Source: Clostridia bacterium (GTDB lineage: Bacteria > Bacillota > Clostridia > TANB77 > CAG-508). From it: a DNA stretch of 64,000 nucleotides. Numbering within the stretch: position 1 is the stretch's first letter; every line of letters begins with the position of its first letter. The DNA lies in assembly GCA_017404545.1 (NCBI GenBank), contig JAFRCC010000018.1:496001-560000 (forward strand), written 5' to 3'. Position numbers and translations under genes: made by a program. Of this stretch, positions 1-64,000 are shown one piece after another. The notes under the pieces are model-generated. The model saw only the letters and a list, made by a program, of their open reading frames with translations. It was not told the origin of the DNA and searched no databases.

Positions 1-578
1 TAATTGTAGTCTAATGAAGATGCAATTTTATAAACACCTTCTTCTACCATATCATGACACAACTCAAATTTAAATTGTTGATTTTTGCCACCATTATATA
101 CCCATGTTAACACATTAGTTCCGCTCTCTTTTTTTGCTCCCTCTACATCCATGTATAAATCACTATTTTTTGAAACAATATAAAAGTAACCATTCTCTGC
201 AGATTTAATTAACCAAATTTGATTATCTCCACCAGTTTTTCCATACTGCTGAATATTAGCTCCACATTTAGTTGAAGCCCATTCAACATCCAAATACTTA
301 GAAGAATGCATGGCTCTTATTGTATAATAACCATCGCCTATACTTCTAACATCAAACTTTTGATTATTTCCACCATTATTCCTCCAAACTTCTAAATTAG
401 CTGTATTTTCTTTTGAAATACCAGTTATATCAAGTACCAAACTTTCATCCATCGCTGATTTTATTGTATATATACCATTCGAAATTGTAACTTCCTGCGC
501 ATGAATCTTCTTGCCACCAATTATTAGCATTCCGAATACTATTATCAAAGTTAACAAAATGTATTTTACTTTTATCAT
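1..578 (-). CDS. Secreted ricin-type beta-trefoil lectin protein (C-terminus cut by window edge)
   Basis: The reading frame is open from an ATG at 578 to the window edge, so the gene is partial at its 3' end. A GGAGGT ribosome binding site lies just upstream. The product opens with a classic signal peptide (charged MIKVK, a hydrophobic stretch, probable cleavage after IHA near residue 27). The mature part has at least three beta-trefoil repeats, recognised by GGNNQKF, GGDNQIW and GGKNQQF, which are variants of the ricin QxW motif. Such domains bind carbohydrates. It is likely exported and held on or near the surface, where it could recognise the glycan made by the adjoining locus (inference). 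It sits beyond the terminator of that locus and so is probably transcribed separately. Any catalytic domain would lie outside the window. Confidence 0.85.
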   Translation of the reverse strand, partial: MIKVKYILLTLIIVFGMLIIGGKKIHAQEVTISNGIYTIKSAMDESLVLDITGISKENTANLEVWRNNGGNNQKFDVRSIGDGYYTIRAMHSSKYLDVEWASTKCGANIQQYGKTGGDNQIWLIKSAENGYFYIVSKNSDLYMDVEGAKKESGTNVLTWVYNGGKNQQFKFELCHDMVEEGVYKIASSLDYN

Positions 579-618
579 ATTTTTCTACCTCCGTTGTTGA
601 ATTCATTTTATCATATAC

Positions 619-636
619 ACTTTACTAAAATAAAGT
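619..636. promoter_or_regulatory. Small inverted repeat upstream of the lectin gene
   Basis: ACTTTA and TAAAGT arms are separated by six bases. The repeat sits about 40 bases upstream of the lectin start, next to a GATAAAAT sequence that could be a -10 element. It may be an operator, but the region is very AT-rich and chance is possible. Confidence 0.25.
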
Positions 637-663
637 TTTTTTTGTATATTTTCCTGGTATTTT

Positions 664-696
664 AAAGAAAAAGATGAAAAATAATCTTTTCATCTT
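664..696 (-). terminator. Rho-independent terminator at the end of the polysaccharide locus
   Basis: A ten-base perfect stem (AAGATGAAAA at 671-680 pairing with 687-696) is followed on the minus strand by a T-rich tract (TTTCTTT). It lies directly after the stop of the GT-C gene and separates the surface polysaccharide operon from the lectin gene. Confidence 0.75.
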
Positions 697-703
697 ATCA
701 TTG

Positions 704-2215
704 TCAACCTACAAATTCTAAAATCTTAAATTTAATTTCTTTTTCCTTTATAAAATGTTTTGATACATACTCAATTCCATTTATCTGCGCTATTATAAGT
801 ATAGGAATAGTATTAACTATGTATCGGGATCTATTTTCCCATATTAAAAAAAACAAAATTATGCCTAATATAGTTAAAAATAAAATTAAATCTATAGACT
901 TTAATTTTTTTATTTTTGCATTTCTACATATATTTATAAAAATAAATATTAACATAGAAAAATGCATTATCTGAGGAATGTATTTGTAATATTTTGTATA
1001 TTTCCCATCTCTGAGTATAAACTCATGTAACAACTTTTTGCTTTGCGGATTTACGCCTAAAACAACAGGGACAAAATATGTTCCATCGTGCCAAGCATAT
1101 CCTAATTTGTTTGTTAAATTTTTAAAATGCTCACAGCTACTTCTTGTCACAATTCTTTCTTTTATCATCTCCATGTCAGCTCTTTTTTTATCTTCAATTG
1201 TCTTATTTTCCGGTGCCATAGTATATGCATATTCATCAGCATTAAAAGTTCCTGTTCCATTCATCCCCATCATAATCCAATGCACTTTTGGGATTTCATA
1301 TATTTCTCGCATTCCCTTAGGTGCAATTTTATTAACAAAAATAACATTAAATAGCCAGCTCATTACCACAACTATTAGAACAATTTCAATCCATTGTTTT
1401 ATACATTTCTTAGTATTTTTCTGTACCACTTCGTACATAACAATAGCAATAAATATAAATGCCGCCGTTAGTTTAATTTTTAATGCCATAAATATCAAAA
1501 ATGCAATTATCAAATTATTTATTATTCTTTTTTTTGGCTTTACACCATCCTTTCTCACTTTTATATATGCCAAAAGTATCAGCAATGGAATTATCATTGA
1601 AAATGTATCTGTGTAATATTCAGCGGAATATAAGTATAGAGGTGAAGTAAAGATACAAATAAACACGTATAATAGTGCCTTATCTCTCGAATAAATTTTT
1701 TTAACTATATAAAATCCAAGAATAACTGACAAAGATATTATTAAAGCAGTGATTATTGTTATTCCTAAAATCAAATTATCGACATTAAATAATGTCAGTA
1801 TTTTAATAATAATATAGTCAATTATTGTCATCATTATATTATTTGGAAATTGAGATAAATATTGATTAGCTTCAATTGCGCCATTTTGATTCCAATCCTT
1901 TGCAATTTCAAAACAAGTTCCCATATCCCATCCAGGATCAACCCTAAAATATATTCCGCTTACTATAGCTAGTATCGTAAAAATACCAAAGAGAATGTAC
2001 TCAATATATCTGTATCTTGATATTGTGTCTAATATTTTTTTATATAATTTGCATATAATAAAAAAATATATAGTAATTCCAATCATCAATATTATAGGGT
2101 TAAAATCATAGGATATTTTGTTATATGCAAAGATTCCATTCATAATTATCCAACATAAAATAACCGCCTCACAAATTAGCACATACCTAATTAGTTTACT
2201 TGTTATATCTTTCAT
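704..2215 (-). CDS. Polytopic GT-C type glycosyltransferase-like membrane protein
   Basis: The protein has about a dozen hydrophobic segments and a first extracytoplasmic loop with acidic residues (VDPGWDMGTCFEIAKDW near residues 110-130). This arrangement is typical of GT-C enzymes that use polyprenyl-phosphate sugars (PMT/ArnT-like). It would add sugars to a glycan on the outer face of the membrane. An upstream in-frame start at 2269 would overlap the preceding permease gene by 53 bases. The ATG at 2215 has an AGAGGA ribosome binding site and sits one base after the permease stop, so I chose it. It is the last gene before the locus terminator. The donor and acceptor cannot be read from sequence. 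Confidence 0.7.
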   Translation of the reverse strand: MKDITSKLIRYVLICEAVILCWIIMNGIFAYNKISYDFNPIILMIGITIYFFIICKLYKKILDTISRYRYIEYILFGIFTILAIVSGIYFRVDPGWDMGTCFEIAKDWNQNGAIEANQYLSQFPNNIMMTIIDYIIIKILTLFNVDNLILGITIITALIISLSVILGFYIVKKIYSRDKALLYVFICIFTSPLYLYSAEYYTDTFSMIIPLLILLAYIKVRKDGVKPKKRIINNLIIAFLIFMALKIKLTAAFIFIAIVMYEVVQKNTKKCIKQWIEIVLIVVVMSWLFNVIFVNKIAPKGMREIYEIPKVHWIMMGMNGTGTFNADEYAYTMAPENKTIEDKKRADMEMIKERIVTRSSCEHFKNLTNKLGYAWHDGTYFVPVVLGVNPQSKKLLHEFILRDGKYTKYYKYIPQIMHFSMLIFIFINICRNAKIKKLKSIDLILFLTILGIILFFLIWENRSRYIVNTIPILIIAQINGIEYVSKHFIKEKEIKFKILEFVG

Positions 2216-2216
2216 T

Positions 2217-2990
2217 TTATAATTCCTCTGCAAATCCTTTTTGTAGTTTCTTGAATATAAAATATCCAACTATAACTAATACAAGTGAAATTCCTAAAAC
2301 AATCGCTAAGCTATGAAAATCTGGTCTTGTTTGATTGTAGAAAATATCTCTATATGCATTTATTATGTGTGCCATTGGGTTATAGTTAATTATAAAAGAA
2401 AATGCTTCTGGAATAGTATCTCCCGCGTATACTATAGGTGTAGCATAAAATAACAACATTAAAGCAATTTGCACAAAATGCTCTAAATCTCTAAAGTACA
2501 CCGTTATTGCTGAAAGTATAAGTGAAAATCCTAGTTGTAACAAATATTGTATAACCAATACTATTGGGTAGAAAATGATATATTTCGTTATTCCCAACCC
2601 ATATACTAAGCAAAAAACAATAATAATTATTGTTGATATTAAAAAGTTAACCATATTACTTGTTACTATTGAAATAGGTAATATCTCTCGCGGGAAATAC
2701 ACTTTTTTAACAATATTAGCATTACCTATTACAGCCCATGTAGACTGAGATATCGTTGCAGTAAAAAATGTCCATGGAATTAAACCAACACAAACAAATA
2801 TCACATAGTATGGTTGTGTTGTTTTCAATATTAATGGGAAAATAAACGCATATACAGCTAGTTGTAAAAGAGGATTTAAAAATGTCCAAATAACACCTAG
2901 TAAAGATTGCTTATATCTTCCCCTGATTTCTTTTTTTACATTATTTTTTAATAACTCTCTATAATCGTATATTTTTTTAAAAATAGTCAT
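2217..2990 (-). CDS. ABC-2 type polysaccharide/teichoic acid export permease (TagG/Wzm family)
   Basis: This 257-residue membrane protein has about six hydrophobic segments. The N-terminal motif GRYKQSLLGVIWTFLNPLL is characteristic of the TagG/Wzm/RfbA permeases that carry undecaprenyl-linked glycans across the membrane. The gene lies 18 bases downstream of its ATPase partner and one base upstream of the GT-C gene, so the three are almost certainly co-transcribed. No Wzx flippase or Wzy polymerase is seen in the locus, which supports ABC-dependent export of a glycan finished in the cytoplasm. Export of teichoic acid and of another wall polysaccharide cannot be told apart. Confidence 0.9.
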   Translation of the reverse strand: MTIFKKIYDYRELLKNNVKKEIRGRYKQSLLGVIWTFLNPLLQLAVYAFIFPLILKTTQPYYVIFVCVGLIPWTFFTATISQSTWAVIGNANIVKKVYFPREILPISIVTSNMVNFLISTIIIIVFCLVYGLGITKYIIFYPIVLVIQYLLQLGFSLILSAITVYFRDLEHFVQIALMLLFYATPIVYAGDTIPEAFSFIINYNPMAHIINAYRDIFYNQTRPDFHSLAIVLGISLVLVIVGYFIFKKLQKGFAEEL

Positions 2991-3008
2991 TATCTCTTCC
3001 TCTTTCTA

Positions 3009-3743
3009 TTATTTTGTTTCATCAACATACTCTTTGATAACTTCAGCTACATCTCCATCTCTTTTTATCTGACCTTGATGTAACCAAACTGCCCTCGTAC
3101 AAAATCTCTTAACAGAGCTCAACCCATGTGTAACAAATACAATAGTTTTTCCTTCTTGCTTAAGCTCTTCAATCTTCTTAAAACATTTTTCTTGAAAATG
3201 CTCATCGCCTACAGATAGTATTTCATCTACCAATAGTATTTCTGCATCAACATTTATTGCAACAGAAAAAGCAAGTCTCATATACATACCTGAAGAATAT
3301 GTTCTTACAGGATTATCAATAAAATCTTGAAGTTCAGAAAATTCAATTATTGTATTTAATCTTTCATCAATTTGTTTTCTTGTTAATCCAAATATTGACG
3401 CATTAAAATAGATATTCTCTCTACCAGAAAAATCTGGATGGAATCCTGCACCAAGTTCAAGTAATGATGTTAGCTTTCCTTTTGTAGTTATTTTTCCTGA
3501 ATTTGGATAAATAATTTGTGTCATCAATTTTAAAAGTGTAGATTTTCCACTTCCATTCACACCAATAAGTCCAACAACTTCGCCTTTTTTTATTTTTAGT
3601 GTTACACCTTTTAAAATTTCTCGTTTCTCTTTTCGGCTATTTTTCCAAAATAATAACCTTTCCTTTACTGTATTTGTTTTGTCATAATATATATTAAATG
3701 ATTTATATACATTATCAACATCTATAACATATTCGTTTTGCAA
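3009..3743 (-). CDS. ABC transporter ATP-binding subunit for polysaccharide export (TagH/Wzt family)
   Basis: The Walker A motif is GVNGSGKST, the signature is YSSGMYMRL and the Walker B region is EILLVDEILSVGD. ENIYFNASIFGL is typical of the TagH/Wzt/KpsT group. The protein ends soon after the switch histidine, so it lacks the C-terminal carbohydrate-recognition domain of O-antigen Wzt proteins. An ATG at 3785 would overlap the preceding gene by 26 bases. I prefer the TTG at 3743, which has an AAGAAGGG site six bases upstream and begins LQNEYVIDVDNV. It powers the adjacent permease. Confidence 0.88.
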   Translation of the reverse strand: MQNEYVIDVDNVYKSFNIYYDKTNTVKERLLFWKNSRKEKREILKGVTLKIKKGEVVGLIGVNGSGKSTLLKLMTQIIYPNSGKITTKGKLTSLLELGAGFHPDFSGRENIYFNASIFGLTRKQIDERLNTIIEFSELQDFIDNPVRTYSSGMYMRLAFSVAINVDAEILLVDEILSVGDEHFQEKCFKKIEELKQEGKTIVFVTHGLSSVKRFCTRAVWLHQGQIKRDGDVAEVIKEYVDETK

Positions 3744-3759
3744 TTTTTTCCCTTCTTTC

Positions 3760-5031
3760 TTACTCTTGCTCAAGTTTATTAGCAAGTTCTTTTGCGCTAA
3801 TCATGGCATCTTCCATTGAACAATATGTCCACGCACCATATCTACCAATGCTGTATATATTCATCTCGTTGATTTTTTTCATATATTTGTTTATTTCCTC
3901 AGTTGTTTCTTTTTCAATATGAACATATGCTGGATCCATTATTATAGTTTCGTGGTCAACTAATTTATTATCTTTTGTTATACCATTCTTCTCTAGATTT
4001 TCAAGAGTTTCTTTTAATTCTTTATTAACATCAATTTCATCATCCTTAGAGAATCCAATTTCAATATACATACTTAACTTCTCATCATTAAGAATATTGT
4101 TATAAAATCCGATTCTATAGTAGTTATACTCTTTTTCTGGTAAATATATCCAATGTTCATCAAAATCCGATTTTTTTTCAAATCCCAAATTGAATACAAG
4201 AACTTTGTTATATGATAATTTTTCTAGTAAATTTTTATCTTCTTGCCTTCCACTCAATTGTAAAAACTGATTTAGTGGTGATGTATTGATTAAATACTCA
4301 TAACTAATTACGTCACCATTCTCTATATACGCTTCTTTATTATCAATATCAATTTTTGTAACGCGTGCATTTAACTTAACCTTATTTACATCTAAAGATT
4401 CATACAACTTGTCCATAAATGCCCCCGCACCTTTTCTTGGATATAAAAATTGATTGTTGTAAGAATTGTTTTCATTTGCTTTCATATTGTTGATTATTTG
4501 TTTTAAATCTGCATATGGGAAAAATCTTCCCATCGCATCTTTATCCAACTTATTTAAATTACATGCATATAATTTTTCATTATATGGTTTTAGAAATTTT
4601 TCAACTATTGACTTTCCAAATTTTCCATATAGCATGTCAAGAAAGTTGTCGTAATCTTCTTTTTCTTCCTTATTAAACAAATCATATAAACAATCTATAA
4701 ATTCATCTTTTGGCAATTGATGTATATTTGTTTGAAATGGATAATTTATCAAACTATTTTTGTAATATATTTTTGTATTCTTATCTTGCTTTACCAATTT
4801 TTCATCTTTCATTTTCTCTTCAAATAAAGATTTCATCTCATCTGTTTTAAAATGAAAGAAATGTCCAGCATAATCCCATACATAGTTATCTTTTATTGTA
4901 GTTTTACAATATCCTCCTGGTCTGCTATCTTTCTCTACAACAATATAATCATTTGATTTGAGAAAATTTGCAAATGTTAAACCGGAAACACCTGCTCCAA
5001 GAATTAAATATTTTGTGTTGATTTTCTCCAT
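3760..5031 (-). CDS. FAD-dependent oxidoreductase, UDP-galactopyranose mutase / protoporphyrinogen oxidase-like
   Basis: The N-terminus has the dinucleotide-binding motif GAGVSGLT (residues 12-19), followed by VEKDSRPGGYCKT and the YAGHFFHF element seen in UDP-galactopyranose mutases and related amine-oxidase-fold proteins. The C-terminus has a second FAD contact region (SIGRYGAWTYCSMEDAM). At 423 residues it is longer than classical Glf but fits the Glf-like proteins often found in glycan clusters. It probably isomerises or oxidises a nucleotide sugar for the surface polysaccharide. The substrate is not certain. It lies between the glycosyltransferase fusion and the exporter, with spacing under 20 bases on both sides. 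Confidence 0.75.
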   Translation of the reverse strand: MEKINTKYLILGAGVSGLTFANFLKSNDYIVVEKDSRPGGYCKTTIKDNYVWDYAGHFFHFKTDEMKSLFEEKMKDEKLVKQDKNTKIYYKNSLINYPFQTNIHQLPKDEFIDCLYDLFNKEEKEDYDNFLDMLYGKFGKSIVEKFLKPYNEKLYACNLNKLDKDAMGRFFPYADLKQIINNMKANENNSYNNQFLYPRKGAGAFMDKLYESLDVNKVKLNARVTKIDIDNKEAYIENGDVISYEYLINTSPLNQFLQLSGRQEDKNLLEKLSYNKVLVFNLGFEKKSDFDEHWIYLPEKEYNYYRIGFYNNILNDEKLSMYIEIGFSKDDEIDVNKELKETLENLEKNGITKDNKLVDHETIIMDPAYVHIEKETTEEINKYMKKINEMNIYSIGRYGAWTYCSMEDAMISAKELANKLEQE

Positions 5032-5045
5032 AATTTTATTCCTTT

Positions 5046-7625
5046 CTATCCAAATATTCTTCTCTTTATTCCATCAAATATTTGAAATGCCCTTATTGCT
5101 CTTCCATTTGTGATTCTATATATCTTCATCCTAAACTTGTGATTTAAATCAATATTATAAAATTCATCATATTTTTTCAATTTAGAATCAAAGCTTCTGA
5201 ATGCCTCTCCGTTTGTAAAGTATACATTAGTAATAATATACTGATTTACTATAAGCGGAATTATAATTTTTTCTTTAATATATCTCCTCTTTTGTTCAGT
5301 TATATTTGGATTATTATAGTATTCATTTATAATCTTCATGGTAACATGTTCATGATTTTTATAGTTTCTTGTATAAGATTCTCTAGAAATCGACTGTCCA
5401 GACCTTCCGATATAATATACATATAGGTCTAATGGATAATACACAATAGTTTTTGCATTTATAATTGAATACACATTTAATTCCATATCAACGTAAAAAC
5501 ACTTTTCTGATATTTTAAAATTCGCATCTTTTAGCATTTGTGTTTTATAAGTTGATGTTGAAAGAAGTGGACCCCAATTTGAAAATCCATATCCATCATA
5601 ACATAAATCATCCATTTTGTATTGTAATCCAGGATACATAAACTCATAATATCTATTTACTTTCTTTGTATTTGTCATTGCTAAATCTTCAATGTAATTA
5701 TTAAGTACTATATCAGAATCTTCATGTTCAAGAATGTTTATAAGCTTCTTTAATTCTTCAGTTTCAAAATAATCATCGCCATCCATAAGCTTAAAGTATT
5801 TTCCTCTTGCAAGTTCAATTCCCTTATTTATTGTTGATCCATGTCCGCCATTTTCTTTGTCAATAAGTTTAACAATGCTTCTACCGTCAACAGTCGTTAT
5901 TTTTTCTAATTCTTTAGCAATACTTGCAGTGTCATCTTTTGAACCGTCATTAACAATCAGTACCTCTAACTTATTCGATAAATCATGATTTATTAATGAA
6001 TATACACCATTTTTTAAAAATTTTCCTACATTATATGAAGGTATTGCTATTGTTAATATTATTTTGTCTTCCTGTTTGTTATATTGTACTTTACCTACAC
6101 CTGATTTATCGTCTTCCTTAAAAATATCGATTTCTTTCTGTATTGTTTTATCATATCCGTAAATACTATACAAGTATTCATGCATCTTCTTTGATAAATT
6201 TTCAAATAAATCTGGATTATAATAAAGCTCTTCAATCTTATCAGCATAATCTACATAATTTTCAGTACTACACAAAGTACCGAATTCTGGGTTAATCTCC
6301 TGGTATACTCCGGTGTTATCAGAGCTAATAACAACAAGTCCTGACATCGCAGCTTCGCATGCAGATACTGCCTGTGAATCATATCTTGTAGCAAACAATG
6401 CAATACCATTTTCTCTATGTGCTTGAGCAATTTGTTCATGTGTTAAAAATTTATTGTATATGTGAACGTTTTTAAATTTTTTAATTGGATTTAACAATAC
6501 ATCATGTTTACTACCTGTACCATATATGTTAAACTCCAATTCTTCAAAAAAAGGTCTTCTGCTTAATTCTATAATTGTTCTTACATCAATATCTATTGAG
6601 TACGTATTTATATCTTCAAACTTTCTTATAATAAATATTTTCTTTCTTAACTCAGAATTTTTCTTTTCATATTTAAATACATTTTCGTCAATATAACATG
6701 GCACAATTTCATAATTATTATATTTTATATTATTTAATTCCTCACTGTGCCTTCTTGTCCAATCTGTAACAAAGAACCATTTGACATTTGGCATATTATT
6801 ATATTTTTCTATGATTTTGTCTCTTCTCCTAAATGAAACATTTTGTTCAAGAGAATTTTCCTTTGGCTGCTCAAAATACTTTGCAGTCATTTTATTAAAA
6901 TCTCTGTACATTGTGTCTGCGCCATGAGAATATAAATACACCCTTGACTCCGTTATATTGATTGCATCTAATAAATTTGCAAACGACTCATTAAAGAAAT
7001 GTACCAATATTTTTTCATACTTTTTGTTATGAATAATGCTTCTTGCTATTGAATAGCTGGTTTTACATACTTTTATTCCTTCGTATTCATACAGTGATGT
7101 TTCATCGCTATCATTTAAGCTAAACACATCAACATTCCATCCAAGTTTTTTATACTCTTTTACTCTTGTGTGAACAAATCCACACATATATCTATCGTTA
7201 TTTGATGGATATCCTGGAGTTAATAATAGTATATTTTCATTGCAAAAGTCCTCAATCTTTTCTTCATAACCTTTGCATTCATCTATAGAAAACTTCGTAA
7301 TCTCAACCTTTGTTTTTGGATTTATTCTAAGAGCTATACATGCGTACTTAGTAGGTCTACCAATATAGCAATTTGGATTGAATTTTGTTTCATATACAAC
7401 CTGTCTTTTTCTATTAACAATCTTTGCTTCTATACCTGTTCCATTTATAACATTTCCATCAAAACAGATATGTAAATAGCTCTGAGTAAATTTGAAAATT
7501 TTAGGAACAATTATTGTTTCAATTGAATTTCCTTTATTATCAATTATTAATCCTTTTTCATCTTTTGTTATTATAACTTTTTTTCTATTCTTAACAATAT
7601 AACTTTTCTTGTTTATTATATTCAT
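5046..7625 (-). CDS. Two-domain glycosyltransferase: GT4-like N-half fused to GT2 C-half
   Basis: This 859-residue protein joins two transferases. After about 120 residues of beta-rich leader comes a GT-B/GT4-like domain, with the donor-binding element FATRYDSQAVSACEAAMSG near residue 420. From about residue 520 a GT2 domain begins: TIAIPSYNVG, then LIVNDGSKDDT and a DGDDYFE acidic metal site. Such fusions let one polypeptide add two successive sugars, or place both reactions on one scaffold. The start at 7625 has a GGAAGG site. A 131-base spacer precedes it, longer than the other gaps in this locus. Sugar specificity is unknown. There are no membrane segments, so it should act in the cytoplasm on a lipid-linked acceptor. 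Confidence 0.87.
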   Translation of the reverse strand: MNIINKKSYIVKNRKKVIITKDEKGLIIDNKGNSIETIIVPKIFKFTQSYLHICFDGNVINGTGIEAKIVNRKRQVVYETKFNPNCYIGRPTKYACIALRINPKTKVEITKFSIDECKGYEEKIEDFCNENILLLTPGYPSNNDRYMCGFVHTRVKEYKKLGWNVDVFSLNDSDETSLYEYEGIKVCKTSYSIARSIIHNKKYEKILVHFFNESFANLLDAINITESRVYLYSHGADTMYRDFNKMTAKYFEQPKENSLEQNVSFRRRDKIIEKYNNMPNVKWFFVTDWTRRHSEELNNIKYNNYEIVPCYIDENVFKYEKKNSELRKKIFIIRKFEDINTYSIDIDVRTIIELSRRPFFEELEFNIYGTGSKHDVLLNPIKKFKNVHIYNKFLTHEQIAQAHRENGIALFATRYDSQAVSACEAAMSGLVVISSDNTGVYQEINPEFGTLCSTENYVDYADKIEELYYNPDLFENLSKKMHEYLYSIYGYDKTIQKEIDIFKEDDKSGVGKVQYNKQEDKIILTIAIPSYNVGKFLKNGVYSLINHDLSNKLEVLIVNDGSKDDTASIAKELEKITTVDGRSIVKLIDKENGGHGSTINKGIELARGKYFKLMDGDDYFETEELKKLINILEHEDSDIVLNNYIEDLAMTNTKKVNRYYEFMYPGLQYKMDDLCYDGYGFSNWGPLLSTSTYKTQMLKDANFKISEKCFYVDMELNVYSIINAKTIVYYPLDLYVYYIGRSGQSISRESYTRNYKNHEHVTMKIINEYYNNPNITEQKRRYIKEKIIIPLIVNQYIITNVYFTNGEAFRSFDSKLKKYDEFYNIDLNHKFRMKIYRITNGRAIRAFQIFDGIKRRIFG

Positions 7626-7756
7626 TATTCAACCTTCCTGCTCGCATATAAGAAATAATCTTGCAACATTTTATACTTTTCCACCACTATTTTCAAGGCT
7701 ATTTATAAAAAAGCCTTTTAAAATTACGTTATTTACAAGATAGACACATACACAAA

Positions 7757-8872
7757 CTATTTTTCAATCAATTCTAATATTCTATTTATATTTTCTATGT
7801 TATTGTACGAAAATTTTTCTTTGTTTTCAAAATTGAACTTGTTCAAAAGGATATCTCTTAGACCTTCATAAATCTTTTTTTCATCATTTTTAAAAACTAT
7901 TGCATTATTATATCCTTCAATTGCTTCTCTTGCTGCTGTATCAGTGATTACAATTCTTTTGTTTAATATCTTTGCTTCTTCAATAACCATTCCATATCCC
8001 TCATAATATGAAAGTAAACAAAAATAATCTGCACGTTTCATATATGGATATGGATTTTCTTTTTTTCCAATTATTTTAAAAGAATCTGTTACATGTAGTT
8101 CCTCCGTTAGTTTCAATAAGTTATTCCTTTCATTACCATCACCTATTACGCAGATGGTATGTCTGTACCCCTCATTTATAAGTTTTGCATGAACCCTAAT
8201 AAATCTGTCTATTGCTTTTTGTTTTACAAGCCTGCAAACAGATACAAAGACTGGATGTTCGCTTTGTGCGATTTCTTTTGTTAATTCATCCATACTAGCT
8301 TTATTTTTAATCAATTCAGAATCAATGTAGTTGTATATAACTGTCATTTTACTGCTATCTATATCCGGGTATATTTTTTTGAACGAATCCATATTATCTC
8401 TGCTCACAAAAACAAGTGAATCATATTTCTTATATATACACTTATCAATCCATTTCTTCATTTTTGATTTAATTCCATTACCAAAAACAAGGCTTATATC
8501 ATTATGTATCCATGCAATTTTCTTTGCATTTTTATTTTTATTTGAAAATAGTCTTGTTATTGGGCCCTCAAGGAATGAAATTTCTGTATCATAATCGCAC
8601 TTTATATACTTCAAATACAACAATTTGCTAAAAAAAAGAATTCTAATTGGGCTCCACAATTTTCCCAATTTACTTAACTTTTCATATTCACAACCATATA
8701 ATGATTTAAAATGTACTTTTTCATTTAACTCTTTTTTTAACGCTCCATCATCGTATATAGAAAAAATTGTGACATCATACTTGTCGACTAAACAATTTAC
8801 AATATCAATCAATACACGCTCTGCTCCACCAAATCCTAAACTTGTTATTCCAAATAATACCTTCTTCTTTAT
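7757..8872 (-). CDS. GT4 family glycosyltransferase with a non-ATG/GTG/TTG start
   Basis: The C-terminal half has a GT4 donor site (SVCRLVKQKA, then SYYEGYGMVIEEA). A TTG at 8812 would give a protein lacking the conserved first strand of the family. Reading upstream in the same frame restores KKKVLFGITSLGFGGAERV, exactly the usual GT4 N-terminus, preceded by a GGAGGG site. No ATG, GTG or TTG lies between the in-frame TGA and that segment. The best-placed codons are ATA (8872, eight bases after GGAGG) and ATT (five bases after). I give the ATA start. The gene may be weakly expressed or crippled by a start-codon mutation. It transfers a sugar in the surface polysaccharide pathway. Confidence 0.75.
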   Translation of the reverse strand: MKKKVLFGITSLGFGGAERVLIDIVNCLVDKYDVTIFSIYDDGALKKELNEKVHFKSLYGCEYEKLSKLGKLWSPIRILFFSKLLYLKYIKCDYDTEISFLEGPITRLFSNKNKNAKKIAWIHNDISLVFGNGIKSKMKKWIDKCIYKKYDSLVFVSRDNMDSFKKIYPDIDSSKMTVIYNYIDSELIKNKASMDELTKEIAQSEHPVFVSVCRLVKQKAIDRFIRVHAKLINEGYRHTICVIGDGNERNNLLKLTEELHVTDSFKIIGKKENPYPYMKRADYFCLLSYYEGYGMVIEEAKILNKRIVITDTAAREAIEGYNNAIVFKNDEKKIYEGLRDILLNKFNFENKEKFSYNNIENINRILELIEK

Positions 8873-8954
8873 AATTTTTCCCTCCTTTCACAATATAAAA
8901 TGTAATTATTTTATTATTCCAAAAAAAATGCAATATAATTTATATGTATATTTA

Positions 8955-9866
8955 TTAACAGTTCTCATATACATATTTTTTCCACCGTCTACAATTTTTA
9001 AGTATTTCATTTTTTTTCCACTCCGGAAATCTATCATTTAATTTTTGCCATGTTAAGTTTAATAAATCTTTCCTTGTTGATTTTTCACTTACTTTTACCA
9101 TTCTAAACAATGAACTGCATAATAATAATCGAGTATATGTATACTCTAATTCGGACTTATATTGATCATATAATCCTGATACTTTATAGTATTCAATGAC
9201 ATTATCAAGTACAGTGAATATCTCTTTTGTCTTTTCATTTTGGCTATTTGAAATTGAGTTATCTCTCTGCACATAATGTACATATGCTTTTTTTACAAAG
9301 TCAACTTTATTGTATAGTGGAAGCATCTTATAAAAGAATTCAACATCTTCATATCTTAATCCTTTAGGGAATTCAATTTTTACATTATCTATTATACTTC
9401 GTCTTATTATTTTATTCCAGGCGACAACTCTTGCATATATAAACATCTCTCTTTTGTTATTATATATTTTTCCTGTATCAATTTTAGTCTTATTTGGATA
9501 TTCCCATATAAAATCACACTCAACCATATCGCTATTTTCTTCTTTTGCTTTACTATACATTTTCTCGTACATATCAAGTTCAACATAATCATCAGAATCC
9601 AGAAAAGCTATATACTCACCAGTAGCATAGGGAATTCCATAATTTCTGGCATCTGAAAGACCACCATTTTCTTTATCAAACACTTTTATAATATTTGGAT
9701 ATTTTTTTTCATATATTCTCAGTATCTCTCCCGAGTTATCTGTAGAGCCATCATTTACAGCAATTATTTCTATATCTTGCAATGTTTGATTTACTAGTGA
9801 ATCTAAACACCTAATTAGATATTTTTCAACATTATATACTGGTACTATAATACTTACTTTTGGCAT
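8955..9866 (-). CDS. GT2 family glycosyltransferase
   Basis: The N-terminus is a GT-A fold: VSIIVPVYNVEKYL, IIAVNDGSTDNS and FLDSDDYVE, the last supplying the metal-binding acidic pair near residue 95. A short C-terminal helical region follows, with no membrane segments. The start is an ATG with a GAGGAG site. The 303 residues match ordinary EpsJ/WcaA-like enzymes. It lies 12 bases downstream of the DHHW gene and probably shares its transcript. It would add one residue of the repeat unit; donor and linkage are unknown. Confidence 0.9.
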   Translation of the reverse strand: MPKVSIIVPVYNVEKYLIRCLDSLVNQTLQDIEIIAVNDGSTDNSGEILRIYEKKYPNIIKVFDKENGGLSDARNYGIPYATGEYIAFLDSDDYVELDMYEKMYSKAKEENSDMVECDFIWEYPNKTKIDTGKIYNNKREMFIYARVVAWNKIIRRSIIDNVKIEFPKGLRYEDVEFFYKMLPLYNKVDFVKKAYVHYVQRDNSISNSQNEKTKEIFTVLDNVIEYYKVSGLYDQYKSELEYTYTRLLLCSSLFRMVKVSEKSTRKDLLNLTWQKLNDRFPEWKKNEILKNCRRWKKYVYENC

Positions 9867-9878
9867 ATTTCATCTCCT

Positions 9879-11033
9879 CTAATCTATTTTGAATTTAATA
9901 TTTTTATAATACATATGATTCCCAATAACCAAAACCTTTGTTATATCATTATTTTTTATAAATTCATTTATGTTAAAGCTCTCATTCAGTTGAGATTCAT
10001 AATATCTCATATCTACAATATATGTGTTATAAAATTTACTTGCAATTAATTTGTTAATCGCATTTGAATATGAATTTGATAATACTAATATATTTTCGCA
10101 TTCTTCGTTGTCGCTTACACAAAAATTAACTATTCCATAATCGCTTCCATAAAAATCTGCATAATAGTTTTCGAACTCTACATCCCTTATAATATTTCCC
10201 GATGCAAAATTCTCTTCATCTCCATAATCCGGAACTTCCTGAAAATTTATTTGGACACTCATCTCCGGATATGAATAATCATAAGCTTCAAATTCATCAT
10301 ATATTTCAGTATCTCCTATAGCTCTTGCTTTTGATCCCCAAAATTTTAGATTATCAAATTTAAGTAATCTAGGTTTTTCTTCAATATCTTCTTGGCCTAA
10401 CAAATGCATAATGTCAACATATCCATCATATTGGCCATCTTTATCCCAATGATGATCCGTTTTGTAGAAACTTTTCTTATAATCATCATATGTATTAATT
10501 TTCGTTGAACTCATAAATTTAATATTTTTATCTAGCCTTTTCCTAAACAATTCATCATATTTCTCTCTTCCAATTACTATATCATCAGTCACTATATTAT
10601 ATACATAAAAATCCACACTACTATTTTGATTATAAACATGATTTATGGAATCGATAATCTCCCCATATGTATCTTTAAACTCATCAAATTCTGCTAACTT
10701 ATATACCATGTAATCCGTGTTAGCTAATCTATATATACCTTTTCCCATTGGAATAAGGTTAATTAAATTGGACTTTTCTATAAGCTTCATGGATACATTA
10801 ATTGTTTTATTTTTACATCTATTATACATTTTTTTTAGTGTATCTCCACCTATAAACTGATCCTCTAACCATTGATTAATACCTTCATTCAAAGCAGTTA
10901 ATTCTATATCCGATTTTTTAAACAATGCTCTGTTCTCTGTTAGCGATATATCTTTATCCTTTCTGATTAATATAGAAATTGGAACTAACAATAATATTAT
11001 TGATATACTCACCGCAAAAATCTTATCTCTCAT
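9879..11033 (-). CDS. DHHW/AlgX-like SGNH-type protein partner of an MBOAT acetyltransferase
   Basis: One N-terminal membrane segment (residues 3-20) anchors an extracytoplasmic domain. The diagnostic motif KTDHHWDKDG near the middle defines the DHHW family, related to AlgJ/AlgX proteins that complete O-acetylation of exported polysaccharides. An ATG at 11054 is possible, but the one at 11033 has a GGGAGAG site at good distance and begins right before the membrane segment. The MBOAT gene lies just upstream with a gap of about 25 bases. Family knowledge places this protein outside the membrane, accepting acetyl groups from the MBOAT and moving them to the glycan. Confidence 0.85.
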   Translation of the reverse strand: MRDKIFAVSISIILLLVPISILIRKDKDISLTENRALFKKSDIELTALNEGINQWLEDQFIGGDTLKKMYNRCKNKTINVSMKLIEKSNLINLIPMGKGIYRLANTDYMVYKLAEFDEFKDTYGEIIDSINHVYNQNSSVDFYVYNIVTDDIVIGREKYDELFRKRLDKNIKFMSSTKINTYDDYKKSFYKTDHHWDKDGQYDGYVDIMHLLGQEDIEEKPRLLKFDNLKFWGSKARAIGDTEIYDEFEAYDYSYPEMSVQINFQEVPDYGDEENFASGNIIRDVEFENYYADFYGSDYGIVNFCVSDNEECENILVLSNSYSNAINKLIASKFYNTYIVDMRYYESQLNESFNINEFIKNNDITKVLVIGNHMYYKNIKFKID

Positions 11034-11057
11034 ATATAATTTTCTCTCCCACATTCT

Positions 11058-12455
11058 CTAAAATCTAAAATATATAAATGGATTATAACTAAGACTAAGT
11101 ATAAATACTATTGTAATTCCAAAAATAATAACTAAACCAACATCGCTTATATATAGTCCTACATTTTTCATTTTAGAAATAATCTTGTCCTTAATCTTTT
11201 TTACAATAGGTGTACACCCTATAAGACCCAAAATAAAAAATGGAACAACATATACTATTTCACCATTGTTTCCTATAAATTCTACCCAATCAGATTTCTT
11301 AAACATTATCACTGCTTTAAATATATAAATTATTCCGTGAATATCTTCAACCCTAAATATAATCCATCCATATAAAATCAACACTATTGAATATACATGT
11401 GCAACAATACTTGGTAGCTTTTCTATAATTTTATGTATCCAAATTTTTTCTACCACTAATATAATCGCAAAATACAATCCCCATAGAATAAAATTCCAAT
11501 TTGCTCCATGCCAAAATCCAGTAAGCATCCATACAACTAAAATATTTCTTAGCCATTTTATTTTACTACATCTATTTCCGCCTAAAGGTATGTATACATA
11601 TTCTCTAAACCACGAAGATAGTGATATATGCCACCTTCTCCAAAAATCAGTAATGCTTTTAGCAGTATATGGATAATTGAAATTTTCCAAAAAATGAAAA
11701 CCAAATATCTTTCCAAGTCCAATTGCCATATCGCTATATCCAGAAAAATCGAAATAAATTTGCAAAGCATACGCTATAGCACCAATCAAAATAAGACCAC
11801 TACCTAATTCAAAAAAATTCATATTAAATATTGTATCAGCTAAAATAGCAACATTATTCGCTATAATTACCTTTTTCCCTAATCCGATTATAAACTTTCT
11901 TAAGCCTTCTGCAACATCACTCCAGCTCTGTTTTCTTGATTTTAAATCATCTTCAACCGTCTTATAGTTCACGATAGGTCCAGCAATTAATTGTGGAAAT
12001 AAAACAATATACGTCGCTAAATTAATTATATTTTTTTGTGGTTTTACTCCTCCTTTATACACGTCAATTATATATGACATTATCTGAAAAGTATAAAAGC
12101 TTATACCTATTGGTAATGTCAGGTTTAATGGAGCTAAGCTTATATGAAACAGAGCATTTCCCGTACATATAAAAAAATTTACATATTTAAATAAACATAA
12201 CAATCCTATATTAAAAACAATAGCTAGTATAAGTACGCACTTTCTTCTTTTCATAAATAATGCTAATACGTAATTTACAACTATTGACAAAATCATTATC
12301 CCAAAGTATTTCGTCTCCCCTAGGGTATAAAATATCATCGACATAACAAGCAAAACAATATTTTTTAATGTAATTTTGTCTTTTGGAATAATAAAATACA
12401 ATATCAATGTTATTGGCAAAAAAACAAATAAAAATGAAAAACTGCTAAAAACCAT
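11058..12455 (-). CDS. MBOAT family O-acyltransferase (AlgI/DltB-like)
   Basis: This 465-residue polytopic protein begins VFSSFSFLFVFLPITLILYF, as AlgI-like proteins do. It has the MBOAT core FWRRWHISLSSWFREYVYIP near residue 270 and the active-site histidine element GFWHGANWNFILWG near residue 320. It should pass acetyl groups from cytoplasmic donors across the membrane. The DHHW partner follows directly and a GT2 gene precedes it by 22 bases, so acetylation of the polysaccharide made here is the natural role. DltB (alanylation of teichoic acid) is less likely because dltA, dltC and dltD are absent and the partner is DHHW-type. Confidence 0.93.
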   Translation of the reverse strand: MVFSSFSFLFVFLPITLILYFIIPKDKITLKNIVLLVMSMIFYTLGETKYFGIMILSIVVNYVLALFMKRRKCVLILAIVFNIGLLCLFKYVNFFICTGNALFHISLAPLNLTLPIGISFYTFQIMSYIIDVYKGGVKPQKNIINLATYIVLFPQLIAGPIVNYKTVEDDLKSRKQSWSDVAEGLRKFIIGLGKKVIIANNVAILADTIFNMNFFELGSGLILIGAIAYALQIYFDFSGYSDMAIGLGKIFGFHFLENFNYPYTAKSITDFWRRWHISLSSWFREYVYIPLGGNRCSKIKWLRNILVVWMLTGFWHGANWNFILWGLYFAIILVVEKIWIHKIIEKLPSIVAHVYSIVLILYGWIIFRVEDIHGIIYIFKAVIMFKKSDWVEFIGNNGEIVYVVPFFILGLIGCTPIVKKIKDKIISKMKNVGLYISDVGLVIIFGITIVFILSLSYNPFIYFRF

Positions 12456-12477
12456 TGTTGATCCTCCAATATTTATA

Positions 12478-13422
12478 CTATCTTAATTTTAAATACAACT
12501 TAACATTAAATCTTAAAATAATTCTCTTTATTAACTGTTTTATATTTCTTACCTTTATGCTCTTAAAAACTTTCCTCTTTTTTAGCTCATCAATGTATAA
12601 TTTCTGTTTTTTACCAGAAAGATTGTCCGCTTCTAAAATAATATTATTTGCGCAATACATCTTCACATTTTCTTTAGTTTTATCATTTAAGTTATACTTT
12701 TCTATTTCTTCCATTATGTAATCGTAATGCTCAATTATATCCATAGATTTTTGGTAAATACGCTCATCGTCGTTTCCTCTAGTTATACTTTTATCTGTTT
12801 GAACATAATAGTATCCACACACATCGGTTGAACATATTTTTTCTGCCTTTAATATAATTAAAATAGTTCTTGCAAAATCCTCGTGAACCTTCCCTTCAGG
12901 ATAAGAAAAATTATTTTTAATTAAAAATTGCTTTTTATATAAATATAGCCATGGAACCTGTAGCATAACGTCATTTGCGAACATTGCATTGAAAGCTTCT
13001 TGTCCATTCAAAAGCCTAAATGTCTCTCCGTTAAAATATTCAAGTACGTTACCACTTTTATCTACTGATACAGCTTTGTACTTAATAAGATCATAATCCT
13101 GTTCAAAATACATTTGAAGATTTTCTATCAAATTTGTATCTACATAATCATCGGCATCAATAAAGCATATATACTCACCTTTTGCTTCGTTAATCCCTAA
13201 ATTTCTTGCAGCAGAAACGCCTTTATTTTGAATATTTATTAGCCTTATTCTTTTGTCATTTTTTGAACATTCTTTTATTACATTTAATGAATTATCTGTA
13301 GATCCATCATTTATAACTATAATTTCTATTTTGTCGTATGTTTGTTCTATAACGGATTTTAAACATTTTTCTATCTGTTTTTCTGCATTATATACTGGAA
13401 TTATTACACTTATAAGTTTCAT
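12478..13422 (-). CDS. GT2 family glycosyltransferase
   Basis: The GT-A domain is clear: ISVIIPVYNAEKQIEKCL, IIVINDGSTDNSL, NKGVSAARNLG and the acidic pair in FIDADDYVD. The C-terminal 100 residues are charged and helical with no membrane segment. It lies 10 bases downstream of a GT4 gene and 22 upstream of the MBOAT gene. It is a cytoplasmic transferase for the surface glycan, substrate unknown. It resembles the GT2 at 8955 in its catalytic half but differs in the C-terminal half, so the two are unlikely to be recent duplicates. Confidence 0.9.
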   Translation of the reverse strand: MKLISVIIPVYNAEKQIEKCLKSVIEQTYDKIEIIVINDGSTDNSLNVIKECSKNDKRIRLINIQNKGVSAARNLGINEAKGEYICFIDADDYVDTNLIENLQMYFEQDYDLIKYKAVSVDKSGNVLEYFNGETFRLLNGQEAFNAMFANDVMLQVPWLYLYKKQFLIKNNFSYPEGKVHEDFARTILIILKAEKICSTDVCGYYYVQTDKSITRGNDDERIYQKSMDIIEHYDYIMEEIEKYNLNDKTKENVKMYCANNIILEADNLSGKKQKLYIDELKKRKVFKSIKVRNIKQLIKRIILRFNVKLYLKLR

Positions 13423-13432
13423 TACTCACCTT

Positions 13433-14524
13433 CTAATCAATTAAATTATTTATCTTTTTTATAATATCATCGTTATATTCTTGTGCATTAAATTCATCTT
13501 TTATTTTATAACGATTTTTTATAAATCCTTTCATAGCTTCATATATAGAATGTTCATCTTTATCTGTAACGATTCCATATTTTCCATTTATAAGAGCCTC
13601 GCTATCTGCAACTCTAGTTGTAATTATTGGCAATCCTAATATCAAAGCTTCGATGTATACAATCGCAAATCCTTCGTGCTCTGAAGTTAAAACTAGGCAA
13701 TCAGAAAGTTTGAAATACGGATATGGATTTTTTTTCTTCCCTAAAAATACAATCTGTCTATCTAGTTTCTTTTCATTTACCATATTCTTATACATTTCTG
13801 AATCTTTTCCATCACCAATAATTAATGCTCTAAATTCTATATTATCATTCTTTAACAATTCACAAGCATTAATTAATCTAGATATTTTTTTATCATACTC
13901 TGTATGACGACCTACAAATAGAAACGTAGTTATATCACTTTTTTTACAGTCTTCTATTCTTTCTTGAGATTTTTCTATTATTTGTTCATAATTTACAAGG
14001 TTATATATGGTTATTCTCTCATTTTTCATTGTGGTTCCCAAAGCTTCTTCAAAGTTGTTTCTCATACTATTTGAAACAAATACAATTTTTCTAAATTTAT
14101 CTGCATTTATTTCGTTAAAAAATTTTGCATACTCATCCTTATTATTTTCAAATACCAACATGTACTCATTATGAACCCATAAAATACTATTATCTGATGC
14201 CGTTCTTGCTACAAAAGAGCTAGGCAAAGAATATGTAGCATATGAAATTGCACAATCAAATTTTTTCTTATATTTCATTATAAATTTAAACCTTAAAAAT
14301 GCATTGCTAATCTTAGCAAGAATCTTTATTTTATTGTAGCTTGGTGAATATTCTATAATTTTAACTTTGCTATCTATTTCATCAAGAAAAATTCCTTGCT
14401 TTTTCTCCAATACCAATGTAATATTATATTTTTCAGATGATGCTAATTTATTTATTAAAGTTACTAATGCGGTTTCTATTCCACCAATATCTAAGGAATA
14501 CGCCGCAAATAACAATTTCTTCAT
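13433..14524 (-). CDS. GT4 family glycosyltransferase
   Basis: The N-terminus KKLLFAAYSLDIGGIETALV has the GGxE loop of GT4 enzymes. The C-terminal Rossmann half has FVGRHTEYDKK and the donor-site motif SEHEGFAIVYIEALILGLP. A TTG one codon earlier is possible, but the ATG at 14524 has a GAGGGAGA site at better spacing. This is a complete, canonical version of the fold that is broken at its start in the gene at 7757. It lies 12 bases downstream of the HD-domain gene. It probably acts early in glycan assembly, but that is inference. Confidence 0.9.
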   Translation of the reverse strand: MKKLLFAAYSLDIGGIETALVTLINKLASSEKYNITLVLEKKQGIFLDEIDSKVKIIEYSPSYNKIKILAKISNAFLRFKFIMKYKKKFDCAISYATYSLPSSFVARTASDNSILWVHNEYMLVFENNKDEYAKFFNEINADKFRKIVFVSNSMRNNFEEALGTTMKNERITIYNLVNYEQIIEKSQERIEDCKKSDITTFLFVGRHTEYDKKISRLINACELLKNDNIEFRALIIGDGKDSEMYKNMVNEKKLDRQIVFLGKKKNPYPYFKLSDCLVLTSEHEGFAIVYIEALILGLPIITTRVADSEALINGKYGIVTDKDEHSIYEAMKGFIKNRYKIKDEFNAQEYNDDIIKKINNLID

Positions 14525-14539
14525 CAAGAATCTCCCTCA

Positions 14540-15307
14540 TTAAACTAATTTTTCATCTATAAATCGATTCGCTATATCTGTAATTTCTTTGGCAGTTTTT
14601 ATTGTATCTTCTCTTTCAAAGTTCGCCATTGTATACATTTTTCTTATGTAATCCTTTTCTCTTAACAATTTATAACTATCTTTAAAGTTAAAATCATACA
14701 CGTAGGTCATATGAGCAATCCATCTGTCACCTATTGTTTGAATCTTTTGATAATCTAAATAATGCTCCTCTTTAAATTCTCTTACAATTTCATCTGAAAA
14801 AGTTTGGTCCTCTAATGTGTTTGTACCATACGTATTTATTGTTTTATCTGTTAGTAACACATGATAGATATCTAATTTGTCACTATCTCTAATTATTTTA
14901 CAATGCAATAAATCGTGTTCAGACAATCCCTCCTCTATAGCTTTTCTGTTGTGATTTATTACAGCAAGTCTTATTGTATTGTAGTACATTTCATCAATAT
15001 TAAATTTCTCAATTAAACCATCTTCAAATAGTATTTTTACTCCATACTCACCATGGTTTATACTATCTCTATCCACAAACGTATTGAATCTTCTTACCTG
15101 TTCGAATCTTCCAATATCATGAAAAATTCCAATTAATTCTGCAAGTTCAATATCTTCCTTTGGTAAACCTAAAGATGTTGCTATCTGTTTACTTATCTCT
15201 GCAACTCTTAAAATATGGTTATATTTTAAGGCTATTTTTCCATCGTCTAAATCGTAATTACTAACGTATTCTCTAAAAATATTCTTTGCGTTTTCTATAT
15301 CTATCAT
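14540..15307 (-). CDS. HD-domain metal-dependent phosphohydrolase-like protein
   Basis: HD-superfamily motifs are present: a histidine in YNHILRVAEI (near residue 27), the HD pair in GIFHDIGRFEQ (near 67), AVINHNRK and a final aspartate in IRDSDKLDIYH. These are the metal ligands of nucleotidase and phosphodiesterase HD domains. The protein is 255 residues with no other domain, so it is probably a soluble hydrolase of a phosphorylated nucleotide or metabolite. It does not look like a relA/spoT synthetase or a tRNA nucleotidyltransferase. It leads the glycosyltransferase run by position, but a direct role in glycan synthesis is not shown. The start is ATG with an AGAGGA site. Confidence 0.8.
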   Translation of the reverse strand: MIDIENAKNIFREYVSNYDLDDGKIALKYNHILRVAEISKQIATSLGLPKEDIELAELIGIFHDIGRFEQVRRFNTFVDRDSINHGEYGVKILFEDGLIEKFNIDEMYYNTIRLAVINHNRKAIEEGLSEHDLLHCKIIRDSDKLDIYHVLLTDKTINTYGTNTLEDQTFSDEIVREFKEEHYLDYQKIQTIGDRWIAHMTYVYDFNFKDSYKLLREKDYIRKMYTMANFEREDTIKTAKEITDIANRFIDEKLV

Positions 15308-15332
15308 TTTACAATCCTCTTACCCCTATGCT

Positions 15333-16064
15333 TTACATTTTCTTTTTACTTGTTACTACACCAGATACATTACTTTTTCCTATGGCATATTGTCCAACAT
15401 ATTTCTCATTACCATCTTCACTCAAATATAATTCGTAATTTATATACTTTGTTCCTGCAGCTGTGTCATATTCAATATCCTTAGCAACTGGCACTGAAGT
15501 ACCTCTATCTGAATACTTAACAATATATTTTCCATCGCTATATTTCATTACATCACCATAGTCTGCGTTTTCTCTTAATACTACACCAAATAATGTATAT
15601 ACAATGTTATTAATTTCATCCACAGAAAATGTTGCCGTACCATTGCCTGCATGTGCTCTTCTATTCGTATCTATTACTACATAATCTTCATTTAACGCAT
15701 TATACACAATTGCAAGGTACTGCTCTGTTGTTAATTCTGCTCCATTATCAAAAGGCTCCGTATCAATTAATATATTTAAAATTGCCTCATCTGATATATC
15801 CATCTTTTTTACACCGCTGTATAATACTTCTGAATCCTCATCTGGATTATTTAATTGTATCTCCTCTTCTTCATTTGTATTTTTTATTGTTTCAGTAGTA
15901 GATTTGTTTTGAACTGCTTCGTGGTCTGCATTTTTCTTATTTAACCCAAACCAGTCTAATTTAACACCAGCAAAAACCAGTGTTCCAACTACTATTATTA
16001 CTAAAAAAAATATTATTTTATTTGAGCCACTATTGTATTCTCGTTTTTCTTCTCTTCTGCTCAT
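15333..16064 (-). CDS. Unknown membrane-anchored extracytoplasmic protein
   Basis: I do not recognise a family. Basic residues (MSRREEKREY) precede one membrane segment at about residues 17-36, then an acidic, Asn/Glu-rich linker (about 45-85) and a compact domain of about 150 residues with repeated Tyr and Asp. The layout suggests a type II membrane protein whose domain faces the wall. It has no cysteines or catalytic signature that I can see. A good GGAGGT site precedes the ATG. It may be the first gene of the polysaccharide operon, as a promoter-like sequence lies just upstream. Confidence 0.65.
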   Translation of the reverse strand: MSRREEKREYNSGSNKIIFFLVIIVVGTLVFAGVKLDWFGLNKKNADHEAVQNKSTTETIKNTNEEEEIQLNNPDEDSEVLYSGVKKMDISDEAILNILIDTEPFDNGAELTTEQYLAIVYNALNEDYVVIDTNRRAHAGNGTATFSVDEINNIVYTLFGVVLRENADYGDVMKYSDGKYIVKYSDRGTSVPVAKDIEYDTAAGTKYINYELYLSEDGNEKYVGQYAIGKSNVSGVVTSKKKM

Positions 16065-16129
16065 ACACTACCTCCTAAAAATTGTAATCTTCCTTGCAAG
16101 AGCTAAAAGTCATTTAATTCTTTTTCCTT

Positions 16130-16158
16130 ATTTTAACATTCATTAGCTTTATAAACAA
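16130..16158 (-). promoter_or_regulatory. Putative sigma-A promoter for the polysaccharide locus
   Basis: Read on the minus strand, TTGTTT (16153-16158) and TAAAAT (16130-16135) are separated by exactly 17 bases, about 65 bases upstream of the start at 16064. The -35 is imperfect and the region is AT-rich, so support is moderate. Confidence 0.45.
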
Positions 16159-16198
16159 TATTTTTTTGCACAATAGCGGGCAATGTTTGCGAAGCCTT

Positions 16199-16236
16199 TA
16201 TATTATATGGATTCCAAAGGAATCTCCTATAATATA
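16199..16236. repeat. Long AT-rich palindrome in the spacer upstream of 16064
   Basis: Arms of about 17 bases (16199-16215 and 16219-16236) form a hairpin around a three-base loop, with a GGATTCC/GGAATC core. It directly follows the probable terminator of the lytic transglycosylase gene. It lacks a T tract on the minus strand, so it may be a second, weaker stop signal or a small mobile palindrome. Confidence 0.45.
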
Positions 16237-16270
16237 AAAAATGCCTTAAATTTTTATTTCAAGACATTTT
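16235..16270 (-). terminator. Terminator after the lytic transglycosylase gene
   Basis: On the minus strand a 13-14 base stem with one or two wobble pairs (16256-16269 with 16239-16251) is followed by a run of T. It starts 13 bases after the stop of the transglycosylase gene. Confidence 0.65.
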
Positions 16271-16282
16271 CTGATTTTAATA

Positions 16283-16864
16283 TTATCCGTTACTTTTGCT
16301 ACCATACAAATTCTCATATATTCCATAATCTCTTATAATTTTTCTTACATAATTATTCGTTTCTTTGTACGGAATTTGCTCTATATTAGAACCATCTGGC
16401 TTTATTATTCCAGTTTGAATCCACTTATCTACAGTACCAATTCCTGCATTATATGCAGCAACTGCAATATAGTAATTTCCATATTTATTTAATAATTCCG
16501 ATAAATATTTAGTTCCAATTTTTATATTTGTTTCTGCATCGAAAAGCATATCAGATTCAAAGTTTTCCTCTGCCATTATATTACTAGCTACTTCTTCTGC
16601 AGTTGTATCCATTAATTGCATTATACCTTTTGCATTGCTATTTGAAACAACATTTTTATTAAAATTACTTTCTGCCTTAATTACAGCAAAAATAAGAAGT
16701 GGATCCACACCATACTCTTCAGCATATTTAACTACAAATTCTGCATACGTTTTTGGATACATTTTTTTCATAATAAACTTCTGTATTCCTAACACCTTTG
16801 TTGCTCCCAAAATTACTGCAACTATTAAAAATACTAAAAAAATATTTTTAATTGTTTTTGGCAT
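16283..16864 (-). CDS. Membrane-anchored lytic transglycosylase (SLT domain)
   Basis: After one N-terminal membrane segment comes a family 1 lytic transglycosylase domain. VDPLLIFAVIKAESNF holds the catalytic glutamate (near residue 68), SNSNAKGIMQLM is the GLMQ-type motif, and AVAAYNAGIGTVDKWI is the AYNxG motif. It cleaves peptidoglycan glycan strands with formation of anhydro ends. An upstream start at 16900 exists, but the ATG at 16864 has an AGAGGAAGA site and leaves a normal signal anchor, so I chose it. It is divergent from the gene at 17047 and is followed by its own terminator, so it is likely a single-gene unit. Confidence 0.93.
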   Translation of the reverse strand: MPKTIKNIFLVFLIVAVILGATKVLGIQKFIMKKMYPKTYAEFVVKYAEEYGVDPLLIFAVIKAESNFNKNVVSNSNAKGIMQLMDTTAEEVASNIMAEENFESDMLFDAETNIKIGTKYLSELLNKYGNYYIAVAAYNAGIGTVDKWIQTGIIKPDGSNIEQIPYKETNNYVRKIIRDYGIYENLYGSKSNG

Positions 16865-17046
16865 AAGCAAATCTTCCTCTCTTTTGTATATTAAACACAT
16901 AATATTTTAAACTATATCAATGTTTTTTTTCAAGTAGATGCCTATAAATTTATAAAAATTCATACAATGGACACAAAGGAATAAATATATTTATAGGTGA
17001 ATTCTTTATAAAAACCTAAATATGATATACAAGGAATGGAATTTTT

Positions 17047-17562
17047 ATGAATAAAAAAATTAAAATTTTTCATATTACGAGTGCAATAATTGTAGCTCTG
17101 CTAGGTACATTACTTCATTTTACATATAATTTATCTGGAAATAATAACTTGGTTGCCCTATTCTCTTCTGTAAATGAAAGTACATGGGAACATTTAAAAC
17201 TGCTCTTCTTTCCAATGCTTTTAACTTCAATAGCTGGATACCTTTTTCTTTTTAAATCATTAAATGGTTATTGGTGCGCAAGAGCAATTGGTATCTCTAT
17301 ATCCCTTATATTTACAGTAGTGTTCTTTTATACATACTCTGGAATCTTAGGGAAAAACATTGCCTTTATTGATATTATCTCATTTTTTTTTAGTATTATT
17401 CTTGGAGAAATTTCTTCATACACGTTAATGAGAAATAATATTCCTTGCATAGAAAAATATGCTATTCTATTTCTAATAATACTTACTGTTTCTTTCGTTA
17501 TATTTACATTCAATCCACCAAATATTGGATTATTTATAGACCCTACAAAAATGGGTATATAA
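17047..17562 (+). CDS. Polytopic membrane protein, DUF6512-like
   Basis: The 171 residues form about five membrane segments. The conserved segment SVNESTWEHLKLLFFPM near residues 45-60 is what I associate with the DUF6512 family, found in Clostridia and of unknown function. The start has an AAGGAATGGA site. It is one of few plus-strand genes here and is bounded by a divergent gene on the left and a bidirectional terminator on the right, so it is monocistronic. Nothing in the sequence identifies a substrate. Confidence 0.7.
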   Translation: MNKKIKIFHITSAIIVALLGTLLHFTYNLSGNNNLVALFSSVNESTWEHLKLLFFPMLLTSIAGYLFLFKSLNGYWCARAIGISISLIFTVVFFYTYSGILGKNIAFIDIISFFFSIILGEISSYTLMRNNIPCIEKYAILFLIILTVSFVIFTFNPPNIGLFIDPTKMGI

Positions 17563-17621
17563 ATCGTACTAATCAAATTTTAAACACAAAATTTCCACTT
17601 TACTTCTTCTTAATTTCGGTT

Positions 17622-17664
17622 AAAAAAGATAAATAGTAATTATTTATTGCTATTTATCTTTTTT
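17622..17664. terminator. Bidirectional rho-independent terminator
   Basis: A perfect 15-base stem (AAAAAAGATAAATAG at 17622-17636 with 17650-17664) has an A run on one side and a T run on the other. It lies between convergent genes (17047 on plus and 17674 on minus) and can serve both. Confidence 0.9.
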
Positions 17665-17673
17665 ACACATATA

Positions 17674-18609
17674 TTATTTTTTTATTTGGTTATCTTTTTT
17701 ATATTTTCTGGATTTTATTACTCCAGGAATATACATCAATAATATTAACACTTTATTTTCTATACCTTTAACTTTTAAACTTAGTCTCTTCCTTGTAAGA
17801 TATGTAAATAAAATATAATGCTTTATTACATATAATCTTTTCGCAGATTCAATATTTTTTGTATCCATATACGCAAGAATCTCGTAAAAATATTTATAGT
17901 ACCCGAATGGATAATTTATAAATTGTTTGCTAATATTTTTAGAATACCCACCATCTTGGTACTCGCATATCATAATTGTCTCATTAACACATTTTATTTT
18001 ATGCTCTAAATCCATTTTATGGTACATTCTAGCCTCTGTTACAAATCTTTCATTATTCTCAAGTTCATACTTATAATTTTTTCTAATTTTTGTTAAAAAT
18101 ACTAGTGCTTTTTCTCCATCTTCTGCTTCTTTAAAATATAAATCATACATTGTACTTATATCATTTTTAAAGTTATTTCCCATATTTTTTCCATTTTGGT
18201 CTTGCTTCAAAAATGCTAAAGCATAAATATTATCTTGATTTTCAATTTTCTTATATTGTTCCATTATTTTATAAAAACAATTTTCAACAAAATAATCATC
18301 AGAATCACATTCAATCCATAAATCGCCAGTTACATGCTCTGTCAAGTTATTAATAGCAGCCATTTTTCCTTGATTATCTTGTTTAAAGTATTTTATTTGT
18401 AGTCTAGAATTACCGGAAATATTAGCGTTAACAGATTTATCTGCATAAATTAATTTATTACATATATTCTCAGTATCATCTGTAGATCCATCATCCATTA
18501 TAAGCCACTCTACTTCATACCTACTGCTTATATTATTAACTATACTTTTATATAACTTATTTAAATATTTTGCTCTGTTATAGGTTGCAGTTAAAACTGA
18601 AATTTTCAT
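17674..18609 (-). CDS. GT2 family glycosyltransferase
   Basis: The N-terminus ISVLTATYNRAKYLNKLY, then WLIMDDGSTDDTENIC and CDSDDYFVEN, give the GT-A donor and metal sites. The C-terminal part is basic and helical without membrane segments. At 311 residues it is of ordinary size. It lies 35 bases downstream of a polysaccharide deacetylase gene and may share its transcript, so the pair could add and then deacetylate a sugar, but that is inference. It is outside the main polysaccharide locus, separated by two other transcription units. Confidence 0.9.
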   Translation of the reverse strand: MKISVLTATYNRAKYLNKLYKSIVNNISSRYEVEWLIMDDGSTDDTENICNKLIYADKSVNANISGNSRLQIKYFKQDNQGKMAAINNLTEHVTGDLWIECDSDDYFVENCFYKIMEQYKKIENQDNIYALAFLKQDQNGKNMGNNFKNDISTMYDLYFKEAEDGEKALVFLTKIRKNYKYELENNERFVTEARMYHKMDLEHKIKCVNETIMICEYQDGGYSKNISKQFINYPFGYYKYFYEILAYMDTKNIESAKRLYVIKHYILFTYLTRKRLSLKVKGIENKVLILLMYIPGVIKSRKYKKDNQIKK

Positions 18610-18644
18610 TTAACAACCTCTCTTTCTCCATTTATTCATTAGTA

Positions 18645-19463
18645 TTAATTATATCTTATACTTCTATATATAATTTTTAGAATCATCTTAGCTGGTGAAT
18701 CACTCAACGGATAACATCTATGAAGTCTTGCTAAATCTAAATCTTTGCTTTTATTTATTTTATTGTCCGTTAAGTTTTGAATATATCCTTCTGCCTGCAA
18801 GGCTTCTATTTGCTCATCAGTGTATAATCCGTACGGATACGTAAATATTTTTGTTTTTTGCGAACCTAAATTCTGCTCTATAAGCTCATACGATTTATTA
18901 ACATTCTCAACCGCTTCCTTAGTGCTTAAACTTGTAAACTCTGGGTGATTTGTACTATGAGATGCAATTGTTACAAGTCCACTATCTTGCATTTCTTTTG
19001 CTTGTTCCCACGTTATAACGCCATCCATTCCGATGTTATCTGTTATTACATACATAACAATTGGAATGTTATACTTTTTAGCAATCGGATAAGCATTTTC
19101 GTAAACACCTTCATAGCCATCATCAAATGTTACAACACACGAGTGTTTTTTTAACTTTTTTTGGTTATTTTTATACTTTTGCAAATCTTCATACGAAATA
19201 AAATCATAACCCATATTTTTTAGTCCTAATATTTGTTTTTCAAAAGTTTCCTCTGTAGTTTGCATATAATCAAATTTTATTTCCGACTCTTCATTTACTA
19301 TGTCGTGATATACAAATACTGGAATTTGTATATTTTTTTCATAAATTCCATACTCTTTATTTATTGTTGCTCTATCATATATAATCATACTAATAATTAT
19401 ACCAACAAATAATACTACTACCGTTAATACAATTCTTTTTACTAAAGTTTTCTTACCCATCAT
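18645..19463 (-). CDS. Membrane-anchored polysaccharide deacetylase (NodB domain)
   Basis: One N-terminal membrane segment (about residues 10-28) is followed by a NodB homology domain. PVFVYHDIV opens it, VTFDDGYEG holds the catalytic base and metal aspartates, SHSTNHPEF gives the two metal histidines, and FTYPYGLY is a later motif. Such enzymes remove N-acetyl groups from peptidoglycan or another wall glycan outside the membrane, often to resist lysozyme. Two adjacent ATG codons could serve as start; an AGAGGA site precedes both. Downstream lies a GT2 gene. Confidence 0.93.
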   Translation of the reverse strand: MMGKKTLVKRIVLTVVVLFVGIIISMIIYDRATINKEYGIYEKNIQIPVFVYHDIVNEESEIKFDYMQTTEETFEKQILGLKNMGYDFISYEDLQKYKNNQKKLKKHSCVVTFDDGYEGVYENAYPIAKKYNIPIVMYVITDNIGMDGVITWEQAKEMQDSGLVTIASHSTNHPEFTSLSTKEAVENVNKSYELIEQNLGSQKTKIFTYPYGLYTDEQIEALQAEGYIQNLTDNKINKSKDLDLARLHRCYPLSDSPAKMILKIIYRSIRYN

Positions 19464-19520
19464 TATGTCCTCTTTACTTTTTGATTTAATTATATATAGT
19501 TTACATTTATTTGCACTTTC

Positions 19521-19614
19521 TGTAAATTTTAATTTTAGGAATCGTCCACATTATTTATCTCTGTTTTTCATATTTATTGTAAACTTTAATTTTTTGCTCC
19601 GTCCCCATTATTTA
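19521..19614 (-). repeat. Tandem pair of GGGACGG-type intergenic repeats after polA
   Basis: Two imperfect direct copies of about 37 bases lie at 19521-19557 and 19578-19614, spaced 57 bases apart. They share TGTAAA-TTTAATTTT, a central CGTCC-AC/CC core (GGGGACGG on the minus strand) and CATTATTTA. The second copy includes the polA stop codon. Similar cores occur at 22399, 26471, 29781, 29840 and 63320. Confidence 0.7.
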
Positions 19615-22337
19615 ACATCATACCAATTATCTGCAATCTCAGCCTCTACCAGCAACGGAATAGACATTTTTATTGCATTTTCCATACACGTTTTTAATAT
19701 TTCTTCTACAGCTTTTGCATCTTCTTTTTTGCACTCTATCATAAGTTCATCATGTATTTGTAATACTATTTTTGCATCGTAATTCGACTCATTAAGCTTT
19801 TTATACATACTAACCATAGCAATTTTCATTATGTCTGCTGCTGTTCCTTGAATTGGCGTGTTCATTGCAACTCTGGCGCCAAATTGTCTAACCATAAAGT
19901 TATTCGAACTTAGCTCTGGTATCATTCTTCTTCTATGGAATAAGGTTTCAACATAGCCATCCTCTTTAGCTTGTTCAACAATATCCTTCATAAATTTATC
20001 TATTCCACTATATTTTTCTAGGTATTGCTCTATGTAGTTTTTAGCCTCTTTTCTAGTTGTTCCAAGTTGCTCTGCTAAACCAAAATCTGAAATTCCATAA
20101 ACAATTCCGAAATTAACTGCCTTCGCAGAGCTTCTTTGCTCTTTTGTTACTTCATCAATTGGTATTCCAAGAACTTTTGAAGCAGCTTGTTTGTGTATAT
20201 CCTCTCCATTTAAGAACGCATGCAACATATTTTCATCTTGAGAAATATGCGCTAAGACCCTAAGCTCTATTTGTGAATAATCTGCATCAATAAATACATA
20301 TCCATCTTTAGCTTTAAATACTTTTCTTATTTGCTTTCCAAAATCTATTCTTGTTGGTATGTTTTGAAGATTTGGCTCTGTGCTACTTATTCTTCCAGTT
20401 GCAGTTATTGTTTGATGGAAAAATGAATGTATTCTTCCTGTTTTTTCGTTTATATATGGAAGCAAACCTTCTACATATGTAGAATTAAGTTTCATCAAAC
20501 TTCTATAATCAAGTATCTTTTCTATAATAGGATGATATTTTTTTAGTTTCTCAAGAATGTCTACATCTGTTGAATATCCAGTTTTAGTTTTCTTTTTAAC
20601 AGGTAACCCAAGCTTTTCAAATAATATAACACCAAGTTGCTTTGTAGAATTTATATTAAACTCTTCCCCAGCTAAATCATAAATTTCTGTAGTTAACGTA
20701 TCTAAATGAGATTTTAACTTTGTGCCTATTTCTGTTAATTCGGATCTATCAGCTTGCATTCCGGCATACTGCATTTCTGCCAAAACTTCTAACAATGGCA
20801 TCTCTATATTGTTAAATAAATCCGTAGAATTATACTCTTCAATTTTCGCCATCAATTTTTCATATAGATTTCCAATAATATATGCGTATATTGTTATTTC
20901 ATATTTTTCATCATCCGACTCTTGCTGAGGTTGCCCTTGCTCTACAGCATCAAATAAATTTATTTGTCCTTTTACGGTTTTCTTATCTGTTTGCTCATCC
21001 TCCAAGAACTCATTTACATCAACTCCTAAATATTCCATTGATAAGTCATTTAGCGAATATTTATTTCCTGGATTTATAATGTATGCCGCTATTTCAGCAT
21101 CGAAAGCTATATTATTTGGTTTTATTCCCAACTCTTTTAAGAAAACATAGTCCTCGTTTAGCTTAAATCCATATTTTCTTATTTCTTCATCTTCGAAAAG
21201 ATCTTTAAAATTATTAACGAATTCCTCTTGCTTTATATTAAGATAGTATGACTTATTGCTTTCTTTGTTATATATGGCTATGGATTTAAATTTTTTCTTT
21301 ATTATATTTGCACTTGTTTTGTCGTCGATTTTGTATATATAAAATACAAGCTCTTTACTTTTTTTGATTTCTTCAATAACTTCGCTTATTTTTTCATCTT
21401 CAATCATTTGAAATAATTCTGATTGATTTTTTACTTCGTCTTGTCCTGATAGCCCAAAGCGCTCAATATACCTTTTAAAGTTAAGATCTTTGAACATTTC
21501 ATATACAGCAGGCTTATCCCACTCTTTTATTACTAAATCTGTAACCTCTATATCTTCTACTGGTACGTTACAATTAATTTCTCCAAGAGCTCTCGAAAGA
21601 ATAGCTAAATCTTTATTTTCTATTATCTTTTCTCTCATTTTACCTTTTATTGAAGCTGCTTCATCTTTTTCTAACAACTCGTATAAATTATCTATTGTTT
21701 TATACTCTTGTATGATTTTGTATGCAGTTTTTTCACCAACACCTGGTACACCTGGTATGTTATCTGATGTATCACCCATTAACCCCTTAACTTCAATTAA
21801 TTGCTTTGGTTCAACATTATAGGTTTCAATTACCTTAGCTCTATCAAAATCATCTACCTCTGTTTTACCAGCTTTAGTTCTTGGAATATGAATTGTAACC
21901 TTATCTGTTGCAAGTTGAAAAGTATCTCTATCTCCGGAAAGAATAACAACTTCTAGACCACTCTGCTCTCCAATCCTTGCAAAAGTTCCTAGAATATCAT
22001 CACCTTCAAAACCCTGTTTTTCAATAATAACTATATTCATTTTCTTTAAAACTTCTTTTATTATTGGCATCTGTGCCGCAAGTTCATTTGGCATTCCCTT
22101 ACGATTAGCCTTATACCCTTCGTACATCTCGTGCCTTGCAGTCGGACCTTTTAAATCAAATGTAACCGCCATATGATCTGGTTTAATATCATCTAACACT
22201 TTAAACATAATTGCTAAAAATCCGTATACAGCATTTGTATATGTTCCGTCCTTTGTTGTAAGCATCTTGCTACTCATAATTCCATAAAAAGCCCTATTCA
22301 TAATACTGTTACCATCTATAAGTAATAATTTCCCCAT
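19608..22337 (-). CDS. polA: DNA polymerase I
   Basis: This 909-residue protein has the three PolA domains. Residues 1-290 are the 5' nuclease (LLIDGNSIMNRAFYG, GDRDTFQLA, GVPGVGEKTA). Residues about 310-500 have the 3'-5' exonuclease fold, but where active enzymes have DxE this one reads ELVFYIYKID, so proofreading is probably lost, as in many Gram-positive PolA proteins. The polymerase domain has DADYSQIELRVLAH (motif A), RSSAKAVNFGIVYG (motif B) and QIHDELMIE (motif C, near residue 860). It fills Okazaki gaps and repairs DNA in the cytoplasm. Repeats of the GGGACGG family flank the gene on both sides. Confidence 0.98.
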   Translation of the reverse strand: MGKLLLIDGNSIMNRAFYGIMSSKMLTTKDGTYTNAVYGFLAIMFKVLDDIKPDHMAVTFDLKGPTARHEMYEGYKANRKGMPNELAAQMPIIKEVLKKMNIVIIEKQGFEGDDILGTFARIGEQSGLEVVILSGDRDTFQLATDKVTIHIPRTKAGKTEVDDFDRAKVIETYNVEPKQLIEVKGLMGDTSDNIPGVPGVGEKTAYKIIQEYKTIDNLYELLEKDEAASIKGKMREKIIENKDLAILSRALGEINCNVPVEDIEVTDLVIKEWDKPAVYEMFKDLNFKRYIERFGLSGQDEVKNQSELFQMIEDEKISEVIEEIKKSKELVFYIYKIDDKTSANIIKKKFKSIAIYNKESNKSYYLNIKQEEFVNNFKDLFEDEEIRKYGFKLNEDYVFLKELGIKPNNIAFDAEIAAYIINPGNKYSLNDLSMEYLGVDVNEFLEDEQTDKKTVKGQINLFDAVEQGQPQQESDDEKYEITIYAYIIGNLYEKLMAKIEEYNSTDLFNNIEMPLLEVLAEMQYAGMQADRSELTEIGTKLKSHLDTLTTEIYDLAGEEFNINSTKQLGVILFEKLGLPVKKKTKTGYSTDVDILEKLKKYHPIIEKILDYRSLMKLNSTYVEGLLPYINEKTGRIHSFFHQTITATGRISSTEPNLQNIPTRIDFGKQIRKVFKAKDGYVFIDADYSQIELRVLAHISQDENMLHAFLNGEDIHKQAASKVLGIPIDEVTKEQRSSAKAVNFGIVYGISDFGLAEQLGTTRKEAKNYIEQYLEKYSGIDKFMKDIVEQAKEDGYVETLFHRRRMIPELSSNNFMVRQFGARVAMNTPIQGTAADIMKIAMVSMYKKLNESNYDAKIVLQIHDELMIECKKEDAKAVEEILKTCMENAIKMSIPLLVEAEIADNWYDVK

Positions 22338-22398
22338 CGTAATTTTCCTTTCGTACTTTTTTATGTAACTATATCACACCCCCATCTACATTTCAATT

Positions 22399-22430
22399 AA
22401 ATTTTGGGGACGGAGGAAAAAATTTCAATA
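22399..22430 (+). repeat. GGGACGG-type repeat upstream of polA
   Basis: ATTTTGGGGACGGAGGAAAA, followed by an AT-rich tail, matches the core found after polA and beside dnaE. It lies between the stop of the OB-like gene at 22452 and the polA start. Confidence 0.65.
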
Positions 22431-22451
22431 ATAATATTTGGCACCATTCTC

Positions 22452-22910
22452 TTAGTTTGTTACAAACTTTTTACCTTCTTCTTTTTCCACCATATCCGTT
22501 AAATATATAATCGGACAATCCATACCATTAATAGTGTCTTTTTTTATTGCCCCTGTAATTTCTACCCATGCACCAGCTTCTGGATATCCAAAGTCAGAAT
22601 ATATGTCTAATCCCGCTAATCCATCGCTACCACAACATCCTGGAGTATTTCGTACAACAGCATAATGGTCTACGCCATCATCATCGCTATATACATATAT
22701 GTAGCCTTCCATATTAACGCTCTTGTCAACATAGTCATCTGTATTAAGATATATATCGTTTGTTTCTTGTATAAAACTATTATCACTTATAACTATGTCT
22801 GCATCTGATTTCTTACTTTGAATAACATTTACACTTGACTTACGCATAATAACAATTAACATTGCCATTATTCCAATTGCTAAAATTCCCAAAACAACCT
22901 TTTTTTTCAT
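22452..22910 (-). CDS. Membrane-anchored small protein with a CC motif, linked to metal uptake
   Basis: A signal anchor (residues 4-21) precedes a domain of about 115 residues with VVRNTPGCCGSDGLAGLDI near residues 85-105. The paired cysteines followed by a small Asp/Gly-rich turn resemble the CCxAD region of DUF1980/YcgQ C-terminal domains, which accompany metal and permease genes. That assignment is a resemblance, not proven. It is the last gene of the zinc-type ABC operon (75 bases after the permease), so a role in metal binding or delivery outside the membrane is plausible. The start is an ATG; the upstream TGAAGCAAACAAAG region shows no strong site. Confidence 0.6.
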   Translation of the reverse strand: MKKKVVLGILAIGIMAMLIVIMRKSSVNVIQSKKSDADIVISDNSFIQETNDIYLNTDDYVDKSVNMEGYIYVYSDDDGVDHYAVVRNTPGCCGSDGLAGLDIYSDFGYPEAGAWVEITGAIKKDTINGMDCPIIYLTDMVEKEEGKKFVTN

Positions 22911-22985
22911 ATAAAAACTTCCTTTCTCATTTCATTCTGAAGCAAACAAAGAAATGAACGCTTACTTTTTTTATATTAACACCTA

Positions 22986-23807
22986 CTATTTACGAACTAT
23001 ATATTCTATTATTGAAAACAATATAAATAGCACTAAATTTACTAGAACAATTGTTGCTCCTGTACTAATATTGTATACATATGACAAATATATTCCCATA
23101 AAGAACGAAACAACGCTAACTATTCCTGAGCTTATTATAACTTTTTTGAATGACTTGAATATTCTCATTGAAGTAAGTGCTGGGAATATAATGATACTAC
23201 TAATTAACATTACTCCCATCATTCTCATTCCAATTACAATTATCAACGCAGTAAGTATTGCTATTATATTTGTATATCTTTTTGATTTTAATCCACTAGC
23301 TTTAGCAAAATCTTCGTCGAATGTTACAATAAATAGTTTTCGATAATAAATGATAAATAAAATTGCAACAACAACACATACACCTATGCTCAAATAAACA
23401 TCCGATTTACTCATAGCAAGAATGCTGCCAAACATAAAGTTACACACATCTGTATTCATCCCTGTTGTTACTGAAGTAACAGCCACACCAATTGCAAGTG
23501 CTGAACTAGATATTATTGCAATAGCACTATCGCTTTTTATTCGGCTGTTGTTTCCAATTTTTAAAAGGATAATTGCTGATATTGTAACACATGGTATAGC
23601 AATATATAACGGCGATGCGTATCCAAAAGCTGTTGCTATTGTTAGAATTCCAAATCCCACATGAGACAAACCATCGCCTATCATACTGTATCTTTTTAAT
23701 ACCAAGCTAACTCCTAATAATGCCGCACACAAACTTACTATACTACCAACTACCACTGCTCTTTGAATAAAAGCATGTGACATCATTTCTGCTACAACTT
23801 GAAACAT
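22986..23807 (-). CDS. znuB: Zinc/manganese ABC transporter permease (ZnuB family)
   Basis: The 273-residue protein has about eight to nine hydrophobic segments and the ABC-3 family pattern, including MIGDGLSHVGFGI near residue 45 and FDEDFAKASG near residue 165, a conserved cytoplasmic loop that contacts the ATPase. It forms the membrane channel for divalent metal uptake. Its ATG overlaps the stop of the ATPase gene, implying translational coupling. Zinc rather than manganese is suggested by the His-rich binding protein in the same operon. Confidence 0.92.
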   Translation of the reverse strand: MFQVVAEMMSHAFIQRAVVVGSIVSLCAALLGVSLVLKRYSMIGDGLSHVGFGILTIATAFGYASPLYIAIPCVTISAIILLKIGNNSRIKSDSAIAIISSSALAIGVAVTSVTTGMNTDVCNFMFGSILAMSKSDVYLSIGVCVVVAILFIIYYRKLFIVTFDEDFAKASGLKSKRYTNIIAILTALIIVIGMRMMGVMLISSIIIFPALTSMRIFKSFKKVIISSGIVSVVSFFMGIYLSYVYNISTGATIVLVNLVLFILFSIIEYIVRK

Positions 23808-24478
23808 TATTGTTCACCTCCAGCTCTGTATTCAGAAGGTTTTCCTTCAAAAGTTATTTCTCCGTTTATCAGTTCAATTACATTATCTGCATATTTTAAG
23901 GCTCTATCAATGTCATGAGAAACCATTAAGATTGTTATATTTTCTTCTTTCTTTAATTTATCTAACAATTCATATATTTGTTTTGCAATACTTGGATCTA
24001 ATCCATTGGTTGGTTCATCAAGTACAATTATTTTTTTAGTTGCACATAGTGCTCTAGCGATTAAAACTCTCTGCTGTTGTCCACCTGATAAATCTGCAAA
24101 ACATTTTTTTCTTATGTCGTATATATTAAGCTTTTCCATTACCTGTTTAGCGAGCTCTTTATTCTCTTTTTTATAAAAAATACTTCTTATATTTGTTGAA
24201 ATTGTTCCAGATAATACAACTTCTTCTATTGAAGCAGGAAAACTCGTTTGAATTTCGCTTTTCTGTGGCAGATAACCTATGTGAGTTTCTTTTATTACCT
24301 CTCCTGTTACAATTTTATTCAATCCCAATATACATTTTATTAATGTACTTTTTCCAGAACCATTTTCTCCAACAATACAATTAAAGGTTCCTTCTCTTAT
24401 CGTGAAATTAATATTCTTTAATGTATCTTTTTTTGTTGGATAACTAAACGATAAATCTTTTACCTGAATTAAATCCAT
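23807..24478 (-). CDS. znuC: Zinc/manganese ABC transporter ATPase (ZnuC family)
   Basis: Walker A is GENGSGKST (near residue 38), the signature is DLSGGQQQRV and Walker B is KIIVLDEPTNGLDP, with the switch histidine in MVSHD. QTSFPASIEEVV is typical of the ZnuC/MntB group. The 223 residues contain only the nucleotide-binding domain. It energises the adjacent ABC-3 permease. It lies 25 bases after the binding protein gene. Confidence 0.93.
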   Translation of the reverse strand: MDLIQVKDLSFSYPTKKDTLKNINFTIREGTFNCIVGENGSGKSTLIKCILGLNKIVTGEVIKETHIGYLPQKSEIQTSFPASIEEVVLSGTISTNIRSIFYKKENKELAKQVMEKLNIYDIRKKCFADLSGGQQQRVLIARALCATKKIIVLDEPTNGLDPSIAKQIYELLDKLKKEENITILMVSHDIDRALKYADNVIELINGEITFEGKPSEYRAGGEQ

Positions 24479-24503
24479 CTTTTTCCCTTTCTTTCTACAA
24501 ATA

Positions 24504-25535
24504 CTATTGTAAAGCTTTTCTTAAAACATCTAAATTTTTATTCATAAGACTAACCCATGTCTCTCCATTATTAAAATCATCTAAGCTAACATTATGAAGT
24601 GTTTGTATTTGCATTGCTTCACAACCGTTTCCAATCTCATCAGCTATTGTTTTTGCAACTCTGCCATCATTAAGCTCAATATACAAAATAACTGGTATTT
24701 TTTCTTTCTTAGCAACACTTTCTATATAAGCAATCGTTTTAGCTGATGGCTCTGTTTCTGTACTACAACCATTGAATGCTGCTGTTACTTCTAATCCATA
24801 ATAATCAATAAAATATTGCATTGGCATCTTATCAGCAAATATTAATCTATATCTAACCTTATTATCAACAATAGCTCTTATTTTTTGATCTACTTCATTA
24901 ATTTTATTAATATAAATTTCCGCATTTTTCTTATATTTTTCCGCATTACCGCCATCTATTTTTTCCATAGCCTCTTCTAATGTATTTACCATTTTTATAG
25001 CATTTTTTGGTGATGTCCAGATATGTTCATCAAAAGCCCCTTCTTCATGATGATGTTCGTGTTCTTCCTCTTCTTCATCTTCATCATTATGCTCATGTTC
25101 CTCATCTTCTTCGTGATGATGTTCTTCCTCTTCAGCTCCATCTACTTCTTTTTCTTCTATTGTATCAACAAAATCAGCAATACATATTACTTCTTGATTA
25201 TCTCTTTCAAGAGAATCCAATACTTTCTCAGACCATTGTTCCATTTCTCCACCAACATATACAAATAAATCTGCCTCTTGTATCTTTACTAAATCTTGTG
25301 CTGTTGGGTCGTAGCTGTGAGCGTTTTTCCCTGGACCCATTAAAAATGTAAGCTCAATATTTTCATTATCTCCAATTATTGCCCTTAAGAAGTCGTAGCT
25401 TGCATAATTGCTTACAACAACCTTTAATTTTCCGCTAGCTCCATTTCTATTTTTTGACCCTCTAACCATAGCAAAAACTACAGCCACAACTATTAAAATG
25501 GCTACTATACTTAATATTATCTTTTTTATTTTCAT
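24504..25535 (-). CDS. znuA: Zinc-binding ABC transporter substrate-binding protein (ZnuA/AdcA type) with His-Glu-rich loop
   Basis: This is a cluster A-I metal-binding protein. The first ligand histidine is in GKNAHSYDP (near residue 80). An extended acidic and His-rich loop (about residues 140-165, repeated EEHEH and HHEE units) precedes FDEHIWTSPKNA, which holds the second ligand. Such loops mark zinc rather than manganese transporters. The N-terminus has a hydrophobic segment at about residues 5-23 (ILSIVAILIVVAVVFAM) but no lipobox cysteine, so it seems held by an uncleaved anchor. It captures zinc outside the membrane and hands it to the ABC-3 permease encoded two genes downstream. Confidence 0.93.
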   Translation of the reverse strand: MKIKKIILSIVAILIVVAVVFAMVRGSKNRNGASGKLKVVVSNYASYDFLRAIIGDNENIELTFLMGPGKNAHSYDPTAQDLVKIQEADLFVYVGGEMEQWSEKVLDSLERDNQEVICIADFVDTIEEKEVDGAEEEEHHHEEDEEHEHNDEDEEEEEHEHHHEEGAFDEHIWTSPKNAIKMVNTLEEAMEKIDGGNAEKYKKNAEIYINKINEVDQKIRAIVDNKVRYRLIFADKMPMQYFIDYYGLEVTAAFNGCSTETEPSAKTIAYIESVAKKEKIPVILYIELNDGRVAKTIADEIGNGCEAMQIQTLHNVSLDDFNNGETWVSLMNKNLDVLRKALQ

Positions 25536-25612
25536 AATTTCATTCTCCTAACTTTTTTATTGTACGACAAATAAAGTAGACTATTGCCTACTCTTAAAAG
25601 CATATGAGAATT

Positions 25613-25912
25613 CTATTCATTTAATTGTACTTTTTGAAATATTAAAGATTTCTTTGCCCAAACTCGAACTTGTTCATACATTCTAGCTAAGCAAAAATAG
25701 ATTATAAAACTTGTAAACACAAACACGAACACTGTAACAGTCATATTTACTATGCTTTGAGCTCCTTGTATAATACAACAAACAGAGCAATGCTCTACTT
25801 CACAAGTATCTAGATGATGTAAATCGTGTGACACAACAAAAGAAAGTATCAAAGAAATAACAATTATCGCAATAACTATTGTTTTTAGTACTCTGTATAC
25901 TTTTTTATCCAT
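25613..25912 (-). CDS. Small membrane protein with a His/Cys cluster, first gene of the zinc operon
   Basis: The 99 residues hold two membrane segments (about 8-27 and 55-76). Between them is HDLHHLDTCEVEHCSVCCII, a dense array of His and Cys that looks like an extracytoplasmic metal site. I recall comparable small proteins beside zinc transporter genes in Firmicutes, but no function is established to my knowledge. It begins the operon under a promoter with an inverted repeat, which suggests control by metal status. It may sense, buffer or deliver zinc (inference). A GGAGGTGAC site precedes the ATG. Confidence 0.75.
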   Translation of the reverse strand: MDKKVYRVLKTIVIAIIVISLILSFVVSHDLHHLDTCEVEHCSVCCIIQGAQSIVNMTVTVFVFVFTSFIIYFCLARMYEQVRVWAKKSLIFQKVQLNE

Positions 25913-25978
25913 TTCGTGTCACCTCCATTTAAAAAATTATTTGTTTTCATAGAATTTATCAAATTGAAACCTGTTCCC

Positions 25979-26007
25979 ATTTTACAACAATTGTTAATAA
26001 TTGTCAA
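25979..26007 (-). promoter_or_regulatory. Promoter of the zinc operon with an overlapping operator-like palindrome
   Basis: On the minus strand TTGACA (26002-26007) and TAAAAT (25979-25984) are separated by exactly 17 bases. An inverted repeat with arms ACAATT and AATTGT (25987-26004) covers the spacer and part of the -35, a position suited to a repressor such as a Zur/Fur or AdcR-type regulator. It does not match the classical Zur consensus that I know. Confidence 0.7.
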
Positions 26008-26021
26008 TCGTACCTCAACGC

Positions 26022-26050
26022 TTGACCATTTTATGTTAACATGTTATAAT
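26022..26050 (+). promoter_or_regulatory. Consensus sigma-A promoter of the 26127 cassette
   Basis: TTGACC (26022-26027), 17 bases, then TATAAT (26045-26050). It points away from the zinc operon toward the short gene at 26127. Confidence 0.8.
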
Positions 26051-26126
26051 CGTATGGTAGACACTTTTTGTATTACATTTTACCCCGTCTACAAAAAATA
26101 TTTTTTTATTAACGGAGGTAATACTC

Positions 26127-26393
26127 ATGAAAACTTATGCTCAGCCGAAAATCCACGACGACGACCACCTGCAGTACGTATTTAACAGCAATAGTAATGT
26201 ACACTATTGCTTTCGGGGTGTGAGTCACCAACGCTGCCTCTTCGTAGCTACAGACATGGCAGCAACAAAGATGGACGTCAACCAGAAAGAAGGCTATGGA
26301 AAGTGGCCTGTAATCGACCTGGCAATTGTACCTCACCCTGAAAAACCCGGTCTCTTCATCATCGAAGACCGCTCTGAATGGACTAAAGGATAA
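26127..26393 (+). CDS. Unknown 88-residue protein in a composition-shifted cassette
   Basis: I do not recognise this protein. It is soluble, with no signal or membrane segment, and reads as a small mixed alpha/beta domain (VIDLAIVPHPEKPGLFIIED near the C-terminus) with several His and two Cys. The gene has a near-consensus promoter, a CGGAGGT ribosome binding site and its own strong terminator, so expression is well supported. Its base composition differs from the neighbours: in two 60-base lines I counted 26 and 31 G/C, against about 18 in a typical neighbouring line. Codons such as GAC, CAC, CTG and ATC are preferred. This suggests transfer from another genome. The antisense frame 26109-26447 has none of these signals. 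Confidence 0.75.
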   Translation: MKTYAQPKIHDDDHLQYVFNSNSNVHYCFRGVSHQRCLFVATDMAATKMDVNQKEGYGKWPVIDLAIVPHPEKPGLFIIEDRSEWTKG

Positions 26394-26423
26394 GGGCTTT
26401 ACCGGAACTTTCTTATTCATGGC

Positions 26424-26466
26424 AAAACAGTCACCCCTCACTATCATGGTGTGGGGTGACTGTTTT
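26424..26466 (+). terminator. Strong rho-independent terminator of the 26127 cassette
   Basis: A 14-base perfect stem (AAAACAGTCACCCC at 26424-26437 with 26453-26466), extended by a CAC/GTG pairing, is followed by a T run. It can also stop transcription of the opposing strand because the stem begins with an A run. Confidence 0.92.
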
Positions 26467-26470
26467 TTAA

Positions 26471-26493
26471 TGGAGAGGGACGGTTCTCTTTTA
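26471..26493 (+). repeat. GGGACGG-type repeat abutting the ABC permease stop codon
   Basis: AGAGGGACGGTTCTCTTTTA begins just after the cassette terminator and runs into the stop codon of the minus-strand permease gene. The GGACGGTTCTCTTTT form resembles intergenic repeats I associate with REP-type (Y1) transposases in Clostridia. Confidence 0.6.
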
Positions 26494-27642
26494 TTCAGCT
26501 TTCATTTTCTTTTTGGTTACAATATTTGAGCCCACAAAAAATACTATCGTAAATCCAATTATTACTGCAGCATTTATTACTAAGCTCTTTATCACATCAC
26601 CACTAAATACTTCTGTACTTCCAATTAATTCATTGTTTTTTACAAACCAGTATGCTGGCAACACATGTGCGATTTTTAAAACCCCCTCTGGTAAATATTC
26701 CATGGGAACAAACACGCCGCATAAAAAGCTTGATCCAAGTCCTATAATATTAATCAGTGCTGTTATTGTATTCCTGCTTTTTACAAAATGACTAACAAAA
26801 AAGCCTAAAGTTACCGTACATATAACAAATATTAGGGAATTTATAGCAAAATATATTCCATACGTTGAAAATGCTACTTCTCCAATAAGAATTCTTGCAC
26901 AGATAAAATAAATTGCCCATATAATAAAACAAAATCCACTATTCGCAATTAATAATTTTGCATTGACTTTTTTGTAATCAATACTTCCAACTATTGTTCT
27001 TCTATTTATTTTTTCGCTCTTAAATATAAATAAAATTGTACTTATTACATAAATAGATATTGCTATAAAACTATATGCTGAAAAATTAAAATATCTAGTT
27101 AATCTTGTAATTGTCTTCGTATCCATTTTCGAAATTATCTCAACATCAGCTTTTTTTGATAAAGTCTCATCGATTTTTTCAAATAATTCCTCATCACTAT
27201 CTGTAGAGCCTCTGTATCTTTTAGCAACTTTTATGTATCTTTCTACAATCATATCGGCAAGCTCAGACTGATACTCTCCTGTCGATTTAATTTCTAGTTG
27301 TGGATTTTTTCCATCTAAAAAACTATCACTAAAACCTTCAGGTATATACACGATGTATTGAATCTCTCTATAAAATAGAGCATCCTTAATTTCTTGTTCA
27401 TCGTTTTTTATATCTTTTATATTTGTATTTTCATGTAAATATTCTAAAAAAGATTTAGTAATGCCTTCCTCTTTATCGTTATTAATAACAGCAATGTTTG
27501 GCTTCTCCGCTGTAAAATCCATTGTGTTATCATTGCTAGACATATTTATTCCTGCAAAAAACAATAGAATAGCAGAATATAATATAATTGGAAATTTGCA
27601 TTTATTTAATACTTTCAAAAATGTTTTATACACTATCATCAA
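26491..27642 (-). CDS. ABC-2 type export permease, subunit 2
   Basis: The protein has one N-terminal membrane segment (about residues 17-33), a soluble extracytoplasmic region of about 150 residues and five to six C-terminal segments, the usual ABC-2 permease plan. LCGVFVPMEYLPEGVLKIAHVLPAY is partly conserved in this group (SSFLCGVFVPMEYLP, then an LP-A-W pattern). With 383 residues it pairs with the permease just upstream and the ATPase before it. Likely cargo are lipids, peptides or drugs; it cannot be told which. The gene ends within a GGGACGG repeat. Confidence 0.85.
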   Translation of the reverse strand: MMIVYKTFLKVLNKCKFPIILYSAILLFFAGINMSSNDNTMDFTAEKPNIAVINNDKEEGITKSFLEYLHENTNIKDIKNDEQEIKDALFYREIQYIVYIPEGFSDSFLDGKNPQLEIKSTGEYQSELADMIVERYIKVAKRYRGSTDSDEELFEKIDETLSKKADVEIISKMDTKTITRLTRYFNFSAYSFIAISIYVISTILFIFKSEKINRRTIVGSIDYKKVNAKLLIANSGFCFIIWAIYFICARILIGEVAFSTYGIYFAINSLIFVICTVTLGFFVSHFVKSRNTITALINIIGLGSSFLCGVFVPMEYLPEGVLKIAHVLPAYWFVKNNELIGSTEVFSGDVIKSLVINAAVIIGFTIVFFVGSNIVTKKKMKAE

Positions 27643-27651
27643 AATTTCCTC

Positions 27652-28827
27652 CTATATGCTCTCATATTTTTGTTTTCTAAGCGAAACTATGGCTATAGCT
27701 AGCATTATCGCTGAAAATATACAAAGTCCACATATATTACCATAGAATCGATCTAATGTATCATAATAATACAAAGAATAGAACCCATCCGTAATCATGT
27801 TTGCTGGATTTAGCTTGTTTATAATAGGCACACTTTTATCTATTAGATATTTCATGCTAACCCCCATCATTCCTGCAAAAAAGCAACCAAGCATTGTAAA
27901 TCCAATTAGAATACCTGTTTTAGCATTTTCACTCGTTTTTATAGCAGCTGTTACTGCCACACCCATTGTTAATCCTGCAAATGAACCCACAAGGGCTAAA
28001 ACTACCATTTCAAATGTTTTGTTTCCAAAATCAATTTTTAATATGCCAATTGTAAATATAAATAATAAAGCTACTCCAACAAGTTGAATTAGATAGCCAG
28101 CAAGGGTTCCACTTATAACCATTTTTAATTTAGAAACTGGCGTCATAGATAATCTTTTTCCAACATTACTCATATTAGCTAGGCACCAGTTTATTGCTAC
28201 CGCACCAAGTATACCTCCATATAAACATGTCATAGCTACTAAAGTAAAAAATTCTATAGTCATATAACTTAAATTTGCATCCGAATTATCTTTTATATTC
28301 GCACTATTATTTTGTAATAGTATAATAATTGATTTAAGTGTCTCCATAATGCCATTTTCTTCTCTGCTATTGAATATATTTTCAACTTTTTCTTGTATTA
28401 TATCTGCAGTATCCTCTGCTTGTACAATTTCTTCTACTACAAATTTTAAAATTGTTTGATTTACACCGTTTTTATTAACTATTATTTGTTGGCTATCCTC
28501 AGAAAAAACAACATATCCATCAATTTTTTCTTCTTCCAATAATTCTTTTGCTTCATCTTGATTAACATACTTTGAGTCAAAAACCCTATCTTTATTATTT
28601 TCATCACTTAATAACTCAAATGTTTCTTTTAACATAGTATTGTTTTCATAATACTCATTCGTTACAACAGCCACATTTATTGCCTTAAACTTGTCTTGTT
28701 TTTCGATGTTAGAAAAAGCCATATTAAAGAATAGTGCCATAATAAGTGGAAATGCCAATGTCCAAAATATCAATCCTTTATTCCTTAGCAGAGCTTTAAG
28801 TGTATATTTAAAATTATGAAAAAACAT
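27652..28827 (-). CDS. ABC-2 type export permease, subunit 1
   Basis: It has the same layout as the next gene: an N-terminal segment (about residues 18-36, LIFWTLAFPLIMALFFN), an extracytoplasmic domain to about residue 195 and a C-terminal block of membrane segments, with ISGTLAGYLIQLVGVALL and GCFFAGMMGVSM. The two permeases probably form a heterodimer. Its ATG overlaps the ATPase stop codon, which indicates translational coupling. The N-terminal RNKGLIFWTLAFPL is typical of DrrB/YhgE-like exporters. Confidence 0.87.
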   Translation of the reverse strand: MFFHNFKYTLKALLRNKGLIFWTLAFPLIMALFFNMAFSNIEKQDKFKAINVAVVTNEYYENNTMLKETFELLSDENNKDRVFDSKYVNQDEAKELLEEEKIDGYVVFSEDSQQIIVNKNGVNQTILKFVVEEIVQAEDTADIIQEKVENIFNSREENGIMETLKSIIILLQNNSANIKDNSDANLSYMTIEFFTLVAMTCLYGGILGAVAINWCLANMSNVGKRLSMTPVSKLKMVISGTLAGYLIQLVGVALLFIFTIGILKIDFGNKTFEMVVLALVGSFAGLTMGVAVTAAIKTSENAKTGILIGFTMLGCFFAGMMGVSMKYLIDKSVPIINKLNPANMITDGFYSLYYYDTLDRFYGNICGLCIFSAIMLAIAIVSLRKQKYESI

Positions 28828-29765
28828 TAATCTCTAAGCTCCTTTCCTGTAAGTTCCAAAAATACATCATTTAAGGTAGGTCTTTCTGAATAAATTTTCC
28901 TGTATTTTATTTGGTTATTCTTTAAAAAGTCTATAATATTTTCAAGATTGTTTTTTTCATTTTCATATGAAATTTTTAATATTCCATTCTCATATGAAAT
29001 ATTTTGAACTTCTGGCAATTGCTTTATTTGGTTTAAATTTTGGTTACTAATTTCCTTAGCTTCTACTGTTATTTTTTCCTTGATTTTTGCTAAATATTTA
29101 AGTTCATCAGTAGTACCTTTTGCTATAATTTTTCCTTTATCTAATACAATAACTCTATCACAAATCATTTCAACTTCTTCCATATAGTGAGTTGTATATA
29201 TAATAGTAGCTCCATCTGATCTTAACTTTTTTATACCTTCCAAAATATTATTTCTGCTTTGAGGATCAACAGCAACAGTTGGCTCATCAAGAAATATAAT
29301 TTCAGGCTTATGTGCAATTCCACACGCAATGTTCAATCTCCTTAAAAGACCTCCAGATAATTGCTTTGGATAGTATTTTTTAAATTCTTGTAAACCCACC
29401 AAATTAATTGCATCTTCAATATATTTTTTTCTCTTATTATTATTGCTCACGTACAGTCCACAGAAAAAATCAATATTATCATATACTGTAAGTTCCTCAA
29501 ACACAGCAACATCTTGGAATACAACTCCAATTTTACGTTTTATATCATATGCATTTGGGCTCATTTCTCTTCCAAAAATTTTTATATTTCCTTTATTAAA
29601 GTTCAGCAGTGATAATATACAATTAATTGTTGTTGATTTTCCGCTTCCGTTAGGTCCCAAAAATCCTAATATTTCTCCTTTATATACATCAAAAGATAAA
29701 TCATCTATAGCTTTTTTCTTTTTATATAATTTTGTTAAATTTTTAACCTCTATAATATTTTCCAT
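28827..29765 (-). CDS. ABC-2 exporter ATP-binding subunit (CcmA/DrrA type)
   Basis: Walker A is GPNGSGKST (near residue 39), the signature QLSGGLLRRL, Walker B PEIIFLDEPTVAVDP and the switch histidine TTHYMEE. About 80 residues follow the ATPase core and end with LNDVFLELTGKELRD, the C-terminal element of DrrA-like ATPases. It drives the two permeases downstream, with which it overlaps. A GAAAGGA site precedes the ATG. Just upstream lies a hairpin-forming repeat that separates it from dnaE. Confidence 0.93.
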   Translation of the reverse strand: MENIIEVKNLTKLYKKKKAIDDLSFDVYKGEILGFLGPNGSGKSTTINCILSLLNFNKGNIKIFGREMSPNAYDIKRKIGVVFQDVAVFEELTVYDNIDFFCGLYVSNNNKRKKYIEDAINLVGLQEFKKYYPKQLSGGLLRRLNIACGIAHKPEIIFLDEPTVAVDPQSRNNILEGIKKLRSDGATIIYTTHYMEEVEMICDRVIVLDKGKIIAKGTTDELKYLAKIKEKITVEAKEISNQNLNQIKQLPEVQNISYENGILKISYENEKNNLENIIDFLKNNQIKYRKIYSERPTLNDVFLELTGKELRD

Positions 29766-29780
29766 AATAATCCTTTCTTC

Positions 29781-29855
29781 AATTTTAGGGACAGAGCAAT
29801 TTTTTTAAGTTTACAATCTATTTTTTAATTAAATTTTTGCCTCCGTCCCTATTTT
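29781..29855. repeat. Inverted pair of GGGACGG-type repeats overlapping the dnaE end
   Basis: TTTTAGGGACAGAGCAA (29783 onward) faces TTTTTGCCTCCGTCCCTA (29834 onward), so the two arms can fold into a hairpin with GTTTACAAT in the loop. The left arm resembles the repeat after polA (GACGGAGCAA, then TTTAC). The right arm lies inside the last codons of the dnaE C-terminal frame and encodes KIGTEAKI plus the stop. Confidence 0.7.
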
Positions 29856-30095
29856 TACATTATCAAAACCAACAATTTGCCTAAATTCATTTAATATTTC
29901 ATCGTTTACATATATTCCTCCAGACATAACATAGCTTCCTCCGTTGTTTATTCTTACAGCTACATTATTTCTATCGCCAGCAAAAAATTTTATTGCTCCT
30001 CTAAGTCTTTCCTTTTGAGTATCGTTCAAATCTGTTATATTAATTGTTAAATATTTTGAATTTTTGGCTCCGAAATTTAGAAATTTTATTAGCAA
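29829..30095 (-). pseudogene. dnaE: C-terminal part of DnaE in a shifted frame
   Basis: The translated segment KNSKYLTINITDLNDTQKER, followed by LRGAIKFFAGDRNN, is what one expects at the very C-terminus of Gram-positive DnaE, immediately after the OB-fold. It is in the frame one base away from the main dnaE frame and overlaps it by 56 bases. It has no ribosome binding site or convincing start of its own, so I treat it as the detached end of dnaE and not as a separate gene. The final residues GTEAKI come from a GGGACGG repeat. Confidence 0.8.
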
Positions 30096-33000
30096 CTATC
30101 TTTGTTTCTTCATCTTCTCTAATGCTAAGTCGTCCCTCAACTAATACTACATTATCTTCAATTAATAGTTCTTGTGAGCTAAGATAACTATTTTCGAAAA
30201 CTATTATTTCACAAGATCCATATAAATCTTCAAGTGTTACAAATGCCATTATCTTATTTGTTTTTGTGTACTTCTTTTTGATACTACTTATAATTCCCGC
30301 AATTTTAACAACTTGACCATCTTCGTATTCTGGCTTTTTCCCTTCCAGCTCTGCTTCCATTACCTCTTTCATTTTGAATGTGTTAATATCTGTTTGCTGT
30401 TCAATTTCTGCTCTTAATGATTCAAGCGGATGCCCTGTTATATATAAACCAAGCATCTCTTTTTCCATAGATAATAGCTCTTTTTCTGAAAATTCCTTTA
30501 AAATTGTATAGTTGTATTTTATTTCCTCTAAACTTTCTTCATCCTCTGTGCTACCCATTGCCATATCAAACATACTTATTTGATCCTTGTAGCCTCTTTT
30601 ATTTGATGAATTTACAGTATCTACAATATCTTCGAATGAAGCAAGTAGGGTTGCTCTTGTCTGATTAAATTCATCCATTGCTCCGGATTTTATCAAGCTT
30701 TCAATGCACTTTTTATTAACAGAATCATTTTGCATCCTTTCACAAAAGTCACCTAAATCTTTAAATGAACCATTCTCTTCTCTATTCTTTACTATTGCAT
30801 CTAAGACCGAAAATCCAACATTTTTTATACTTCCAAGACCAAATCTAATTTTTCCATCCTCAACAGTAAACTTGGTGTAGCTCTTATTGATTTCAGGCTT
30901 TAATATTTGAATATTTAAGCGTTTACACTCATCTATATACATTGGAACTTTATCTAAATTTCCTAAATAACTATTTAATGTAGCTGCCATAAATTCAGCA
31001 GGATAATATGCCTTTAAATAAGCTGTTCTGTACGAAACAACCGCATAAGCAGCAGCATGTGATTTATTAAATGCGTATTTAGCGAACTCTGCCATTTCAT
31101 CAAATATCTTATTAGCTGATACTTCATCAATTCCATTCCTAACACATCCTGGAATAATAACCTCTCCATCTTCATCAACTTGACCGTGAATAAAATACTC
31201 ACGCTCTTTTGCCATTACATCAAGCTTTTTCTTACCCATAGCACGTCTTACTAGGTCGGCTCTACCAAGTGAATAACCTGCAAGCTCACGTACTATCTGC
31301 ATTACTTGCTCTTGATAAACCATACATCCATATGTTACCTCTAATATCGGTTTTAAACTTGGATGTGTATACACCGCATGCTCTGGGTCTTTTTTATTTG
31401 CAATATATCTTGGAATCTGATCCATTGGTCCTGGACGATATAAAGAAACTCCGGCTATAATATCTTCTAGACAATCTGGTTTTAATTCCTTCATGAAGTT
31501 AGTAATTCCTTGGCTTTCGAACTGGAATATACCAACTGTTTCCCCATTTTGCCACAATTTATATACCTTTGGATCATTCATTGCTTTATCATATTCAACA
31601 TCAATTCCTCTAGTTTGTTTAACTAAATCAACTGTATCTTGAATAACTGTTAAAGTTCTTAATCCCAAAAAGTCCATCTTAAGTAGACCAAGCTCTTCGA
31701 GTGTTGTCATAATAAACTGTGTTGAGATCTGATCATCTCTTACATATAAAGGAACATATGTATCAACAGGCTCTTTTGTAATAACAATACCGCACGCGTG
31801 AGTTGAAGCCTGTCTTGGAAGACCTTCTAGTCCCATTGCAATATCCAAAAGCTTCTTAATATTCTCATCACTTTCATAAAGTGTTCTTAATTCAACATTT
31901 TGTTCCATTGCCTTTTTAATTGTAATATGAACTTCATTTGGAATCATCTTAGCTAATCTATCAGTTTCAGCATATGAAACATCTAGGGCTCTACCAACAT
32001 CTCTAATTACCATTCTCGCTGACATTGTTCCAAATGTAATAATCTGAGAAACATGGTCATGTCCATATTTTCTTCCTACATAATCAATAACTTCTTGTCT
32101 TCTTTCATAGCAAAAGTCAACGTCAAAATCGGGCATGCTTATACGCTCAGGATTTAAGAATCTCTCGAACAGTAATTGATACTTAATTGGATCAATGTCT
32201 GTTATTCCAATTGCATAAGCAACAATAGATCCTGCTCCTGAACCACGTCCTGGACCAACTGGTATTCCTTGAGATTTTGCCCAGTTAATGTAATCCCATA
32301 CAATTAAGAAATAATCCACATATCCCATCTTTTTTATTACAGATAATTCATATTCTTTTCTATCTATAATATCTTTTGGAATATCATCTCCATATCTTTT
32401 TTTCATTCCAGTGTCTGTTAAATACTTAATGTAGTCATAGTGAGTTTCAAACTCTTCTGGTACATCATAATTTGGAAGAATTGTATTACCGAATTCAAAT
32501 TCAACATTACACTTTTCAGCAATTTTAACAGTATTTTCAAGTACTTCTGGGAGCCCCTCAAAGAATTCTTCCATCTCCTCTGGAGACTTAACATAGAAAT
32601 CATTAGTAGAAAAAGACATTCTATCTTCATCTGTCATTCTTTTTCCAGTTTGAACACAAAGAAGTACTTCATGATTATAGTAATCTTCCTTCTTTAAATA
32701 ATGTGAGTCATTTGTTGCAACTAGTGGAATATCTAATTTTCTAGCTAATGAAACTAACTTTTGGTTTACCATTATCTGCTCAGATATAGAATTTGCTTGA
32801 ACCTCTAAATAATAGTCTTCACCAAACAAATTCTTAAACCACATGGCTGTTTCTTCTGCTTTTTCCATGTCATTATTAAGTATAGCTTGTGGAACTTCTC
32901 CTGCTAAGCAAGCACTGCAACAAATCAAATCTTCATGATATTTTTCTAAAAGCTCTTTATCAACTCTTGGTTTATAGTAGTATCCATCTAAAAAGCTAAG

Positions 33001-33321
33001 TGAAACTAGCTTAGATAGATTTTTATATCCATTATTATTCTTTGCTAATAATATTAAGTGATTATATTTATTATCAATTCCCGCTTCTTTATCAAATCTA
33101 GTACGTGGAGCTACATAAACTTCACAGCCGATTATTGGTTTTACATCATTTGCTTTACATGCTTTGTAAAAATCAATTGCACCAAACATTACACCATGAT
33201 CAGTAATAGCAATCGCATCCATGCCAAGCTCTTTAGCACGAACTGGTAATTCTTTTACTCTGCTTGCACCATCTAATAAACTGAATTCGCTATGAACATG
33301 TAAATGCACAAATTTTCCCAT
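30040..33321 (-). CDS. dnaE: DNA polymerase III alpha subunit, frameshifted near the C-terminus
   Basis: This is the replicative DnaE polymerase. The PHP domain (residues 1-270) keeps its metal motifs HLHVHSEFSLLDG and ITDHGVMFG. The catalytic palm has GPGRGSGAGS and the aspartates of MPDFDVDF near residue 400. LYRPGPMDQIPRY and GRADLVRRAMGKK follow in the fingers, and a C-terminal OB-fold starts near residue 1000 (VVKIAGIISSIKKKYTK). The frame ends prematurely after KISKF, at residue 1093. The missing 70-80 residues continue at 30071-29829 after a one-base shift near short A and T runs (about 30060-30085). The start is an ATG with a GGAGGAAA site. Confidence 0.95.
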   Translation of the reverse strand: MGKFVHLHVHSEFSLLDGASRVKELPVRAKELGMDAIAITDHGVMFGAIDFYKACKANDVKPIIGCEVYVAPRTRFDKEAGIDNKYNHLILLAKNNNGYKNLSKLVSLSFLDGYYYKPRVDKELLEKYHEDLICCSACLAGEVPQAILNNDMEKAEETAMWFKNLFGEDYYLEVQANSISEQIMVNQKLVSLARKLDIPLVATNDSHYLKKEDYYNHEVLLCVQTGKRMTDEDRMSFSTNDFYVKSPEEMEEFFEGLPEVLENTVKIAEKCNVEFEFGNTILPNYDVPEEFETHYDYIKYLTDTGMKKRYGDDIPKDIIDRKEYELSVIKKMGYVDYFLIVWDYINWAKSQGIPVGPGRGSGAGSIVAYAIGITDIDPIKYQLLFERFLNPERISMPDFDVDFCYERRQEVIDYVGRKYGHDHVSQIITFGTMSARMVIRDVGRALDVSYAETDRLAKMIPNEVHITIKKAMEQNVELRTLYESDENIKKLLDIAMGLEGLPRQASTHACGIVITKEPVDTYVPLYVRDDQISTQFIMTTLEELGLLKMDFLGLRTLTVIQDTVDLVKQTRGIDVEYDKAMNDPKVYKLWQNGETVGIFQFESQGITNFMKELKPDCLEDIIAGVSLYRPGPMDQIPRYIANKKDPEHAVYTHPSLKPILEVTYGCMVYQEQVMQIVRELAGYSLGRADLVRRAMGKKKLDVMAKEREYFIHGQVDEDGEVIIPGCVRNGIDEVSANKIFDEMAEFAKYAFNKSHAAAYAVVSYRTAYLKAYYPAEFMAATLNSYLGNLDKVPMYIDECKRLNIQILKPEINKSYTKFTVEDGKIRFGLGSIKNVGFSVLDAIVKNREENGSFKDLGDFCERMQNDSVNKKCIESLIKSGAMDEFNQTRATLLASFEDIVDTVNSSNKRGYKDQISMFDMAMGSTEDEESLEEIKYNYTILKEFSEKELLSMEKEMLGLYITGHPLESLRAEIEQQTDINTFKMKEVMEAELEGKKPEYEDGQVVKIAGIISSIKKKYTKTNKIMAFVTLEDLYGSCEIIVFENSYLSSQELLIEDNVVLVEGRLSIREDEETKIVANKISKFRSQKFKIFNN

Positions 33322-33421
33322 CGTTTTTCCTCCACATAAATTTTTTCACATTGTATCATCACAACCTATTTTTTTCAAGATAGAACAAAATAGCTGTAAC
33401 AAAATATTTCTTACATTCTCC

Positions 33422-33450
33422 TTGAAAAAAACACATTACATATATATAAT
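33422..33450 (+). promoter_or_regulatory. Promoter of the peptidoglycan glycosyltransferase gene
   Basis: TTGAAA (33422-33427), 17 bases, TATAAT (33445-33450), about 25 bases before the ribosome binding site of the gene at 33481. Confidence 0.75.
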
Positions 33451-33480
33451 TCTTATAGAAATAGAAAGGTTTGATGTCAT

Positions 33481-34185
33481 ATGAAATTATTAAAAAGAAT
33501 ACTATTTATTTCGATAATTGTAATTTTCATTCTTGCATTAATATTTGGTCTTAGTGGATATAATTACTATAATAAAGCAGTAAGTGAAATAGCTCTTGAA
33601 GAAAAAGTAAAACAAGTTCAATCCGATGAAAGCTTTGTTAAGTATGATGACCTACCTAAAAATTTAATAGATGCAACTGTTGCTGTTGAAGACCATAGAT
33701 TTTGGGAACATGGATCTATTGATTTAGTTTCAATTGGAAGAGCCATATTTTCTAATATAAAAGCTGGAGAAGCTAAGGAAGGCGGAAGCACAATTACGCA
33801 GCAAGTATCAAAGAATTTATATTTTATGAACGATAAATACAATAGAGATAGAAAAATAGCAGAGCTAATTATGAGCTCTAAACTAGAAAAAAATTACAGC
33901 AAACAACAAATATTTGAATTATATGTAAACACTATATACTATGGAAATGGCTATTATGGAATTAAAGCTGCGGCAAAAGGATATTTTAATAAAGATCCTA
34001 AAGACTTAACCTTGTCAGAATGTACACTGCTTGCAGGAGTACCGAATGCCCCTAGCAAATATGCTCCAACTGTAAATTTGGAGCTTTGCAAAGAAAGACA
34101 AGCCAAGGTAATTCGCTCAATGGTCAAATATGGCTATCTGTCACAGGATGACGCAGATAAAATAAGTCTTGGTGTTGGTTTTTAA
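33481..34185 (+). CDS. Monofunctional peptidoglycan glycosyltransferase (GT51)
   Basis: One N-terminal membrane segment (about residues 6-25) anchors a GT51 domain. AVEDHRFWEHGSIDLVSIGR holds the first catalytic glutamate, GGSTITQQVSKNLYF is motif 2, KLEKNYSKQQIFELYVNTIY contains the second glutamate, and then GIKAAAKGYF and LLAGVPNAPSKYAP. No penicillin-binding transpeptidase domain follows, so it polymerises lipid II but cannot cross-link. At 234 residues it matches MtgA/SgtB-like enzymes. It is divergent from dnaE and has its own promoter. Confidence 0.95.
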   Translation: MKLLKRILFISIIVIFILALIFGLSGYNYYNKAVSEIALEEKVKQVQSDESFVKYDDLPKNLIDATVAVEDHRFWEHGSIDLVSIGRAIFSNIKAGEAKEGGSTITQQVSKNLYFMNDKYNRDRKIAELIMSSKLEKNYSKQQIFELYVNTIYYGNGYYGIKAAAKGYFNKDPKDLTLSECTLLAGVPNAPSKYAPTVNLELCKERQAKVIRSMVKYGYLSQDDADKISLGVGF

Positions 34186-34217
34186 TAAAAATATCTACTT
34201 AGTTTAATATTAAGAAA

Positions 34218-34247
34218 AAACCACGGAGGAACACACCCCCGCGGTTT
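34218..34247 (-). terminator. Terminator of the 34262-35266 cassette
   Basis: AAACCACGG (34218-34226) can pair with CCGCGGTTT (34239-34247) with one mismatch, and a T run follows on the minus strand. An A/T tail on the other side may let it serve the plus-strand gene ending at 34185 too. Confidence 0.75.
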
Positions 34248-34261
34248 CTTTTAGATTATGA

Positions 34262-34612
34262 TTACTTATCACTTTCGGATTCGAATTTGATAGACAGAAC
34301 AACAGCCCATCTCTTTTCCGAAATGTTCTTAAGCTCATGTGTATTGCCCTTTTTGCAAATTTCGTACTGAAGTCTCTGATTCTTTAAATCCCAAAAAATA
34401 TAGATTTCAGAATCATTCGTGTGCCGATGCTTTTTTACCCCTGCTTTAGGCGAAAGATACAGAATTGAAACAGAGCCTTGTCCTTCCTTTGAAAAAAGAA
34501 CACAACTATAAATGCTTCTGCTCTTATTTGCCAGTTTAGATTTATCAAGCATTTCAAGTTTTCCAGCCCATGCTTTAACAGACCATGGCGTGTTGTAACC
34601 TTTAACAACCAT
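34262..34612 (-). CDS. Small cupin-like protein in a composition-shifted cassette
   Basis: The 116 residues contain GVKKHRHTNDSEIYIF, a good match to the first cupin motif (G-x-H-x-H-x-E), and GNTHELKN, a match to the second (G-x2-H-x3-N). A single small cupin with both histidine sets is likely a metal-binding beta-barrel, perhaps a sugar isomerase-like or sensor domain; the substrate is unknown. It has an AAGGAGG site and lies 15 bases after the gene at 34628, so the two are co-transcribed. Codon use is richer in G and C than in the neighbours. Confidence 0.65.
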   Translation of the reverse strand: MVVKGYNTPWSVKAWAGKLEMLDKSKLANKSRSIYSCVLFSKEGQGSVSILYLSPKAGVKKHRHTNDSEIYIFWDLKNQRLQYEICKKGNTHELKNISEKRWAVVLSIKFESESDK

Positions 34613-34627
34613 ATGATTCTTGCCTCC

Positions 34628-35266
34628 TTATGCTGTTACGTTATGTTTCTCGATATCTTTGAGTCCTGCATAATAAGTTCTGTAAGCTTCTTCCGGAGTG
34701 CAAATCTGGTGCTTCATACATCTGATAACATCCACCAACCAGGAATACTTTTTCCAGAAAAGTTCGTCAAAAATGAACTTCTCTTCAGTATAACCATCAG
34801 TCTTCAGACTCATAAACGCAACCAAAGTATACACCAAATAACACTGTACCGCATTGACATCATACTCCATAATTGTACAAAAGTCCTCAAAAGAACCTTC
34901 TCCGTCAATAAACAATTTGAAGTCTAAGTCAATTCCAAGTGCCTTTTCGCAGCCTTTGTTCAGCTTTGCACAGTTACTCTCGTTCTTCCAAAGGTTTTTT
35001 CTACCGATGAAAGCCCTCATGGAATCCTCGTCATCACTACTTCTGAGAACAGACATAACAAAATAGCTAATCATCCAAAATGTTTCCATCGAAATTTCAG
35101 GCTGACTCTTGGAAAATTCCTCGTACGTGCCGCTGAGAATACTGTCAAGGCTCTCTAAGTGCTTGCATGTCCGCATAAAAGCGTCGCTTTCCCAGTCTTT
35201 TTCCGGGGTTCTTGCTTTGAGCCATTCAAGCTCAGTTGCTTTGCAAATGTTGCCGTTCATATTCAT
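34628..35266 (-). CDS. Unknown 212-residue helical protein in a composition-shifted cassette
   Basis: I do not recognise a family. The protein is soluble, acidic and largely helical, with recurring aromatic and Cys residues and no signal peptide. I chose the ATG at 35266 because it has an AGAGGAGGT site; a longer frame to 35308 begins within the untranslated leader. One line of this region has 27 of 60 G/C by my count, against about 18 in nearby core genes, so it was probably acquired. Promoter and terminator bracket this gene and the cupin gene as one unit. Whether the two act as partners is open. Confidence 0.7.
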   Translation of the reverse strand: MNMNGNICKATELEWLKARTPEKDWESDAFMRTCKHLESLDSILSGTYEEFSKSQPEISMETFWMISYFVMSVLRSSDDEDSMRAFIGRKNLWKNESNCAKLNKGCEKALGIDLDFKLFIDGEGSFEDFCTIMEYDVNAVQCYLVYTLVAFMSLKTDGYTEEKFIFDELFWKKYSWLVDVIRCMKHQICTPEEAYRTYYAGLKDIEKHNVTA

Positions 35267-35315
35267 ACATGAACCTCCTCTAAAAGTTATATTAGTTATT
35301 AAAAACAACAGATAG

Positions 35316-35344
35316 ATTCTATCACAATAATCTTGTTATGTCAA
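35316..35344 (-). promoter_or_regulatory. Consensus promoter of the 34262-35266 cassette
   Basis: On the minus strand TTGACA (35339-35344) and TAGAAT (35316-35321) are spaced by 17 bases. It lies 50 bases upstream of the start at 35266. Confidence 0.8.
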
Positions 35345-35380
35345 ATAAATCTAAATATTTCTGTGATTAACTTGTGATAA

Positions 35381-35525
35381 TGTCACCCCATAGGTGTACA
35401 AAATTATTTTATAGAAATGTCACCCCTATGATAAAATATTTACATTATGGAGAGTTATATAAGGGGTGACATTTCTATAAGTTATTTTTATGCTTTTGGG
35501 GTGACATTTCTATAAACTATTGACA
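35381..35525. mobile_element. Miniature insertion element with four TATAGAAATGTCACCCC repeats (IS21-like ends)
   Basis: The 145-base stretch starts TGTCACCCC and ends TTGACA, so both ends read TGTCA inward. Inside are inverted copies of TATAGAAATGTCACCCC at 35410-35426 and 35463-35479 plus another at 35498-35514. Multiple subterminal repeats with TG/CA ends are the hallmark of IS21-family ends; the assignment is inference. No transposase frame is present, so this would be a deletion derivative or MITE. TGATAA occurs just left (35375-35380) and just right (35530-35535), a possible target duplication. Confidence 0.65.
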
Positions 35526-35592
35526 TAGCTGATAAAGAAGATTGTTTATGGAAATAATTTATGATAAAATCATACATGATAGGAGATTAATT

Positions 35593-36471
35593 ATGGAATA
35601 TTTAAAATATATAATGCCTCCGCTTATTGGAGCTGTCATAGGATATATAACAAACTGGATTGCAGTTAAGATGATGTTTAGACCACTAAAAGAGATTAGA
35701 ATTGGTAAATTTAAGCTACCATTTACACCAGGAATTATTCCTAAGAATAAAGAAAGAATTGCTAAATCAATTGCAGTTGCAATTAATGAAAATTTGCTTA
35801 CAAATTCCGATTTAATAGATAAATTAATGTCTGATGATATACAAGATTCAATAAAAGAAAAAGTTGCTAATTTTGCAATGTCAGACGAAAAATTAGAGGA
35901 TAAATTATTAAATACTATTGATAAACAAAAATTTAATCAAGTTAGAGGAAATCTCACAAATAAGTTATCTAATTCTATTTATTTATCAATACTCGAAGCT
36001 AATGTTGGACAAATTGTTGGAGAGCAGGTAGAGCTTGCAGCTAGTGAAAAGTTAAAAGGATCTTTAATTGGTATCTTTGGTGGTAATTCAATTGTAAGCT
36101 CTGTTAAAGCTATGGCAGAAGCAAAAACAAACGAATATATAGAGCAAAATGGTCAAAGATTAATCACAAATATGATTGATAAAAAAACAGATGATTTGTT
36201 AGATACACCAGTTTATGTATTAACTGATAATTTGGAAATAGATTTACCAGATACTGTTCTTTCTGTCTACAAGAAGTTTGTTAAGGAAAAATTTGAAGAA
36301 ATAATTAAGTCTATTAATATTACTCAAATTATAGAAGATAAAATTAATTCAATGGATGTCTTAGAAATTGAAAAGCTTATTTTATCTGTAATGAAAAAAG
36401 AGCTTAATAGCCTAGTATCACTTGGTGCACTTATTGGTTTTATACTTGGATTATTTAATATATTCTTCTAA
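35593..36471 (+). CDS. DUF445 family membrane-associated protein
   Basis: The N-terminal segment PPLIGAVIGYITNWIAVKMM, then FRPLKE and KLPFTPGIIPKNKERIA, are signatures of DUF445 (B. subtilis YheB type). A helical middle region with repeated amphipathic segments and a C-terminal hydrophobic anchor (LGALIGFILGLFNIFF) follow. Family function is not established. An earlier ATG at 35542 exists, but the one at 35593 has an AGGAG site and gives the normal N-terminus. The end of the miniature element supplies a TTGACA about 70 bases upstream and might contribute to its promoter. Confidence 0.88.
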   Translation: MEYLKYIMPPLIGAVIGYITNWIAVKMMFRPLKEIRIGKFKLPFTPGIIPKNKERIAKSIAVAINENLLTNSDLIDKLMSDDIQDSIKEKVANFAMSDEKLEDKLLNTIDKQKFNQVRGNLTNKLSNSIYLSILEANVGQIVGEQVELAASEKLKGSLIGIFGGNSIVSSVKAMAEAKTNEYIEQNGQRLITNMIDKKTDDLLDTPVYVLTDNLEIDLPDTVLSVYKKFVKEKFEEIIKSINITQIIEDKINSMDVLEIEKLILSVMKKELNSLVSLGALIGFILGLFNIFF

Positions 36472-36478
36472 AATATCA

Positions 36479-36506
36479 AAGGGGCATGTCCTTTCGGCAG
36501 CCCCTT
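36479..36506 (+). terminator. Probable terminator after the DUF445 gene
   Basis: AAGGGGC (36479-36485) pairs with GCCCCTT (36500-36506) and is followed by a mixed T-rich tract (CTTATTTATC). The stem is short and the T run poor, so support is moderate. Confidence 0.5.
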
Positions 36507-36545
36507 CTTATTTATCTGATTATTTTTTACATATCATAAAAATAT

Positions 36546-36994
36546 TTATTTAAATAATTTTTTTATTTTTGAAAATATTCTTTGGTACCATTTCTTTTTT
36601 TGAATCTCTACAGGTAAGTTGTTTTTTGTACTATCTTCTTTTAAATTTTCTTGTGCATATTTGGTATTTTTAAAGATATCCTCTTGCTTGAATTTTGCCA
36701 TCTTCTCTTCTTCAATAAGTTGTAAATCTCTTTTTTCTCTTTCAAGTAATTTATTACGTTGTTTTTCAGTTGCCCAATAATCACGAAATAATATAACAAT
36801 TATTGCCCTCGTATATTCAGATACACCTTGCTCTTCCAAATTAAGATTTGGATCATATTTAAAAGTATTATTCTTATTACGATTTTTCTAAAAAAATTCA
36901 AGTTTAGCTTTTGGTATTTTGTTGTAATCTTCAATCTCTACCCAATTCAATATCTCTACTAAGCTTTTATTGATTCTTCTTCTAAATTATACAT
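36546..36994 (-). pseudogene. Decayed gene of a small charged protein (frameshift plus in-frame stop)
   Basis: The intact 3' part (36546-36839) encodes a charged, helical segment ending KKWYQRIFSKIKKLFK. It has no ribosome binding site. Reading upstream in the same frame gives NTFKYDPNLNLEEQGVSEYT with no start codon. Beyond an in-frame TAG near 36891 comes VEILNWVEIEDYNKIPKAK. An ATG at 36994 (MYNLEEESIKA) reaches that segment only after a one-base shift near 36961. The parts together resemble one protein of about 149 residues. Two lesions mark it as a pseudogene. The family is common in my memory of gut Clostridia, function unknown. Confidence 0.75.
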
Positions 36995-37057
36995 ATATTT
37001 TATCTTCTTTCGTATAAATTTCTAATAAAATATTAACATTACAATAATATTTTTTCA

Positions 37058-37102
37058 ACAAAAACAAAAAAACTAGTTGTCTTACACTTTAAACAACTAG
37101 TT
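37058..37102 (-). terminator. Terminator of the ylxM-rplS operon
   Basis: An 11-base stem (37070-37080 with 37092-37102, core AACTAGTTGT) is followed on the minus strand by a long T run. It lies just after the rplS stop. Confidence 0.92.
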
Positions 37103-37110
37103 TTTGTAGA

Positions 37111-37620
37111 TTATTCAGCTTTTGGAGTTTCTTCAGCTTTAGCTACTTCCTTAGCTGTTTCTTCAACTACTGGAGCCTCTTCTTTAACTTCTTCTACTGG
37201 AGCAACTGTTTCTTCAGCTACTGGAGCTTCTTCAACTTCAGCACCTTTGATAACTATTTCTTTGTTTTCAATTCTAGCACCGATAGCTTCTTTAGTCTTA
37301 GCAGCTTTTCCTAATCTTTCTCTTAAGTAGTATAGTTTAGCTCTTCTTGCTTTACCAACTCTAACTACTTCAATTTTTTCTACCATTGGTGAGTGAATTA
37401 AGAATGTTTTTTCAACTCCACATCCGTAAGCAACTCTTCTTACTGTGAATGTAGCATTTAATCCTCCACCTTGTTTTTTAATAATAATTCCTTCGAATAC
37501 TTGGATTCTTTCTCTATTACCTTCCTTAATTCTTTGATGTACTTTTACAGTATCACCAACTTTAAGGTCGGGAATGGCATTTTTCATTTGCTCATGTTCA
37601 ATTGATTTAATGATATCCAT
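37111..37620 (-). CDS. rplS: Ribosomal protein L19 with an extended acidic C-terminal tail
   Basis: Residues 1-115 are a normal L19 ([51 protein letters not shown]). It binds the 50S subunit next to the 30S interface. A tail of about 50 residues follows, made of Glu, Ala, Val and Pro (repeats of EEAPVAEE type), absent from the usual 115-residue protein. The tail is low-complexity and likely disordered. The gene is last in the ylxM-ffh-rpsP-khpA-rimM-trmD-rplS order. A strong AAAGGAG site precedes the ATG. Confidence 0.97.
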
Positions 37621-37642
37621 CGATATTCTCCTTTCATAATTT

Positions 37643-38353
37643 TTAATTCATATCATCTAAAACTTTTTTGTCTTCATTAGACAATTCTACATCTTCTAAA
37701 AGCTCTGGCCTCTTACTATATGTATTCTTCAAAGATTCAGCTCTCCTCCACCTACGTATATTTTCATGATGTCCAGATTTTAATACTTCTGGAACTTCAC
37801 GATTGTTAAATACTTCCGGTCTTGTATATTGTGGATATTCCAGTAAACCTGTTGAAAATGATTCCTCGCTAATTGATTCTTCATTTAAAACTCCACCTAC
37901 ATATCTACTAACAGAGTCAATTAAAACCATCGCTGGTATTTCTCCTCCTGTTAGCACATAATCACCAATCGAAATTTCCTCTGGATTTATTTCATCTATA
38001 ACCCTTTGATCTATCCCTTCATAGTGACCACATAGTATAATTAAGTGCTGTTCCCTGCTGAGGCTCTCTACTTTTTTTTGGCTTAGTGTTTTTCCCTGTG
38101 GTGTCATAAAAATAACTTTAGCGTTCGGTTCATATACTGATTTATATGCATCGTATACAACATCTGGTCTCATAACCATACCTGCTCCACCACCATATGG
38201 GGTATCGTCTACTTTTTTATGTTTATCTTTTGAAAAATCTCTAATGTTTATTAAGTTAATATTTATTAAATCTTTTTCAATCGCTCTCCCTAGAATGCTT
38301 TGATTTAAAGTTTCAAACATTTCTGGAAAAAGCGTTAAAACATCAAATTTCAT
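37643..38353 (-). CDS. trmD: tRNA (guanine-N1-)-methyltransferase
   Basis: This is the SPOUT enzyme that methylates G37 of tRNAs read with 3' G-rich anticodons and so prevents frameshifting. Motifs are [33 protein letters not shown] and the knot region [17 protein letters not shown]. At 236 residues it has the normal length, including the C-terminal helical domain (RRWRRAESL). It is 10 bases downstream of rimM and 22 upstream of rplS. The ATG has a GGAGG site. Confidence 0.97.
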
Positions 38354-38363
38354 CTTTCCTCCA

Positions 38364-38870
38364 TTATACCAAACCTTTTAATAAATGAACTATTACTTTT
38401 TGATTTTCTATATCAATATTTAGTAAAACATCTTTAATTCCAGGTATAAGTATTTGCTTTCCAAGGTCATCTTTTACAACATATATATCATTGCTTCCAG
38501 TATTGTATATATCATCAACCTTGCCCAGGTAGACATTTTCATCCGTATATACATCTGAGCCTATAATGTCTGCTATAAAATATACTCCCTCTTCTAGGTC
38601 TCTTGCTTGACTTCTATGAATTTTTATATAGCAACCCTTATAACGTTCTGCAGTATTCATATCATCAATCCTTTTTAATTTTAGAAGTACCATATCTTTA
38701 TGATATTTTACCTCTTCAATTTCCATTTCAATTGTTTCTTTGTTTTTTACAACCAAAATTTTACCTAATGTTTCAAATTGCTCTACATCATCTGTGAAAG
38801 GCTTTACTTTAACATGACCTTTAACACCATGAGTATTAACAATTTGTCCAATTTCAAAATACTCTTGCAT
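38364..38870 (-). CDS. rimM: 16S rRNA processing protein RimM
   Basis: The N-terminal barrel has FEIGQIVNTHGVKGHVKVKP. The C-terminal PRC-like barrel has LEEGVYFIADIIGSDVYTD and ILIPGIKDVLLNIDIENQK. The protein binds S19 and helps fold the 30S head. It sits between khpA and trmD in the standard order. The ATG has an AGAGG site. No oddities. Confidence 0.96.
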   Translation of the reverse strand: MQEYFEIGQIVNTHGVKGHVKVKPFTDDVEQFETLGKILVVKNKETIEMEIEEVKYHKDMVLLKLKRIDDMNTAERYKGCYIKIHRSQARDLEEGVYFIADIIGSDVYTDENVYLGKVDDIYNTGSNDIYVVKDDLGKQILIPGIKDVLLNIDIENQKVIVHLLKGLV

Positions 38871-38880
38871 GCTTACCTCT

Positions 38881-39111
38881 TTAATCTACAAATTCAATGT
38901 TTACCTTTTTACCTTCTTTAGCAGATACAGATTTCATAACAGTTCTTATTGATCTTGCTACCCTACCTTGTTTACCGATAACTTTTCCCATATCATCTTT
39001 TGAAACTTTAACCTTGTATGTTATAGATTTTTCTTCTTCTATTTCTTCAATTGATACAGAATTTTTATCGTCAACTAGGCTGGTAATTATCAATTCTAAT
39101 ATTTCTTTCAT
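38881..39111 (-). CDS. khpA: KH-domain RNA-binding protein KhpA
   Basis: The 76 residues form a single type-II KH domain with the GxxG loop in MGKVIGKQGRVARSIRTV. KhpA (YlqC) partners with KhpB in Gram-positive bacteria and affects RNA fate and cell elongation. It lies 10 bases upstream of rimM and 25 downstream of rpsP, its usual place. The ATG has a GAAAGGGG site. Confidence 0.95.
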   Translation of the reverse strand: MKEILELIITSLVDDKNSVSIEEIEEEKSITYKVKVSKDDMGKVIGKQGRVARSIRTVMKSVSAKEGKKVNIEFVD

Positions 39112-39136
39112 AATTTTCCCCTTTCAAGGATTTAAA

Positions 39137-39370
39137 TTATTTTGCTTTTTCAATTAAAGCTTTAACTGTATCTGTTGGCTTTGCACCATTTTTAATCCAT
39201 TCATTTGCTTTTTCTTTGTCTAAAACTATTGTTGCAGGATCTGTCATTGGATCGTATGAACCGATTTTTTCGATTATTTTACCATCTCTTGGAGATCTTG
39301 AATCAGCAACTACTATATGATAGAATGGAGCTTTTTTAGCACCTTGTCTTTGTAATCTGATTTTTACCAT
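39137..39370 (-). CDS. rpsP: Ribosomal protein S16
   Basis: The N-terminus [20 protein letters not shown] and the [19 protein letters not shown] motif are diagnostic of S16, which stabilises the 5' domain of 16S rRNA. It is of the usual length at 77 residues. A GGAGGTG site precedes the ATG. It lies 15 bases downstream of ffh. Confidence 0.98.
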
Positions 39371-39385
39371 CTCTTTTTCACCTCC

Positions 39386-40747
39386 TTAAAATTTCAAATC
39401 GTTAAAAGCATCTTTATCAATGCCCTTTAGATTTTTCATTATATTTTTCATACCTTTTTCTGATTTCATTTCTTTCATCATTTTTTGAGTCATCTCAAAT
39501 GATTTCATGAATTTATTAAGCTGTTCAACAGTAGTTCCACTACCTTTAGCAATTCTTAATCTTCTTTGACCATTTATAATTTTAGGATTTCTTCTTTCCT
39601 CTTTAGTCATTGAATAAATCATTGATTCGATTCTTATAAATTCTTTGTCATCAACTTTTATATCTTTCATCTTGCTTCCAAGTCCAGGAATCATCTTAAG
39701 TATTGATGAGAAAGATCCCATTTTTTTTATTTGTTTTAATTGCATTAAGTAATCGTCTAAATCGAACCTATTTTTTCTTAACTGAGCTTCTAATTTTTCT
39801 GCTTCCTCTTCTGATATAGCTTCTTCTGCTTTTTCAATAATTGAAAGAACATCACCCATTCCAAGAATTCTTTGTGCCATTCTATCTGGATGAAACTCTT
39901 CTATATCATTCATCTTTTCACCAGTTGCAATATACTTGATTGGTCTTCCTGTAACTTTCTTAACTGATAACGCAGCACCACCACGTGTATCACCATCAAG
40001 CTTCGTTAAAATAATACCATCTATTCCAACTGTATCCTTAAAGCTTTCTGCAACATTTACTGCTTCTTGTCCTGTCATACTATCTATAACAAGTAATATT
40101 TCATGAGGCTTTACTGCTGTTTTTAAATCTTTAAGCTCATTCATTAAAACTTCATCAATTTGTAAGCGTCCTGCAGTATCTATAATAATTACGTCGTTTA
40201 ATTTCTTATATGCTTCTTCTATAGCATTTCTTGAAATTCTAACAACATCCTTTGAATTTTCTTCAGCATATACAGGTATGTTAAGCTGTGCTCCAACAAC
40301 CTGTAATTGTTTAATAGCCGCTGGTCTATATACATCACAAGCTACTAGTAATGGTTTCTTACCTTGCTTTCTTAATATATTTGCAAGCTTTCCTGATGTT
40401 GTTGTTTTACCAGATCCTTGCAAACCAACCATCATAATAATTGTTGGTGGGTTTGGCGAGATATTTATTTTTGAATCAGTTCCACCTAGCAATTCAACAA
40501 GTTCATCTTTAACAATCTTAATTACTTGTTGACCTGGTGTAAGCGATTTTAACACATCTTGACCGAGTGCCTTTTCTTGTATTGTGCCAATAAATTCTTT
40601 TACAATTTTATAGTTAACATCAGCCTCAAGCAATGCAAGCTTAACCTCTCTTAACATTTCTTTTAAGTCTGATTCAGTTATTCTAGCTTTTCCCTTAAAT
40701 TTATTAGCAATTCCTTGTAATTTTGAAGATAATCCCTCAAATGCCAT
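39386..40747 (-). CDS. ffh: Signal recognition particle GTPase Ffh
   Basis: The N domain (1-90) is followed by the G domain with GLQGSGKTTTSGKLA (G1), DVYRPAA, DTAGR (G3) and TKLDGDTRGG (G4). The M domain (about 300-453) carries GMGDVLSIIEKAEE and the RNA-binding segment RRLRIAKGSGTTVEQLN. The protein binds signal peptides on the ribosome and the 4.5S RNA, delivering nascent membrane proteins to FtsY and SecY. ylxM lies 35 bases upstream, its standard partner. Confidence 0.98.
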   Translation of the reverse strand: MAFEGLSSKLQGIANKFKGKARITESDLKEMLREVKLALLEADVNYKIVKEFIGTIQEKALGQDVLKSLTPGQQVIKIVKDELVELLGGTDSKINISPNPPTIIMMVGLQGSGKTTTSGKLANILRKQGKKPLLVACDVYRPAAIKQLQVVGAQLNIPVYAEENSKDVVRISRNAIEEAYKKLNDVIIIDTAGRLQIDEVLMNELKDLKTAVKPHEILLVIDSMTGQEAVNVAESFKDTVGIDGIILTKLDGDTRGGAALSVKKVTGRPIKYIATGEKMNDIEEFHPDRMAQRILGMGDVLSIIEKAEEAISEEEAEKLEAQLRKNRFDLDDYLMQLKQIKKMGSFSSILKMIPGLGSKMKDIKVDDKEFIRIESMIYSMTKEERRNPKIINGQRRLRIAKGSGTTVEQLNKFMKSFEMTQKMMKEMKSEKGMKNIMKNLKGIDKDAFNDLKF

Positions 40748-40782
40748 TTGAGTTCCTCCTTTTGTATTTATTTTACGACTAA

Positions 40783-41127
40783 CTATTCTTCAATTAGTGT
40801 TTTTAGTTTTTTTGATATTTTGCTTAGCTTGTCCTTTGTTAATTCTTTATTTTCTATTTTTTCTAAATCTTCTATAATTTCATTTATAACCTTTTCTTGA
40901 TTTAATACCTTGTACATGAATAGAAGTTTTTCTTCATATTCATGTAATTTGGCTTTGCCTTTATTTATCACATCTTTAACTGCTTGCCTTGTTATTTTAT
41001 TATTCTCAGCAATTTCTGATAAAGATAAATCGTTATTATAATAATCATCTAAAATTTGATGTTGTTTTTCTGTTAATAAATTTCCGTATATTCCACATAA
41101 TATACTCATCTTTATTTTTTCTTCCAT
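40783..41127 (-). CDS. ylxM: YlxM family putative SRP-associated helix-turn-helix protein
   Basis: The 114 residues begin with a helix-turn-helix (LLTEKQHQILDDYYNNDLSL, then SEIAENNKITRQAVKDVI), as in YlxM proteins related to sigma-70 region 4. It always precedes ffh in Gram-positive bacteria, and work on the family links it to SRP assembly. The C-terminal 35 residues are charged and helical. It is the first gene of the operon, with a promoter at 41192-41220. The ribosome binding site (GGCGGGTG) is weaker than those of its neighbours. Confidence 0.93.
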   Translation of the reverse strand: MEEKIKMSILCGIYGNLLTEKQHQILDDYYNNDLSLSEIAENNKITRQAVKDVINKGKAKLHEYEEKLLFMYKVLNQEKVINEIIEDLEKIENKELTKDKLSKISKKLKTLIEE

Positions 41128-41191
41128 CTGATTGCACCCGCCTTCTTACTTAAGCATTTTCCTTACTTAAAATAAAATGTAATGCTTATAT

Positions 41192-41220
41192 ACTTTACAT
41201 TATTTTTTGTGTTTTGTCAA
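41192..41220 (-). promoter_or_regulatory. Promoter of the ylxM-ffh-rplS operon
   Basis: On the minus strand TTGACA (41215-41220) and TAAAGT (41192-41197) are spaced by 17 bases, 65 bases upstream of the ylxM start. The leader holds two direct copies of CTTACTTAA (41151 and 41162 regions). The remaining bases to 41339 are AT-rich and show no gene. Confidence 0.7.
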
Positions 41221-41339
41221 GTACTTTTGCATTACTTTTTGTAAAAAAGATGGCTCTCTTTCACTCGAAAAAAGATAATTTTTTTACTTTTAGTAAATAA
41301 TCTAATTTAAATTTCGCGTGAAATTGAACCATCCTTTTT

Positions 41340-42134
41340 TCATTCAATTATTATTTTATGAATATAATCGGCTACTCCATTTTCATCATTTGAAAGTGTA
41401 ATATCATTTGCCATTTTTTTAACCTCTGAAATTGCATTCGCCATTGCAACACCACATCCTACCTGAGTAATTACCTCAATATCATTTGTCGAATCGCCAA
41501 AAAATAGTACATCATTCAAACTTAGACCTAATTTTTCTGCAAGCATTTTTAAGGCTATCGCTTTATTGCAATTGGATGGGTTAATTGCAACCCACCTTTT
41601 ACTTGACTTGTCATCGGTATTTAGCATTACTATTGTTTGCAACTCAGGATATTTTTCATCTATTGATTTTTTAAATTCATAAACATCATCATTAGATTTT
41701 CCAAATATATTTATTCTAGCTACTTCTTCATTTATTTCATTCATTCCGTTTATTTGTACATGAAATGGTCTTATGGTTTTTAATTTTGTCTTATTTGAGT
41801 AATATTTGTTAAGTGCACAGTAATCAATTCCGTCTGATTTTTCTAAAAATGTCTTTGTAATATCTTTAACTATATCAGCTCTCAAATAATCCAAATACTC
41901 GCCATTTTCAGCATTAACATCGAAAATATAAGTTCCATTGTTAATTATCAAATAATCAAAAATTTCAATACTACAAACGCTTTTTATACTTGATAAATTT
42001 CTTGCCGTTATACCTACCATAATGCATCCATTTTCTCTGCATTCTACAATTGCTTTTCTATTTTCATCTGATAATTTTTTCTGACTCGACAGCAGTGTAC
42101 CATCAAAGTCTGTTGCCACAATCTTGTATTTCAA
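41340..42134 (-). CDS. HAD superfamily hydrolase, Cof-type (IIB)
   Basis: The nucleophile motif ATDFDGTLLSSQKKLS lies at residue 7 on, motif II is VGITARN, and motif IV is FFGDSTNDIEVI with VAMANA. The cap between residues about 85 and 190 makes it subclass IIB. Such enzymes hydrolyse sugar phosphates or flavin phosphates; the substrate here is unknown. The start is TTG at 42134 with a GGAGG site eight bases upstream; no ATG lies close by. It is 31 bases downstream of the deaminase gene. Confidence 0.92.
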   Translation of the reverse strand: MKYKIVATDFDGTLLSSQKKLSDENRKAIVECRENGCIMVGITARNLSSIKSVCSIEIFDYLIINNGTYIFDVNAENGEYLDYLRADIVKDITKTFLEKSDGIDYCALNKYYSNKTKLKTIRPFHVQINGMNEINEEVARINIFGKSNDDVYEFKKSIDEKYPELQTIVMLNTDDKSSKRWVAINPSNCNKAIALKMLAEKLGLSLNDVLFFGDSTNDIEVITQVGCGVAMANAISEVKKMANDITLSNDENGVADYIHKIIIE

Positions 42135-42165
42135 CCAATAATCCTCCCATATAAAACTATCTTTA

Positions 42166-42651
42166 TTACAACCTTAAATTAATATCAAATCCTTGTTCAT
42201 CATACTTTTTATATTTTACACCGCAATAGTCTAGCATTTTTTTTGCAACAACATTTCCATCAGTTCCATTATACTTATCCGATTTATATATAATTTCTTT
42301 AATACCACATTGAATTATAGCTTTGGCACACTCATTACATGGGAACAAATCTACGTAAATCCTTGCGCCTTCTAGTATAGATCCTTTATTGTTCAAAATA
42401 GCATTTAGTTCTGCATGACAAACGTACGCATATTTAGTATTTTTAAAATCTCCTTCTCTGTTCCAAGGCATATGTTCATCATCATATCCATTTGGAGCCC
42501 CATTGTAACCAACTGATAAAATTTTGTTATCTCTACTTACAATACATGCTCCAACTTGAGTATTTGGATCTTTACTTCTTTGTGAAGAAAGCATCGCAAT
42601 TCCCATAAAATACGCATCCCAATTAATATAATTTTCCCTTTTTTTCTGCAT
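42166..42651 (-). CDS. comEB: dCMP deaminase family protein (ComEB-like)
   Basis: The zinc-deaminase motifs are CHAELNAILN (catalytic glutamate) and FPCNECAKAIIQCG (two zinc cysteines). SSQRSKDPNTQVGACIVS near the start is typical of dCMP deaminases, which make dUMP for thymidylate synthesis. A GTG three codons earlier is possible, but it would touch the AGAGGA site, so I chose the ATG at 42651. The length of 161 residues is normal. It may be translated with the HAD gene. Confidence 0.95.
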   Translation of the reverse strand: MQKKRENYINWDAYFMGIAMLSSQRSKDPNTQVGACIVSRDNKILSVGYNGAPNGYDDEHMPWNREGDFKNTKYAYVCHAELNAILNNKGSILEGARIYVDLFPCNECAKAIIQCGIKEIIYKSDKYNGTDGNVVAKKMLDYCGVKYKKYDEQGFDINLRL

Positions 42652-42722
42652 TTTTCTCACTCCTCTGGTAGGATTATATCAAATAAAAAAGTATATGTAA
42701 ATTTGTTTACTTATCTTATTTA

Positions 42723-43373
42723 TCAGTCTTTAGCAATTGTAATAACGTCAATATGATTGCATCCTAAACTTCTTATTACCTTAGAGCATTCATTTACTGT
42801 ACTTCCAGTTGTATAAACATCGTCGAATATTAGAATTTTTTTATTAGATAATATTACATTTTTTTTAACCGAAAACGCTCCTATTACATTACTGTGTCTC
42901 TTTTCTCTATTTAGAGAGCTTTGCTTGCATATGTTTTTATTTTTTACTAATATGTTATTACATTTTATATTACCTATTTTCTTACATATCGTTTTTGCTA
43001 TTAAATAACACTGATTATAACCTCTTTCCATTTTTCTTTTATTATGTATTGGAACTGGAATAATGTAATCATATTTTTTTATGTATTCAACAGCTACACT
43101 ATTATCTGTAATTATATCCGAAAAAGTTCTATGTAAATATGACTTATCATGAAATTTGTAGTTAATTATCATATTTCTAATTTCACCTTTGTATTCAAAT
43201 AGCCAAAAATGTTCTTTAAAATATTTTTCCTCCACGAAATTACAAGTATTTTTGCTATACCTTTGTATATTTTTTTTACAACTTTTACAAATATATTCAT
43301 CTCCTATTTTGCCACATATTCCACATACTGGTGGAAAAACAAAATCGAGGGCCATATCTATAAGTTTATACAT
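42723..43373 (-). CDS. comFC: ComFC/GntX-like amidophosphoribosyltransferase family protein
   Basis: The N-terminus has two CxxC pairs (CGICGKIGDEYICKSC) that bind zinc. The type I phosphoribosyltransferase loop is ILIFDDVYTTGSTV near residue 185, and PVPIHNKRKMERGYNQC is conserved in ComFC. In competent bacteria the protein helps process incoming DNA. The ATG at 43373 has an AAGGAGGTG site and is preferred over a TTG one codon earlier. The comFA helicase is not beside it; recD2 is instead. Confidence 0.95.
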   Translation of the reverse strand: MYKLIDMALDFVFPPVCGICGKIGDEYICKSCKKNIQRYSKNTCNFVEEKYFKEHFWLFEYKGEIRNMIINYKFHDKSYLHRTFSDIITDNSVAVEYIKKYDYIIPVPIHNKRKMERGYNQCYLIAKTICKKIGNIKCNNILVKNKNICKQSSLNREKRHSNVIGAFSVKKNVILSNKKILIFDDVYTTGSTVNECSKVIRSLGCNHIDVITIAKD

Positions 43374-43404
43374 CAAACACCTCCTTATGATACTGCCCCC
43401 TAAT

Positions 43405-45624
43405 TTAATCTGCTATTTTTAATTTATATTCTAACCCCGTATTTCTTTTTTTACTATCAATATTATTTATCATAAAATTAATTACATTTGCATTACCAAT
43501 AACTATAAGTAGTTTTTTAGCTCTTGTCATTCCAGTATATAGTAAATTTCTTGTTAGTAATAGAGGGGCTGCCTGTACAATAGGCATAATAACCACATCA
43601 AACTCGCTACCTTGAGCTTTGTGTACTGTAATTGCGTATGCATGCTCAATCTGATCAAGTTCGGTAAATTGATACCATGCAAACTTTTCGTCATCAAATA
43701 ATATTTTTATTCGTTTTTCTGTATCGTCAATCTTCAAAATAGTACCAAATTCTCCATTAAATACTCCAGAGCCAGCTTCATAACCATTTACATCTCTTTC
43801 CCAAAAAATGTCATAATTATTTTTTATTTGCATCACCCTATCACCAATTCTATATGTAGCATCTATATTCTTGCGCTCTACATATCCATCTTTGTGTGGG
43901 TTCAAGTGCTCTTGTAATAATTTATTAAGCTCCTTGGTTCCCAATAACCCCTTTTTAGTTGGTGTAATCACCTGTATATTTTTGAAAAAATCAAAATTTC
44001 CATATGATTGTAACCTTCCACTACATAAAGAAATAATCTGATTAACAATTTTTTCTTGATTTGCCTCTTTTATGTAAAAGAAATCCTTATCCAGCTCCTC
44101 TTCAGATTCATCCTGCTTGATAAATGTATTGCCATTGTTAACCCTATGCGCATTTAAAATAATTTTACTTTTAGCGGCTTGTCTGAATATTTTATTTAGT
44201 ACTATGGTTTTTATTTTTTCAGAATTAATAAGATCTGCTAATATATTTCCTGGTCCAACAGATGGAAGCTGATCCACATCGCCTACCAATACTAGTTTTG
44301 TTCCTTGATAAATAGCCTTCAATAAATAATTCATTAGAAATAAATCAACCATTGACATCTCATCTACAATAATTACATCTGCATCGATTGGAGCAATTTC
44401 ATAATCGTTGAATTTACTTTTAGGATCATCTTGTATCTTTCCAATCTCAAGCAATCTATGTAATGTTTTTGCTTCTTCGCCGGTTGTTTCTGTCATTCTT
44501 TTTGCAGCCCTTCCAGTTGGAGCACACAAAATGGTCTTCCTCTTTTTCGATTTATATAATTCTAGTATTACCTTTATAATAGTTGTTTTTCCTGTTCCTG
44601 GACCTCCTGTTATTATACATACATTATTTTCATTAATTGCTTCTATTGCTTCCTTTTGCTTGTCAGATAAAATTATATCTGTTTTATCTTCGATAATTTT
44701 TAATTCGCTATCAAAATTATGTATTTTTTTTATATTACGTGCTTTATCTAAAGACAATAGTTTGTGCACAATATTGTCCTCCGCACTATAGTACGAATTT
44801 AGATATACCCAATTGTTATCCTCTCGCTCTTCAATTATAATCTCACCTTTTATTTTAAGCGAAATTATACAATCTTCTATTTCTTCGTTGCTTACTCCCA
44901 ATAAAATACTTACATATTTATATAATTCATCTTCCAAAACCGTACAATGTCCATTGAGTGTTGCTTTTGAAAGAGCATATTTTATTGCACTTGTTATTCT
45001 TTTATCATTGTTGTATTCAAAACCAAGTTCCATTGCAATTTTGTCGATTAATTTAAAATCTACATTGTTTGCCAAATCTATTAATATGTATGGATTTGCT
45101 TCAATTTCTTCAATTGCATTTGTCCCAAGAGCCTTATACACATTTTGCGCATTTTGTACACCAATACCAAATTTTTCTAAAAAGCCAACTATCTGCCATA
45201 ATTCCCAATTCTCGTTGAATTGCTCTGATATTTCTATAGCTTTATCTCTTGTAATTCCTCTTACCTCTGCCAATCTCGTAGGTTCAAATTTTAACACATG
45301 TAACGTTTCTTCTCCAAATTTATCTGTAATTCTTTTGGCCATAGCGGGACCAATGCCCTTTATCATACCATTACCTAAATAACGCTCTAAACTTGCAGCT
45401 GTTTCTGGTAACATTTTTTCAAACGTCTCTATTTTAAACTGCTCACCATAATCTGGATGCGTTACATATTTACCTTCAAGCTTTAAATTATCCCCAACAG
45501 AAATAAATGGCAGATATCCTACCACTGTTTCTTCTTCTTTATTTTCAGTTATAATTATCGCTATTGTATATCCATTAACATCATTTTGGAAAATAATATC
45601 TTTTAGTTCACCTTTTAATTCCAT
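43405..45624 (-). CDS. recD2: RecD2-type ATP-dependent DNA helicase
   Basis: The N-terminal 330 residues include an OB-like region and helix-hairpin-helix motifs (YLGNGMIKGIGPAMAKRI). Superfamily 1B helicase motifs follow: GGPGTGKTTIIKVIL (Walker A), VIIVDEMSMVDL (motif II), VGDVDQLPSVGPG (motif III) and YAITVHKAQGSEFDVVIMP near the end. At 739 residues it is a RecD2, the stand-alone 5'-3' helicase of bacteria without RecBC partners, acting in repair of stalled forks. The ATG has a GAGGAG site. Confidence 0.96.
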   Translation of the reverse strand: MELKGELKDIIFQNDVNGYTIAIIITENKEEETVVGYLPFISVGDNLKLEGKYVTHPDYGEQFKIETFEKMLPETAASLERYLGNGMIKGIGPAMAKRITDKFGEETLHVLKFEPTRLAEVRGITRDKAIEISEQFNENWELWQIVGFLEKFGIGVQNAQNVYKALGTNAIEEIEANPYILIDLANNVDFKLIDKIAMELGFEYNNDKRITSAIKYALSKATLNGHCTVLEDELYKYVSILLGVSNEEIEDCIISLKIKGEIIIEEREDNNWVYLNSYYSAEDNIVHKLLSLDKARNIKKIHNFDSELKIIEDKTDIILSDKQKEAIEAINENNVCIITGGPGTGKTTIIKVILELYKSKKRKTILCAPTGRAAKRMTETTGEEAKTLHRLLEIGKIQDDPKSKFNDYEIAPIDADVIIVDEMSMVDLFLMNYLLKAIYQGTKLVLVGDVDQLPSVGPGNILADLINSEKIKTIVLNKIFRQAAKSKIILNAHRVNNGNTFIKQDESEEELDKDFFYIKEANQEKIVNQIISLCSGRLQSYGNFDFFKNIQVITPTKKGLLGTKELNKLLQEHLNPHKDGYVERKNIDATYRIGDRVMQIKNNYDIFWERDVNGYEAGSGVFNGEFGTILKIDDTEKRIKILFDDEKFAWYQFTELDQIEHAYAITVHKAQGSEFDVVIMPIVQAAPLLLTRNLLYTGMTRAKKLLIVIGNANVINFMINNIDSKKRNTGLEYKLKIAD

Positions 45625-45700
45625 TAATGCTCCTCACTTATATACTATTAATGCTTTACACTTTTTTGTAGTTTATCACACGGGAGCTTATAATTCAATA

Positions 45701-46048
45701 TTAATCTAAATCGTCTAACTTTTTTTTGAGCTCATCCCACTGAACAATTTTTATTTCATTATAATCCTCAGACAATTTTTCTAAAATTACTTTCGTATTA
45801 TCTATAGAATTTAAATCTGTAACAATTATGTTTTTTAAGTATTCTTCTTTCCCATATAATAATCTAAAAACTACAGAGCGTAAGAACATTTCTATCTGCT
45901 GCTCCTGATTTTTAGCAGCTATTATTACATAAATTCCATTACTTTCAATTCTCTTATATATTCTACGATTCCACATAATTTTTATTAAATCAGTACATCC
46001 ATATATCGCAAATATCCACAAAAGGCAATTCACTATAAAACTAAACAT
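45701..46048 (-). CDS. Small membrane-anchored protein with a degenerate GT2-like core
   Basis: One membrane segment (residues 2-20) precedes a domain of about 75 residues. GIYVIIAAKNQEQQIEMFLR resembles the first strand and helix of GT2 enzymes, and IIVTDLNSIDNTKVILEKL resembles their DDGSTDNT element, but the later catalytic regions are absent and the protein stops at 115 residues. It may be a relict or a small binding protein; no function is known to me. I chose the ATG at 46048, which has an AGAGGTG site. It lies between the alpha operon and recD2. Confidence 0.6.
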   Translation of the reverse strand: MFSFIVNCLLWIFAIYGCTDLIKIMWNRRIYKRIESNGIYVIIAAKNQEQQIEMFLRSVVFRLLYGKEEYLKNIIVTDLNSIDNTKVILEKLSEDYNEIKIVQWDELKKKLDDLD

Positions 46049-46160
46049 TATCGCCACCTCTTACAAATATTATATGAATTTAGCAGGATTTGTATACTTT
46101 TCGAGTTTGTCATTGCATATAACGAATTTAATCTTCCTTAGTAGCATAACTTATTTTAAC

Positions 46161-46198
46161 AAAAAAAATAGTTAGTAAAATATTTCTATTTTCTAACC
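46161..46198 (-). terminator. Terminator of the S10-spc-alpha superoperon
   Basis: On the minus strand GTTAGAAAATA pairs with TATTTTACTAAC (one bulge) and eight T residues follow. It begins about a dozen bases after the rplQ stop. Confidence 0.88.
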
Positions 46199-46210
46199 AT
46201 TTTCTTCATA

Positions 46211-46735
46211 TTAGACTAATTTCAATATTGCAACTTCAGCTGCATCTCCTCTACGTTGTCCAAGTTTAACGATACTTGTATATCCACCTTGTTTTCCAGC
46301 GTATTTAGGAGCTATTTCGTTGAATAACTTAGCTGTTATATCAACTGGATTTCCTTCAGCGTCTTTAACCTTGTTTAATGATTTAATCATTAATCTTCTA
46401 GCATTTAATCTTGAAGGCATATCTTTTTGTCTCTTTTCAGTAGTTTCTTCTTTAACTACTTTTAAGAATTCTTTGCCATTTTTGCTTTTTACTAATTCAG
46501 TAACTTTGTTACCATTACTATCTAATTTAGCTTTAACAACCTTGCTATCAACCATTTCAAAATTATCTTTTTCTCTTATGGCAAGAGCAATTAATTTTTC
46601 TGTCATAGATTGAACTTCTTTAGCTCTAGCAGCTGTTGTTTGTATTTGACCATGTAATAATAAATCTGTTACTTGAGTTTTAAGCATTGCTAATCTGATA
46701 TCTGTTGTTTTTCCCAATTTTCTATTTGTAGCCAC
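46211..46735 (-). CDS. rplQ: Ribosomal protein L17 with a large internal insertion
   Basis: The N-terminus (RKLGKTTDIRLAMLKTQVTD, ARAKEVQSMTEKLI) and the C-terminus (KQGGYTSIVKLGQRRGDAAE) are standard L17, which lies at the peptide tunnel exit. Between about residues 55 and 125 the protein carries roughly 50 residues more than the usual 120-residue form, rich in Lys, Glu, Asn and Val. The start is GTG with a GAGGAGG site. It is the last gene of the alpha operon, 25 bases after rpoA. Confidence 0.97.
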   Translation of the reverse strand: MATNRKLGKTTDIRLAMLKTQVTDLLLHGQIQTTAARAKEVQSMTEKLIALAIREKDNFEMVDSKVVKAKLDSNGNKVTELVKSKNGKEFLKVVKEETTEKRQKDMPSRLNARRLMIKSLNKVKDAEGNPVDITAKLFNEIAPKYAGKQGGYTSIVKLGQRRGDAAEVAILKLV

Positions 46736-46760
46736 TTTTACATGTCCTCCTCTTCTCTAA

Positions 46761-47708
46761 TTAATCATCTTCTCTAGCGAAATCTAAGCCTAAAGCATGT
46801 AATTTATTTGTTACTTCATCTAATGATTTTTTTCCTAGATTTCTAACTTTCATCATATCTGATTCAGTTTTATTTGCTAAGTCCTCAACTGTTGCAATAT
46901 TTGCTCTCTTTAAGCAGTTGAATGATCTTACAGACAACTCTAAATCTTCTATTGACATTTCTAAAACTTTTTCTTTCTTAGATTCTTCTTTTTCTACCAT
47001 AACTTTTGTGTTCTTTGTAGCTTCTGATAAATCTATGAATAATTCTAAATGTCCAGTCATTACTTTTGCAGCTAGACTTAATGCTTCATATGGCTTTAAG
47101 CTACCATCTGTCCAAACCTCGATCGTAAGCTTGTCATAATCAACCATTTGTCCAACTCTTGTATTTTCAACTGAGTAATTAACTTTCTTTACTGGTGTAT
47201 AGATAGAATCAATTGGAAGTAATCCTAAAGGTTGATCATCCTTTTTATTCTTTTCAGCTGTATTATATCCTCTACCCATATCAGCTGTTAATTCCATAAC
47301 AAGTGAACCACCTTCTGAAACAGTAGCAATATGTAACTCTGGGTTTAATACCTCAACAGTTCCATCTGTGATTATATCACCTGCTTTTACTTCTCCTTCT
47401 CCCTTAAAGTTAATTCTTAGAGTTTTTTCTTCATTTTTGTCTAGTTTTAATCTTACGCTTTTTAGGTTAACTATTATCTCTGGTACGTCCTCTACTACAT
47501 TTGGTATTGTAGAAAATTCATGTTGAACACCTTCTATTTTTGCTCCAGTTATTGCACTTCCTGGTAATGAAGAAAGTAGAATTCTTCTTAGTGAATTTCC
47601 TATAGTTATTCCGTAACCACGCTCTAGTGGTTCACATACAAATTTAGCATAATTATTGTCATTGTCTATCTCTAAGCATTTAATATTTGGCTTTTCAAAT
47701 TCTATCAT
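46761..47708 (-). CDS. rpoA: RNA polymerase alpha subunit
   Basis: The amino-terminal dimerisation domain (1-235) has [20 protein letters not shown] and [15 protein letters not shown]. The C-terminal domain (about 250-315) has [15 protein letters not shown] and [13 protein letters not shown], the part that contacts UP elements and activators. At 315 residues it is of normal length. It lies between rpsD and rplQ, as in all Gram-positive alpha operons. The ATG has a GGAGGG site. Confidence 0.99.
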
Positions 47709-47810
47709 TATTTCCCTCCTAATATAAAGTGAGATTATACACTTTAAAATCCAAAAATATTTAATATATATTTTTCTAATGAATATAGCAGCTTTTTTAT
47801 TGCTATTATA

Positions 47811-48407
47811 CTATTTTGAGTAAAGCTCTACTATTAAATGTTCTTCTACTGGGTAGTCAATTTCGTCTCTTGATACTACTGATAATACCTTACCAGATAA
47901 GTTATCTGCATTTTTTTCTAACCATGTTGGTACTAATCTTGAGGCTGTTTCTTCAACACTTGCCTTAACTGTTCCATTATCTTTTCTAATTTCTCTTACA
48001 GCTACTTCATCACCTGGTTTTACTATGTAAGATGGTATATCAACTTTTTTACCATTTACTTGAAAAGCACCATGTGTAACTTGTAATCTGGCTTCAGCTC
48101 TAGTTCTTGCATATCCTAGTCTAAATACAACGTTATCTAATCTACTTTCTAATATTTGTAGTAATACCTCACCAGTTTTACCTTTTTTGCTTGAAGCTAT
48201 ATCGAAATATTTTCTAAATTGTTTTTCTCCAACTCCATAGATGAATTTTAATTTTTGTTTTTCCTTTAACTGAATAGCATATTCAGAAACTTTTTTATGT
48301 TTATTTCCTGCCATTTTACGATTAGATTCTTTATCAATTCCAATAACTGTTGGGCTGATACCTAGATATCTACATCTTTTTAAAACAGGCTCTCTATATC
48401 TTGACAT
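47811..48407 (-). CDS. rpsD: Ribosomal protein S4
   Basis: The S4 RNA-binding domain is RLDNVVFRLGYARTRAEARL, followed by VTHGAFQVNGKKVDIPSYIV. The N-terminus SRYREPVLKRCRYLGIS lacks the four-cysteine zinc knuckle, so it is the C-minus form. S4 nucleates 30S assembly and often represses its own operon. It lies 33 bases after rpsK; a 102-base spacer separates it from rpoA. Confidence 0.98.
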   Translation of the reverse strand: MSRYREPVLKRCRYLGISPTVIGIDKESNRKMAGNKHKKVSEYAIQLKEKQKLKFIYGVGEKQFRKYFDIASSKKGKTGEVLLQILESRLDNVVFRLGYARTRAEARLQVTHGAFQVNGKKVDIPSYIVKPGDEVAVREIRKDNGTVKASVEETASRLVPTWLEKNADNLSGKVLSVVSRDEIDYPVEEHLIVELYSK

Positions 48408-48440
48408 TATTTTTTCACCTTCCTTAATTCTATTAAATTA

Positions 48441-48839
48441 CTATACACGACGTCTCTTTGGTGGTCTACAACCATTGTGTGGTATTGGTGTTACATCTTT
48501 AATACTGCTTATTTCTAAACCAGCTGCTTGTAATGATCTAATTGCAGCTTCACGACCAGAACCTGGTCCTTTTACAAATACTTCTACTGATTTCAATCCA
48601 TGCTCCATAGCTGCTTTTGCTGCTGTTTCAGCTGCTTCGCTAGCTGCGAATGGAGTACTTTTTCTAGATCCTTTGAATCCTAATTCTCCAGCACTTGCCC
48701 AAGAAATTGCATTTCCTTGAACATCCGTAATTGTAACGATTGTATTATTAAAACTAGAATGAATATGAGCCATACCTTTATCGATATTTTTTCTATCTCT
48801 TCTTCTAGTAACTTTTTTTGTTACATTCTTTGTAGCCAT
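48441..48839 (-). CDS. rpsK: Ribosomal protein S11
   Basis: The motifs [33 protein letters not shown] and the basic C-terminus [12 protein letters not shown] identify S11, which binds the 30S platform. At 132 residues it is normal. It lies 27 bases after rpsM, with an AGGT-rich site before the ATG. Confidence 0.98.
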
Positions 48840-48866
48840 TTAAGTTTTACCTCCTCAATTATTTAA

Positions 48867-49238
48867 CTATTTTGCAGCCTTGCTCTTGCTGACTAATTTT
48901 CTAGGTCCTTTTCTAGTACGAGCATTAGTTTTTGTTCTTTGTCCTCTTACTGGAAGACCTTTTCTGTGTCTTAATCCTCTATAGCAACCGATTTCTGTAA
49001 GTCTCTTAATGTTTAGAGCTACTTCTCTACGAAGATCACCTTCAACAACATAACCTTCCATAGCATTTCTTATTGCTTGTTCTTGATCATCTGTTAAATC
49101 TTTTACTCTAACATCTGGGTTTACTCCAGCTTTTGCTAATATTTTTTGAGAACTTGATAAACCTATTCCATATATATATGTTAATCCAATTTCAATTCTT
49201 TTTTCTCTAGGTAAATCTACTCCTGATATACGAGCCAT
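48867..49238 (-). CDS. rpsM: Ribosomal protein S13
   Basis: The helix-two-turns-helix region ([19 protein letters not shown]) and the C-terminal tail [18 protein letters not shown] identify S13, which contacts the P-site tRNA and L5. The ATG has a GGAGGTG site. A 209-base spacer separates it from rpmJ. Confidence 0.98.
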
Positions 49239-49447
49239 TATTTTTGCACCTCCAAAATTTTTCTTTAATAACTTTTATAAATGTTTATGCGTTTTAATAA
49301 TATTAAAGGTGAAATGCACTAAGCACAAATTAATCGGATTTTAATTTCTACCTAGTCTTTAATATCTATATAAAACTCTATATATAAACATAAATCTAGA
49401 ACTTTCAGCCGCTTTCCTAGATATATGTATATACCATATTTGCTTGA

Positions 49448-49561
49448 TTATCCTTGTCTTTGTTTATGTTTAGGATTTTCACAAATAACTCTTATTACAC
49501 CTTTTCTTTTGATTACTTTGCATTTTTCGCAAATTGGTTTTACTGATGGTCTAACCTTCAT
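49448..49561 (-). CDS. rpmJ: Ribosomal protein L36, zinc-binding form
   Basis: This 37-residue gene reads [20 protein letters not shown] and ends NPKHKQRQG. The CxxC pair, the later Cys in VICENPKH and the final His make up the zinc knuckle of the C-plus form. It lies in its normal place between infA and rpsM, with a GGGAGGTGT site before the ATG. Spacers of 206 and 209 bases on its two sides contain only AT-rich DNA and short hairpins. Confidence 0.97.
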
Positions 49562-49767
49562 CTTTTACACCTCCCTGAAATTTTGTTATATTTAATTAAT
49601 TGATGGGTCTTCAATTATAATTAACTATAATAAAAATATAATATAAAAACGAAACAAAAGTAGTGAGATACAAATTTCTGAAATCACTACAATACGAGGC
49701 CTGTACTATTCATACATCAAAGACTATTTAATGAGTGAAATTTGTAGATTACTGCTTTTTATTCGTT

Positions 49768-49986
49768 TTATTTTGCTCTCCAAGTAATTCTTCCTCTTGT
49801 AAGATCATAAGGTGATAATTCAACCTTTACTTTATCTCCTGGAAGAATCTTTATATAATTCATTCTTAATTTTCCAGAAATATGTGCTAGAATTTGATGT
49901 CCATTTTCAAGCTCTACTTTGAAGTTAGTATTTGGTAATGTTTCAACAACAATTCCCTCAACCTCTATAACATCTTCTTTTGCCAT
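49768..49986 (-). CDS. infA: Translation initiation factor IF-1
   Basis: The 72 residues from [19 protein letters not shown] form the single OB-fold of IF-1, with the C-terminal [12 protein letters not shown]. It occupies the A site of the 30S during initiation. A start four codons earlier would place the codon on the ribosome binding site, so the ATG at 49986 (site GGAGGTAGAA) is chosen. It lies 70 bases after map. Confidence 0.98.
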
Positions 49987-50056
49987 TTCTACCTCCATTT
50001 TTCTTTCTTATTGTATACGCTATTTTAATCGATAGCTTTTATAGTATATAACAAAA

Positions 50057-50830
50057 TTATAGTAAAGTCAATATTTCAGGCTCTTTTTCTGTAATTAAAA
50101 TTGTATTTTCGTAATGTGCAGCAGGTGTTCCATCTTCTGTTACAATTGTCCATCCATCATCAAGCTCTAAAATATCTGATTTTCCCATAATAACCATGGG
50201 TTCTATTGCTAGTGTCATGCCAGGTTCAATTCTTGGTCCTCTTCCAGCTTTACCATAATTTGGTATTCCTGGATCTTCATGCATTTCCCTTCCAATTCCA
50301 TGTCCTTGAAATTCTCTTACAACAGAATATCCGTTTTTTTCTACATACTCACCAATTGCATGGCTAATATCTCCAATTCTGTTGCCCTTAACCGCATACT
50401 TTATTCCTTCGAAAAAAGCTTGCTTTGTAACTTCTAGAAGTCTTTCATCTTCTTTGTTGTTTGGTTTGCCAACAATATATGTTCTAGCGGCGTCACCATT
50501 AAATCCATCTTTATATGCAACTAAATCAATTTTTATAATGTCACCATCTTTTAAAATCACTCTTTTTGATGGAATTCCATGTATAACTTCGTCGTTAACC
50601 GATGCACAAATACTTCCTGGAAAATTTGGAACACCTTTTTGGTATGATGGATATCCCTTTTCAGCAGGAATTCCTCCATGACTTCTTATGAAATCTTCAG
50701 CAATTTTATCAAGTTCATATGTTGATATTCCTGGTTTAATATGTTTTGCAATTTCTTCATGAACCTCAGCTGTTAACTTACACGCAGCTCTCATTAGTTC
50801 AATTTCCTTCTTTGATTTAATCGTTATCAT
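50057..50830 (-). CDS. map: Methionine aminopeptidase, type I
   Basis: The pita-bread fold has the metal ligands in KIDLVAYKDGFNGDAARTY (two Asp), GHGIGREMHEDP (His), EPGMTLAIEPM (Glu) and TVVTEDGT-like TIVTEDGTPAAHYENT (Glu). It removes the initiator methionine from new proteins. At 257 residues it lacks the N-terminal zinc extension. It lies 33 bases downstream of adk, the usual spc-operon order. Confidence 0.98.
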   Translation of the reverse strand: MITIKSKKEIELMRAACKLTAEVHEEIAKHIKPGISTYELDKIAEDFIRSHGGIPAEKGYPSYQKGVPNFPGSICASVNDEVIHGIPSKRVILKDGDIIKIDLVAYKDGFNGDAARTYIVGKPNNKEDERLLEVTKQAFFEGIKYAVKGNRIGDISHAIGEYVEKNGYSVVREFQGHGIGREMHEDPGIPNYGKAGRGPRIEPGMTLAIEPMVIMGKSDILELDDGWTIVTEDGTPAAHYENTILITEKEPEILTLL

Positions 50831-50863
50831 TTCACTACTTCCTCTTCTAACCTATTTTATCAA

Positions 50864-51526
50864 TTATCTGCTCTTTATAAATTCAACCATATCCTTAGCA
50901 ACTTCTGTGCCCATTCTATTTATGGATATGCTTATTTCTTCCGTCTTTAATACTCCCTGTTTCTTGTAGTAATCTACTAGAGGACTCGTTTTTTCTTCGT
51001 AAATTTCCAATCTTCTTCTAATTGCTTCTGGATTTGAATCATCTGCTCTCTGAACAAGCGATTCACCACATTCATCACATATACCTTCAACCTTTGGTGG
51101 ATGAAGTTTCGTATTAAATGTTGCTTTGCAATTTGGACATACCCTTCTAGTTAGCATTCTATCTATAATCTCATCTTTAGGTGTAGTTAAATTAATAACC
51201 AAATCAACTTTCTTGCCTTCTTTAGCTAAAATTTCATCTAATTTTTGCGCTTGTTCAATAGTCCTTGGAAAACCATCTAATATTGCTCCACCTATAGCAT
51301 CATCTTCTGACAGTCTATTTTTTACCATTGGAACAGTAATTTCATCTGGAACCAAATTTCCTTGTGAAATATATTTATCTGCTTCAACACCTAATTCTGT
51401 TTTATCTTTGATATTTTGTCTGAAAATATCCCCTGTAGAAATTTGTGGAAATCCTGTTTCCTTACTAATTAATCCAGCAACAGTTCCTTTGCCTGTTCCT
51501 TGAGCTCCTAACATAATAATGTACAT
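50864..51526 (-). CDS. adk: Adenylate kinase with zinc-binding lid
   Basis: The P-loop is GAQGTGKGTVAG at residue 7 on. The NMP site has ISTGDIFRQNI and ILDGFPRTIEQA. The lid has RRVCPNCKATF and GICDECGESL, the four cysteines of the zinc form of Gram-positive enzymes. A longer frame to 51571 exists, but the ATG at 51526 has a GAGGGAGGA site and a normal start (MYIIMLGA). It is separated from secY by 209 bases holding two hairpins. Confidence 0.98.
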   Translation of the reverse strand: MYIIMLGAQGTGKGTVAGLISKETGFPQISTGDIFRQNIKDKTELGVEADKYISQGNLVPDEITVPMVKNRLSEDDAIGGAILDGFPRTIEQAQKLDEILAKEGKKVDLVINLTTPKDEIIDRMLTRRVCPNCKATFNTKLHPPKVEGICDECGESLVQRADDSNPEAIRRRLEIYEEKTSPLVDYYKKQGVLKTEEISISINRMGTEVAKDMVEFIKSR

Positions 51527-51612
51527 TTTGCTTCCTCCCTCTACAAATACATTGATGAAATTAAAGTTCATTTATTCTTACTAATATAATAAGAGCAAAA
51601 TAAAATAATTTC

Positions 51613-51648
51613 TTAAATAATTAATATTTTGTAATATTAATTATTTAA
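51613..51648. repeat. Perfect AT-only palindrome between secY and adk
   Basis: Two 16-base arms made only of A and T (51613-51628 and 51633-51648) surround the loop TTGT. It could extrude as a cruciform or act with the next hairpin as a stop or processing site. Confidence 0.6.
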
Positions 51649-51660
51649 AAAATCATATAT

Positions 51661-51708
51661 AAAGTTGGAAGCTAAATTTCCTTCATTAAAAATTCTACTT
51701 CCAACTTT
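51661..51708 (-). terminator. Terminator-like hairpin between secY and adk
   Basis: AAAGTTGGAAG (51661-51671) pairs perfectly with CTTCCAACTTT (51698-51708). On the minus strand it is followed by ATATATGATTTTTT, an imperfect T tract. It lies 28 bases after the secY stop, so it may trim or attenuate the transcript inside the superoperon. Confidence 0.55.
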
Positions 51709-51735
51709 TGTATATATTTTAATAATTGAATTGCT

Positions 51736-53055
51736 TTACTCTAAAAAACCTTTATAATGTTTCATTACAACTTGTGATTCCAATTGTTGTACAGTTTCTA
51801 GTGCAACACCAACAACAATTAATATTGATGTACCTCCAAATGCTAAGTTAGTACTTGATAAATGACTTACAAGCATTGGAATAATCGCAATTAATGCTAG
51901 GAAAAATCCACCAAATATTGTTAATTTTGTAATAACAGAAGATAGATATTCTATTGTTGACTTACCTGTTCTTATACCTGGTATGAAACCTCCATTTTTC
52001 TTAATATTGCTAGAAATTTCTGCTGGATTAAATGTGGCATATGTATAGAAAAATGTAAATCCAACTATTAATAATAGATAAATTATAGCATTTACAATTG
52101 TATACTTAATACTTACATCCGAAGAAGACGTAGCAATTGAAACATTGTACACAATACGCCAGAAGTTTTGTATTCCAGTTGTTTGTGTCGTTATATTTGG
52201 ATTAATTAATTGTATAACCATTGCTGGGAAAGTCATAAATGATGAAGCAAATATAATTGGCATTACACCAGCCATAGCAAGCTTTAGCGGTATATGTGTA
52301 TTTTGTCCCCCAACCATCTTTCTTCCAACAACTTTCTTAGAATATTGCACTGGTATTTTTCTTTCAGCTTGCTGCACAAATACTACAGCAGCAATAAGAA
52401 TAATTACACCCAATACAATTGCTAATGCAATTAATAAATTCTTCGTATCGAATGTTGTCCCGAATACTTTAGAATATAGCGTCTGAGCACCACTTCCAAG
52501 TCCTGAAACTATACCAACAAAGATTAACATTGAAATTCCATTTCCAATTCCTTTAGATGTTATTTGTTCTCCCAACCACATAAGTATTGCTGTTCCTGTC
52601 ATAAACGATAGGACAACTATAAATCCAGTAAGGAATCCCGAACTAACAAACGCACTTTTATACATTAAATAAATACCAACACCTTCTGCAAGAGAAAGAG
52701 CTAATGTTAATATTTTTGTGTATCTATTTATCTTTGCTCTTTCCATTTCGCCACCTTCTTTAGTAAGTTTTTCTAAAGATGGTATTACCATACCAAGTAA
52801 TTGGATAACAATTGATGCGGTAATGTATGGAGTAATTGACATTGCAAATATTGACAATCTAGTGAAAGCACCACCTGTCAAAAGATTTATTAGGCCTTTG
52901 ATACCTTCTGCATTGCCTGTATCTAATTGTGAAGGATCAATACCTGGCACTGAAATAAAACATCCAAGTCTAAAAACGACAATTAACACTAATGTATATA
53001 AAAGTCTTTTTCTAACATCTGGAGTCTTTAAAGCGTTTTTTATGGTGTTAAACAA
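51736..53055 (-). CDS. secY: Protein translocase subunit SecY
   Basis: The 439 residues form ten membrane segments. PGIDPSQLD is the plug region, LGMVIPSLEKLTKEGGEM, ERKIPVQYSKKVVG and FNPAEISSNIKKNGGFIPGI are SecY signatures. It is the channel for protein export, fed by SecA and by the SRP (ffh lies in this window). The start is TTG at 53055, directly after the rplO stop; its ribosome binding site (AGAGGTG) lies within the rplO end, so translation is coupled. Confidence 0.98.
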   Translation of the reverse strand: MFNTIKNALKTPDVRKRLLYTLVLIVVFRLGCFISVPGIDPSQLDTGNAEGIKGLINLLTGGAFTRLSIFAMSITPYITASIVIQLLGMVIPSLEKLTKEGGEMERAKINRYTKILTLALSLAEGVGIYLMYKSAFVSSGFLTGFIVVLSFMTGTAILMWLGEQITSKGIGNGISMLIFVGIVSGLGSGAQTLYSKVFGTTFDTKNLLIALAIVLGVIILIAAVVFVQQAERKIPVQYSKKVVGRKMVGGQNTHIPLKLAMAGVMPIIFASSFMTFPAMVIQLINPNITTQTTGIQNFWRIVYNVSIATSSSDVSIKYTIVNAIIYLLLIVGFTFFYTYATFNPAEISSNIKKNGGFIPGIRTGKSTIEYLSSVITKLTIFGGFFLALIAIIPMLVSHLSSTNLAFGGTSILIVVGVALETVQQLESQVVMKHYKGFLE

Positions 53056-53490
53056 TTAAATCACCTCTGTCTTTCCACCTAAAGCTTCAATTTTTTCTTT
53101 TGCTGCTTTAGTAAATCTTTTAGCTTTTACAGCTAATTTTTTCTCTAAGTTTCCAGTAGCTATAATAACTATACCATCATTTGCTTTACTGATTATTCCG
53201 TCTGCAATTAAGCTTTCAGCTGTAACTTCAGCTGTTGTTGCTTGGTTAAGCATAGTTAATGTTACTTCTGTATAATTTAAAGCGTGAATATTTGTAAATC
53301 CTCTCTTTGGTAATCTTCTATATAATGGTGTTTGACCTCCTTCGAATCCTCTTCTAACACCACCACCTGATCTTGCTTTTTGACCTTTATGTCCTCTACC
53401 AGATGTTTTACCAAGTCCAGATCCCATTCCACGTCCTACTCTTGTTCTTGTTTGTTTTTCTTGAGCTGGCGCTAATTCATCTAATTTCAT
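53056..53490 (-). CDS. rplO: Ribosomal protein L15
   Basis: The Gly/Arg-rich N-terminus ([20 protein letters not shown]) and [20 protein letters not shown] identify L15, a late-assembling 50S protein. At 144 residues it is normal. An AGGAGGTG site precedes the ATG. In most bacteria rpmD (L30) lies directly upstream; here only 72 bases separate L15 from rpsE, too few for it. Confidence 0.98.
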
Positions 53491-53562
53491 TATGTGGTTA
53501 CACCTCCTTATTTTTGTTATAGTAAGTATATACTATTGTATTTTATAAATCAATAAATTTTT

Positions 53563-54051
53563 TTATAAAATATCTTCTGGTTTTAATCCTCTCTTTTTAG
53601 CAACTTGCTCTAAAGTTTGCATTTTCTTTAAACCTTCGATTGTAGCATATACAACGTTTCTTGGATTGTTAGTTCCTATAACTTTTGTTCTGATATCTCT
53701 GTATCCAGCAAGTTCAATTACAGGTCTAACGCTTCCTCCTGCTATGATTCCAGTACCTTCTGCAGCTGGTTTTAACATAACTTTGGCACTACCAAATTCA
53801 CCAACAAATTCATGAGGTATTGTTGTTCCTACAACAGGAACTTCGATTAAGTTTTTCTTAGCTTCTTCTATAGCTTTTTTGATAGCATCTGGAACTTCGG
53901 CTGCTTTTCCGTTTCCAACACCTACGTGTCCAGCTCCATCTCCAACAACTACAACTGCACTAAATCTAAAAGTTCTACCACCTTTAACAACCTTAGCAAC
54001 TCTGCTGATTGATACAACTTTTTCTTTTAATTCTGATGTATTATTTTCCAT
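53563..54051 (-). CDS. rpsE: Ribosomal protein S5
   Basis: The double-stranded RNA-binding N-domain ([20 protein letters not shown]) and the C-domain ([35 protein letters not shown]) identify S5, which acts in decoding fidelity. It lies 24 bases after rplR. The AGGAGGG site is about 13 bases before the ATG, a little far. Confidence 0.98.
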
Positions 54052-54075
54052 GAATCTTTATTTCCCTCCTTCTTA

Positions 54076-54435
54076 TTAGAATTTTAATCCTGCTTCTCTT
54101 GCAGCTTCTGCAAATTCTTTAACGATTCCGTGATATTGATATCCACTTCTATCAAATACAACTTCCTCTACTTTTTTAGCTATTGCTTTCTTAGCTATTG
54201 CAGCTCCAACTTCTTTAGCAGCTTCTTTGTTTGAAGCTTTTGTCTTGATATCTTTATCAAGTGTTGAGCTACTTACTAAAGTAGTACCTGTAACATCGTC
54301 TATTAATTGAGCGAATAGATTCTTGTTACTTCTATATATACAAAGTCTTGGACGTTCAGCAGTTCCGCTAATTTTTGTACGAACTCTTATATGTCTTCTT
54401 CTTCTTTCCATTTTTCTATCTGTATTAGAAACCAT
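54076..54435 (-). CDS. rplR: Ribosomal protein L18
   Basis: The basic N-terminus ([20 protein letters not shown]), [17 protein letters not shown] and the end [20 protein letters not shown] are typical of L18, which binds 5S rRNA with L5 and L25. It is 119 residues long, with an AAGGAG site. The 93-base spacer to rplF shows nothing recognisable. Confidence 0.98.
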
Positions 54436-54528
54436 TATTTTCTCCTTTCTAACTAATGTAACAGCATTAGTTCTTTTAAATTAAGTTTATATACAGTTTG
54501 GACTAAGTAAGAAATAAATCTAATTATT

Positions 54529-55068
54529 TTATTTCTTACCAGCTTTACCTTCCTTACGTCTAATATGTTCTTCAACATATTTGATACCTTTTCCTCTATA
54601 AACTTCAGGTGGTCTCTTAGTTCTTATAACAGCAGCTACTTGACCAACTTGCTCTTTGTCAACACCTCTAACGATTATTTGGTTTGGTGATGGAACTTCG
54701 AATTTAATTCCTTCTGGAGCTTCCATCTCAACTGGATGAGAATATCCTAAAGTTAGTAATAAATTCTTTCCTTTTAATTGAGCTCTATATCCAACACCAT
54801 TTATTTCTAATTCTCTTGTATATTCATTAAGAACACCTTCAATCATGTTGCTGATTAATGTTCTTGTTAAACCATGTAAACTTCTGTTGTAAGCTTCATC
54901 ATCTGGTCTTGTTACTTTAATAACATTACCATCAATACTTACATTCATGTTTTTATGAATATCTCTTTCTAATGTACCCTTTGGTCCTTTAACAGTAAGA
55001 TGTTGTCCATCTAATTTAACTTCAACACCTGCTGGAACTGTAATAGGTTTATTTCCTATTCTAGACAT
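54529..55068 (-). CDS. rplF: Ribosomal protein L6
   Basis: It starts SRIGNKPITVPAGVEVKLDG and ends RPPEVYRGKGIKYVEEHIRR, the classical L6 signatures. L6 lies near the factor-binding site of the 50S. At 179 residues it is normal. It lies after a 154-base spacer from rpsH that contains no gene. Confidence 0.98.
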   Translation of the reverse strand: MSRIGNKPITVPAGVEVKLDGQHLTVKGPKGTLERDIHKNMNVSIDGNVIKVTRPDDEAYNRSLHGLTRTLISNMIEGVLNEYTRELEINGVGYRAQLKGKNLLLTLGYSHPVEMEAPEGIKFEVPSPNQIIVRGVDKEQVGQVAAVIRTKRPPEVYRGKGIKYVEEHIRRKEGKAGKK

Positions 55069-55222
55069 GTGATATTTCCTCCTTCTTTACTATTTATATG
55101 AATTTTTAAATAATTGTTATTTGCAAGGCAATCAAACGAAAAAACCATAATCATACATCTGTACGATAAAGATTCTCGAATGTAGATTAAACGATGTCAA
55201 AATTGCAATTATTTAGGAATTA

Positions 55223-55624
55223 TTACCAAACATAAGCTAGTACTTCTCCGCCTAAACCTTCGCTTCTAGCTTCTTTGTCTGTTTTGATTCCTTTTGATGT
55301 AGATATTAAAGCTATACCTAAACCATTTAGAACTTTAGGTAATTCATCCTTAGATGCATATACTCTAAGTCCTGGTTTGCTTATTCTCTTTAATCCGTCT
55401 ATAACTCTGCTACCTTTTTCATCATATTTTAAAGTTATTCTTATAATTCCTTGATTATTTTCAACTTTTATTTCTTCAAAAGACTTGATATATCCTTCTT
55501 TTAATAGAATGTTAGCTATAGCTAATTTCATATTCGAAGCAGGAACATCAACTGTTTTATGTTTAGAACTGTTTGCATTTCTAATTCTTGTTAGCATATC
55601 TGCTATTGGATCAGTAATATTCAA
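55223..55624 (-). CDS. rpsH: Ribosomal protein S8
   Basis: [20 protein letters not shown] at the start and [20 protein letters not shown] at the end identify S8, which binds helix 21 of 16S rRNA and in many bacteria represses the spc operon. The start codon is TTG with a GGAGGG site. It lies 72 bases after rpsN. Confidence 0.98.
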
Positions 55625-55696
55625 CTTTATCCCTCCTTTTAATGTTTTCTATATTTAAATTAAACATCCTTATGTAGTAAACTACATATTTATATT

Positions 55697-55882
55697 TTAC
55701 CAACTTGCTTTCTTTACACCAGGAATCTCACCCTTGTGTGCTAATTCTCTAAAGCATACACGGCAAATTCCAAATTTTCTGATGTAAGAATGTGGTCTAC
55801 CACAAAGTTTGCATCTGTTATATTCCCTAGTAGCAAATTTTTGTGTTTTTTGTTGCTTAACTTTTAAAGATTTTTTAGCCAT
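55697..55882 (-). CDS. rpsZ: Ribosomal protein S14, short zinc-binding form
   Basis: The 61-residue length and two CxxC pairs ([20 protein letters not shown]) identify the zinc-dependent S14 type [18 protein letters not shown] is its normal end. A GGAGGAAAA site precedes the ATG. It lies between rplE and rpsH, as usual. Confidence 0.98.
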
Positions 55883-55915
55883 ATCTTAGCTTTTCCTCCT
55901 TTTTTAGATTTCTCA

Positions 55916-56037
55916 AAAATAATTTAAAGTAGTAAGATGTGCATTTGGGTAAACTGGATAAAACGAAAGTGTACTATTGTACATTAATGTTAGACCAATG
56001 AATCGAAAATGCTCAGATTGCTGATTTAAATTATTTT
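55916..56037. repeat. 13-base inverted arms enclosing the rplE-rpsN spacer
   Basis: AAAATAATTTAAA (55916-55928) is the exact reverse complement of TTTAAATTATTTT (56025-56037). The arms enclose about 96 bases with no gene, and the right arm overlaps the rplE stop codon. The transcript could close into a long stem at this point. Confidence 0.5.
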
Positions 56038-56570
56038 TTAAATGGCATTCCTAGTAGAGTTAATAACTCTTTTGCTTCTTCATCAGACTTAGCAGTAGTT
56101 ACGAATATTATATCCATACCTCTTATTTTATCGATTTTATCATATTCAATTTCAGGGAATATTAATTGCTCTTTAACACCCATTGAATAGTTACCTCTTC
56201 CATCGAATGAATTTGCAGATACTCCTCTAAAATCTCTTACTCTAGGAAGTGCTACATTGAATAGTTTGTATGCAAAATCATACATTTTTCCACTTCTTAA
56301 TGTAACTTTACATCCTACATCAACGTTAGCTCTTAATTTGAAAGCAGCTATAGCTTTCTTCGATTTAGTTACTATTGGTTTTTGACCAGTAATATCACTT
56401 AAATCTTTTATTGCATTTTCTAATGATTTAGGATTTTCCTTTGTATCTCCTAAACCGATATTGATTACTATTTTATCTAATTTTGGAACTTCCATTACTG
56501 ACTTATAGTTAAATTTTTTCATCATTGCTGGAATTACTTCATTTTTGTATTGATCTTTTAAAATTTCCAT
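56031..56570 (-). CDS. rplE: Ribosomal protein L5
   Basis: [36 protein letters not shown] and [19 protein letters not shown] identify L5, which binds 5S rRNA and contacts S13. At 179 residues it is normal. It lies 31 bases after rplX. Confidence 0.98.
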
Positions 56571-56601
56571 AATTTAAAATTATCCTCCTTTCCGAATAAA
56601 A

Positions 56602-56910
56602 TTATTTTATTTTTGCACCACATGATTTACATACACGAACTTTGTTTGAATCTTTATCTAATTCAAATCCAATTCTTACAGCTTTACCACATTTTGGACA
56701 TACTACACTAACCTTGCTTGCGTGAATTGGGAATTCAGATTTAATAATTCCACCTTCTTCACCTTGTCTTCTAGGTTTTACGTGTCTTGTCTTTATATTT
56801 ATACCTTTAACAAGTACTTTACCTGCTACTACTTCTAAAACTTCTCCAGTTTTTCCTTTATCATTTCCTGATAAAACTTTAACTGTATCACCTTTTTTTA
56901 CTTTTAGCAT
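56602..56910 (-). CDS. rplX: Ribosomal protein L24
   Basis: The KOW motif is KKGDTVKVLSGNDKGKTGEV at the start. A zinc-ribbon-like CPKCGKAVRIGFELD and CKSCGAKIK follow at the end, common in Clostridia. L24 initiates 50S assembly. A GAGGAGG site lies about 14 bases before the ATG. The 80-base spacer to rplN shows nothing. Confidence 0.97.
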   Translation of the reverse strand: MLKVKKGDTVKVLSGNDKGKTGEVLEVVAGKVLVKGINIKTRHVKPRRQGEEGGIIKSEFPIHASKVSVVCPKCGKAVRIGFELDKDSNKVRVCKSCGAKIK

Positions 56911-56990
56911 TTTAGGAATTTCGCCTCCTCTTTTCTAATAATAATTATTGCATTAGTACACACTGTACTATAAATTCTTTAAGCTACTAA

Positions 56991-57359
56991 CTATAAAACT
57001 TCTGGAGCTAATGATAAAATTTTCATATAATTTTTCTCTCTAAGCTCTCTAGCGATAGGTCCAAAGATACGTGTTCCTTTTGGATTTCCATCTTCTTTTA
57101 TTATAACTGCAGCATTCTCATCGAATCTGATGTATGAACCATCAGCTCTTCTTGTAGGCTTTTTAGTTCTAACTACAACTGCTTTAACTACATCACCTTT
57201 TTTTACCATTCCGGCTGGAGCAGCTGATTTAACAGATGCTACGATGATGTCACCAACTCTTGCATACTTTCTATATGAACCACCTAAACATCTGATACAC
57301 ATTAATTCTTTTGCACCAGTGTTATCAGCAACTTTAAGTATAGTTTGTTGTTGTATCAT
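56991..57359 (-). CDS. rplN: Ribosomal protein L14
   Basis: [20 protein letters not shown], then [20 protein letters not shown] and [20 protein letters not shown], are L14 signatures. It forms a subunit bridge with 16S helix 14. The 122 residues are normal and the ATG has a GGAGGG site. Confidence 0.98.
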
Positions 57360-57415
57360 TTTGAATTTTCCCTCCTTTAAATCAAATTCTATTGATTCAT
57401 TTCATATATGAACAT

Positions 57416-57679
57416 TTATTTTATAACAGCTTTTTCAACTATTTCTACAACTCTCCATCTTTTATCTTTTGATAGAGGTCTTGTTTCCATAACTTTAACT
57501 TTGTCGCCTTCTTGGCATTCGTTGTTTTCGTCATGAGCTTTTAATTTATATGTTCTTTTTTTAATTTTTCCATATATAGGATCTTTAACGTTTGTTTCAA
57601 CACCAACAACAACTGTTTTGTCCATCTTGTTTGAAACAACAGTTCCGATCATAACTTTACGAAGATTTCTTTCTTCCAT
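57416..57679 (-). CDS. rpsQ: Ribosomal protein S17
   Basis: [40 protein letters not shown] and [20 protein letters not shown] identify S17, an OB-fold protein of the 30S body. A longer frame to 57700 starts within the GAAGGAG ribosome binding site, so the ATG at 57679 is chosen (87 residues). Confidence 0.97.
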
Positions 57680-57716
57680 CGAAATTTCTCCTTCCTTCAA
57701 AAATACAATTCAGCAA

Positions 57717-57917
57717 TTATTTTGCTTCGTTTAATTTTCTTTCATTTAAAACTGTTTTTATTCTAGCAATGTCTTTTCTAACTTCTCTTATTTTCATAGG
57801 ATTGTCTAAACCATTAGCTTTTTTTGTAAATCTTAATTTAAATAGCTCTGATTTTAATTCTCCTAATTCTTTTTCTAGATCAGGTGAAGACATTTCTTTA
57901 ATCTTATCTATCTTCAT
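57717..57917 (-). CDS. rpmC: Ribosomal protein L29
   Basis: The 66-residue helical pair (LEKELGELKSELFKLRFTKK, then IREVRKDIARIKTVLNER) is L29, at the tunnel exit, where SRP docks. Its ATG begins one base after the rplP stop, so translation is coupled. Confidence 0.98.
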   Translation of the reverse strand: MKIDKIKEMSSPDLEKELGELKSELFKLRFTKKANGLDNPMKIREVRKDIARIKTVLNERKLNEAK

Positions 57918-58349
57918 CTATGCATCAGCCTCCGTTTCTGTTTCTCTTTTAACAAATTTACATTTAACAGATAGTTTGTTAGCTGCTAATCTAAGAGCTT
58001 CTTTAGCTGTTTCTTCAGGAACTCCTGCCATTTCAAACATTACTCTTCCTGGTTTAACAACTGCAACCCAATAAGTAACGGCACCTTTACCTTTACCCAT
58101 ACGAGTACCTATACCTTTATTTGTTATTGGCTTGTCTGGAAATAATTTAATCCAAACTTGACCACCTCTTTTTGTGTAACGAGTCATAGCAACACGGGCA
58201 GCTTCAATTTGATTTGATGTAATTAAAGCTCCACCTACTGCTTGTAGTCCATATTCTCCATCTGTTACTTTATTTCCTCTGGTAGCTTTTCCTCTCATTC
58301 TACCTTTTTGCATTTTTCTATATTTTGTTCTTTTTGGCATTAATGGCAT
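57918..58349 (-). CDS. rplP: Ribosomal protein L16
   Basis: [20 protein letters not shown] opens it, and [11 protein letters not shown]-like [20 protein letters not shown] and [11 protein letters not shown]-like [15 protein letters not shown] follow. L16 lines the tRNA sites of the 50S. Its ATG overlaps the rpsC stop by one base. Confidence 0.98.
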
Positions 58350-59011
58350 TATTTTTCTCCTCCTTCCACTACTTCTTTCTTAGTTGGAAGAACCTCTCCT
58401 TTATATATCCAAACCTTAACACCGATTTTTCCATATGTTGTATCTGCTTCAGCAAATCCATAGTCAATATCAGCTCTTAATGTTTGAAGTGGTATTGTAC
58501 CATCTTTATAGAATTCAGTTCTAGCCATATCAGCTCCACCTAATCTTCCAGATACTGAAGTTTTAATACCTTGAGCACCTGATTTCATAGTTTTTTGCAT
58601 ACATTGTTTCATAGCTTTTCTGAATGAAATTCTTCTTTCAAGTTGTCCTGCGATATTTTCAGCAACTAATTGTGCGTCCATATCAGCATTCTTAACCTCA
58701 ACAATATTTAAGTTAACATCTTTGTTAATCATTTTTTGTAATTCAGCTTTTAATTCTTCAGCTAAGTTTCCACCTTTACCTATAACTAAACCAGGCTTAG
58801 CTGTAAAAACATTAACTTTAACAAATTTAGCAGTTCTTTCAATCTCTATTTTTGCGATACCGCTAACATATAATTTTTTCTTTATAAATGTACGAATTTT
58901 GTTATCTTCTACTAAGTAGTCAGCAAAATTCTTTGAATCAGCGTACCATTTTGAACTCCAATCTTTGATAACACCAACTCTTAATCCATGTGGATCCATT
59001 TTCTGTCCCAT
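58349..59011 (-). CDS. rpsC: Ribosomal protein S3
   Basis: [20 protein letters not shown] at the start, a KH domain with [19 protein letters not shown], and [20 protein letters not shown] near the end identify S3, at the mRNA entry site. The 220 residues are normal; a GAGGAG site precedes the ATG. Confidence 0.98.
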
Positions 59012-59030
59012 TTTAATAACTCCTCCTTTC

Positions 59031-59390
59031 TTATGCTCTTTCTCTTAACTTGATTGTTATATGGCTTGTTCTTTTTCTAATTCTTACAGCTGAACCTTTT
59101 GCAGCAGGTCTTATTCTCTTCATTGTAGGACCTTGGTTTGCAAATATTTCAGATACATATAAGTTATTAGATTTCATACCATGGTTATTTTCAGCATTTG
59201 CTATAGCTGATTTTAATAATTTCTCTATTACTTCTGATGAAGCTTTAGGTGTGAATTTTACAATTGCTAAAGCTTCTTTAGCATCTTTTCCTCTTATTAA
59301 ATCTGCTACTATTTTAACTTTTCTAGCTGAAATTCTAGCATTTTTAAGAGTTGCTATTGCTTCTGGAATCATTTCTTGCTTTTCTTCCAC
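59031..59390 (-). CDS. rplV: Ribosomal protein L22
   Basis: [40 protein letters not shown] and the beta-hairpin region [20 protein letters not shown] identify L22, which lines the exit tunnel. The start is GTG at 59390 with an AGGAGGT site. Confidence 0.98.
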
Positions 59391-59424
59391 TATACTTACC
59401 TCCTTATAATTTTAAGGGCTCTCA

Positions 59425-59700
59425 CTATTTCTTAGTTGCTTTATCTCCTGAGTGACCCTTGAATGTTCTTGTAGGAGCAAATTCTCCTAATTTATGTCCT
59501 ATCATTTCCTCTGTTAAATAAACAGGAACATGTTTTCTTCCGTCATGAACAGCGATTGTGTGTCCAATCATTTGTGGATAAATTGTAGAAGATCTTGACC
59601 ATGTCTTGATAACTTCTTTTTCTCCAGTCTCATTCATTTTCTCAATCTTCTTAAGAAGTTTTTGAGAAACGTAAGGCATTTTCTTGCTTGATCTTGACAT
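59425..59700 (-). CDS. rpsS: Ribosomal protein S19
   Basis: [20 protein letters not shown], then [20 protein letters not shown] and [20 protein letters not shown], are typical of S19, in the 30S head. It is 91 residues long. The 101-base spacer to rplB has a small CAACC/GGTTG hairpin but no gene. Confidence 0.98.
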
Positions 59701-59801
59701 ATAAAATTACCCTCCTTATATTTTATATTTTACAATGTTTACAACCTCACTTTGTTCGGTTGCATAAGATATCTGTATTTCGTTCTACTCAAACATCTAT
59801 C

Positions 59802-60629
59802 TTATTTTCTTCTCTTAACGATAAATTTATTTGACATCTTATTACGTTTTCTAGTCTTGTATCCAAGAGCTGGTTTACCCCAAGGTGTCATTGGTCCGCT
59901 ATGACCTACTGGAGCTCTACCTTCACCACCACCATGTGGGTGATCGTTAGGGTTCATAACAGATCCTCTAACTTCAGGTCTCTTTCCTAAATGTCTTGTT
60001 TTTCCAGCTTTTCCTAATTTAACGTTTTCATGGTCTGAGTTTCCTATAGTTCCTATAGTTGCTCTACAAACTGCCATGATTAATCTCATTTCTCCTGATG
60101 GAAGTCTTACGTGAGCATATTTACCCTCTTTAGCCATTAATTGAGCTTCTTGTCCAGCTGCTCTAACTAATTTTCCACCTTGTCCAGGATTTAATTCGAT
60201 ATTGTGGATCATTGTACCTACTGGAATATTTTCAATCTTCATGCAGTTACCAGGTTTGATATCTGCTCTTTCTCCAGAAACTACTTTGTCACCATCTTTT
60301 AATCCGATTGGAGCTAAAATGTAAGCTTTTTCTCCATCTTCATATTGAATTAATGCTATGTTAGCACTTCTGTTTGGATCATATTCGATACCAATTACAG
60401 TTGCTGTCATATCATCTTTTCTTCTCTTGAAATCTACTAATCTATATTTTTGTCTGTTTCCTCCACCTTGATGACGAACTGTGATTCTACCATATGAGTT
60501 TCTTCCTGCATTCTTTTTCTTTGTAGCTAATAATGTTTTTTCAGGAGTCTTCTTTGTAATTTCTTCGTATGTAGAAACTGTCATGTTTCTTAATGATGGA
60601 GTTGTTGGGTTAAAATGTTTCATTCCCAT
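59802..60629 (-). CDS. rplB: Ribosomal protein L2
   Basis: [20 protein letters not shown] opens it, with [20 protein letters not shown] and the peptidyl-transferase-centre loop [20 protein letters not shown]. The key histidine of the PTC-adjacent loop is present. It is 275 residues long, as usual. Confidence 0.99.
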
Positions 60630-60688
60630 TGTTATATCTCTCCTTTATAATTTATTTTCCGAGTTAATTCTCGATATTATACTTATAA

Positions 60689-61033
60689 TTAAATTCCGTA
60701 TGCATCAATTGAATTCTTAACTGATTTAGAAACTTTCTTAGCTTTTCCACCTTTAGTTAAGTATGACTTAGCTTGTGGATCTGTATCGATTGATACAATA
60801 GCTTTTTTCCAATCTGAAGTTTTTCCGATTGATCTTCCTACTCTTTTTTGTTTTCCGCTTACTGCGATTGTATTAACATCTAATACTCTTACATCAAAAA
60901 GTTTTTCTATAGCTCTTGCTATATCAACTTTTGTTGCTTTTTTGTTTACTTTGAAAGTATACTTTCCAGCTTGAAGCACATCATTGCTTTTTTCAGTAAT
61001 AACTGGCTCTATAATTATATCTTCTGGTAACAT
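60689..61033 (-). CDS. rplW: Ribosomal protein L23
   Basis: [40 protein letters not shown] and [20 protein letters not shown] identify L23, the docking site for trigger factor and SRP. The C-terminal 20 residues extend a little past the usual end. Its ATG overlaps the rplD stop. Confidence 0.97.
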
Positions 61034-61656
61034 TAAGCGTACACCTCCTCTAATTTCTTAACAGCATCAAGTGTAACAACTAATTTGTTATATTTTAATA
61101 AATCATAAACATTTATTGTATTAACTAATGTAGTTTTTACATCTTCTATATTTCTTGCTGATTTTTGTACGTTTTCATTCTTTTCTGGTAATAATATTAA
61201 AGCTTTTCCTTCAACTTTTAAGTTGTTTAAAGCTTTAGCCATTTCACTTGTTTTGATTTCTTTCATATCTAAAGTATCAACAACAACTAATTCATTTTCT
61301 AATACTTTTGAGCTTAGAACTGATCTAATGGCTAATCTCTTTTCTTTCTTATTAACTGTGTATGCATAATCACGAGGTTTTGGTCCTAAAGCGATACCAC
61401 CTTTGATCCATTGTGGAGCTCTAATACTTCCTTGTCTTGCTCTACCAGTTCCTTTTTGTCTCCATGGTTTTCTTCCACCACCACGAACTTCAGCTCTTGT
61501 CTTTGTGCTTTGTGTTCCTTGTCTTTGATTAGCTAAGAAGTTAACTAATACACTATGAACAACAGCTTCATTTGGCTCAATTCCAAATATTTCTTCTTTT
61601 AAATCAACTGATTTAACTTTCTTTCCTTCAATATTGTATACATCTATACTTGGCAT
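61033..61656 (-). CDS. rplD: Ribosomal protein L4
   Basis: [40 protein letters not shown] and [20 protein letters not shown] are the L4 loop and its flanks; the loop reaches the exit tunnel. In E. coli L4 represses the S10 operon via its leader, a precedent relevant to the long leader here. The length is 207 residues. Confidence 0.98.
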
Positions 61657-61673
61657 TCTCTATATCCTCCTTC

Positions 61674-62300
61674 CTATGCTTTTACGCTTGTTTTTAATTT
61701 TAATATTGCACCTTTAGGTCCAGGTACGCTACCTTTTACTAATACAACGTTTTTGTCGCTATCTACTTTGATTACATCTAGGTTTTGTATTGTAACTGTA
61801 ACTTTTCCCATATGTCCTGGCAATTTTTTACCTTTGAATACTCTACCTGGAGTAGATGTTGGTCCCATTGAACCTGGTCTTCTATGATACATAGATCCAT
61901 GTCCCATTGGTCCTCTGTGTTGACCATGACGTTTGATAACACCTTGGAATCCTTTTCCTTTTGAAGTTCCTTGAATGTCTAATCTATCTCCTTCAGCAAA
62001 TTCTGTTACTGTCCATTCTGTTCCTACAGTAACTCCTTCAACTGATTCTACTCTAAATTCTCTTAAATGTTTCTTTGGATTAATGTTTGCTTTTGCAAAA
62101 TGTCCTTTTTCTGGTTTGTTTAATTTTGATTCTTTAACATCTTCGAATCCTAATTGGATAGCATTGTATCCATCTGTTTCAACTGATTTAACTTGTGCAA
62201 CTACACAAGGACCAGCTTCGATAACTGTTACTGGAACTACTCTACCTTTGTCATCAAAGATTTGAGTCATTCCAACTTTTTTTCCTATTAAAGTTTTCAT
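61674..62300 (-). CDS. rplC: Ribosomal protein L3
   Basis: [20 protein letters not shown] starts it. [20 protein letters not shown] and [20 protein letters not shown] form the extension that reaches the peptidyl transferase centre. The 208 residues are normal; a GGAGGAAAA site precedes the ATG. Confidence 0.98.
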
Positions 62301-62542
62301 ATTTTTCCTCCTATTACTATTGGCTGATTTTTAAAATCTAAACGTCATACTGCTTCGTCATGCTTCGCTCAATTCTTTCCAACATACAAACGTATAGTTG
62401 TAAAGAATTTTTCTTGCAGTTCCTCGCATTATTCGTTTATATTTCCAAAATTGATTTAATCTAAACTTCGCATTACTTCGTCGTGCTTCGTTCAATCAAT
62501 CAGCTTGGTCTTTAGAGACCTTCCTTATTAAATAATTTAAAA
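62301..62542. other. Structured 242-base spacer between rplC and rpsJ
   Basis: No gene is present. Two imperfect copies of a 40-base unit (about 62335-62375 and 62458-62498) share ATCTAAAC, CTTCGTC and TGCTTCG-TCAAT. Between them AATTCTTT (62370-62377) and AAAGAATT (62402-62409) form a stem. GGTCTTTAGAGACC (62507-62520) is another small hairpin. Adjacent genes of this operon are usually much closer. Confidence 0.6.
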
Positions 62543-62875
62543 TTATAGTTTGATTTCAATATCAACACCAGCTGGTAAATCTAATTTCATTAGATTATCT
62601 ACAGTTTTTTGTGTTGGATAAAGAATATCAATAACTCTTTTGTGTGTTCTCATTTCAAATTGCTCTCTTGAGTCTTTGTGTTTGTGTGGAGAACGTAATA
62701 TTGTAATGATTTCCTTTTCTGTTGGTAGTGGAATAGGACCTGAAACTTTTGCACCTGTCTTCTTAGCAGTATCTACTATCTTCTCAGCAGACTGTTCTAA
62801 GATTTTAGATTCATAAGCCTTTAATCTTATTCTGATTTTTTCACTTGCTACCGCATTTCCTGTTACTGTTGCCAT
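62543..62875 (-). CDS. rpsJ: Ribosomal protein S10
   Basis: [40 protein letters not shown] and [20 protein letters not shown] are S10 (NusE) signatures. It is also part of transcription antitermination complexes. It is the first gene of the superoperon. The frame carries about eight extra residues at the N-terminus before the usual start. A GGAGGG site precedes the ATG. Confidence 0.98.
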
Positions 62876-63120
62876 GTAAATTTTCCCTCCTTAAAATTTT
62901 TAAATTATTGTCGGAAGTTATAAACGCACCCTGGTGTTTCATTGACACCTATATTTAAAGCCCAAGTTTCGCATGATTTTTTCTTGGGATAAGTGCTTAT
63001 ATTTAAATAACTTACCGCCTGGTCTAAGCCATGACATGCTCCATAGGAGTTCCCTCCAACCCTGCTATTTCAAAGGCTGTAGCCACATCCTACTTCAACG
63101 CTAATCTTACATGCTTTTCA
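62876..63120 (-). ncRNA. Long structured 5' leader of the S10 operon
   Basis: About 245 bases lie between the promoter and rpsJ. On the minus strand the RNA can fold CCCAAG with CTTGGG (spanning about 62964-62993), GGTGT with ACACC (about 62930-62952) and GGAG with CTCC. The region is richer in G and C than flanking non-coding DNA. It does not match a T-box or any leader that I recognise. By analogy with known ribosomal operons it may bind L4 or another ribosomal protein (inference). Confidence 0.6.
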
Positions 63121-63149
63121 ATTATATAACGGTCCGGGCGCAATGTCAA
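63121..63149 (-). promoter_or_regulatory. Consensus promoter of the S10-spc-alpha superoperon
   Basis: TTGACA (63144-63149) and TATAAT (63121-63126), both perfect consensus on the minus strand, have exactly 17 bases between them. The spacer is unusually rich in G and C (GCGCCCGGACCG). Confidence 0.93.
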
Positions 63150-63239
63150 TAACTTTTTGAACTTTTTTCCTTTATTTTCTAGGGGCTTCTGCTTAGTTTG
63201 AAATAATTAACCTGGCAAATATAAACAAGCTAAAAGAAT

Positions 63240-63284
63240 GAGAGCCTAAATTGTTAAACTTTTTATCTAACAATTTAGGCTCTC
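63240..63284 (-). terminator. Terminator after the gene at 63344
   Basis: A 17-base perfect stem (63240-63256 with 63268-63284) lies about 60 bases downstream of the stop. The T tract after it on the minus strand is short (ATTCTTTT), while the other side is a long A run. It insulates the S10 promoter. Confidence 0.8.
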
Positions 63285-63319
63285 TTGAAAAAAAAACATA
63301 ATTCTTTTGGAAACAGAAC

Positions 63320-63343
63320 AAAACGGAACCGTCTACATTTTTC
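63320..63343 (-). repeat. GGGACGG-type repeat abutting the stop at 63344
   Basis: On the minus strand TAGACGGTTCCGTTTTGTTC begins a few bases after the stop codon. ACGGTTC is shared with the copy at 26471, and ACGGAACCGT is palindromic. Confidence 0.5.
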
Positions 63344-63790
63344 CTATTTTTGATTAGGCTTAACTTTACTCATAACCCAGTCAACAAAACCTTCTGGAGC
63401 TCTTGTTACAATTTCCTTTTCAGAGCCTTCTTTTGTATCGTCTACATAATATACGTATTCCTTTATATCAGATTTTATTTTTATAGAAATATGTTCACTA
63501 ACTCGAATATTGTAGTCCGTGAATATTATCATACTATATCTTTCATTTTTTGCTGTCTCACATATTTGCTTTGCATATTCTTTTATCTTGCTTTTATCAT
63601 CATTTTCTAATTTTACTTTTTCATCGCTCTCGATAATATTTCCGTTATTATCCACACTCGTAATTTCTGCAATAACTGGTATAAATTCTACCTCTTTATT
63701 ATCTGTTTTCTTACTTACTACAACGCCAATAATAATTGCAATAATAAAAATAATTCCAATACTCCCACCTATAATAAATTCTTTTTTCAT
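63344..63790 (-). CDS. Unknown membrane-anchored protein
   Basis: The 148 residues begin with a signal anchor (IIGGSIGIIFIIAIIIGVVV, about residues 6-25), followed by an acidic linker and a domain of about 90 residues with no recognised motif and one cysteine. It would face the outside of the membrane. It lies 21 bases after the GH3 gene and shares its direction, so it may help that enzyme or act in the wall. A GAAGGT site precedes the ATG. No family is recognised. Confidence 0.65.
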   Translation of the reverse strand: MKKEFIIGGSIGIIFIIAIIIGVVVSKKTDNKEVEFIPVIAEITSVDNNGNIIESDEKVKLENDDKSKIKEYAKQICETAKNERYSMIIFTDYNIRVSEHISIKIKSDIKEYVYYVDDTKEGSEKEIVTRAPEGFVDWVMSKVKPNQK

Positions 63791-63811
63791 TTTCGCTCTA
63801 CCTTCTTTCTC

Positions 63812-64000
63812 TTACGTATTATCACTTTCTTCTACAAATGAATTAACCATGTCTATTCTATTATTAATTTCTTCTATATTACATCCTTTTACTACTTTTT
63901 TGTCATTTATCTCATATTTTTCCTTCATATCGAGAATTCTTATAACACTTTGATTAATCCTTTGCTCTGAGATCTTACCTATTCTTACGAGCCTTTGAAT
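63812..64000 (-). CDS. C-terminal end of a GH3 beta-N-acetylhexosaminidase-like protein (partial)
   Basis: The frame is open from the window edge to a TAA at 63812, giving 62 residues. QRINQSVIRILDMKEKYEIN matches the last helix of GH3 NagZ-type domains (family form RIDESVRRILxLKxKYGL). Such enzymes remove N-acetylglucosamine from muropeptides or other glycans. The last 30 residues are a variable acidic tail. The catalytic part lies outside the window, so the assignment rests on this one motif. Confidence 0.65.
   Translation of the reverse strand: MQRLVRIGKISEQRINQSVIRILDMKEKYEINDKKVVKGCNIEEINNRIDMVNSFVEESDNT

Follow-up and report, generated by a model that had tools for sequence, protein, structure and literature searches.

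An AT-rich clostridial chromosome carries, between resident genes, two small minus-strand genes of shifted base composition, which raises the questions of what the two proteins are, whether they form a pair and how their composition arose. We analysed the locus within a 64,000-nt stretch (the window) on contig C3 of G000, a genome of 2.18 Mb in 31 contigs; the nearest named relatives recovered were 'Clostridia bacterium' MAGs from sheep and water-deer gut. In the reading that we favour, the unit consists of an accessory metallo-cupin restricted to one order, acquired by exchange with a gene pool richer in G+C, and of a degenerate operon partner; we give this reading about an even chance of being right.

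Anatomy of the unit and the adjoining element

The unit and the element beside it comprise the following features:

35344-35316, minus strand: sigma-70-type promoter, TTGACA-17-TAGAAT, 11/12 consensus matches, TG ahead of the -10 (extended -10)
35274-35279, minus strand: ribosome binding site of ORF1, AGGAGG
35266-34628, minus strand: ORF1, 212-aa helical protein, a divergent, shortened relative of DUF6829 (PF20717)
34623-34629, minus strand: ribosome binding site of the cupin, AAGGAGG, overlapping the ORF1 stop codon
34612-34262, minus strand: ORF2, a 116-aa single-domain cupin (conservation, model and Foldseek)
34250-34215, minus strand: intrinsic terminator, 15-pair stem followed by a T run, fold about -23 kcal/mol
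about 35362-35527, no strand assigned: miniature insertion element (MITE) outside the operon, made of the joined ends of a resident insertion sequence (IS), 99 bp at 100% and 66 bp at 95%

Ribosome binding sites and neighbouring genes, here and at the other loci, were read or named from sequence. The consensus promoter, the strong ribosome binding sites and the terminator described in the initial annotation were all recovered, and with one promoter, a gap of 15 nt between the ORFs and one terminator, bracketing both ORFs on the minus strand, the helical protein and the cupin form a two-gene unit as it had stated. ORF1 is an intact 212-codon frame with a strong ribosome binding site and no frameshift. 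To the left of the unit lies an mtgA-like transglycosylase gene, and to its right lie a DUF445-like gene and rplS.

The unit had also been described as directly adjoining a miniature insertion element. Such an element does abut the promoter, but it arose by fusion of the two ends of an IS resident in the genome and is present on one flank only. It is an internally deleted copy of a 1.4-kb IS at C24:86.1-87.6 kb, which encodes a 428-aa rve-type transposase with HTH and weak integrase-core matches; the IS-end repeat was seen only in this full copy and next to the cassette promoter. Its position against the promoter and its near identity to the resident IS ends would fit a recent import of the unit on the element. 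However, a composite transposon has element ends on both sides of its cargo, and here they occupy one side only; moreover, in G015, another genome of the genus with an operon at the same site, the operon promoter lies close to the DUF445 gene within a short promoter region and no MITE is found there. Based on the single flank and the absence of the element beside the G015 operon, we conclude that the MITE did not bring the unit, and import by this route, already largely refuted, is hardly credible.

The cupin and its variable companions

The 116-aa protein carries both cupin motifs, HxH(x)3-4E (motif 1) and G(x)2H(x)3N (motif 2). Its predicted ligand set is H62, H64, E69 and H92, and C86, N96 and K109 are likewise invariant; in an alignment of 25 members, P, H, H, E, C, H, N and K were invariant in 25/25 and the motif-2 Gly was nearly so. 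The best AlphaFold model (pLDDT 80.8, pTM 0.73) is the one good model of five, the other four scoring 44-51. Foldseek matched it to TM1459/TM1287 and other cupins with probability 1.0, an E value of 4e-5 and TM scores of 0.55-0.62, giving a single double-stranded beta-barrel, and TM1287 was also the nearest solved structure by profile (E 1.7e-7). The best Pfam match, Cupin_7, stayed below its cut-off (E 0.034, 14.4 bits versus 27), as did those of most family members; Cupin_2 was matched at E<=0.01 by 9 of the 25 relatives.

Judging from the conserved ligands, the family is probably metal-binding, and the role best supported for the 116-aa protein is that of a small metallo-cupin with a low-molecular-weight ligand. 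Most likely it would form one small beta-barrel that holds a divalent metal through H62/H64/E69/H92, with a small acid or sugar-type compound as its ligand, and it would work in catalysis or, with lower probability, in sensing; the sugar-sensing role proposed at the outset may apply. Because the companion genes vary, gene context lends no support to this functional step.

A cupin occupies the same place and orientation beside mtgA in 3/15 other genomes of the genus (G015, G012 and G003). Each of the three has its own promoter, readable upstream of the unit and similar to that of the cassette, and its own terminator; the proteins are 38-50% identical to the window cupin, and lengths at the site range from 116 to 122 aa. 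Since G015, G003, G012 and the window all keep the cupin while its companions differ, what stays constant at the mtgA site is the cupin. A profile built from these four proteins (A1) matched 30/390 genomes of the taxonomic family, once per genome and in 12/39 genera, and none of 298 other genomes of the phylum (299 scanned, the sole match being the window's own). With a broader 25-member profile (A9), matches were obtained in 41/257 genomes of the order, five of them from another family, f5. Neither gene of the unit is an ordinary core gene in relatives, in keeping with the initial annotation. Two genomes of the same genus, G001 and G004, have a cupin relative beside groES/groEL and pyrG instead, and several cupins of genus g9 adjoin a clp gene. 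In three different genera, closely similar cupin-bearing stretches (L064, L065, L072) adjoin a Mob/Pre-type relaxase-like gene, which suggests that some cupins ride on mobilisable elements.

ORF1 is homologous to a 411-aa G015 protein that holds the same locus and operon position (22% identity; E 1e-10 when the two were compared on their own by BLASTP, E 3.1e-6 in a whole-genome search). This protein matches DUF6829 with an E value of 1.4e-57, while ORF1 gives no PF20717 match in Pfam at E<=1. ORF1 has about half the length of the 411-aa protein and no C-terminal part, and alignments revealed that the NDLGK, DHD and HxxxDIAGAAGH stretches common to three full-length proteins are replaced or deleted in it. 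ORF1 accordingly looks like a cut-down copy of DUF6829 that, as its altered residues suggest, has probably lost any activity and is probably not an enzyme. For the full-length family, the NDLGK...DHD...HxxxD pattern and Foldseek, in which a PDE5/PDE6 chimera was the best match and PDE5A the third (E 0.46, model of pLDDT 60), hint at an HD-phosphohydrolase, a lead only.

A 705-aa protein of the kind found in G392 and G394 combines DUF6829 with a sub-threshold DUF1152 match (E 0.0047). A search for DUF6829 by Pfam accession in 299 genomes of the phylum gave no match, but nor did it in the control genomes, so this negative is no evidence of absence; our literature search found no paper on DUF6829 or DUF1152. 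In G394, a 67-aa SpoIIID-like protein (L078:1174-1377) lies beside the DUF6829-DUF1152 gene and a PHP-type protein. In G396, the DUF6829 gene is present in two parts about 10 kb apart (contig C12:3750-14928; L079, L083). A serine-recombinase-like gene lies at one edge, and the split looks like the result of an element's insertion.

The G015 operon consists of DUF6829, a nucleoside 2-deoxyribosyltransferase-like gene (PF15891) and the cupin, with gaps of 12-23 nt; the window operon has ORF1 and the cupin and no PF15891. In G003 and G012 the cupin stands at the mtgA locus and no ORF1 relative was found. Reading about 1.5 kb of flank, we found DUF6829 without a cupin in G392 and G394; in G396 and G341 it accompanies PF15891-like sequence, disrupted or decayed, and no cupin adjoins it. 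Pairing is not conserved. A DUF6829-family gene and a cupin share one operon at the same place in G015, so the two cannot be said never to co-occur, but G003 and G012 have the cupin alone. With one related species carrying DUF6829-PF15891-cupin and two carrying only the cupin, ORF1 and the cupin are not an obligate pair.

The initial annotation had considered a defence or toxin-antitoxin pair, and two small ORFs behind one promoter, accessory, compositionally foreign and beside mobile DNA, would suit an anti-phage or toxin-antitoxin function. However, the unit had no convincing match in PADLOC, NCBIfam, Pfam or PHROGs (weak CARF and Csm3 matches, E 0.005-0.02), no DNA-binding domain was recognised, and neither the conserved pairing nor the toxin or antitoxin family match of a type II system was found, the cupin occurring without ORF1 in two relatives and DUF6829 without the cupin elsewhere. 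The titles and abstract openings returned by a literature search on cupins and toxin-antitoxin systems described no cupin toxin-antitoxin pair. We therefore regard this function as very improbable. More can be said for a functional pair in which ORF1 has been reshaped from DUF6829 into a non-enzymatic regulatory or structural partner of the metallo-cupin, as the frame is intact and well equipped for translation, lies 15 nt from the cupin and has a co-operonic counterpart in G015. Nevertheless, we consider such a partnership doubtful, given the solitary cupins of G003 and G012 and the cupin-less DUF6829 loci of G392, G394, G396 and G341. We prefer to see ORF1 as a remnant of a larger operon of DUF6829, nucleoside 2-deoxyribosyltransferase-like gene and cupin that persists in a sister species, with the conserved polar motifs and the C-terminal half having been lost.

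Base composition: exchange or descent

The shifted base composition noted for the unit was borne out. GC3 is 0.47 in ORF1 and 0.34 in the cupin, compared with a host background of 0.194 +/- 0.050 (sd; 288 ORFs of >=150 aa from 400 kb of this one contig), in which 6/288 ORFs reach 0.34. In a leave-one-out comparison, the cassette codon model outperformed the genome model by 55.9 nats for ORF1 and 16.2 nats for the cupin, and 281/281 genome genes scored below zero, in a test that is partly circular as the cassette models were trained on genes chosen for high GC3.

About ten other genes with G+C-rich codon usage were present in the 464 kb examined as background, the 400 kb plus the window, all on contig C3 of the window genome (G000; L091-L110):

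38369-38980: G+C-rich small gene
101248-101745: G+C-rich small gene
105385-105807: G+C-rich small gene
112617-113243: G+C-rich small gene
128144-128920: G+C-rich small gene
138156-138695: G+C-rich small gene
204850-205107: G+C-rich small gene
231810-232139: G+C-rich small gene
240326-240529: G+C-rich small gene
305270-306121: G+C-rich small gene

They lie between AT-rich genes and commonly start from a promoter with an extended -10, carry a ribosome binding site of the AGGAGG type and end in a hairpin beyond the stop codon; one of them matched Lysine_decarbox/SLOG (PF03641, PF18306), one RelA_SpoT (PF04607) and one DUF4097. The codon test that groups these genes of similar style again used GC3-picked genes and is to that extent circular. 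A common origin had been proposed for our unit and the one at 26022. Codon usage, promoter and terminator are indeed alike, and the evidence for a common origin consists of this shared style and not of homology. The 88-aa gene of that unit (26127-26393) is related to genes of G015 (54%) and G004 (44%) in similar positions close to mtgA/dnaE, and neither the 269 other family genomes searched nor phages yielded one.

Across 33 loci, the cupin exceeded its neighbours in GC3 in every case (33/33; mean +0.195, Wilcoxon p 5e-7, indicative since the loci are related), and 95 small control ORFs showed an excess of +0.046, 24% of these ORFs exceeding 0.1. Core genes of G000, G015, G003 and G012 have diverged almost to saturation at silent sites, so that a cupin imported once and then inherited vertically should have approached host composition. 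Between species, the cupins share 38-58% amino-acid identity, a divergence far above that of their neighbours, and Nei-Gojobori dS failed or was saturated for cupin pairs. The DUF6829 genes of genus g39 have host-like GC3 (0.14-0.21) and the cupins of f5 come close to that of their hosts (0.14-0.27 for both groups together), which argues that the proteins themselves do not dictate the bias. Together with the bias retained by the other cupins, this favours replacement out of a pool with higher G+C.

The elevated G+C could instead be native, with vertical descent and a codon usage kept by selection or by a different mutational regime. The restricted distribution, the bias in all 33 loci and the loci fixed within a genus are in line with this explanation; in particular, constant site and orientation argue for descent and make exchange harder to explain. 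Nor was a donor found: tblastn searches of phages and plasmids gave no match for ORF1, the cupin or the 411-aa DUF6829 protein, scans of viral contigs with ORF1, three cupin alignments and DUF6829 gave none, and the phylum sample held none either. On the other hand, host-like composition in the g39 DUF6829 genes and f5 cupins and the AT-rich promoter region of the cassette (G+C 0.25) speak against it, and we judge native composition unlikely.

We thus return to exchange, in which the G+C-rich codons would most likely stem from repeated transfer of one- to three-gene units from a G+C-richer pool into a recurrent site, from mtgA to the DUF445 gene and rplS, in this genus of ruminant-gut Clostridia, the 116-122-aa cupin with its own promoter being the part that stays. 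The recurrence of the cupin in the same position and orientation beside mtgA in G015, G012 and G003 supports the reading as a whole, and the three loci with a relaxase-like gene support its exchange component. As a wider and rather unlikely generalisation, AT-rich gut Clostridia of this order might harbour a genome-wide class of self-contained small cassettes, each with a promoter, one or a few G+C-rich genes and a terminator, in fixed positions between genes, the small metallo-cupins being one widespread type. Such cassettes would diverge much faster than the genes around them and would not ameliorate, implying continuous allele replacement from a G+C-richer pool by an undescribed route. Foreign composition is usually taken as a sign of recent import; here a family confined, in the samples searched, to one bacterial order keeps it at the same sites across species with near-saturated silent sites. 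Either replacement is still going on through a vector that has escaped notice, or amelioration has an exception here.

Relation to known systems

Phage morons and accessory-gene hotspots on chromosomes are one- or two-gene units of foreign composition that stand, with their own promoter and terminator, between resident genes, as does the unit described here. In contrast to morons, it lies on a bacterial chromosome between core genes and shows no phage context. The only phage link found is the PF15891 gene, which forms the middle gene of the G015 operon and is missing from the window operon; its family also occurs in large phages, Bacillus phage G among them. The G015 protein (L037:7776-8282) shares 27-54% identity with proteins encoded by large phages and by viral contigs (IMG/VR L146-L153), and in Bacillus phage G the PF15891 match lies within gp334, a gene annotated as a NUDIX hydrolase.

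ORF1 resembles DUF6829 in aligning to the 411-aa G015 member with the same operon position, and differs in its halved length, the disappearance of the conserved polar stretches and its invisibility to the Pfam model. The cupin shares a predicted small beta-barrel and the H-x-H-x4-E and G-x2-H-x3-N motifs with Cupin_2-type single-domain metallo-cupins (PF07883; TM1287, TM1459; WbuC, TIGR04366). It differs from them in scoring under every Pfam cut-off, in an invariant Cys three residues ahead of the motif-2 Gly and an invariant Lys in the last strand, and in being encoded by G+C-rich genes found so far in one bacterial order; it would represent a new subfamily of small metalloproteins from bacteria of the ruminant gut.
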